Shown one piece after another: positions 1-32,400 of a DNA stretch of 32,400 nucleotides. Source of the stretch: a virus. The position numbers were made by a program, and so were the translations under genes. Location: positions 1-32,400 of the IMG/VR virus record IMGVR_UViG_3300032249_001491; one strand, 5' to 3'. Within the stretch, counting starts at the first letter, position 1. Each line of letters starts with the position of its first letter. The notes beneath the pieces were generated by a model. That model was not told the DNA's origin. It saw nothing but the letters and a program-made list of their open reading frames with translations, and did no database searches.

Positions 1-1796
1 ACCTTTTCCTTTACTGGATTTTTTAATTCGTTAACGGCCTTCATTCGGCCTTCTTTGTCAAGTAATGTTAATCCCGCTGCACTAGCTTCAGGATATGTAT
101 TTTCAAATGCTAATGAAGCAAGATTTAAAGTATCTTTTATTTCACCGTATTTAAGTACTAATGCTTTTTTAAGTTCAGGATCTTTTTCTTTTCGTATTGC
201 CGTAACTTGTTTATTTAATGAAGCATTTAAGCTACTAAGAACAGTACGTGAATTTACTTGATCTTCGGCCCCTGCAACATCTTTTAATTTTTTAATCTCA
301 TTTTCATTATGAATAACATTCATTTGATTAACAAATGCTGCTTTTCTTTCAGCAGGAGCAAAATTATTTACTATGCCATAATAGGATTTTTTAGCAACAT
401 TAAGCTCTTCTAAAAACTGATCTGTTTGTTCCTTAGCTTGCTCAGGATTCATCTTATTAGCTTTTGCATATTCTCCTTTTGCAGGATCCGTCCAAGATTT
501 AATCCATCCACTAAGTTCATGTTCACGACCACGCTCAAGCATATCATACATCGTAGCAATACGTGTATCTTGCTGAAACTTCTTAGCAATTGCTGGAGAT
601 GAAATGCCATTTTTGATATCTGAGATCTTATTATAAACAGATCCAGCGCCATTCATTAATCCACCTAAAATAAAACCACCTTTTACGCTTTCTCGAAATT
701 CTTCATTCTGGAACAATTCTGCTAACGAAGGATCATACTTTTCATTTTGAACTCTTGCTTTTGCTTGTTCTTGAAAATAATATTGAAGACCTTCTTCTGC
801 ACCTTCTAATGATGAAACAGTTAATCCTTTACTAATTCCCGCGGCTGTTCTTGCAGCAGCATTTGTTGCAATTAATTCTCCGGCCGCTACTCGCATAGTA
901 GAATTGCGAACAAAATTAGTTACAAGCTTTTGTCCTATACCAAATGAAATCATTGCTGCTGGAATATCCAATACCAACAATTTCATATTATTATTAAAAA
1001 CTTCATCACTGCCTTTTAAAGCATTTTCATTGATTTGCTTATTAGTTAATTTTTCTGCCGGAGGAAGTTTTTTATTTTTTTCTATCAGTTCATCTTTGAT
1101 AGAAGTATAAGCATCGCCAGCTTCAGCTAATGATTCTGTATATCTACCAATAGATGCTCCTAATGCCATACCCGCAAATGAAGAGATACCTGCAACGGTA
1201 CCTGCTCCTGGGGCAATTGCACTACCTATAATTCCTCCTCCAATACTTGCACCTATTAACCCTGCTGAAGATCCAACTAATTCAGCTAAATCATTGCCAA
1301 CATAATCAAGTCCTTTTTGAACAAAATTAGAAATGCTTAATGGAGTATTATCTTCATTAAGTTTTCTGAGATTCTTTGAAGATTCGGATATTTCTTGATT
1401 CTGTGCTTCAATACGATTATCTAAAAATTTATCGCCAAATAAATCTTCAACAATAGAGCCTATACCTACTCCAGCCTCTGAATCAGCATTTAGTTTTGTA
1501 TATGCAGATTTTTGAACTTGGTCCATTCCAATAGAAAAACGAGCAGCCATATTCTCAAAATAACCAGGTTCATCTTCTGGTTGATTAGAGCCATCCCTAG
1601 TTGGAATATAATCAGTTGAGTTTCCCCTTAATTGATCAGCAGGTATAAATTTAGATTTTCCTTCTTTTTGAGCTTTTAATAATTCTTCAATGCTAGGAAT
1701 GTATTTTGATTTACCTTCTTTACGTGCTTTTGCCAACTCTTCTACAGTTGGAGTTTTTTCTACAATGCCTTGATCATCTAATCTTATTTTGCTCAT
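1..1796 (-). CDS. Large cargo-like internal virion protein, N-terminal part (cut by window edge)
   Basis: The frame is open from an ATG at 1796-1794 to the window edge, giving at least 598 residues without a stop. The start overlaps the preceding gene's stop as ATGA. Residues 17-34 and 35-52 are two near-copies of an 18-residue unit of the form (T/S)xEELxKAxKEGKSKxIP. At about residues 165-215 there is a glycine- and alanine-rich hydrophobic stretch (for example GASIGGGIIGSAIAPGAG) of the glycine-zipper type. The rest is polar, helical and lysine/glutamate-rich. Position downstream of the long tail protein and after two other large proteins fits the place where crAss-like and T7-like phages encode virion proteins that are ejected with the DNA. 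That role is inferred from context and composition. No catalytic motif is visible in this part, so an enzyme domain could lie in the missing C-terminal portion. Confidence 0.75.
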   Translation of the reverse strand, partial: MSKIRLDDQGIVEKTPTVEELAKARKEGKSKYIPSIEELLKAQKEGKSKFIPADQLRGNSTDYIPTRDGSNQPEDEPGYFENMAARFSIGMDQVQKSAYTKLNADSEAGVGIGSIVEDLFGDKFLDNRIEAQNQEISESSKNLRKLNEDNTPLSISNFVQKGLDYVGNDLAELVGSSAGLIGASIGGGIIGSAIAPGAGTVAGISSFAGMALGASIGRYTESLAEAGDAYTSIKDELIEKNKKLPPAEKLTNKQINENALKGSDEVFNNNMKLLVLDIPAAMISFGIGQKLVTNFVRNSTMRVAAGELIATNAAARTAAGISKGLTVSSLEGAEEGLQYYFQEQAKARVQNEKYDPSLAELFQNEEFRESVKGGFILGGLMNGAGSVYNKISDIKNGISSPAIAKKFQQDTRIATMYDMLERGREHELSGWIKSWTDPAKGEYAKANKMNPEQAKEQTDQFLEELNVAKKSYYGIVNNFAPAERKAAFVNQMNVIHNENEIKKLKDVAGAEDQVNSRTVLSSLNASLNKQVTAIRKEKDPELKKALVLKYGEIKDTLNLASLAFENTYPEASAAGLTLLDKEGRMKAVNELKNPVKEK

Positions 1797-3241
1797 TTGA
1801 TATCTACGATTTGACCATTTACAACAGTATATTGTTTTCCATCATAAATGTGAATTCCATCTTGAGAATCTCTATTTCCTAAACCTTCTTGTGTTTTTTG
1901 ACCAACAAATTGAGCATTGTATCTTGCTATTTGTTCTTTGGTAATGTCACTAGCTTTAATTGGAACACCTGCATTTAAAAAGATCCTTCCAGTTCCTTCA
2001 CCTTTGCTGTTTAATTCATAAGTGATCTTACCTTTAAACTTAGGATCTATTTCATCTCCAGGAATTTCAGATCTTACATGCTTGCGAATATACTCAGGTT
2101 TTAAATAATATTGATCTGCGAACAAAGGAACCATTCGATCTGGATCTACAGGTAATACATATTGTACTCCAACATATTTATTTCCAGTATATCCCGATCG
2201 TGCCATGCCATATACTGCAGGAGCTTCTTGTGATGTTCCACTATATCCTGTTATTACATGAATCTTATTTGAATTATCAAAAACATAAATACCTTTTCCA
2301 TTTACATTAATTGACTTACCATCTTCTGAAAGAGGAATAAAATGTTTAAGTCCAGAAGATTTAACATCATTCATATTTCTTCCATCTAACTGAGGAAGTA
2401 ATTGAGTTGTAAAAGGATCAAATAATTGATTGTTATTACCATCAGAATCTGAACTGCTTTTTTGTGGACGAGCAATCAAATCTGTTTCTGTTCCAATAAA
2501 TCCATCTAACGTAGCCATTACCATTTCTTCAGGAGTATCAAATTCATTACTTCCTGATTCCCGCATTTTCTTATATGCCTTTAAAATTCTATTTCCATTA
2601 CGACTGGCAATAGCTGCTCGAGCAACACTTCTTAATTGATCAGGATCCGCAGCTTTACGATTTACCATAAACTCACTATTGAAAGTTCCGATTCGTTCAG
2701 TCTTCTTTATTGTTTTTGATAGGTCTTGCATATCCGCAGCAAAATCATATTTTACTGGAGCGATATATACAAATTCATCTACTTTTTCACCAGGCTTTCT
2801 TTTTGCAAAACGATCATAAGAATCAATATGTGATGCAAAATCATCTGGATCAAATTCTTTAGATGCCATATCTTTAGCCATTAATAAACGATTTTGTTCC
2901 ACACGCATCTCAGCAGCAGTAATTTCATTATCAGATAAAGAACTCGCCATTTGCAATACTTTTGAATACGTATTAAAATCAGATTCCCAGTTTTCATTAT
3001 TGTTAACAAGGTTTCCGATTTTTTCAAATGTTTGATTTGAGTATTCTTGCAATGCTGCTTTTCCCGCATCTGTATAAGCTTTTCCGGGTTGAAACTTTTC
3101 ACCCCAATACTTTACTTTATTTTCAGTATCAATTTGAGCTTGACGATCCATTGCTTCGCGTTGAACTCGCTGCTGTTGATAAGCATTGAAGTCAAAGCGA
3201 AAGGCCAAACCTTTTTTTGTTCCGTAGTTAAGTAAAGCCAT
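1793..3241 (-). CDS. Putative virion cargo or tail-associated protein, 482 aa
   Basis: A 482-residue protein starting at ATG 3241-3239, five bases after the 826-aa gene ends, and overlapping the next gene by four bases (ATGA). The first 45 residues are glutamine- and arginine-rich and probably helical (FDFNAYQQQRVQREAMDR). The middle is mainly helical and charged. The C-terminal 200 residues look beta-rich, with hydrophilic turns such as GKGIYVFDNSNKIHVITGY, and end in a short strand-rich tail. There is no signal peptide, membrane helix or enzyme motif that I recognise. Lying between two other large proteins at the distal end of the structural operon, it is most simply a minor virion or cargo protein, but this is inference from position. 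Confidence 0.7.
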   Translation of the reverse strand: MALLNYGTKKGLAFRFDFNAYQQQRVQREAMDRQAQIDTENKVKYWGEKFQPGKAYTDAGKAALQEYSNQTFEKIGNLVNNNENWESDFNTYSKVLQMASSLSDNEITAAEMRVEQNRLLMAKDMASKEFDPDDFASHIDSYDRFAKRKPGEKVDEFVYIAPVKYDFAADMQDLSKTIKKTERIGTFNSEFMVNRKAADPDQLRSVARAAIASRNGNRILKAYKKMRESGSNEFDTPEEMVMATLDGFIGTETDLIARPQKSSSDSDGNNNQLFDPFTTQLLPQLDGRNMNDVKSSGLKHFIPLSEDGKSINVNGKGIYVFDNSNKIHVITGYSGTSQEAPAVYGMARSGYTGNKYVGVQYVLPVDPDRMVPLFADQYYLKPEYIRKHVRSEIPGDEIDPKFKGKITYELNSKGEGTGRIFLNAGVPIKASDITKEQIARYNAQFVGQKTQEGLGNRDSQDGIHIYDGKQYTVVNGQIVDIK

Positions 3242-3246
3242 AATTT

Positions 3247-5727
3247 TTAAACGTTATCTGTTTTAGTAGGATTCGTTCCAATATTAATTGTTGTTTTCGG
3301 TTTTTCTTTTTCCAACGATCTCATAGCAAGATTATTGATAAAGTTACCTAATCCCGCATTAATAAGATCAGCGGAAGCTTCTTGATTTTGTTGAAACTCT
3401 GTTAATGAATCTGTAAAGATACGTCTTCTACTTTCATTTATACTTGAACCTAATTGATCAGCTCTTGCACTTACACCTATTGCAAATTGTCTCTTTTGTA
3501 ATTGAACTCCTTCTGAAGCAATATTAGCGTCAATAAGCGCTTTGTTTTTATCAGTTGATAATGCACGTAGCTGAGAAGCATTTCCTCCACCACCAGAAGC
3601 TACAATATCATTCATTGTTTGAATTCTGTTAGTTTCGATCTGACTATTGATCTTACTCCATTCTGAAGCACTAAATCCTTCTTTAGCGTCAAGATCAGCT
3701 TTTGATTCATCATGCACAGCATCAAAATATCTCGTCATTAATTCAGGGCTTACCGAATCAACAGGACGTTCTTCATTAATGTTTCCCATGATTCCTATTG
3801 CAAGTTGTCCTAATGATGCAATACCTGCAGCTCCACCCATTGCATCAATAAACTTGCTTTTTGTAACTTTCTTATCTTGGTATGGTGATGGATTACCGGC
3901 TGTTGCAGGAGTTGTTACTGTTGCTGGAGTTGCTGCTGCGGCTTTTGCTTCATTTTCTGCATCAATCTTTTTAAGCCCTGCTAAATCAATTTCAGCTGCT
4001 TTTAATTGATCTTCTTCTGATGGAAGAACTGGTTTCAAAGAATCCATTGTAATAACTGGCTTCTTTGCTTTTGCTGCACCCGTTCCTGTTTTTTTAGGAA
4101 TTGTTGGTGCTACTTCTGGTACTGCAACTGCCGGATCAGTTAATGATACGGCTGAAATAGATGCTGTTTTTGGTGCTGTTACAGGCTTAGCTTTTGTTGC
4201 AATTTCTTTTTCAACTTTATCTAAAGTTGTTTTTGGAATAGGAATATTTCTAAGACTAGGATATTTTAAAAACTCAGTTTTAGATGCAGAATTTTTACTT
4301 CCAGACTCTAATAACTTTTGATCTTTAACATGACGATCATAATTATTTTTTACTGCTTTGATTTGAGCTGAACTAAAATTTTCTGGATTTCTAGAAACTG
4401 CATCAAATGCCATCTTTGCTTTATTATATTCAACTGAAAATGCTTTTGAATATATGTCAAAATCTTTATCTGTTTTATCAAAAGAATTTGCTTTTGGCGA
4501 AGCTGATATTTTTTTGCTTTTCGCAATATTATCTCTTAACGCATAATATTTTTTATTAAAATCATCTATTGGTTGAACAGAATTCATTTGTTCTAACTTT
4601 TTAAATGCTTCTTGTTTTTCAAAAATACTGTTGCTATTCATTGCTTTTTCAAACAACAAATCTCCTTTAGAAGGCTTTTTTAATTCAGTAACAGCAGCAT
4701 CAAGTTTTTCTTTGCTTTGATTTAATAAATGAGAATCTTTATTGCTATTTACATACTTTTCTGCTTTTGACGCAGATACTCCTTTTTTCACCATTAAAGC
4801 GATAACTGCTTTTTTCTGAACTTCAATCGATTTTTTATCGGTATCACTTTTTAATCCTTTTGAAAGCATTACTCCTGGATTCAATTGTTCATCAGCTTCT
4901 GGAGCTAACAGATCCAAGTTAATACCAGCAGCAGTCATTTTTTTAACTTCTTGTGGCGTAAAGTGATGTTCTCCATTTGAAAGCATTACATTAACCCCCG
5001 ATTTAGTAGCAGTTGATTTTTTAGTGTCTTCTCCTAAAACAGCTTTACGTAACACCTCTGCAACCTTTGCATTTTCAGATGGAACAATAAAACTTCCCTT
5101 GCTTAGTTTAGCTTTTACTTTATCATCTTTCGGTCCACCTGGACCAACAACTTTTCCACCTTTAGCTAAGTATTGTACAGCCATCCCACTTGCTACTCCT
5201 TTGCGTTTTTTTCTATTCATGATTTCGTCAATTCCATTAATAGAATTTAATGGATTTTCATCAAGTGAAAATGAATCTCCCGCAGCAAATTTAGAATCAC
5301 GTACAGAATTTCTTAATGATTGATCTAATTCAAAGTTTGCTTTGCGAGTTGCTTTTTTTTTCTTGTCTGATTCAATGACAGCTTCAGTGCCTCCAATAAG
5401 TAAACCAGCACCTGCACCAATAGCAATGCCTAATGCGCCACCTACAGCTCCAGCAGATGCTCCTTGTCCTGTTCTGGAAAGAATTGTGCTTCCAGCCTTA
5501 TCTTCCATTGTTGTAGGTTCCATCAATGATTGACCTAATCCTAATGCGGCTAATGTAGAACCCGCAATTGCATTTCCAGATGGACCATCGTCACCACTAT
5601 CACTATCACTTTCGCCTCCGGCCGCATCGCCAGTTCCGCCACCTCCAACATTTGCGGTTTCGACATCTTCTACAAATGGTCCGCCAGCAGTCATCTTTTT
5701 ATATTGAGGTGCTTTTTTCTTTATCAT
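3247..5727 (-). CDS. Putative internal virion protein with glycine zipper and LS-G-E/S-type motifs, 826 aa
   Basis: The ATG at 5727-5725 overlaps the stop of the 1422-aa gene by one base (TAATG), so translation is probably coupled. Residues 21-55 are a glycine/serine/aspartate-rich linker. Residues 88-114 form a glycine-rich hydrophobic segment (AGAVGGALGIAIGAGAGLLIG) that could insert into membrane. Two related short motifs follow at about 188-217 (KGGKVVGPGGPKDDKVKAKL, then SKGSFIVPSE) and 244-262 (GVNVMLSNGEHHFTPQEV). This GPG...LSxGE(F/H)xxP pattern recurs in tail and ejection proteins of many phages. The middle 280-600 is lysine-rich and probably coiled, with a proline/alanine/threonine-rich linker near 520-600. 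A second small hydrophobic segment lies near 630-645 (GGAAGIASLGQLAIGIMG). Context and membrane-active segments suggest a protein ejected with the genome; this is inferred. Confidence 0.75.
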   Translation of the reverse strand: MIKKKAPQYKKMTAGGPFVEDVETANVGGGGTGDAAGGESDSDSGDDGPSGNAIAGSTLAALGLGQSLMEPTTMEDKAGSTILSRTGQGASAGAVGGALGIAIGAGAGLLIGGTEAVIESDKKKKATRKANFELDQSLRNSVRDSKFAAGDSFSLDENPLNSINGIDEIMNRKKRKGVASGMAVQYLAKGGKVVGPGGPKDDKVKAKLSKGSFIVPSENAKVAEVLRKAVLGEDTKKSTATKSGVNVMLSNGEHHFTPQEVKKMTAAGINLDLLAPEADEQLNPGVMLSKGLKSDTDKKSIEVQKKAVIALMVKKGVSASKAEKYVNSNKDSHLLNQSKEKLDAAVTELKKPSKGDLLFEKAMNSNSIFEKQEAFKKLEQMNSVQPIDDFNKKYYALRDNIAKSKKISASPKANSFDKTDKDFDIYSKAFSVEYNKAKMAFDAVSRNPENFSSAQIKAVKNNYDRHVKDQKLLESGSKNSASKTEFLKYPSLRNIPIPKTTLDKVEKEIATKAKPVTAPKTASISAVSLTDPAVAVPEVAPTIPKKTGTGAAKAKKPVITMDSLKPVLPSEEDQLKAAEIDLAGLKKIDAENEAKAAAATPATVTTPATAGNPSPYQDKKVTKSKFIDAMGGAAGIASLGQLAIGIMGNINEERPVDSVSPELMTRYFDAVHDESKADLDAKEGFSASEWSKINSQIETNRIQTMNDIVASGGGGNASQLRALSTDKNKALIDANIASEGVQLQKRQFAIGVSARADQLGSSINESRRRIFTDSLTEFQQNQEASADLINAGLGNFINNLAMRSLEKEKPKTTINIGTNPTKTDNV

Positions 5728-8700
5728 TAGAAGTATTTTTTGAAGTATGTAAGAACACTCATCAATTTAACTTTTAGTGCCGTTCCAGCATCTGGAAATT
5801 GTGCATCACGATTCACTTTAATTAATCGTAATCTGTGAAATGTATCAGTGAATAATGACTTATGCGGATCTTTTGCAATACTGAACTCAAACAGTTTGTT
5901 TACAAATTTATAGTTTCTTCCTTTAATAACCTCTTCCACAAACTGAGAACTATTTGAATGCTGAACTTTTGTCCACTTTTCTGTTGATCCCGCTTGATTC
6001 AACTTTATATTTGAAAACAACAACGTTTCATTTATCGCTGGATTAATAACAAGTTCAACTTCAGCATTGTTGTTTATGTTAAACACCATTCCAGGTTCTC
6101 CAAGATTTAACACATGAACTGATCCACGTAATCCCACTGCATAAAATACTGGATCATTAAGATCAATTGGATCTGGAATAACAATATCTTCTAATGCATA
6201 GTAAACAAAGTCTCCATACTCATAAAAAGTGCCTTTAGAGAAAGATTCTCCGGGAGTTGCAATATCTAAAAAAGGTATTGACATTAATGGATTGTCAAGA
6301 TGCGTCAATAATATTCCTGGACTTAACTCAAATATAAATTTTCCGTTGAATTGATTATTGATAGTATCATAAGTAATGATTACATCAGGTAGCGTATTTC
6401 CGTTTTTGTCAAGTCTATTTTTAAATAAAAACATTGCTTCACCAAATCGTTTATTATATGCTGATGACATTCCACTTCCAAGCATTGGAGCTTCATTATT
6501 TACATATTCACCAAAAAAGTTATTTTTGAAATGAGCAAAGTTTTGTTTTACCAAACTAAGATTTACCGTTTGACCTCCTTTCAATAAAAAGAATCCTTTT
6601 CGTTTTGCATCCCAAAACATAAAACCATCTTCAGTTTCTACAATACCAAAAGTATGCTGACATCCTACATCAGAATTTAATGTATCATAACGATCAATAG
6701 TATTGTTTTCTGCAAGTGTAATGATCTGACCAGTTGCATTCGCCAACGATACGCGTTCTCGAATAGGAACATAACCTACGGAATCTTCTTGCCAATAAAA
6801 CAATCTGTTTAATTTACTTCGAATTGCATTGATTGGGCCTTTATCGTTTTCTACATTTAATGTTCTATTTACAGAAAACCTTCTCCAACTATCAATGATT
6901 TCACCATCTGTTTTTTGTAAGCTAATAGCAAATGTTTTTTCGTATTTACGTGGATCTTGGTAATTATTAGGAAATGCAATAAAAGGAAACTCCCACATTA
7001 AATCAGTTGAGAATGCAGCATTGTAAACAAACTGCTCACGACGATCTGGCGAAGCAGCTCCTGCAGAACATATTCCATCCGGATTTCGGACTCCAGATAT
7101 ATTTACATCAAAACTTAAATCTTTTGCAATGTGGCGTCCTTGTCTTAAATCACAATTGATTGTAGATTTTACTGGAAATATTAATGACTGAGAACTTGGA
7201 TAAGAAAAAGCTGCATCATCTAATGTAATTCCTTCTCCATCATTTGGCCCATACATTCGAACATAGTCAAATGCGTTAATGAAGGTATCTCCACCAAAAA
7301 CTTCAACATCATTCATAATCCCAGAACTTACAATCTGAAGATAGCTAATAAAATCTTGATCAAACTTTTGAAAATGTCCACATGAATAATATTCAGTAGC
7401 TGCTTTTGCCGCTTTGCTTGAACCACCATACAAAACATTTTTAGGCCGACGTACTGAAACCAATGGTTTAAAACTTGGCTTAACAGAATCACGCATTCCA
7501 AATCCATCTGCAAATGTTGTAAGTTCATTTTTTACAGAAAGAATTGTATATGGATTTACAAATCCATAATGTGGAGCGCTAGATCTAAAACCTCCAAATG
7601 TAACATAATCTGGTGTTGGAGTCCAACCTCCTGCAGGTGTTGTTGTAACGCCAATAAACGTAGATGTCCAAGCTAATGCTCCTACAGTTAAATATTCGCC
7701 AACATTTAAATTAGCACACCACTTTTTTTCAATCTCTAAAGAAGATCCAAGAGCTGGATCAAGAGGATTATAAGGAACTGTTCTAAAATATTTTTGATAC
7801 CAATTTGTATAAAGCGTATGACAATCGCCTTGACTTGCTACTCCAGGTTTATATAAATCTAAATAATCATCAATAACAAGACGATCTCCATCTTCATATT
7901 CTAATTCATTGTTTCGAAGTAAAATCTCTGGAGAAAAAAATGCAAACGAACCCGACCATCGGCCAGTAGCATGAGCATCATCCCAATGATCAAATTGCAT
8001 TGTAGGCGCACCGATTTGATATACTTTATTAAAGTACCCAACCATCGGCCAAAGTAACCCTTGTGCTAAAATTGTTTTATCTCTCTTAGCTCTTACAATG
8101 CTACATCCGCTGTAGTATTTAGAAAGATCACCAATGGTAATATCATTTACTCCGTAATGCTTATTAAGTGCATCTACGATAACATTAAAATCAATACCGC
8201 TAATTTTGATTCCTTTAATTGTTCCACTAACAAGCTTCTCGGAATTGTTTAAAGTTGTAATATTTGAACTTAGTGCAGGTATTTTATAGTCAACTAAGAA
8301 ATGAACATAATCTGGAACTCCTTCTAAACCAACAAGCATAAAGCCCCAGCGATATGTTTCGTCGTCCATCAAACCTTTGTAATAATGAGAATACGCTGTT
8401 CCTTTATAGTTTAACCAATCATTGTTGATTTTGTGATAAAAAAAGTTTCCTGTATATTTTTGAATTTTAATAACAGGATGCACTACTGGAGATCCCGCAT
8501 TAACAAGATAGTAAACTTCATCTGTTAATACTGTCCAATATGTAGGCCCGGGTGTTCCAATGATAGTTCTAGATCCTCCACCAGAATTTATGATATCAAT
8601 ATCACCACCTTCAACAACATAATCAAGTCCGGCAAATAACCTATACAATGGAGGCGTACCACCATCGGGAGTCATGTAACTTAATGTTAAATCTTTTCCT

Positions 8701-9995
8701 GTTGTTCCTCCAACCGTTGTATAATCTTTATTTAATCCACCATTATCTTGTGGAACGGTATCTAATGGACATACACGATCAACTGTAGTAATCGTTATTC
8801 CTGAAGATAGGTCATAATCAACAGCAGCTCTGGTTTCATAGTTTCCAATAATAAGCTGATTATATGCAACAGCCGCATCTTTATTTCTGAGAATAACAAG
8901 AATATTTCCTATCAATTCTGAGATATCAAAACTATCAATACCTTGATCTAAAACATGATCAAATGTCATTGTATCGGCTGTAATAGGCTCAAATGCAAAA
9001 ACAATAGGTACTTCAAATTGAAGTTCGTTTGTTACACGAACCGCAATCATTTTTATGTGTGTATAACGACGATCAATGTTTTCGACAGTTAATCGAATTC
9101 CTTTGTTTGAGTCTTTTTCATTATCAGCTCCTTGATAAAGTTGATAATTGACAGCAACTGGATTTGATATAATATCACCAAATGTTACAAATATTGGTTG
9201 AGAATTAATTGAGTATGGACCACCATTTCCATACTGATCACAACACTGACTAAAAAAATATCTACTTCCAGCTTTTAATGAACCAGCAATAATTCTATCA
9301 AGTCGTGGTGCTACATTTGTAACTTTTCCAGTAATGTTAAGAATCTCAATTGAAACGTATGGAATAATGATAGCTCCAGGCGTTAACGTTTCAGTTAAGT
9401 TTGCAGTAAAAATATTTTCAATTTCATCTATACCATAATCTGTTGCTCCTTGAGCTACTACTCCTGAAAGCACCATATACTTTTTACCAGAAACAAAAGC
9501 AGTTGTTGTTCCGTGCTCTTCTGTAATGTATCTAAGAAAATCAGAAACAACCATCGAACGCGGAGAATTTTTATCATCCCAAAAATATGCTTTGATGTTA
9601 ATATCCGTTTCTTTGATAGCGATAGAACGAATCATTTTTTCTGAAGAAAATGCTAATTCAAAAGAACAATACAATGGTATTGTAGAAGCAGTTCCTGATT
9701 GTTCATCATAGTTACAATAAACAATATATCCACGTTCGTCGTCTTGATTATTGCAGCAATATAAAATAAGATCCTTCCGACCAACAGAAGCACTTCCTAT
9801 TGGCTTAAATTCTTTAGGTAGTTGAATAGAAAACTTAGATCCATCAATTAATTCAATAATATAACTACCGCCTTCAGTAGAGCTTAAAATACGGCAATTG
9901 ATTAAGTCAACAACCGTAGTTTGTTTTTGTATATTGTCTGCAGGTTCTGTTTCCCAACCTCCATTTACAAACTGTTCATGTTTTTGCTCAGCCAT
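5727..9995 (-). CDS. Long tail protein, crAss-like 'stabilization'/muzzle type, 1422 aa
   Basis: This is the longest complete gene in the window, starting at ATG 9995-9993, four bases after the 241-aa gene ends. The N-terminus (FVNGGWETEPAD, residues 9-20) and a later AYFWDDKNSPRSMVV segment (about 136-150) resemble the F-x-GG...D-x-P opening and the Y-W-x-D-G-x-N-x-P-R-x-(V/I) motif that I associate with the very long beta-rich tail proteins of crAss-like phages. Those are annotated as stabilization protein and correspond to the distal tail (muzzle) layer. The whole chain is beta-rich, with many aromatic and glycine/asparagine turns, and no membrane helix. The C-terminal HRLRLIKVN segment and the strand-rich end are also typical. 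It probably forms the outer tail tube that meets the cell surface. The fold assignment is from recognition, not alignment. Confidence 0.75.
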   Translation of the reverse strand: MAEQKHEQFVNGGWETEPADNIQKQTTVVDLINCRILSSTEGGSYIIELIDGSKFSIQLPKEFKPIGSASVGRKDLILYCCNNQDDERGYIVYCNYDEQSGTASTIPLYCSFELAFSSEKMIRSIAIKETDINIKAYFWDDKNSPRSMVVSDFLRYITEEHGTTTAFVSGKKYMVLSGVVAQGATDYGIDEIENIFTANLTETLTPGAIIIPYVSIEILNITGKVTNVAPRLDRIIAGSLKAGSRYFFSQCCDQYGNGGPYSINSQPIFVTFGDIISNPVAVNYQLYQGADNEKDSNKGIRLTVENIDRRYTHIKMIAVRVTNELQFEVPIVFAFEPITADTMTFDHVLDQGIDSFDISELIGNILVILRNKDAAVAYNQLIIGNYETRAAVDYDLSSGITITTVDRVCPLDTVPQDNGGLNKDYTTVGGTTGKDLTLSYMTPDGGTPPLYRLFAGLDYVVEGGDIDIINSGGGSRTIIGTPGPTYWTVLTDEVYYLVNAGSPVVHPVIKIQKYTGNFFYHKINNDWLNYKGTAYSHYYKGLMDDETYRWGFMLVGLEGVPDYVHFLVDYKIPALSSNITTLNNSEKLVSGTIKGIKISGIDFNVIVDALNKHYGVNDITIGDLSKYYSGCSIVRAKRDKTILAQGLLWPMVGYFNKVYQIGAPTMQFDHWDDAHATGRWSGSFAFFSPEILLRNNELEYEDGDRLVIDDYLDLYKPGVASQGDCHTLYTNWYQKYFRTVPYNPLDPALGSSLEIEKKWCANLNVGEYLTVGALAWTSTFIGVTTTPAGGWTPTPDYVTFGGFRSSAPHYGFVNPYTILSVKNELTTFADGFGMRDSVKPSFKPLVSVRRPKNVLYGGSSKAAKAATEYYSCGHFQKFDQDFISYLQIVSSGIMNDVEVFGGDTFINAFDYVRMYGPNDGEGITLDDAAFSYPSSQSLIFPVKSTINCDLRQGRHIAKDLSFDVNISGVRNPDGICSAGAASPDRREQFVYNAAFSTDLMWEFPFIAFPNNYQDPRKYEKTFAISLQKTDGEIIDSWRRFSVNRTLNVENDKGPINAIRSKLNRLFYWQEDSVGYVPIRERVSLANATGQIITLAENNTIDRYDTLNSDVGCQHTFGIVETEDGFMFWDAKRKGFFLLKGGQTVNLSLVKQNFAHFKNNFFGEYVNNEAPMLGSGMSSAYNKRFGEAMFLFKNRLDKNGNTLPDVIITYDTINNQFNGKFIFELSPGILLTHLDNPLMSIPFLDIATPGESFSKGTFYEYGDFVYYALEDIVIPDPIDLNDPVFYAVGLRGSVHVLNLGEPGMVFNINNNAEVELVINPAINETLLFSNIKLNQAGSTEKWTKVQHSNSSQFVEEVIKGRNYKFVNKLFEFSIAKDPHKSLFTDTFHRLRLIKVNRDAQFPDAGTALKVKLMSVLTYFKKYF

Positions 9996-9999
9996 AATG

Positions 10000-10725
10000 T
10001 TAAACCATTAATAGATTTGAATCATATGGAATTCTTGGTAATCCATTTGGAAAAGGATTTCCAGATAATGGATCATTCAAAACATCAACTATTTCTGCAT
10101 ATTCATCATCATCCATTGTTACTGAGTTGCCAATAGCTTCCTTATAACGAAGATCTAACAATCGTTGAGCTTCTTTATATAGATTCCAAATAAATCGATC
10201 TGTGTTGCCACTATGCATCTTTCGGCCAATCATTTTGTACTTTACTACAGCAATACAATAATCAATAAGTAATTCGGGAATCATTATATGACCACAATCA
10301 TCTTTTTGCCATCCCCAAGTCTTAACAGTTATCTTTTGATCATGATAATTATACATAAACTGTAATACCCCATTTGCAAGTTTCGAAGGATAAACAACAC
10401 AAGTGTTTGTATCTAAATTTCCAATTCTTACCCCTTGGGATCCTCTGTAATTTTGAAAAGAAAAATTTTTAAATAAGTTATTACATTCACATCCATGATC
10501 TCCCCAGATAGCGCCTTCAAATAAAACTGCACAATCAGGTAAAACTAAATTACACCCATCGACTGTTTCAACAGAAATACATGCAGTTAAATAAGCTTTA
10601 CCAACAACCTTTTTAATTTCCCTGGCAATAAAACGATTAATCATTGGTACACTGTCAATAAACATTGGACCAAGTTCATCTTTGATATCGGCAATTATTT
10701 GACTAGAAGAAACAAGTTTGTTCAT
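10000..10725 (-). CDS. Probable head-tail connector/ring protein, 241 aa
   Basis: The ATG at 10725-10723 overlaps the previous stop by four bases (ATGA). The first 70 residues are helical and mixed-charge (SSQIIADIKDELGPMFID...INRFIAREIKKVVG). The middle is beta-rich with several cysteines (CISVETVDGCNLVLPDC; HGCEC). The last third is helical again (ELLIDYCIAVVKYKMIGRK...NLYKEAQRLLDLRYKEA). A helix-beta-helix plan of about 240 residues placed just before the long tail protein is what connector or ring proteins in podovirus tails look like. I cannot tell which ring it would be. The cysteine content (seven or more) is high for a cytoplasmic phage protein. Confidence 0.6.
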   Translation of the reverse strand: MNKLVSSSQIIADIKDELGPMFIDSVPMINRFIAREIKKVVGKAYLTACISVETVDGCNLVLPDCAVLFEGAIWGDHGCECNNLFKNFSFQNYRGSQGVRIGNLDTNTCVVYPSKLANGVLQFMYNYHDQKITVKTWGWQKDDCGHIMIPELLIDYCIAVVKYKMIGRKMHSGNTDRFIWNLYKEAQRLLDLRYKEAIGNSVTMDDDEYAEIVDVLNDPLSGNPFPNGLPRIPYDSNLLMV

Positions 10726-11144
10726 GTTGACTTTTCTTTGTTTATTTTATTCTTTAATCGCAACGCCGTCTGTCTGTTTATACACAATGCAAACGAATTT
10801 TTTTTCATTAATGGATGAGTTAAAGTTATTGAATAATCCATTCTTAGATCACTATCGTACAAAAAGTTTTTATCTTTTAGGAAACGATAACGATGATTAA
10901 GTCGTGCTATGTTCTTTTCAATATCAACTGGCTTTTTTTCAATTTTTAATACTGCATCATTATAAAAAGTAAAACTTCCTTTTTCAAATAGCGAAAACAC
11001 AGCCAATTGCATATAATCACAAAATACATTTTCTGCATTTTGCTTTGTTACGCCATCGACTAAATTCATGTTACGAAGAGCTTTATGAGCTAAGATAACA
11101 AGAGGTTTAGTTTGCTTGTGTAATTTTGTCGCTAATCTGGGCAT
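10722..11144 (-). CDS. Small protein in connector cluster, 140 aa, function unknown
   Basis: Starts at ATG 11144-11142 inside the end of the 280-aa gene (38-base overlap) and overlaps the following 241-aa gene by ATGA, so the three are tightly coupled. The protein is basic, with lysine/arginine-rich ends (MPRLATKLHKQTKPLVILAH and RLKNKINKEKST). A central helical segment contains QNAENVFCDYMQLAVFSLFE. There is no membrane helix or recognisable motif. Its position between two connector-like genes suggests a tail-completion, head-closure or assembly factor, but nothing in the sequence proves that. Confidence 0.65.
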   Translation of the reverse strand: MPRLATKLHKQTKPLVILAHKALRNMNLVDGVTKQNAENVFCDYMQLAVFSLFEKGSFTFYNDAVLKIEKKPVDIEKNIARLNHRYRFLKDKNFLYDSDLRMDYSITLTHPLMKKNSFALCINRQTALRLKNKINKEKST

Positions 11145-11949
11145 CGTTTTCTACATCTAAAATTTGTTCTTTTGTCAACCTAAAGTCTTCTGTCATAATT
11201 CTAAGAATAACAGTATTTAACATATTACCATCTATAGGATATGTATCATTTAAAGTCATTGGACGCTTAGAATTTTTTAATTTTACTTTCCCGGGTCCTT
11301 CGTAAACATTGTTTACTGCAACAAATGATTCTCCTATTTTATATTCTGTTTCATCATGAATAACTAATCCATCATAAACTACGTATTCTAATGCAAGATG
11401 ATAATCATCAGTATATACTAAATTACCTGATTGAATATCCGTTGTTTCAATTACTGTTGCATCCATTGGATTTTGTGGAATTGCATATACTTGTAACAAT
11501 GGAGTATACGGATGGATTTTTGCAAAAGTAGCTTCTTCTCGCCAAACATAATTTTCATGAAATTGAGCTACTGAAGCATCCATTTCATAAAACGAATTAA
11601 AATCTATATTGTAATACTTTTGATTATTTGATGGTTTTGATACACGATAAAGCCCGCGATCCCCAGGTAAAGAAATAATAGCTGGTATTGCAAACTTACC
11701 AATGGATTTACATGATTCTGGAATAGAAGGATCATCAGTTTTTGTGACTAATGTAACCGGTAATACTCCCAATCGTTGTACCCAAGTAGGATCGATTTCA
11801 TCTCCACGATCTACATATTCTCGAATCTGTTTTTCCCGCTTATTATTAAGCATAAACAACAAATTCCTTCTAGAGATAGGAAAGTCTTTTGAGAGTTTAA
11901 AGCGCTGCGCTATAAGCTCTAGTCCACTTATGATTTCTATTACTTTCAT
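11107..11949 (-). CDS. Probable head-tail connector/ring protein, 280 aa
   Basis: First gene of the transcript that carries the tail genes. The ATG at 11949-11947 lies only four bases from a TATCTTTA box, so the message may be leaderless; the next in-frame Met is residue 34. The N-terminal 60 residues are helical and basic (FKLSKDFPISRRNLLFMLNN). Residues 60-250 are beta-rich and aromatic (GLYRVSKPSNNQKYYNIDF; TEYKIGESFVAVNNVYEGPG). The C-terminus is a charged helix (TEDFRLTKEQILDVENDA). Such an alpha-beta architecture next to the 140- and 241-aa genes suits a ring or adaptor protein of a podovirus tail. This is inferred from order and composition. Confidence 0.65.
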   Translation of the reverse strand: MKVIEIISGLELIAQRFKLSKDFPISRRNLLFMLNNKREKQIREYVDRGDEIDPTWVQRLGVLPVTLVTKTDDPSIPESCKSIGKFAIPAIISLPGDRGLYRVSKPSNNQKYYNIDFNSFYEMDASVAQFHENYVWREEATFAKIHPYTPLLQVYAIPQNPMDATVIETTDIQSGNLVYTDDYHLALEYVVYDGLVIHDETEYKIGESFVAVNNVYEGPGKVKLKNSKRPMTLNDTYPIDGNMLNTVILRIMTEDFRLTKEQILDVENDAQISDKITQAN

Positions 11950-11953
11950 GTGC

Positions 11954-11985
11954 TAAAGATACAAAACAAAAAACGCCCAGTACAA
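11954..11985 (-). promoter_or_regulatory. Bacteroidota-type promoter before the 280-aa gene
   Basis: On the minus strand, TTG (11985-11983) is followed after 21 bases by TATCTTTA (11961-11954), matching TTG-N(19-21)-TAnnTTTG except for the last base. The TTG falls in the loop of the upstream terminator hairpin. Only GCAC separates the box from the ATG. Confidence 0.55.
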
Positions 11986-11995
11986 GTACCGAGCG
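11968..11995 (-). terminator. Terminator after the 338-aa gene
   Basis: Minus-strand hairpin CGCTCGGTA-CTTG-TACTGGGCG (11995-11974, two G-U pairs, CUUG-type tetraloop) followed by six T (11973-11968). On the plus strand the same hairpin is followed by five T, so it may work in both directions. Confidence 0.8.
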
Positions 11996-12023
11996 CTTTT
12001 TCTCAATCAGGAAAAGGGAATTT

Positions 12024-13040
12024 TTATAATGCTTGTAAAGCAGCAAGATAAGCAGCATATCCAGCAGCAGTATTATCAGCATAAATGCCATAATATGTTT
12101 CTGAATCAGCTCTTACACCAGCTTGCTCATGAATGATAGAAGAATTATCATCTTGCTTTTTAACTCCAATTATGATTAAATTGTAGTTTTTACCAGCAAC
12201 AAAATCTTCTGTTGCATAAGTGAATTCCATGCGACCACGAATAAGATTATTGGTTAAGTTATCCCAAACTGGTTTCATTCGAGCCATAATTGCACCAGTT
12301 CCAAATTGATATACAGCAGCTGTAACAGTTACAATATCAGTTTTTGGAACGTTTAATCCTGGCAATAAATGCGTTTGGCCACCATTGTATGGAGCTTCTA
12401 AAGAATAGTAATCTCCATCATCCAACACTCTGAATTGAACTCCTAATGTTGGACCTGCAGCTGCAACAAATGGTCCTGGACCAGTTGAAGATGCAAGTGA
12501 TTCTCCATTGACAAAGTTTACGTTTGTCGTAATCATTCCAATGTTTGCAGTTCCTGATGCAGAAGAAATAACAATTCCTTTTGCTCCCGAAGTAGCACCA
12601 GTAATCGTTGCTCCTACAGTAAACGTTCCAGCAGCATGCGTTTGTGTTACCACAGCATATGCTTTAGAATTTACTCTTGGTTGACGATTATATTTAGCTG
12701 CCCATGCAGAATAAATATTATGCTTGTCCGTTGCAGCAGTTCCTGTAACAATACCCGTTTTATGTCCAAACTTTTTAGTTCCAAAAGTATGTCCATGTTC
12801 GCGTTCATCAATAGACAATCCAAACTGATACAAGGTTCCTGATGCTGGAGCAGCAGTTAATGAAATCGTTTGAACTTTTTTTGTTTCTGCTAAAGCAGGA
12901 ACTTCTCGTACATCTTTTGTCCACTCGGACGTCTTAATAGGTGGCAAGCCTTTAATAGTAATAACACCTCCAGAGCTGACAACATCGCCTGCTATAGGAA
13001 GGTTAAAAACCATAACTTTGGCCAATCTCAAATCGTTCAT
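12024..13040 (-). CDS. Structural protein with inserted beta module, 338 aa (auxiliary head or tail protein candidate)
   Basis: Monocistronic: it has its own TATCTTTG box upstream and a strong terminator downstream, which suits a protein needed in many copies. The protein is beta-rich, alanine/glycine/threonine-rich and low in cysteine. At about residues 135-200 lies a module beginning THAAGTFTVGATITGATSG and ending VNFVNGESL. This G-x-T-I-T-G-x-T-S-G-A...F-x-x-G-E pattern is a small repeat-type beta domain often seen in phage structural proteins. The flanking parts (1-130 and 215-338) read as a single interrupted domain, so the module looks like an insertion. Candidates are an auxiliary capsid protein, a tail-tube-like protein or a decoration protein. 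I cannot choose among them from sequence alone. Confidence 0.7.
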   Translation of the reverse strand: MNDLRLAKVMVFNLPIAGDVVSSGGVITIKGLPPIKTSEWTKDVREVPALAETKKVQTISLTAAPASGTLYQFGLSIDEREHGHTFGTKKFGHKTGIVTGTAATDKHNIYSAWAAKYNRQPRVNSKAYAVVTQTHAAGTFTVGATITGATSGAKGIVISSASGTANIGMITTNVNFVNGESLASSTGPGPFVAAAGPTLGVQFRVLDDGDYYSLEAPYNGGQTHLLPGLNVPKTDIVTVTAAVYQFGTGAIMARMKPVWDNLTNNLIRGRMEFTYATEDFVAGKNYNLIIIGVKKQDDNSSIIHEQAGVRADSETYYGIYADNTAAGYAAYLAALQAL

Positions 13041-13070
13041 CTTGACGTTTATTTTTATTGGTTATGAGAA

Positions 13071-13078
13071 CAAAGATA
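13071..13078 (-). promoter_or_regulatory. TAnnTTTG promoter box before the 338-aa gene
   Basis: Minus-strand TATCTTTG, 30 bases before the ATG at 13040. It overlaps the short gap after the 261-aa gene. I see no clear -33 TTG at the usual distance. Confidence 0.5.
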
Positions 13079-13082
13079 GCAA

Positions 13083-13868
13083 TTAAGCTTTAGTAGCTTC
13101 ATAATCTGCATTATTTTTTCGTTCATAATCACCAGAATTTCCAGTTAAATAACGAGCAGCTATTGCAGCAATTTCATCAAGCGTGTTTACAGGCATCTCA
13201 ATATCACTAATTGCATATACACTATCGGTAGATGTTGCTACTACAGAAGCTACTGCATTAAATACGCTACCCTCTGTAAATGTTGTGGTACCATCATTTA
13301 AAGTTCCTTCTTCAATCCAATATTTTTGACCTGCAAGTAATAAAGATCCACTAACAAAAGGAACCGCTGTTAAATACTTGGGTTGACGAATGTAATCTAA
13401 ATAAGCAGCTTGAACGCCATTTAATCCTCCACCATACTTAATCTCAATATTATTTCTATACTCCATATGACGAATATCAGTTTCGCTTGGACGATCTAAG
13501 AAATTTATAATCGCTGGTTTTTCTTCATTAAAAGTCAATGAAGTAGAAGGTTGTTCTATTAAATTAGTAAGTTTTACCAATAATCCAATATCATACCAAT
13601 AATCATCAGGTAATGTTGCAATATTTTTAACAAGTACCAACGGTTTTCTTCTTTCTACAATAGTTCGTAAAGAGCTCTTTATTCGTTGAAAAGATTCAAA
13701 TGAATATGGACGATTAGATTTTTTTACATCGTCATATAAATCTTGAATGTATTGTCGAGTTGCAGTATTGAGTGCTGGAATAATATCTTCTACAATAGTC
13801 CATCTTTGTGAACGTTGAGCATTTAATAATCGATATACTCCATTAATTAAATCGCCTAAGTGTTGCAT
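13083..13868 (-). CDS. Structural protein, 261 aa, with inserted beta module
   Basis: The ATG at 13868-13866 follows a TATATTTG box by 11 bases. Residues 1-75 are helical (LINGVYRLLNAQRSQRWTIV...ALNTATRQYIQDLYDDV). The central part is alpha/beta (IATLPDDYWYDIGLLVKLTN; GGLNGVQAAYLDYIRQPKYL). Residues 172-212 (SGSLLLAGQKYWIEEGTL, then TTFTEGSVFNAV) resemble the short Y-x-V-x-x-G-x-V-x-Y-x-G-x-x-Y-x-x-G-E-x-F beta insert common in phage structural proteins. The C-terminus is helical (LDEIAAIAARYLTG). The position between the MCP block and the connector genes suggests a head-completion, collar or ring protein. The function is inferred only. Confidence 0.65.
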   Translation of the reverse strand: MQHLGDLINGVYRLLNAQRSQRWTIVEDIIPALNTATRQYIQDLYDDVKKSNRPYSFESFQRIKSSLRTIVERRKPLVLVKNIATLPDDYWYDIGLLVKLTNLIEQPSTSLTFNEEKPAIINFLDRPSETDIRHMEYRNNIEIKYGGGLNGVQAAYLDYIRQPKYLTAVPFVSGSLLLAGQKYWIEEGTLNDGTTTFTEGSVFNAVASVVATSTDSVYAISDIEMPVNTLDEIAAIAARYLTGNSGDYERKNNADYEATKA

Positions 13869-13879
13869 GGTTTTTTTTT

Positions 13880-13887
13880 CAAATATA
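13880..13887 (-). promoter_or_regulatory. TAnnTTTG promoter box before the 261-aa gene
   Basis: Minus-strand TATATTTG sits directly after the T-run of the upstream terminator and 11 bases before the ATG at 13868. A run of A follows the box, giving a short A-rich leader. Confidence 0.55.
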
Positions 13888-13914
13888 AAAAAAGCTCCTG
13901 ATTAAAGGAGCTTT
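13887..13914 (-). terminator. Terminator after the 403-aa gene
   Basis: Minus-strand hairpin AAAGCTCCT-TTAATC-AGGAGCTTT (13914-13891), a perfect 9-bp stem with a 6-base loop, followed by a T-run to 13887. It separates the 403-aa gene from the 261-aa gene. Confidence 0.9.
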
Positions 13915-13929
13915 TATTTCTAATTAAGA

Positions 13930-15141
13930 TTATGGATTAGCTTTTTTTCTTCCTGGTGTTGCTGGTGGTGGTGGTGGATTTTCTTGTGTTTTAGCACCTC
14001 CCGCTGCAACTGTAGCAATATCAAAATCTTCTTTCGGTTTTTCTTCAGCAGTTTTTCCGTCCAAACTTTCTTCAAAAATTTTAAGATCATCTGGTTTACT
14101 TTCGTTAATTGGAGTCTTAAAAAATGTTTCATCTACTTCATTTTTTGAACCACCATTGTTAACATCAACAGATTCTGTGTTAAATGTTTGTTTGAAAATT
14201 TCAGCTTGCTTTTTTAGCTCATCATTAGAAAGAGTTTGCTCTGGAACTAATTCTTGACTTAAAAACAATCCTTTTTTCTCAACTAAGTTATCTTGTAATA
14301 CTTTTAACTCAGTTTCTCTACGTTTTTGTTTTTCTGTATACAAATCTTGAGAACGAGCATCAAGCACTGCTAATGTTTGGCGATCCATCAATAAAGCCGT
14401 TGCAGCTCCTTCTAATGTATATCCAAGAACTTGACCAGTAAAAGAAACAAATCCTTTCTTTTCATCTTGAACAATTTGTCCAGTAGATAAACAACGAGTG
14501 ATAATTACTAACACTTTTGTTTTCTCAATATTTGTCATACGTTCAACCATCATAGATGTTTTAGCTGAACAAGCTTTTTCAAGTTCATTACGTAAAACAA
14601 ATACAGACATTTCGTCGGCTCCTGAAACAACAGTTCTACCAATACCAACTACCATTTCATCACTTAATGTACCTAACCATTCTTCAAGTTGACGTACAGT
14701 TTTTCTGTGTAATGTAGCTTTTCTTGCGTCTTCTTCCGGATCAAATAATTCGAAACGAGCTTTAAATCCAGAAATCTTGTTTAATTCAGATCCTTTTATT
14801 TCCGCATGTCCTTTTACAATATGATACTCAATAGCTTCATTTCTATTGGAGAGATCATATTGTTGTTGGACATTGATATAGATTTGTTTCCAATTGTACG
14901 TTCCATCTGCATTTTTTGATACAGGAATTCCATAATAACAATTATTCAATCGATTATAATAATTCCGGAATCGTAATGTAGAATCCACCTTTTTTTGGTT
15001 TTCTCCATTTCTACTTTTGTTCAGGGACTGAACAATAACTATTTTTTGTCCCATTTCAACATCTTGTATATCAAACAAGCGTTGTGCATCATATTGAATT
15101 GATGGTGTTTCAATTCCTAATTTTCTGATTTCAGGTCTCAT
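13930..15141 (-). CDS. Virion or assembly protein of unknown function, 403 aa
   Basis: Lies between the MCP terminator and a second terminator, so it is probably its own transcript. Residues 1-150 are mixed alpha/beta (KIVIVQSLNKSRNGENQKKV; NNCYYGIPVSKNADG). Residues 150-300 are helical (LHRKTVRQLEEWLGTLSDEM; FVLRNELEKACSAKTSMMVE), with a coiled-coil stretch at about 270-310 (LYTEKQKRRETELKVLQDNL). The last 100 residues are acidic and low-complexity, ending in a proline run and a basic tail (ENPPPPPATPGRKKANP). The disordered tail suggests a docking or packaging signal. I do not recognise the family; its neighbours point to head assembly. Confidence 0.65.
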   Translation of the reverse strand: MRPEIRKLGIETPSIQYDAQRLFDIQDVEMGQKIVIVQSLNKSRNGENQKKVDSTLRFRNYYNRLNNCYYGIPVSKNADGTYNWKQIYINVQQQYDLSNRNEAIEYHIVKGHAEIKGSELNKISGFKARFELFDPEEDARKATLHRKTVRQLEEWLGTLSDEMVVGIGRTVVSGADEMSVFVLRNELEKACSAKTSMMVERMTNIEKTKVLVIITRCLSTGQIVQDEKKGFVSFTGQVLGYTLEGAATALLMDRQTLAVLDARSQDLYTEKQKRRETELKVLQDNLVEKKGLFLSQELVPEQTLSNDELKKQAEIFKQTFNTESVDVNNGGSKNEVDETFFKTPINESKPDDLKIFEESLDGKTAEEKPKEDFDIATVAAGGAKTQENPPPPPATPGRKKANP

Positions 15142-15180
15142 AGTTGAGGATTTTTTGATCTTTTGGGATCGGTTAAATTA

Positions 15181-15205
15181 TAAAAGGGGAGATGTTAATC
15201 TCCCC
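15181..15205 (-). terminator. Terminator after the major capsid gene
   Basis: Minus-strand hairpin GGGGAGA-TTAACA-TCTCCCC (15205-15186), a 7-bp GC-rich stem, followed by TTTTA. It begins 20 bases after the MCP stop codon. Termination here would give the MCP its own high-level message end. Confidence 0.9.
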
Positions 15206-15224
15206 TGTGTGAATTAATATTTAA

Positions 15225-16712
15225 TTAAATAAAGCTTCTTTTGATGATGCCACAACTTTTGATGTTGTAAACAAAAATACCATCTTGCTTCAAGCAATGG
15301 TATTCTAATGCATCAACGCCAGAAGTAGCATCTTTTTGCAACCAACCAGTTAAACCATTAACATAAGTTGATACCATGGAACGGTTAATTCCATAAGCTC
15401 CTTTTGTTAAGATTTCAACGTTTCTTTGGTTTCCTTTACCTGTCTTAGAACGATCTAAGTAGATATAAGAACCTGCTAACATTGGATCACCGTCGGATGC
15501 TTTGTTTGCATAACGCTCTTCGTCAGAAAACATTGGATGTTCACAGAATGTTAATTTTGTTCCACTCCAGATGAATGTATCAAAATTACCACCTACTTCA
15601 ACATCGCCTAACGTAGCTCCAGTCTTTTGATGACTTCCACCAAATGAATTAACCCAAGCTAACTGAAGTACCGTTTGTGCTTTTAAGTAACCAGTAGTTC
15701 CTGTTACAACAGTAAACTCTTGAGAGATCCCTGAACCATACGCTGTTGAAGAATACTTTTTCAACATAGTAATCATGTCCTTATGATCGTCAAGCGTTGC
15801 CATTCCATCAGTATCAGAACCCCAAGAAATGTTTCCATCTTCAATTTGAGGAATCAAACCATCACCGGCAGTAATCGGTTTTCCTGTAGCTGGATCAATC
15901 TGATTTGAAACTTGTAACAAGTTACCTGCTTCATCACGCATTGTCGAGCGACCATGCCACTTAGCATGTTCATCTTCCATCATAAACTGAACACGTACTT
16001 GTTGCTCTTTTTCAAACAACCATCCTTTGTCGTTATTGAACATTACCCATGTAACTGTCGTCAACGCATCTCCAGTCATTCCTAAAGACTTACGTTGAGT
16101 TGTTAAATGGTTGATGTAATAATCTTCAAAGAAAGCACGTGAGTAACCTCTTTTCGATCCTTCTTCATACGAAGTGTTTCCACCAAAACAAGTCTTTTCT
16201 CCTGCTTGTGGTGCAACATCATCTGCATAAACAAATACGTGACCGTTGTTTGATTGGAATTGATATACCCAACCTCCACCAGCTACAGAAGCAGGCGTTC
16301 CTGGTCCCATTACACGCGCTGAAAACGAATCATTATAAAATGCAACGTTCATTCCAGGATACAATAAATTTTCACGAACACGCAAAGAAAACGAACCATC
16401 AGATCCTGATGTTCCTACTTGTCCTAAGATCACAGTCTTTCTTTGCAAACGACCCATAACAGCATAACGATAACCTACGTCACCGATTAATTTGTCACTA
16501 GGGATAACACCAATCTTTGTTTTAGTGTTATTTGATACAGTGTCCCACATTGTTTGAGCTCCACCCACAATTAGGGTTGAAAGCATACGTGGTTCTGCAT
16601 ATTGAATAACGTCACGAATTTGTGGCGCTACCTTTTGATTTTCAGTCAAATTGGATGCAAGCGTACAAGTTTGGTCAAACTGACGTTGCATGGTCTTTAT
16701 CATTAAGCCCAT
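15225..16712 (-). CDS. Probable major capsid protein (HK97-fold), 495 aa
   Basis: A 495-residue protein starting at ATG 16712-16710. Other in-frame Met codons at residues 4 and 8 are possible starts. It follows the scaffold-like gene and is followed by a strong terminator. The N-terminal 45 residues are helical and polar, consistent with the HK97 N-arm (IKTMQRQFDQTCTLASNLTE). Residues 85-180 (MGRLQRKTVILGQVG; NLLYPGMNVAFYNDSF) are beta-rich like an E-loop plus an inserted domain. The core holds long helices (YSRAFFEDYYINHLTTQRKS) and a late CEHPMFSDEERY segment followed by YIYLDRSKTG, similar to the HPxxDD-type segment of crAss-like capsid proteins. Length and gene order (TerL, portal, scaffold, then this gene) make the assignment likely. 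The fold is inferred, not modelled. Confidence 0.8.
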   Translation of the reverse strand: MGLMIKTMQRQFDQTCTLASNLTENQKVAPQIRDVIQYAEPRMLSTLIVGGAQTMWDTVSNNTKTKIGVIPSDKLIGDVGYRYAVMGRLQRKTVILGQVGTSGSDGSFSLRVRENLLYPGMNVAFYNDSFSARVMGPGTPASVAGGGWVYQFQSNNGHVFVYADDVAPQAGEKTCFGGNTSYEEGSKRGYSRAFFEDYYINHLTTQRKSLGMTGDALTTVTWVMFNNDKGWLFEKEQQVRVQFMMEDEHAKWHGRSTMRDEAGNLLQVSNQIDPATGKPITAGDGLIPQIEDGNISWGSDTDGMATLDDHKDMITMLKKYSSTAYGSGISQEFTVVTGTTGYLKAQTVLQLAWVNSFGGSHQKTGATLGDVEVGGNFDTFIWSGTKLTFCEHPMFSDEERYANKASDGDPMLAGSYIYLDRSKTGKGNQRNVEILTKGAYGINRSMVSTYVNGLTGWLQKDATSGVDALEYHCLKQDGIFVYNIKSCGIIKRSFI

Positions 16713-16765
16713 GGCTAATAAGGTTTTTGAGATTAGAAATAATTTCTCAAACCATTATGCCTCTA

Positions 16766-17935
16766 TCAATCCTCATAAATTTTATTCCAAGAAGCAAACG
16801 GCTTGTCACTTTTTCCCTTTTCCGTTGCTGAAGCTGCCGCAGACCTTTTTAGTTCTTTCGAATCAGATAAATTATGAAGTTTATTAGAAACCTCTGCTTT
16901 TACATCAGCGCTTGCAGCGGTTTTAATTGAGGATTTGACTTTATCGCCAAACTCTTTATTCATAATATAATCAGTAACCGCTATTGGATCGGATTCAAAC
17001 GCTTTGCGATATTCTCCTTTTAGCCAACGGTTCTTAATTACTTGTTTACTCTGATCTGAGATAGGAACACCATTGAAATCCTTGCGTTGCTCAATTTCTT
17101 TGATAATCCTTTTATTATCAGTCTCCGACGATACAAATATAGAATTTTTTCTTTGTTCAAGAAATTCGTTATTTTCTTTTATTTTATCAGCAATTGTTTG
17201 TTTTGCTAATTTGTGAAGTTGGTTATCAATGTTATTTACAACAGCATCAAATTTTCCATCTTCTTTTAATTTGTCAATTTGCGTATCAATCCATGCATCT
17301 GCTTTTCCATCTAATTTATAAGCTTCACGAACTTTTTTCTCCGCAGGCATCACAAGCATTTCATAGTACTCTGCAACTGGATTAAAGAAATCATTAAGAT
17401 CTCCTCCCTCTTCTAAAAACGACAAAAGGTTAACTCCATCTTTACCATATTTTTCTTCAGTAATTTCTATGGAAGCAGAAGTTTTTAATTCTTCAAATTT
17501 TTCTTCAATTGCTGCAACAAATTCTTCAATAGAATCTTCATTCAATTTACGCAATTTAATTTCATTTGCTAAATCATGAAACGTTGAAGTCTGTTCAACA
17601 ATATCTTTATCTGTTAACTCAACCTCTAATATTTTAGGAGTATTACCTTCTGTATTGTCATCTCCTTCATCTCCAGCTTTAGGATCTAGATCTGCTTTAT
17701 TATTTTCTTTGTCTCCAGGTTCAGGATCTGGTTTATCAGTTCCATTTAAAAACTTTTTTTCTTCTTCTGTAAGTTCTGTAGATGATGCTACAATAGAAGG
17801 ATCTGGTACCGTTGGTCCAGTAAATGATGAAACTGGAATTTTTTCGAATAGCTCTTCAGCTGACAAGTCTTTGTCTTCTTTTTGTCCGCCTGCAGCTTGT
17901 TGGTCTGTGTTGCGGATTGCGTGAATTAATTTCAT
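16766..17935 (-). CDS. Probable capsid scaffolding protein, 389 aa
   Basis: Acidic, highly charged and helical, immediately upstream of the major capsid gene (53-base gap). This is the classical place and composition for a scaffold. Residues 20-110 are disordered and rich in D, E, P and G (TDKPDPEPGDKENNKAD). Residues 110-300 are long charged helices with coiled-coil character (EDSIEEFVAAIEEKFEELK; NEFLEQRKNSIF). The C-terminal 60 residues are basic and serine/alanine-rich (KELKRSAAASATEKGKSDKP), fitting the basic end with which scaffolds contact the capsid protein. No protease catalytic triad is visible. The gene starts 14 bases after the 99-aa gene ends and is probably co-transcribed with it. 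Confidence 0.7.
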   Translation of the reverse strand: MKLIHAIRNTDQQAAGGQKEDKDLSAEELFEKIPVSSFTGPTVPDPSIVASSTELTEEEKKFLNGTDKPDPEPGDKENNKADLDPKAGDEGDDNTEGNTPKILEVELTDKDIVEQTSTFHDLANEIKLRKLNEDSIEEFVAAIEEKFEELKTSASIEITEEKYGKDGVNLLSFLEEGGDLNDFFNPVAEYYEMLVMPAEKKVREAYKLDGKADAWIDTQIDKLKEDGKFDAVVNNIDNQLHKLAKQTIADKIKENNEFLEQRKNSIFVSSETDNKRIIKEIEQRKDFNGVPISDQSKQVIKNRWLKGEYRKAFESDPIAVTDYIMNKEFGDKVKSSIKTAASADVKAEVSNKLHNLSDSKELKRSAAASATEKGKSDKPFASWNKIYED

Positions 17936-17949
17936 GTTTTTTTATTTAA

Positions 17950-18249
17950 TTATTTTTTTTCTTCCTTTTTTTCTTCCGTTGGATTTTCGTTCATTTCATG
18001 ATTAGAAACTCCAATTACTTTAAAACGGAATCCTTGTTTTCCTTTTTTTTCTTCAGGATAATCTAGAATAGAATTTTCTGTCATTATTGTTTCTATAGTC
18101 AAAATACATTTATCTCCAACACTCCATTTTTTTGCTTCAGGCAATTGCATTTCATCAAAACTTAATGAAGGGCGATTATCCCAAGATTCTTTTTTTGAAG
18201 GACCTGATAATTTATTAAACTGAGGTGCCTTTGTAACAATTTTTGCCAT
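17950..18249 (-). CDS. Small head-region protein, 99 aa
   Basis: I place the start at ATG 18249-18247 (MAKIVTKAPQF). An upstream in-frame TTG at 18267 would lie inside the TAACTTTG promoter box, so it is unlikely to be used. The protein has a polar N-terminus, a beta-rich core (KKWSVGDKCILTIETIMTEN; KQGFRFKVIGVSNHEM) and a very acidic/basic lysine-glutamate tail (NPTEEKKEEKK). The W-x-V-G-D-K-x-x-L-x-I-E pattern followed by F-x-V-x-x-V is seen in small proteins of other phage head clusters, but I cannot name a function. It heads the transcript that leads into the scaffold and MCP genes. Confidence 0.65.
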   Translation of the reverse strand: MAKIVTKAPQFNKLSGPSKKESWDNRPSLSFDEMQLPEAKKWSVGDKCILTIETIMTENSILDYPEEKKGKQGFRFKVIGVSNHEMNENPTEEKKEEKK

Positions 18250-18264
18250 GGTATATATTTTTTT

Positions 18265-18295
18265 CAAAGTTATTAAAAGATTGTTATTACTACAA
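18265..18295 (-). promoter_or_regulatory. Promoter for the 99-aa/scaffold/MCP transcript
   Basis: Minus-strand TTG (18295-18293), 20 bases, then TAACTTTG (18272-18265), a full match to the Bacteroidota TTG-N(19-21)-TAnnTTTG pattern. The -7 box begins at the base next to the stop codon of the fibre-like gene; the ATG follows 15 bases later. This would drive high expression of scaffold and capsid protein. Confidence 0.7.
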
Positions 18296-19652
18296 CTACG
18301 CCATCTCCACCTTTTCCTCCTGCCCCACTATTTCCCACTGAATCAACAGATGCTCCTCCTCCACCTCCCCCACTACCATAAACTCCAGCTCCGCCACTTC
18401 CGGCATTTCCCACTAAGCTAGATCCACCACTACCACCACCTGTTCCTTTGTATAAAGATGCAATAATATTTCCATTTCCGCCATTTGTTGCAATTGCTCC
18501 ACCGGTTCCTCCAACAACGCTATCTAAGCCAAACAATGGTGTTCCTCCTGCTGATCCGGCAGATGCTGCATTTAATGTTGTGATACCAGCTCCTGATGCT
18601 CCTCCAGAAGAGGCTCCTGTAGAACTACTTGGCGTTAATCCATTTCCGCCTGTTACTTGTGCTGCTGCTCCTCCATTTCCATTAAATCTTGTTCCGGTTC
18701 CAGCATTTCCTGCTGATCCCGTTGCATTTGTTCCTCCTTGCCCTGCTGTTCCGGCATTTGCTATTAAGTGAGAATCTGCTGCTGTTGTTCCTCCAAATGC
18801 AGATAATGTTCCAGCACTTCCATTATTTCCATTTGTTCCATTAAGCGAAACAGAATTGCCTCCATTTCCGCCAGTTCCAACCAATACGTTTTCCGTAGGA
18901 TTTAATACTGAAGCAGAAAACATTTGTTCACTATAACCTCCAGCTCCACCACCGCCACCACCACATCGAACTCCTCCAGCTGCACCTTTTCTTCCTGATC
19001 CTGCACCACCACCGGCACCTACAACAATGACAAAAACCATTTTTGCACCAGCAGGCTTATTCCATGTAGTAGAGCCTGGTGTTGTATAAAGATTAATAGT
19101 TGGAGATTGAATAACAGTATTTACACCAAGCAATACTTGCATGGCTGCGTAATTTGCAGCACTAATTAAACTCATTCCATTAGCACTAGCATCTAAACTT
19201 AACAATACTCTCATTGCAGCATAATCAACCGCTGTTATCAATGAAGCTCCATTAGCACTTGCATTTAAGCCTAATAAGACCTTCATTGCTGTATAATCAG
19301 CAGCACTAATTAAAGATTGTCCATTTGCTGATATTGTCAATCCTAACAATGTTCTCATTGCTACATAATCAGCAGCAGTTACTATTGATTGACCATCAAC
19401 AGTAGCTCCCGTAATCCAACCTGGCTTTGATGTAATGGCAGCCCAATCTACAGATCCTCCGCCAGAACTATCTGTGGATTCAACCATTTTTATAATGCGA
19501 CCATAACGATCAACAGTAATTTCTAATCCCTTATCAGTTCCACCCAACTTGAAAACTTGGGCAAAAAAAGCAGGAAGATCATATTGAACATTGCCATCGG
19601 CATCAATACTCTTCTTGATTGCTTGTGATTGATTAGTTTTACTGGTCGACAT
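18273..19652 (-). CDS. Fibre-like protein: 24-residue repeats plus glycine-rich domain, 459 aa
   Basis: The ATG at 19652-19650 overlaps the portal gene's end by 14 bases. Residues 1-80 form an N-terminal domain (VQYDLPAFFAQVFKLGGTDK; VDRYGRIIKMVESTD). Residues 85-180 are four tandem 24-residue repeats of consensus ANGxSLIxAxDYAAMxxLLG. From about 195 the chain enters a glycine-rich domain opening with TTWNKPAGAKMVFVIVVGAG and continuing to the end in G/S/A/N-rich loops, closing in VVVVITIF. This W-x-x-P-x-G-x-x-x-x-x-V-x-V-x-G-x-G-G-x-G domain is typical of phage fibres, often receptor-binding tips. Location between portal and capsid genes rather than among tail genes suggests a head fibre, as known for some crAss-like virions; that is inference. 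Confidence 0.8.
   Translation of the reverse strand: MSTSKTNQSQAIKKSIDADGNVQYDLPAFFAQVFKLGGTDKGLEITVDRYGRIIKMVESTDSSGGGSVDWAAITSKPGWITGATVDGQSIVTAADYVAMRTLLGLTISANGQSLISAADYTAMKVLLGLNASANGASLITAVDYAAMRVLLSLDASANGMSLISAANYAAMQVLLGVNTVIQSPTINLYTTPGSTTWNKPAGAKMVFVIVVGAGGGAGSGRKGAAGGVRCGGGGGGAGGYSEQMFSASVLNPTENVLVGTGGNGGNSVSLNGTNGNNGSAGTLSAFGGTTAADSHLIANAGTAGQGGTNATGSAGNAGTGTRFNGNGGAAAQVTGGNGLTPSSSTGASSGGASGAGITTLNAASAGSAGGTPLFGLDSVVGGTGGAIATNGGNGNIIASLYKGTGGGSGGSSLVGNAGSGGAGVYGSGGGGGGASVDSVGNSGAGGKGGDGVVVVITIF
19113..19400 (-). repeat. Four tandem 72-bp coding repeats
   Basis: In-frame repeats encoding residues 85-180 of the fibre-like protein. Each unit is 24 codons with the pattern NGxSLIxAxDYxAMxxLLGL. 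The invariant positions are G, S, A, Y, AM and LL. Divergence between units is mostly at silent and conservative sites. Confidence 0.9.
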
Positions 19653-21840
19653 TATCTATTTCTTTCAATTTAGATTCCTGTGTTTTTAGTACTGCTTTAT
19701 TTGCAGCATCTTGTGTTTTCATTCCAGCAACAAGATCTGCATTAAATCTTAATTTTTCCATGTCATGCGCTTGTTCATCTTCTCGAATAAAATCTTCACG
19801 ATCTGTTGCTATTTTTTGTTGATTTGCAGCAGCTTCAGATTTTTGTTTTTCCATGTTTGCAATCATGTCTTTTTGAAGCATCCATCCTTTTTCTACTTCT
19901 TGTTGCATCTCAAGAATAGTATCTTTCATTGCTGCTTTATATGCAGCCTGGATAGGAAGCTCTCGAGCATTCAAAGTAAGCTCAGTATATCGATCAAGCT
20001 TTCTTTTAATTTCTTCTTCTTTTCGTGAATTTAATACAATTGCATTATAATCATTATAACGCATATTCTTATTCTCTTCAATAAAACCTTGAAGTTCTAC
20101 ACCTAATACTTTTACTGCACGTTCAGGGAATAATATCCATGATATTTTTGTGTATTCACAAACACGATGTAGTATTTTTTCAATAAAACAATCAAAGAAA
20201 TAAAACAACGGTTCTGTAATTGTTCGAGATAATATAATATCAGATTGTGCATTTGTAGCAGTCTCTGAAGCTTTTGTATTTCCTTCACGATTGTTATTTA
20301 CTGACGATACTTTTTCAATTAATGCTTCTAGGTTTTGAGCTATTTGAACAAGCGTAATAAGATTAGAGGATGGAGTTAAATCTAACACTTGAAAAGCATC
20401 TTTATGATCAACATTTTTTCCAGATAAGTTACCATCTGCTTTAGAGGCAAATCGCATGAATCCGTCATTAACCATATTACTAATGACTTTATTAATACTT
20501 ATTGGTTTTCCATCTTTTCCTATAGGTAACAATGATTCATCATAAGTAAAAATAGTTCCTTTTGCTTTTGAGAGCTCTCTATTGATTTGCCAGCGAACTA
20601 AGTTATACTGATGCTTAACATCTTCCATTGCCTCAAAAACAGAAATACGCATTCCATTTTGAGTATTAAAATAAAGATTAATATAACTTCTTACTGCTGG
20701 AAATGGATCATCCCAGGAGAAAATAGCATTTTGTTTTTTTTGTATTTTTTTATAAATTGAATTGCCTATTCTCCAACCTTCCCAAGTAAATTCTTTATAC
20801 TTGATTTCAATTTCATAAGCACCTTTTTCTACTTCTTTGTCAATTTTCTTTTTATTCCTTTCATAATAATCAGCAGAAACAATCGTACTTATAACCTGAC
20901 CATTATATTTACTTACACTTCGTTTGGTAATAAATGGTTCTAAAAACGTCCATTCTAAATGATAGCAATCTAAAAGTAATTCTCCTGTAGATTCACTTCT
21001 TGTCATGTATGTATCATTTCCAACATCAGCAGAAAACCATGATTTAATCAACGGTTTTTCTTCAGAATTAAATGTAAATGTTTGATATAATTCTGATTGG
21101 CTAAATTTTACTCTACGACCATCATAAAGCGATGTTTCTCCAAAATCATCATTGTCGCGTTCAATTCCTAAATAATCTTCAGTTCTTATTGTACTTGTAA
21201 TTACATCACCATTAGCTCCCAAGTTAACATAAAAATGACATTCAGAATCTAGAGCTAAATCACGAAAAGTATTCGTTAATTTTGTTTTTAAATATTTCCG
21301 ATCGAGTTGTTCATTAACTGCTTTTTGCATGTATAACTCAGCTTTGTTTGAACCGGCTAAGTTTTTAAAAGCTGAAGGATCATCACCTTTTGGAACTGGC
21401 ATTCCATTCAATGGATCAAAACCCATTTTCTTTAATCTGTCAAGCTCTCCAAATTTTTGTGCTACCCAAATTCCAGTTAAAAAATTATGTCGTTTAATAC
21501 GTTCATTTACTGCATCTTTATTGGTAGTATATATGACATGATTTAATTTTCTTGTTTGGAACTCTCCAACCAATGTATCAAGTTTATTACTACTTAATCT
21601 GTAATCTGTAAACTTTACTTTTAAGTCAACACCATATTGATTATTAATAGCATTTAAATAACTTTTGTTTACACGACCTAAATAAGAATTACGAATTCTT
21701 TTAAATCGAGCTATTTTATCTTGCTTTGAATGGTGCCACCTCGCAATAGCATAGTCCAAACATTTTTTCCCTGCTTCAGCTTGTTCCAAATAAGGGGTAT
21801 CAGCATCCGGCCATATAACACTAAGTGTTTCGTTTTCCAT
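19639..21840 (-). CDS. Portal protein, 733 aa
   Basis: Starts at ATG 21840-21838, sharing one base with the terminase stop (TGATG), the expected place for a portal. Residues 30-130 (RFKRIRNSYLGRVNKSYLNA; SSNKLDTLVGEFQTRKLNHV) match the region where portals read N-K-x-x-x-x-V-x-x-x-x-x-x-L. The middle is alpha/beta with a wing-like beta region (GELLLDCYHLEWTFLEPF). Residues 400-450 have the stem-helix-like segment MRISVFEAMEDVKHQYNLVR and the active-loop region RELSKAKGTIFTYDES. Later come an SETATNAQSDIILSRTITEP helix and a long charged C-terminal coil (from about 650) rich in E, Q, A and K, usual for the barrel or for internal extensions of podovirus portals. Length fits crAss-like portals. 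Confidence 0.85.
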   Translation of the reverse strand: MENETLSVIWPDADTPYLEQAEAGKKCLDYAIARWHHSKQDKIARFKRIRNSYLGRVNKSYLNAINNQYGVDLKVKFTDYRLSSNKLDTLVGEFQTRKLNHVIYTTNKDAVNERIKRHNFLTGIWVAQKFGELDRLKKMGFDPLNGMPVPKGDDPSAFKNLAGSNKAELYMQKAVNEQLDRKYLKTKLTNTFRDLALDSECHFYVNLGANGDVITSTIRTEDYLGIERDNDDFGETSLYDGRRVKFSQSELYQTFTFNSEEKPLIKSWFSADVGNDTYMTRSESTGELLLDCYHLEWTFLEPFITKRSVSKYNGQVISTIVSADYYERNKKKIDKEVEKGAYEIEIKYKEFTWEGWRIGNSIYKKIQKKQNAIFSWDDPFPAVRSYINLYFNTQNGMRISVFEAMEDVKHQYNLVRWQINRELSKAKGTIFTYDESLLPIGKDGKPISINKVISNMVNDGFMRFASKADGNLSGKNVDHKDAFQVLDLTPSSNLITLVQIAQNLEALIEKVSSVNNNREGNTKASETATNAQSDIILSRTITEPLFYFFDCFIEKILHRVCEYTKISWILFPERAVKVLGVELQGFIEENKNMRYNDYNAIVLNSRKEEEIKRKLDRYTELTLNARELPIQAAYKAAMKDTILEMQQEVEKGWMLQKDMIANMEKQKSEAAANQQKIATDREDFIREDEQAHDMEKLRFNADLVAGMKTQDAANKAVLKTQESKLKEIDNVDQ

Positions 21841-23930
21841 CAGAATAAAGAATTTTGTTGTTCAGTTAAACTATCAATAACGTATTGTCCAGTTATATTT
21901 TCATCAAAGATACTATAATCAGTATTCTCATCGGGAAAAACAACATCCAAATTTGTTGGAGTATAAACACCATCTATTTCAGCCCAATTAACAACTTCCA
22001 TTGGATCATATTTGTCTTCTGCATTATAAACAACTGCTTTACGCATTCCATACACTCGTTGGATATTAGCCAATCCTACGGCATCATGTGAATCCCAATC
22101 GCTATCATCAACTACAGAAACATCACAATCAATGAAATCTTTTATTACTGTCGGGAACCAACAATGTTGTGAATAATCTAATACCCACGTTTGATTTAAT
22201 GAGATAAATGGTTTAACAGTATATGTGGATTTTTTATAACCAAATGCATGATTTTGTTCTGAGTTTGGACTATCAAAGGCTACTGGTCTTGGTGCTAAAT
22301 ATTTAGACAATCCATTGTTAACATAAAAATCAATTACTGTTGGAGAACGAGCATCTACCATACATGCTTCTTCCGTATTATACATTACACTAAGCATTGC
22401 ACATCCTTCAAAAAATATTTCTTTTCTTCTTGGTCTGCAACGTATGTGAGCATAGATTTTACCTGGATCGATAACTTTACTTCTATTGTTATTTCCCATA
22501 ATTACAGAAGATCCAAGTGATAATGATGTATTTGATTTATCGATATCATATCCATCTAATCCTTGAACGTAACCATTACGAATAGTAAGATTTGGCATTT
22601 CTAAAATTTCTACCCACATTTCAGGATCTTCATCATCCGCAATTAAGGTAGCTTTTACTTTTCGTGGAAGTAATGGAATTCCATCTTTGTCAACTTCCCA
22701 TTCTAACTTATAACGTTTGTACATTTGAGGATTCTCACCAATACGATTCGTAGCTTCAGTCAATGCATCTACATCATATTGATTTCCTCCAACAACCATG
22801 AATACATCGTTGTCCGTTAATGGATCATTTTGTTTACTTTCCCAAAAAGATTTTTTGTTTTTAAGTTTAGCTAATTCAGATTGCTCAATTCTAATTTTTT
22901 TAATTGCATGTTCTGAATCTTCACATCCAAGTAATTGTTCTGGAGAATAATTTCCTTCTTTTAATAGTTTTATTAAATTAGGAATATCATGTTCTACTTT
23001 ACCATCGGTGCCACGAGCTCCAAGATAATAAGGCTTTCTTTTACGATCACCGTAAATACGAACACGAATTAATTTAAAAGCTTCTGCTTCGTGCCACATT
23101 TCCATGAATCCAGCAGATCCTGTTGCAATATTACCACCAGTACCATAAACATATGGAGTACCCACCATTTTATCACCATCCATAAAACAATGCTTATTTG
23201 CATTGAATGTTGCTATTAACCAATCATTTTCACCCGATTCTTCAAAATAACAATCATCCAACAATTCCCCTTTTAACACGTTTGGATTGTTAAATACGGT
23301 TTTTGCAACCACTTGATTCATACTGCCTTTCTCTGTATAACCTTTATCTGTTTTTTCTCTATAGCCACAAATAACAGTTTCAGTGTTTGATATCAATGTA
23401 TTTAGCAACAGTTCGGGTGGCATATGAATGTTTCCCCTTGATACTTTTTGCATTAAGGTATCTGCATAAGTTTGACGACCTGCAATAATTGCAGCGCGAT
23501 ATTCTTCATCGCGCATTCGAAAATTCCAATTAATATCATTTGCTGCTTCTTCTGACATTCCACAACGACGACGCTTAGGAATAATCAATCCATATTTGCC
23601 TTTAACGGCTTCTTTAAGCTCTGCTAATTCTAAATCGGTATCTGTAGGATCAGGTAAATGGAGACCTCTACCTACGGTCGCCATAGGCCAAAAATTCAAA
23701 TACTGATAATAACGTGGAGGAATACGAACACCTCCGGTTACATAACCATTTTTTAAAGCATCATACTGCTCCAGCCAAAATTCTTCCCATAGTGAAGTTC
23801 CTTGAACGTCTGGATCTAAAGCTGAATCTGCTTCAATAGGAATTCCATACCGAGCAATTGGATTCGGACAAAAGCCTTTTCCCTTTATTCTGGGAACATA
23901 CGGAACACGTTGAAAAGGTTTTGTGATCAT
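21840..23930 (-). CDS. terL: Terminase large subunit (TerL), 696 aa
   Basis: The DNA-packaging motor: an ATPase that pumps DNA through the portal and a nuclease that cuts the concatemer. A deviant Walker A lies at residues 118-129 (PKRRRCGMSEEA). Walker B is at about 222-233 (ELLDDCYFEESGE, with the acidic pair after the hydrophobic stretch). A coupling-type motif is at 257-267 (GTPYVYGTGGN). The RNase H-like nuclease follows: D459 in YVQGLDGYD, an acidic strand near D526 (ACMVDARSP), and the closing D616 in DSHDAVGLA. The N-terminal 80 residues carry a PPRYYQYLNFWPM element seen in TerL of Bacteroidota phages. It is longer than the classic T4-like core because of extra loops at 330-440. The gene starts two bases after the 186-aa gene ends. 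Confidence 0.93.
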   Translation of the reverse strand: MITKPFQRVPYVPRIKGKGFCPNPIARYGIPIEADSALDPDVQGTSLWEEFWLEQYDALKNGYVTGGVRIPPRYYQYLNFWPMATVGRGLHLPDPTDTDLELAELKEAVKGKYGLIIPKRRRCGMSEEAANDINWNFRMRDEEYRAAIIAGRQTYADTLMQKVSRGNIHMPPELLLNTLISNTETVICGYREKTDKGYTEKGSMNQVVAKTVFNNPNVLKGELLDDCYFEESGENDWLIATFNANKHCFMDGDKMVGTPYVYGTGGNIATGSAGFMEMWHEAEAFKLIRVRIYGDRKRKPYYLGARGTDGKVEHDIPNLIKLLKEGNYSPEQLLGCEDSEHAIKKIRIEQSELAKLKNKKSFWESKQNDPLTDNDVFMVVGGNQYDVDALTEATNRIGENPQMYKRYKLEWEVDKDGIPLLPRKVKATLIADDEDPEMWVEILEMPNLTIRNGYVQGLDGYDIDKSNTSLSLGSSVIMGNNNRSKVIDPGKIYAHIRCRPRRKEIFFEGCAMLSVMYNTEEACMVDARSPTVIDFYVNNGLSKYLAPRPVAFDSPNSEQNHAFGYKKSTYTVKPFISLNQTWVLDYSQHCWFPTVIKDFIDCDVSVVDDSDWDSHDAVGLANIQRVYGMRKAVVYNAEDKYDPMEVVNWAEIDGVYTPTNLDVVFPDENTDYSIFDENITGQYVIDSLTEQQNSLF

Positions 23931-23932
23931 AT

Positions 23933-24493
23933 TTATTCTATTGTCATAGATTTGTTAAACTGATCTTTACGAAGATTTGCTTTTTTAGCAGCTCTGTTTT
24001 TGTTTTGCATTTCTTCTATAAATGAAAGTTTTCGATCGCCTGCAATTCGAGCTTTTTCCTTTTGTGTTTTTTGGATTTTTTCTTGTTCTTTTTCAATTTT
24101 TTCTTCCAATTGTTCTATAACTTTTGAGAAGCTAAGAACTTTTGATGGTTCTCTTTCGTTTTCAAGTAAAAACAAATACTCCTCAATTTTGTTGGAGTAT
24201 ATTGTAATCAATCGACGATGTGGACAATACTGGAGATCTAAATATTCCTGTATTGCTTTTTGTATATCTTCACTATCTAACTGAGGAACGGTTGCAGTTC
24301 CAAAAGAAAACATCTTAGATTTTTTAATGCGCTCCTGTTCCGGAAACGCAGCAAACAATCCATCATAATCGTAGCATACAGCAATAAAAAGAAGCGCTGG
24401 CTGACTTATCTTCGAGAGATATTTTGTCAGCTTGAGCGCTTCTTTGTGTACTACAATCTTATTTTCTTTATCAACAGAATATAATTCCGGCAT
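23933..24493 (-). CDS. Protein preceding TerL, 186 aa; possible small terminase or packaging factor
   Basis: A helical protein immediately before TerL, starting at ATG 24493, two bases after the nuclease gene ends. The first 120 residues are globular and helical (HKEALKLTKYLSKISQPALL; CYDYDGLFAAFPEQERIKKS). The next 60 form a strongly charged coiled coil (IEQLEEKIEKEQEKIQKTQK) ending in a basic tail (KNRAAKKANLRKDQFNKS). Position fits the small terminase subunit, but no helix-turn-helix is apparent and the coiled coil lies at the C-terminus. The name is therefore only a suggestion from context. Confidence 0.6.
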   Translation of the reverse strand: MPELYSVDKENKIVVHKEALKLTKYLSKISQPALLFIAVCYDYDGLFAAFPEQERIKKSKMFSFGTATVPQLDSEDIQKAIQEYLDLQYCPHRRLITIYSNKIEEYLFLLENEREPSKVLSFSKVIEQLEEKIEKEQEKIQKTQKEKARIAGDRKLSFIEEMQNKNRAAKKANLRKDQFNKSMTIE

Positions 24494-24495
24494 AT

Positions 24496-25377
24496 TTAAT
24501 CAAAATAAGAATCTTCATCTATATCATCATCACTTGCATTTACTACTGGTAGTGGTTTTAATTTAGAGAGATCGAGTGTACTAATGTATTTGTTTTTGTA
24601 GTAGCCAATTAATGCTTCTACTTCTCTTTTTAGATAAGGAACATGAATTATTGTTTCCTTCAGCTCTGGACTGATGTAAATAATAAACATTCTTCCTGGT
24701 TTACATCCGAATGTTACTTCACCCATGTACATGTAAATACTTAGTTGAAGTGCATAATGAATGTAATTGCAATCTTCTAAATGCGAAATAGGATCCATCA
24801 TTCTATTTCCGTACTTTGAATAGAATTCAATTCCTTTTTCAAGGTTAGTTTTGTAATCTGCAATGTCAAGTATTGGTGAAGCTGAATTATTTCGAAATAA
24901 CGGCTTATCCGCGGTACCAGCGATATTAATATCATCTAACCATAATACTTGTTCATTAAAGTGTTTATGAGCATACGAGAAGTAAGTTTCATAAATATGC
25001 TTTGCCATCTTTCGCAACTTCAAATCTTGCACCGGAAGAGAATTACCATAATCCTCCAACGCTTTATGAATCACCTTTCCGTGATCCTGAGATCTTTTTG
25101 TTTTAAAATCCCATTCACTTAAAATCTTTTTCTGAGCATCAAATAACTGTGTACTTGTAGGATTTGCAATACCTTGTTCGGTTAATGCTTTTTTTGCCAT
25201 GCGATAACTTATTGCATCGCGGTCAAAGAAAGGTTTGAATTTATGTAAGAATGCAGAGCATGAAGTCCAAGCCAACCCATCGTCGTCATAATACGTATGG
25301 GTTGACTCGTCCAACTTCACTCTCGGCATGAGAAATGACGCTTTTCCTGTATCTATTTTTGAATTAAATATATCCAT
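24496..25377 (-). CDS. PD-(D/E)XK nuclease, RecB/Cas4-like, 293 aa
   Basis: Likely a metal-dependent DNA exonuclease or endonuclease of the RecB/Cas4 (PDDEXK) superfamily. It carries the ordered motifs of that family: the helix HGKVIHKALEDYG (residues 99-111, His104), GTADKPLF with Asp157, ILDIADYKT with Asp174 and Lys176 as the D-x-K core, and the QLSIY signature (Q211...Y215). Its length suits a stand-alone nuclease. Four cysteines are scattered (C40, C203 and two others), with no obvious four-Cys iron-sulfur arrangement as in Cas4. Nucleases of this kind are a common part of crAss-like genomes, probably in recombination, DNA repair or host-DNA turnover. It is the first gene after a strong promoter-like module and precedes the packaging genes. 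Confidence 0.85.
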   Translation of the reverse strand: MDIFNSKIDTGKASFLMPRVKLDESTHTYYDDDGLAWTSCSAFLHKFKPFFDRDAISYRMAKKALTEQGIANPTSTQLFDAQKKILSEWDFKTKRSQDHGKVIHKALEDYGNSLPVQDLKLRKMAKHIYETYFSYAHKHFNEQVLWLDDINIAGTADKPLFRNNSASPILDIADYKTNLEKGIEFYSKYGNRMMDPISHLEDCNYIHYALQLSIYMYMGEVTFGCKPGRMFIIYISPELKETIIHVPYLKREVEALIGYYKNKYISTLDLSKLKPLPVVNASDDDIDEDSYFD

Positions 25378-25381
25378 AATA

Positions 25382-25401
25382 AAAAGAATCCCTCAAAGAT
25401 A
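25382..25401 (-). promoter_or_regulatory. Promoter-leader module before the nuclease gene
   Basis: Minus-strand TATCTTTGAGGGATTCTTTT, beginning with a perfect TAnnTTTG box (25401-25394), four bases before the ATG region at 25377. It is 19 of 20 bases identical to the module at 27948-27967. It begins next to the stop codon of the 200-aa gene. Confidence 0.65.
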
Positions 25402-26004
25402 TTAAGCTTTACCTACTCCACCTTCTTCTAAGAAAATAGCTCCATTGTCACTTAGGATTTGGATCATTTTCTGATGCGCTTCTTCTTCAGTCATGTGTTC
25501 CAAACTTTCGACCATTTCAGCCATTTCGCCTTTCTTAGATTTTGCTGCATAATCAATTAAGAATTGGCGACTGTCTTCTTTTGATTTGCCTAACACATAT
25601 TTGTTAACTTCTTTTCTTAACAATGTAACATCTTCAACCATTAGATCAAAATCTGAGAAATTTGATTCCATGATTTTACATGATTTCAATGTATTCATAT
25701 GAGCAGAGCTAACAGCAGTTGCCACTTTTGCTTTTACATAAAAACCGTTTCCTTCAATTGTGATTTCTAGGATTTGAAGATCCAGATCCTGAACATTTTC
25801 TTCCATACGGAAAAACTTCAAGACGTGTGGTTTTAATGCTGCTAAACAAACTTTAAAATCTGATGATACCGGTTTTGGTGATTTTAAAACATATGAATTA
25901 TTATAGCTGATTCCATCATAATCAACCTGGGTAAACGTTACATCTAATCCTTTAGATCCGTTTCCGTTAACTTTAATTCCTGAGATGACAATGTTCTTTT
26001 CCAT
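25402..26004 (-). CDS. Unknown protein, 200 aa
   Basis: Starts at ATG 26004-26002. Residues 1-100 are beta-rich (MEKNIVISGIKVNGNGSKGL; LDLQILEITIEGNGFYVKAK) and residues 110-200 helical and acidic (LMVEDVTLLRKEVNKYVLGK; SLEHMTEEEAHQKMIQILSD). There is no membrane segment and no catalytic motif. A beta domain followed by an acidic tail brings a DNA-binding protein to mind, but the sequence lacks anything diagnostic. It sits upstream of the nuclease in the same orientation and ends just where the nuclease promoter begins. Confidence 0.65.
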   Translation of the reverse strand: MEKNIVISGIKVNGNGSKGLDVTFTQVDYDGISYNNSYVLKSPKPVSSDFKVCLAALKPHVLKFFRMEENVQDLDLQILEITIEGNGFYVKAKVATAVSSAHMNTLKSCKIMESNFSDFDLMVEDVTLLRKEVNKYVLGKSKEDSRQFLIDYAAKSKKGEMAEMVESLEHMTEEEAHQKMIQILSDNGAIFLEEGGVGKA

Positions 26005-26033
26005 TTTTTATATGATATTTTTTACGAATTTAA

Positions 26034-26315
26034 TTATTTTTTTGCATTCATCCACATTTCTTTAAATTGATCCAACGTTCCATCAAATGCACCTCCAATC
26101 CCTCCAACGATAATTACTCCAACTGATTTTCCGTCTTTTGTTAACGTTGGTTTTACACAATTTGGAGCATCGTGATATTCTGCAGGAATACCTAAAACAC
26201 CACTTGCTTTTTCAACCATTTCATTTAAGAAATCAATTGTTTTTTGAGATACAGGTCCATCTGAAGAAATATGTAAAATACGAGGATCTAATTTTTTCTC
26301 CATAGCCATTTCCAT
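26034..26315 (-). CDS. Unknown small protein, 93 aa
   Basis: Overlaps the end of the 323-aa gene by 28 bases if translated from the first ATG (26315). Further Met codons at 26309 and 26303 give 91 or 89 residues (MEKKLDPRILHISSDG), and I cannot tell which is used. The fold looks alpha/beta: helix ISSDGPVSQKTIDFLNEMVE, then a hydrophobic strand SVGVIIVGGIGGAF, then a short C-terminal helix. I recognise no family. The overlap suggests translational coupling with the upstream gene. Confidence 0.6.
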   Translation of the reverse strand: MEMAMEKKLDPRILHISSDGPVSQKTIDFLNEMVEKASGVLGIPAEYHDAPNCVKPTLTKDGKSVGVIIVGGIGGAFDGTLDQFKEMWMNAKK

Positions 26316-27259
26316 AATTTTTTAAGTTTATTCCACAAAGTTATTCTTTGCCAAACAAGCTCACCATTCACAAACACTTTTTCAATATCTTTTTTGTGTT
26401 GCGGTTTCTCATACTCAATTACATCACGGATTTGAGGTTTCAATTCCGGTTCTCCATCTTCAGGACGCGGGCGACCTCCAGCCATTACTACTTCTACAAG
26501 ATCGTTTTCATATTCTTCTTTATGTAATTGATGTTGTTGTTCAATCCAGCTAGGCTCAATATTTACTTTGTGTCTTGGTCCCGAAACTCCCTTACTAGCT
26601 GGATTTGGCAATTCACAACCCATATCACTTGAAGCATGTTCTTTGTACGGATCGGTGCCTACAACATATTTATCATCAGCTAATGGATGCCGAACAATAC
26701 TAATTGTGATATCACCATCTTTTACAGTATCAACAACAGGTTTTTTTTTTATTATTCGACCATACGGTGGATAGTCTCTATAAATATCAACAGTATCTCC
26801 TTTCAACGTATTTTCAAATTCAGATTCATCTACAGTAACATTAACACCTTTTTTACGCTGTTCATGAAACCATCGATGATATACATGATAAGATTCTAAA
26901 ATATATCCATTGGGAAATGTATAAATTGGATGATCTTTATCTTTAACACCTTCCATTGAATAAGATTCTTTTTCCTTTGCATCTAATTCATTATTTAATT
27001 TCTGCAATGCTTTTAAATCTGCTTTCATCATTATATTTCTAAACCATCGCCCATTGTGATTTCCATAATAATACGACCATCCTAATTCAACACCATTTGC
27101 TGGATGGTGACCACTAATATTAAGAATCAATCCATCTTTAATATCTGCTTCTGGAAAACCTGCTTTAAGTAATAAATCAAAACTTTCATCTGACATTGTT
27201 AAATCTGCTATTTGAGCTATGTATTCAGGTTCTTTTTTGAACGTTTCATCTACTGACAT
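26288..27259 (-). CDS. Unknown protein, 323 aa
   Basis: Starts at ATG 27259-27257, seven bases after the 82-aa membrane gene ends. The sequence is rich in aromatic residues, glycine and histidine (LNISGHHPANGVELGWSYYY; YILESYHVYHRWFHEQRKKG), with several proline-rich segments. It ends in a basic, tryptophan-rich helix (RITLWNKLKKLWKWLWRKN) that could bind membrane or nucleic acid. The C-terminus is unusual: an amphipathic W/K/L pattern resembling membrane-active peptides. There is no signal peptide and I can assign no enzyme family. Confidence 0.65.
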   Translation of the reverse strand: MSVDETFKKEPEYIAQIADLTMSDESFDLLLKAGFPEADIKDGLILNISGHHPANGVELGWSYYYGNHNGRWFRNIMMKADLKALQKLNNELDAKEKESYSMEGVKDKDHPIYTFPNGYILESYHVYHRWFHEQRKKGVNVTVDESEFENTLKGDTVDIYRDYPPYGRIIKKKPVVDTVKDGDITISIVRHPLADDKYVVGTDPYKEHASSDMGCELPNPASKGVSGPRHKVNIEPSWIEQQHQLHKEEYENDLVEVVMAGGRPRPEDGEPELKPQIRDVIEYEKPQHKKDIEKVFVNGELVWQRITLWNKLKKLWKWLWRKN

Positions 27260-27266
27260 CGATTTG

Positions 27267-27515
27267 TTAAACTCTGCAAATAAATAATTCCCAGGTTTTG
27301 TGCGGTTTCATTTCACTAGTCTCATCGCTCGGACCATTTTTTGCAGCACCCTCTAATGACTGATACCTGCGAATCATTCGCTCATGTAACTCAATAATCT
27401 TATTCCGTTTGCGAATCTCACTACGAAACCCAAGATAGCAAACTATCCACCCAGAAACAAACCATCCCATCATTAAAACCTCATCCGTTACCAAACTTAA
27501 TAAATTTTCTTTCAT
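27267..27515 (-). CDS. Small membrane protein, 82 aa
   Basis: One predicted transmembrane helix at about residues 12-32 (EVLMMGWFVSGWIVCYLGFR), followed by a basic cytoplasmic-type segment (SEIRKRNKIIELHERMIRRY) and a short polar tail. The positive residues after the helix suggest an outside N-terminus and inside C-terminus. A single-helix phage protein of this size could be a lysis accessory, an anchor or an inner-membrane factor; nothing decides between these. It lies in the leftward block between the 118-aa orphan and the 323-aa gene. The start is ATG 27515. Confidence 0.6.
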   Translation of the reverse strand: MKENLLSLVTDEVLMMGWFVSGWIVCYLGFRSEIRKRNKIIELHERMIRRYQSLEGAAKNGPSDETSEMKPHKTWELFICRV

Positions 27516-27529
27516 GCCAGTTTATTTGT

Positions 27530-27607
27530 TATATTTGCACCATTGCCTGCCAGCTTTCTTTTCTATTCCATCAGCCCCTAGAGCTACCCACTCCCTAGGG
27601 GCTTTTT
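27530..27607 (+). ncRNA. Candidate short rightward RNA with promoter box and terminator
   Basis: Plus strand: TATATTTG (27530-27537) is a perfect TAnnTTTG box. About 35 bases later a 9-bp hairpin AGCCCCTAG...CTAGGGGCT (27573-27603, 13-base loop) is followed by five T, a good terminator. The product would be about 60 bases, antisense to the 82-aa upstream region and the end of the 118-aa gene. No -33 TTG is seen. Speculative. Confidence 0.3.
27573..27607 (+). terminator. Intergenic hairpin with T-run (rightward)
   Basis: Stem AGCCCCTAG (27573-27581) / CTAGGGGCT (27595-27603), T-run through 27607. It points rightward, while the annotated genes on both sides are leftward. It overlaps the last bases of the 118-aa gene. 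No T-run follows on the minus strand, so it is not a normal terminator for that gene. Confidence 0.7.
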
Positions 27608-27940
27608 CGTGCCCTGTAGATTATCCCACTTTCGCTTCGCCTTCCAACTCCCAAACATAAATACCCGAACCTCCACCCTCCACCTAACCCTACCAACACT
27701 AAACAGTTCCCCATCCAACTTCTTTAATCGCATCGTCGTACTGTACAATCCGCTTTCCCGTAAATCATAACAGCCCCCAACGCTCCCATCAGCATCTATC
27801 TGACGATACAAATCCCACATGCCACTAAGATCATTACACCCCATCGTCGTATACCCTATGATGCCGTTTCGTTGCATCCCTAACGCCAAACTAAATGCAT
27901 CCCATACATCTACCTCAGATTCCTTGCCAGCCATTATCAT
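27584..27940 (-). CDS. Unknown orphan protein, 118 aa
   Basis: Starts at ATG 27940-27938 (or 27934), 20 bases downstream of a perfect TATCTTTG box. The protein is tryptophan- and arginine-rich with a plausible globular composition (VDVWDAFSLALGMQRNGIIG; MGCNDLSGMWDLYRQIDADG; VGRVRWRVEVRVFMFGSWKA). Base composition is richer in G and C than in the neighbours, and codon use differs, hinting at a separate origin. I see no known motif. The promoter box supports it being expressed, but a short composition-biased frame could also be spurious, so confidence is moderate. Confidence 0.5.
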   Translation of the reverse strand: MIMAGKESEVDVWDAFSLALGMQRNGIIGYTTMGCNDLSGMWDLYRQIDADGSVGGCYDLRESGLYSTTMRLKKLDGELFSVGRVRWRVEVRVFMFGSWKAKRKWDNLQGTKKPLGSG

Positions 27941-27947
27941 CCAAATT

Positions 27948-27967
27948 AAAAGATTCCCTCAAAGATA
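27948..27967 (-). promoter_or_regulatory. Promoter-leader module before the 118-aa gene
   Basis: Minus-strand TATCTTTGAGGGAATCTTTT, a perfect TAnnTTTG box (27967-27960) with a conserved downstream leader. It is 19 of 20 bases identical to the module before the nuclease gene at 25382-25401. It marks the start of the whole leftward block. Confidence 0.65.
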
Positions 27968-28184
27968 ATTATTTCTACAATCCCTCTTGCCATACCACAC
28001 ATAACTAATTAACCCTCACCTACTTTAATTCACCACATTCACTTTTTCATCAAACCTACGCGCATTGTCGTAATTGTGAAAAATTTAGAAAAAATTTTTA
28101 AAATCTCTGCCAGCGGGACTCCGTATGCCACTTTTCAGAATTTCACGGGAGTACCTGCCGCTACTGGAGTGGCCTCTTTAATAG

Positions 28185-28202
28185 CTCCGTTCGGAGATTT
28201 TT
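28185..28202 (+). terminator. Weak hairpin with T-run upstream of the 153-aa gene
   Basis: CTCC (28185-28188) pairs with GGAG (28193-28196) around GTTC, followed by ATTTTT. It is short, so it may be an attenuator or chance. It lies about 100 bases before the start of the membrane protein gene. Confidence 0.35.
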
Positions 28203-28230
28203 GAGATGGAAAAAATCTTTCCTCTGGTAA

Positions 28231-28244
28231 CATGCTGACGCATG
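28231..28244 (+). repeat. TGCTGACGCA hairpin element, copy 1
   Basis: CATGC-TGAC-GCATG, a perfect 5-bp hairpin with loop TGAC, in the leader of the 153-aa gene. The 10-base core recurs at 28786-28795 and 29748-29757 and nowhere else that I found in the window. Confidence 0.7.
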
Positions 28245-28302
28245 TGAAGGTTGTGGAATCTTATTGATGTGTTGAGTTCACTAAAGAAACAGCACCTACA
28301 CT

Positions 28303-28764
28303 ATGAACAACGTAAAGAAAGTAATCGCCGATGTAAACAACTTGCCTAAGCGCAAGTTTGAATCAGTAGTTATGCATATGATTGGTATGATTGTATGTAT
28401 GATGTTTATTGTATTCCCATGGTTTGCAGATAAACCAAGCTCAGTGAATATCGCTGTAGCGACTGTATTAGGCATCACTGGTGCATTATATCAGGCATCA
28501 AGGATATCTGATATCATCAGAGATTACAAATGGACTCAAGCTTGCAGTAAGCAAGCGGAAGATCATTACAAATCTCTTACGGATTTAAGAGAGTATAAAG
28601 ATGGATCTGTTTCATTTCGTACTCATGATGGATTTATCTTTGATATGGACAAAGATGGATATGCATTCAAAACAACATTAGGTGAAGTTGCAAGGAAGAA
28701 TATTTCCATAGATGAATGGAACGATGCTTGTGTAAAATACCTTCCAAATGAAGAAAAGTATTAA
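28303..28764 (+). CDS. Small membrane protein with two helices, 153 aa
   Basis: First rightward gene, starting at ATG 28303. Two hydrophobic helices lie at about residues 21-42 (SVVMHMIGMIVCMMFIVFPW) and 48-66 (VNIAVATVLGITGALYQAS), separated by a short DKPSS turn, giving a helical hairpin. The remaining 85 residues are soluble and charged, with an aspartate/glycine-rich stretch (DGFIFDMDKDGYAFKTTLGE). A basic N-terminus (KKVIADVNNLPKRK) suggests both ends face the cytoplasm. It is followed at once by a strong terminator, so it is probably expressed alone. I recognise no family; superinfection exclusion is one possibility for a small early membrane protein, without direct support. Confidence 0.7.
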   Translation: MNNVKKVIADVNNLPKRKFESVVMHMIGMIVCMMFIVFPWFADKPSSVNIAVATVLGITGALYQASRISDIIRDYKWTQACSKQAEDHYKSLTDLREYKDGSVSFRTHDGFIFDMDKDGYAFKTTLGEVARKNISIDEWNDACVKYLPNEEKY

Positions 28765-28767
28765 ATT

Positions 28768-28821
28768 GAATCCCTCACGGATCTATGCTGACGCATGGTA
28801 AAGTGGGGGATTCTTTTTTTT
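28768..28821 (+). terminator. Terminator after the 153-aa gene, enclosing TGCTGACGCA copy 2
   Basis: An 11-bp stem GAATCCCTCAC (28768-28778) / GTGGGGGATTC (28803-28813, one G-T pair) followed by eight T. The loop contains a second hairpin ATGC-TGAC-GCAT (28785-28796). Confidence 0.9.
28785..28796 (+). repeat. TGCTGACGCA hairpin element, copy 2
   Basis: ATGC-TGAC-GCAT inside the terminator loop; its 10-base core is identical to copies at 28231-28244 and 29748-29757. Confidence 0.7.
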
Positions 28822-28822
28822 A

Positions 28823-28840
28823 GTTGTTAATGTTGACAAC
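28823..28840 (+). promoter_or_regulatory. Imperfect palindrome, possible operator
   Basis: GTTGTTAATGTTGACAAC reads the same as its reverse complement at 14 of 18 positions. It lies about 40 bases before the ATG of the 225-aa gene. TTGACA within it is followed after 18 bases by TATAGG, an E. coli-like spacing that is unusual for Bacteroidota. Confidence 0.4.
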
Positions 28841-28880
28841 ATAAAACCTCTCAGTGTATAGGCGAACTGAATTACTCGGC

Positions 28881-29558
28881 ATGGGTAAAATCTCATTGAA
28901 GGACATGGTTTTCGTTGGTAACGAAGGTTATGTAAAGTTAGCGGATGGTCAGTATGTAATGACCATCAAAGATGCATTCGAAACGCATCAAGAAGACAAG
29001 GAAAATCGCTTCCTTGACAAGACCAACCAATTGCAAGTTGACATGGAAACACATGATGGTAAACCATTCATTGCGTGGCTGAACTTGGTTGGTTATGCAC
29101 GTGTGAGTGATGTTGATAGTGCTGAAATCAAAGGTATTTTGGATGGTATTGATAAGACCGTAGCTAAGAAGCTTGGTATCAAAGACTATGCAGCCTTTCA
29201 GAAGCAAACAACAGCTCAAAAGATGCAGCAAATATTCTCTCACATTGAAGCTGATGACAAGGCAACAGGTGAGGAGAAAGTGCTATATCTTACTGCAAAG
29301 CAAGATATGACAATTGGCGACATCGATTATTTGGCTGGTGAGCGTATCCACAGCCAAGAACGTACCAAAGTATCGCACAATATCATTGGTAAGTTCCTAA
29401 CACATGCAGGTGTTATTGAAGCTGGTCAGAAATTCAAGGGTTCTGATATCGATGATTTGAAGGGTTGCGAAATTGGGATTGAAGTTGCTACCAATAGCAG
29501 AAACAATCCACGTTTTGTACGCAGCATGAAGCCTTCTGATGTCGAAGACAATTTCTAG
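28881..29558 (+). CDS. Unknown soluble protein, 225 aa
   Basis: I choose ATG 28881. An in-frame GTG at 28854 would add nine residues, but it lies in the likely promoter/leader. The protein is soluble and acidic, with a beta-rich N-terminus (VFVGNEGYVKLADGQYVMTI), a helical middle (SAEIKGILDGIDKTVAKKLG; QKMQQIFSHIEADDKATGEE) and a C-terminus KGCEIGIEVATNSRNNPRFV ending in an acidic tail (PSDVEDNF). The acidic tail and the K-G-C-E-I-G-I-E strand resemble early phage single-strand DNA-binding or DUF-type proteins, but I would not assign this. It has its own terminator. Confidence 0.75.
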   Translation: MGKISLKDMVFVGNEGYVKLADGQYVMTIKDAFETHQEDKENRFLDKTNQLQVDMETHDGKPFIAWLNLVGYARVSDVDSAEIKGILDGIDKTVAKKLGIKDYAAFQKQTTAQKMQQIFSHIEADDKATGEEKVLYLTAKQDMTIGDIDYLAGERIHSQERTKVSHNIIGKFLTHAGVIEAGQKFKGSDIDDLKGCEIGIEVATNSRNNPRFVRSMKPSDVEDNF

Positions 29559-29570
29559 TACTAGTACCAA

Positions 29571-29596
29571 AAGACTCTCGAAAGAGAGTCTTTTTT
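29571..29596 (+). terminator. Terminator after the 225-aa gene
   Basis: A perfect 9-bp stem AAGACTCTC (29571-29579) / GAGAGTCTT (29584-29592) with GAAA tetraloop and six T. It starts 12 bases after the stop codon. Confidence 0.95.
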
Positions 29597-29663
29597 CTTA
29601 ACTAATTAAATGGCTATTCAACACGTATCCATACAACCCTCATGCGCCACACTAGCAAAGATC

Positions 29664-29690
29664 CTACTCCCTTCGGGGAGTAGTTTCTTT
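29664..29690 (+). terminator. UUCG-loop hairpin with T-rich tail
   Basis: CTACTCCC-TTCG-GGGAGTAG, a perfect 8-bp stem with the very stable C(UUCG)G tetraloop, followed by TTTCTTT. It could be a back-up terminator for the 225-aa gene or the end of a small RNA. Confidence 0.6.
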
Positions 29691-29714
29691 ACATCGCTGA
29701 GCTAAGCTCACTAG

Positions 29715-29727
29715 GGAGCAAAGCTCC
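29715..29727 (+). repeat. GGAGCAAAGCTCC hairpin, copy 1
   Basis: A 13-base perfect hairpin (stem GGAGC/GCTCC, loop AAA). An identical copy lies at 29762-29774, and the TGCTGACGCA element falls between them. Confidence 0.75.
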
Positions 29728-29747
29728 AGAGACTTCGTGTCATCCCC

Positions 29748-29757
29748 TGCTGACGCA
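29748..29757 (+). repeat. TGCTGACGCA element, copy 3
   Basis: Stem TGC/GCA around loop TGAC, with the same core as copies 1 and 2. It sits between two identical GGAGCAAAGCTCC hairpins. Confidence 0.65.
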
Positions 29758-29761
29758 CAAT

Positions 29762-29774
29762 GGAGCAAAGCTCC
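29762..29774 (+). repeat. GGAGCAAAGCTCC hairpin, copy 2
   Basis: Identical to 29715-29727, beginning 34 bases after copy 1 ends. Confidence 0.75.
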
Positions 29775-29826
29775 GCAAACAACACAATCAGTAATCATGG
29801 TAATGGTCACACAATACAATCAATAA

Positions 29827-29919
29827 AAAGCTTCTCTCCTTCAGCACACCGTAGATTAAAGTCCCAAATTCCCCTCTGTAGATATCCCATTTCCCTCTGG
29901 AGAAAGCTTCTCTCCTTCA
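29827..29919 (+). repeat. Direct repeat pair AAAGCTTCTCTCCTTCA
   Basis: Two identical 17-base copies at 29827-29843 and 29903-29919. The second is preceded by GAGAA and so forms a hairpin with TTCTC (29900-29912); the first lacks that arm. Confidence 0.8.
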
Positions 29920-29940
29920 CCGCACGGTTCCCAATTCCCT
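29862..29940. repeat. Three C-rich 12-14-base direct repeats
   Basis: TCCCAAATTCCCCTCTG (29862-29878), TCCCATTTCCCTCTG (29885-29899) and TTCCCAATTCCCT (29928-29940). On the minus strand they read AGGGAA(A/T)T-GGGA-like. Spacing is irregular, so they are iteron-like at best. Confidence 0.5.
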
Positions 29941-30017
29941 AAACTCCAATCCTAGGGCTGTTCGTAAATCAATGTAAATTTTTGTACCTAATTACCAATA
30001 GATTAAAAAATTCCCTA

Positions 30018-30048
30018 TTGATTATGTCAGAAATATCCTTTACCTTCG
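30018..30048 (+). promoter_or_regulatory. Possible promoter inside the hairpin region
   Basis: TTG (30018-30020), 20 bases, then TACCTTCG (30041-30048), one base off TAnnTTTG. It would start an RNA at about 30053 that runs into the last five hairpins, the second of which (30123-30143) is followed by T-rich sequence. Confidence 0.3.
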
Positions 30049-30417
30049 AAACGTCGAAAACGCAGATTCCGCTTCAGTCGTAGACTCGACCCTCCTGGTC
30101 TACTCTCCTACATTCGCTTTTCAGTAGATGCCTACTCATTTTTCGTCTTATTCGTTAACAGGGAAGATCCGTTATAGCACTCTATCTTCCCTAGCTTTGG
30201 GCAAGCTACCCATCTTTCCGCCTAGAATTTGTGAAAAACAAATTCCATTTCTTTTTAAAGAGGATTATGAAATGTGTATTGTAATAGGTGATAGTTGCTG
30301 GGTTAATTAAAGTTTATTATAGTATTTCCGCAGAAGGGGAAGTTGTGTTTGATTGGGTTATCTTCACAAAAAGGACAATTGAGTATATGTGGGAATTTTT
30401 TTTTATAAATAAGACAT

Positions 30418-30873
30418 ATGATAAATTTCAAAGAAGTTGTAGCCGACTATGATAATAGTAGGTTATGTGTAGTACCTTTTTATGATTATGATGCAGAGGG
30501 TAGGTTATTAGATGATATGATGTATTTCAATGAGCGTACTATGTTAAGGTATGAAACGTTGGAAGGTTACAATGTTGTAACGAAGGAAAGTGTTGGAGTT
30601 GAATGTGACGTAAAATTGGATGAGTATGTTCCGATTTGGGGGCTAATAAGTGATAAGTGGTTTGCTGGGTCATTGAAGTATGGATATATATCAGGGTTTG
30701 AAGACGGGCTGAATGGTTCGTTTTATACTCCAAGTAATTCATATGGTATATGTGTAAGGTTGCTGTGTTCGGCGATGGAGCAAGTGGGTTGCAATGCTGA
30801 GTTATTGACAAAATTAAGAAGTGGTGAATTAACGACTGTATACATTCAAATACTGGTAGAATATGAGCAATAA
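30418..30873 (+). CDS. Unknown protein, 151 aa, first gene of the right cluster
   Basis: Starts at ATG 30418 after an A/T-rich leader and overlaps the next gene by 11 bases, so the two are probably translated together. It is beta-rich, with many tyrosines, aspartates and glycines (SRLCVVPFYDYDAEGRLLDD; ISDKWFAGSLKYGYISGFED) and four cysteines, two of them near the C-terminus (GICVRLLCSAMEQVGCN). There is no membrane segment and no recognised motif. It is not related in sequence to the four paralogues that follow and could be a partner or an unrelated early protein. Confidence 0.7.
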   Translation: MINFKEVVADYDNSRLCVVPFYDYDAEGRLLDDMMYFNERTMLRYETLEGYNVVTKESVGVECDVKLDEYVPIWGLISDKWFAGSLKYGYISGFEDGLNGSFYTPSNSYGICVRLLCSAMEQVGCNAELLTKLRSGELTTVYIQILVEYEQ

Positions 30874-31288
30874 AGAACGTAGTTATTTAGAATTGGTATC
30901 ATCAGGGGAATTAGAGTACCTTGGAGATAGGTTAGTAGAGGATTTGAAACCGGTGGATTGGTTTGAAGAGTTGGGAGCAGAGAAGAACATCTTTGGTGTA
31001 TATTCTTTGAATGACAATGATAATCAGGATTGGGATCGATTGGAGAAGCTTAGTGGTGCATGGGTAACGTGTGCTGTAGGCAATCAGTGTAGTGTTATAC
31101 CTAGGAAGTTTGATGGAGAGCCTTTTGATTCGGAGTTAAGTGATCTTGGTGTAGAGTTTCATTTTGCTATTAGGAATAGCAGGCGATTGAAGGCGTTTGA
31201 AACGCTTTTAAAGATTGAGGAGCGCTCTGGTGTCCTTATACGTAGGTTTGAAGCTGAGCAAGCGGGTAAATCATCTAAAATCATATAA
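30863..31288 (+). CDS. WxTCAxGxxC-family paralogue A, 141 aa
   Basis: First of four tandem paralogues. After an N-terminal part (SYLELVSSGELEYLG; LKPVDWFEELGAE) comes the core: W67-V-T-C70-A-V-G-N-Q-C76-x-x-I-P-R81, then D-G-E-P at 84-87, then E-L-x-x-L-G-x-x-F at 91-99. A C-terminal helix has the L-x-K-I-E-E-R-S pattern near 115-122. The middle Cys found in the other copies is Val72 here, so copy A keeps only two of the three core cysteines. A small soluble alpha-helical protein is likely. I have the impression that similar W-x-T-C-A-x-G proteins of unknown function occur in bacteria, but I know no function. Confidence 0.75.
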   Translation: MSNKERSYLELVSSGELEYLGDRLVEDLKPVDWFEELGAEKNIFGVYSLNDNDNQDWDRLEKLSGAWVTCAVGNQCSVIPRKFDGEPFDSELSDLGVEFHFAIRNSRRLKAFETLLKIEERSGVLIRRFEAEQAGKSSKII

Positions 31289-31293
31289 AGACG

Positions 31294-31728
31294 ATGGACA
31301 AAAGCGTTAGTTACATAAAAGCATTAAAAGCCAATATGGATCCGGCGATGGATAGTATGTTAGCGGCATCGGTCCCAAATGGTTTTGATTGGTTTTATGA
31401 ATTGGGCGTTATAATGGTTAATGAAACTGAGATTCAGTTTACGTTTGACCATACTCCTGATTGGAAAAAGCTTCTTGACTATGCATGTGATTGGACAACG
31501 TGCGCATGTGGTAACATGTGCGCCGTCATTCCAAGGGAAAAGGATGGAGAACCAAAAGATCCACAATTAAAAATGCTGGGTAAAGCATTCGCGGTTTATG
31601 TAGTACACAGAGATGCAGAAAAAGCAGCTCGTACATTATATGCTATTGAAAAGAGATCTGCAGAGCTTATCAAAGCTATTGAAGATTGGGAAAAGATTAG
31701 CAAATCATTTGACAATATAGATTTTTAA
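31294..31728 (+). CDS. WxTCAxGxxC-family paralogue B, 144 aa
   Basis: Aligns with copy A without gaps through the core: FDWFYELG at 31-38, W57, W67-T-T-C70-A-C72-G-N-M-C76-A-V-I-P-R81, DGEP at 84-87, L-x-x-L-G, then an A-x-x-T-L-x-A-I-E-x-R-S-x-x-L-I helix. It has the full C-x-C-x(3)-C set. The N-terminal 30 residues differ from copy A and are alanine/methionine-rich (MDPAMDSMLAASVPNG). It starts five bases after copy A ends. Function unknown; the repeated cysteines suggest metal binding or a disulfide, which the sequence alone cannot show. Confidence 0.8.
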   Translation: MDKSVSYIKALKANMDPAMDSMLAASVPNGFDWFYELGVIMVNETEIQFTFDHTPDWKKLLDYACDWTTCACGNMCAVIPREKDGEPKDPQLKMLGKAFAVYVVHRDAEKAARTLYAIEKRSAELIKAIEDWEKISKSFDNIDF

Positions 31729-31750
31729 AAACATTTAAATTCACAAAATT

Positions 31751-32080
31751 ATGAATACTGAACAAAGTTATAATGAAGCAGCAGGCAATCCACCGTTTGA
31801 CTGGAAAGCTGCTATTGAATGTGCGGAAACAGATGATCAGTGGAAGAATTTAGCAATAATGGCTAAATCCTGGACTACATGTGCATGCGGAAACCAATGT
31901 GATGTGATACCAAGGTTTCCTGATGGTGAACCAGTAGATGAAGAATTAAGCATTTATGGTGTATCGTTTATGCGAGCTATTAAAATCAAGAATAAACGTA
32001 TTTCATTGCGTATATTGGAAACTATTGAAATTAGAAGCAACTATTTAATTACACAGATCAATAAACAAAAAAATGTCTGA
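31751..32080 (+). CDS. WxTCAxGxxC-family paralogue C, short form, 109 aa
   Basis: Shortest member: the region between the N-terminal SY-x-E-A and the core is about 26 residues shorter than in A and B. The core is intact: W41-T-T-C44-A-C46-G-N-Q-C50-D-V-I-P-R55, DGEP at 58-61, L-x-x-x-G-x-x-F, then I-L-E-T-I-E-I-R-S-x-x-L-I. The short form defines the minimal domain as roughly residues 28-105. It starts 22 bases after copy B ends, and its end overlaps copy D by eight bases. Confidence 0.8.
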   Translation: MNTEQSYNEAAGNPPFDWKAAIECAETDDQWKNLAIMAKSWTTCACGNQCDVIPRFPDGEPVDEELSIYGVSFMRAIKIKNKRISLRILETIEIRSNYLITQINKQKNV

Positions 32081-32400
32081 ACAAACTTATTTAGAAGCAG
32101 TTAAAGATGGCAGTATACGCTATTATGGAGTTGGTTATATTCCGGATCTTAAACCTATCAATTGGTTTGAGAAACTAGGAATTGAAGTAGATGAAGCTGG
32201 CGAATATTATCTAATTGAAGATTTTACTATATCAGATTGGAATCGTTTACATGATTACAGTGGTATTTGGGTTACTTGTGCATGCGGATCTATGTGTGCT
32301 ATCATTCCACGCGATTCTGTAGGCGAACCATTAGACTGGGAACTTAAAGAATTAGGTTTAGAGTTTAATACAGCTATTAGCAAATGTGATCGTGATCTAG
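32073..32400 (+). CDS. WxTCAxGxxC-family paralogue D, partial (cut by window edge)
   Basis: The ATG at 32073-32075 overlaps copy C's stop by eight bases. The frame is open to the window end (109 residues seen). The N-terminus (TYLEAVKDGSIRYYGV; DLKPINWFEKLG) is closest to copy A. The core W66-V-T-C69-A-C71-G-S-M-C75-A-I-I-P-R80 and G-E-P follow, with S-V replacing the usual residue before G-E-P. The similarity of A and D outside the core, with B and C between, suggests more than one duplication step. The array probably continues beyond the window. Confidence 0.8.
   Translation, partial: MSEQTYLEAVKDGSIRYYGVGYIPDLKPINWFEKLGIEVDEAGEYYLIEDFTISDWNRLHDYSGIWVTCACGSMCAIIPRDSVGEPLDWELKELGLEFNTAISKCDRDL

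Follow-up and report, generated by a model that had tools for sequence, protein, structure and literature searches.

Two previously described systems come closest to the locus reported here. A moron is an independently expressed cargo gene within a phage operon, as exemplified by the 'ant moron' of P22-like phages (PMC2629481), whilst in phage T6 anti-defence loci undergo segmental amplification driven by SegB, the copies being recent segmental duplicates (PMC13096335). A literature search for tandem paralogues in crAss-like phages yielded no relevant precedent. Here we describe four tandem genes, A–D, whose products belong to a previously undescribed family of small phage proteins that is found in many unrelated phages, and which varies amongst them in number and version.

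The stretch of DNA analysed (hereafter the window) is the whole of IMG/VR record IMGVR_UViG_3300032249_001491, a linear sequence of 32,400 bases that is probably a fragment. Its left 28 kb is filled by a leftward block of virion genes, specifying TerL, portal, capsid and a large virion protein, for the first three of which PHROGs profiles gave E-values of 5e-53, 2e-35 and 7e-16, respectively. Using tblastn, TerL and portal were found to be ∼19–24 % identical to records of crAss-like and Flavobacterium Fpv20-type phages, and the gene order TerL, portal, major head protein recurs in cr130_1, an annotated crAss-like record. Members of the Crassvirales are recognized by TerL, portal and major capsid proteins that are homologous and similarly ordered, and on this basis the window is a fragment of a distant crAss-like phage, of the kind that infects Bacteroidota. 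Nothing closely related to this phage came to light in the searches. Within the virion-gene block, the gene directly downstream of portal (18273–19652, − strand) encodes a 459-aa product resembling fibre or adhesin-type proteins, in which a 24-aa unit is repeated (a 72-bp tandem repeat of 2.2 copies at 19156–19316) and the C-terminal domain is glycine-rich (Pfam Gly_rich_2). Additionally, a 93-aa ORF set apart from the main TerL gene (26034–26315, − strand) matches positions 304–352 of the TerL PHROG profile (E-value 6.6e-5) and has no match in Pfam.

The rightward gene block of the window begins at 28303 and contains a stretch of ∼860 bases without a long ORF (29559–30417), which separates two rightward gene groups and harbours two direct repeats, of only 26 and 19 nt, as well as a terminator-like hairpin (29664–29683). 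A search of the whole window for tRNAs and Rfam families returned none. Immediately after this stretch lies a 151-aa gene (30418–30873, + strand) that overlaps A by 11 bases and is the probable first gene of an operon with A–D; it had no match in Pfam or PHROGs, and a pattern search of viral contigs revealed no relatives. The array itself follows on the same strand, and comprises A (30863–31288, 141 aa), B (31294–31728, 144 aa), C (31751–32080, 109 aa) and D (32073–32400), the last being an open ORF of at least 109 aa. As the right end of the record cuts inside D, copies further to the right cannot be counted.

A–D are homologues. All pairs gave Smith–Waterman scores of 119–258 against shuffle maxima of 41–53 (z 22–46), at a protein identity of only 39–49 %. 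The core motif was located in each copy on the + strand: WVTCAVGNQCSVIPR in A (31061–31105), WTTCACGNMCAVIPR in B (31492–31536), WTTCACGNQCDVIPR in C (31871–31915) and WVTCACGSMCAIIPR in D (32268–32312). Residues common to all four are (copy A numbering) W33, W57, L60, W67, T69, C70, A71, G73, C76, I79, P80, R81, G85, E86, P87, D89, L92, G96 and F99. The original prediction of four adjacent rightward paralogues is therefore upheld, and its spacings of 5, 22 and −8 bases (A–B, B–C and C–D, respectively) are exact. The invariant core that it described, W-x-T-C-A-x-G-x-x-C-x-x-I-P-R...G-E-P-x-D...L...G..F, is present throughout A–D, R-S-x-x-L-I occurs in A–C, and copy A has indeed lost its middle Cys, with CAV in place of CAC (CAVGNQC). 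Copy C had been taken for a short form, but 103–110 aa is the commonest length in the family, and it is A, B and D that are long forms, carrying an extra stretch of ∼30 aa near the N-terminus. Similarly, the proposed GEP signature holds within the array but not beyond it, as the E is found in only 11 of 50 members and the family constant is G-x-P-x-D.

In order to describe the wider family, we performed successive profile-guided scans of viral contigs, which converged on 41; with the window and one contig found via the leader sequence described below, the family is present in ∼43 IMG/VR contigs. These have very different backbones, and no neighbour gene is conserved across the whole family. 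A scan of 84,980 GTDB species, using one motif only, identified a single genome with a member, that of Pleomorphovibrio marinus, and the protein has the same sequence as the one encoded by L020, a 54-kb viral record that carries an integrase. Profile searches of cellular genomes covered Bacteroidota alone; amongst the 396 Bacteroidota genomes searched, the family was found only at the already known Pleomorphovibrio locus. With the members tried as queries, tblastn gave no match in ∼50,700 phage records or in ∼72,600 plasmid records. Pfam, PHROGs, NCBIfam and PADLOC returned nothing at a meaningful score, the hits in the latter three being scattered matches to one or two members (best E-value 0.0027). 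This lack of a family-library model, along with the multiple copies in 11 contigs and the empty slot detailed below, agrees with the suggestion that A–D are small accessory proteins outside known housekeeping families.

Alignment of 50 members showed that the constant features are the W in an N-terminal F-D-W-N motif, the W-x-T-C-A-C-G loop, R, G-x-P-x-D, and then L, G and F, followed by A...L..IE.R in the C-terminal helix. The family core pattern can be written as W-[VT]-T-C-A-C-G-N-x-C-x-x-I-P-R-x(3)-G-x-P-x-D, although the invariance of its W, T and first Cys is inflated, because the collection scans were seeded on that motif. Every member keeps the first Cys of the loop, whereas V replaces the second in 4 of 50 (including copy A) and eight lack the third; no His is conserved amongst the 50. 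A classical four-ligand zinc finger or ribbon was rejected on the grounds that the loop has at most three Cys, two of them variable, and that there is no conserved His, whilst zinc held between two chains is possible. Homing endonucleases of the HNH and GIY-YIG types were likewise rejected, as no Pfam model matched at a meaningful score and a conserved His is again missing.

Using the 50-member alignment, AlphaFold produced a model of copy C with a pLDDT of 90.9 and a pTM of 0.83, in which three short helices and the Cys loop are followed by a helical hairpin (residues 64–78 and 82–107). An earlier model of copy B (pLDDT 83) was weakest exactly at loop residues 72–75. Copy C is thus confidently predicted to have a helical fold with a Cys-containing loop and then a helical hairpin. 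Foldseek found nothing at E < 0.001 in BFVD (first model only) or PDB (both models), and no structural match was better than E 0.4; the four-helix phosphotransfer and cytochrome b562 proteins at the top of its results were regarded as generic helical bundles. A PDB profile match to 5h11 (E ∼0.01) was treated as chance, the alignment omitting the Cys pattern.

At least two copies of the family gene were present in 11 contigs: four in the window, three in L005, three in L063 (one a weak partial match), and two each in L006, L013, L015, L016, L022, L044, L058 and L062. In the tree, A and D are sisters (96/82) and are joined by B (99/94), a grouping that marks these three as local duplicates. Copy C falls outside A/B/D in the best tree, its highest identity being 47 %, to the copy in phage L032, and it may be of other origin. 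In an AU test the monophyly of A–D was not rejected (P = 0.465), such that a single origin of all four, with C diverging fast, is also possible. The repeated duplication originally proposed for the array is consequently supported for A, B and D, but not for the ungrouped C, and relatives stack copies from different phages. For instance, of the two tandem copies in L006, one shares 87.3 % identity with the only copy in L007 and the other 88.9 % with the only copy in L027; the two belong to different clades and are 67.9 % mutually identical, whilst the flanking genes are the same in L006, L007 and L027. Between L004 and L016, the gene before the slot is 96.6 % and the gene after it 98.3 % identical, as opposed to 71.4 % for the family gene within. 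Together, these cases demonstrate that whole-gene exchange and stacking occur.

In two groups of tailed phages the family genes are organized as cassettes, in which a leader resembling a promoter is followed by one, two or three family genes and then a putative intrinsic terminator, and in both the cassette is positioned inside the head-gene operon. The leader, TTGTTTATATTTGGATTCACTAAAATATAGAGCGA, is a conserved sequence of ∼35 bp that lies ahead of a family gene, or of the small ORF accompanying it, at 12 places, located before and after a MuF-like gene in one group (that of L004), and between other head genes in the other (that of L006). Within it, TATATTTG matches TAnnTTTG, which is the −7 element of Bacteroidota. 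As the leaders do not consistently come with a −33 element to match, we only infer that the leader acts as a promoter. Downstream of the final gene, a stem–loop and T-run was found in each of the 12 complete cassettes examined from the two groups, but in none of five other loci scanned likewise. Comparison of the close relatives L004, L013, L015, L016 and L132 shows that the gene is inserted into the operon.

Scanning viral contigs for the leader revealed two further cases, both on the reverse strand. In L132 (leader at 4461) the slot has neither a gene nor a terminator, and in L129 (leader at 278) an unrelated 70-aa ORF lies behind the leader. The contents of the slot thus vary from nothing, through other genes, to divergent family alleles. 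The empty slot suggests that the family gene is dispensable for phage growth, although L132 is a 4.6-kb contig and the gene could sit elsewhere in that phage. Companion ORFs of 80, 56 and ∼100 aa, with no Pfam match of note, share cassettes with the family gene; they were recorded in L007 (4026–4265), before the family gene in L025 and L026, in L015 (2765–2932) and in L016 (just after 2549). A further neighbour is a C-5 cytosine DNA methylase gene (Pfam E-value 1e-31) close downstream of the family member in L018 (10740–12305, + strand). The leader could serve as a means to collect other small cargo genes of the same phages. Within the window, no terminator-like site was found on the + strand between the copies, and promoter-like sites were not above chance. 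Since neither an empty relative nor a close one was found for the window, nor an own promoter or terminator between its copies, the case for cassettes is borrowed from the other phages, by analogy with which the array would behave as cassette cargo.

The arms-race signature expected for such an array was not borne out by the pattern of selection. In pairs more than 60 % identical, pairwise dN/dS was 0.11–0.49, so that selection on the family is purifying, and no positive selection was seen by this measure; pairs within A–D for the most part have saturated synonymous sites and are uninformative. With the core near-invariant, the diversity of the family is largely the result of exchange of whole alleles and not of fast amino-acid change. 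Dosage, also raised originally as a reason for the array, was neither borne out nor excluded.

An ordinary conserved function could also account for the purifying selection and the near-invariant core, and both would be expected of a protein linked to replication or metabolism, such as a regulator of DNA replication enzymes, that had been duplicated for dosage. Copies do lie near primase-, helicase-, polymerase- or RNR-like genes, as judged by sequence alone, in L057, L058, L028, L017 and L047. We nevertheless consider this unlikely, as the L004 and L006 groups have their family genes among head genes and the slot can be empty, whilst simple dosage agrees poorly with copies as dissimilar as A–D. 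Location amongst head genes might, in turn, indicate a virion or assembly protein, given that in the L004 and L013 group the copies sit between portal/MuF-like and protease/capsid-like genes. There, however, the flanking assembly genes are co-linear and 93–98 % identical in most pairs, whereas the family gene varies by exchange, doubling or absence; moreover, most other phages place it among small, apparently non-structural genes, making a structural role highly improbable.

A prophage gene for lysogenic conversion or superinfection exclusion, with its own promoter active in the lysogen, would account for leader–gene–terminator cassettes in a late operon, which are typical of morons, and for the bacterial-genome member that also exists as an integrase-carrying viral record. 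In disagreement with this is the observation that a tyrosine integrase was found in only 4 of 32 contigs searched and in none of the 130–211-kb ones, a count that the fragmentary nature of the records limits. With 28 of the 32 giving no integrase match, lysogenic conversion is unlikely as the common role, and we view this explanation as doubtful overall. That the leader recurs at three points of insertion in two backbones, and that there is an empty site, could alternatively reflect a selfish mobile gene, for example a small homing endonuclease whose cleavage drives its spread. The protein has neither the conserved His nor the HNH or GIY-YIG model match of such enzymes, and the leader also precedes unrelated cargo, meaning that the slot, rather than the protein, may drive exchange; as such, we give this possibility very little credence.

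We favour instead, with a probability of about 0.6, the explanation that the array is a moron-type cargo cluster whose protein acts within the infected cell on molecules of the host or of competing phages. Phages gain, lose, duplicate and swap the family genes as whole units, and arrays grow by local duplication (A, B and D) as well as by taking up alleles that other phages carry (probably the case for C). Inside the cell, the protein would bind molecules of the host, or of a competing phage, and serve as a factor in counter-defence, host takeover or superinfection. Its variable N-terminal part and different alleles may serve different partners, for which the Cys loop and hairpin would provide a common scaffold. 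Small early genes or morons that are optional usually serve in counter-defence or host takeover, and for this reason the most likely role would be an optional one, in host interaction or counter-defence within the cell. The family is made a good candidate for such a function by cassettes that show allele exchange and stacking, as well as an empty site and alternative cargo, amongst otherwise near-identical phages. Rather more tentatively, and with a fairly low likelihood, it might represent an unseen counter-defence system, in which tandem arrays of alleles and exchange at a fixed slot supply sets of inhibitors matched to different host targets. These proteins are without a model in the main protein-family libraries, and yet recur across environmental phage groups, often in multiple copies.

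With regard to known systems, crAss-like and Fpv20-type phages resemble the genome of the window, at an identity of only ∼19–24 %, but not its array, as tblastn found no family member in their isolate or reference records. The amplified loci of T6 are similar in being tandem small phage genes with the potential to increase dosage or variety in the face of host defence. They differ in that their copies are recent duplicates, whereas A–D share only 39–49 % identity, and in that no homing endonuclease was identified beside the array. Compared with the 'ant moron' of P22-like phages, the proteins belong to another family and copies of one family accumulate in tandem; unlike a moron, the array in the window has no visible cassette boundaries. 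It is in the relatives that the likeness to morons is seen, where the family genes are inserted in a late operon, vary between close phages, are bordered by a promoter-like leader and a terminator-like stem–loop, and have an empty version.
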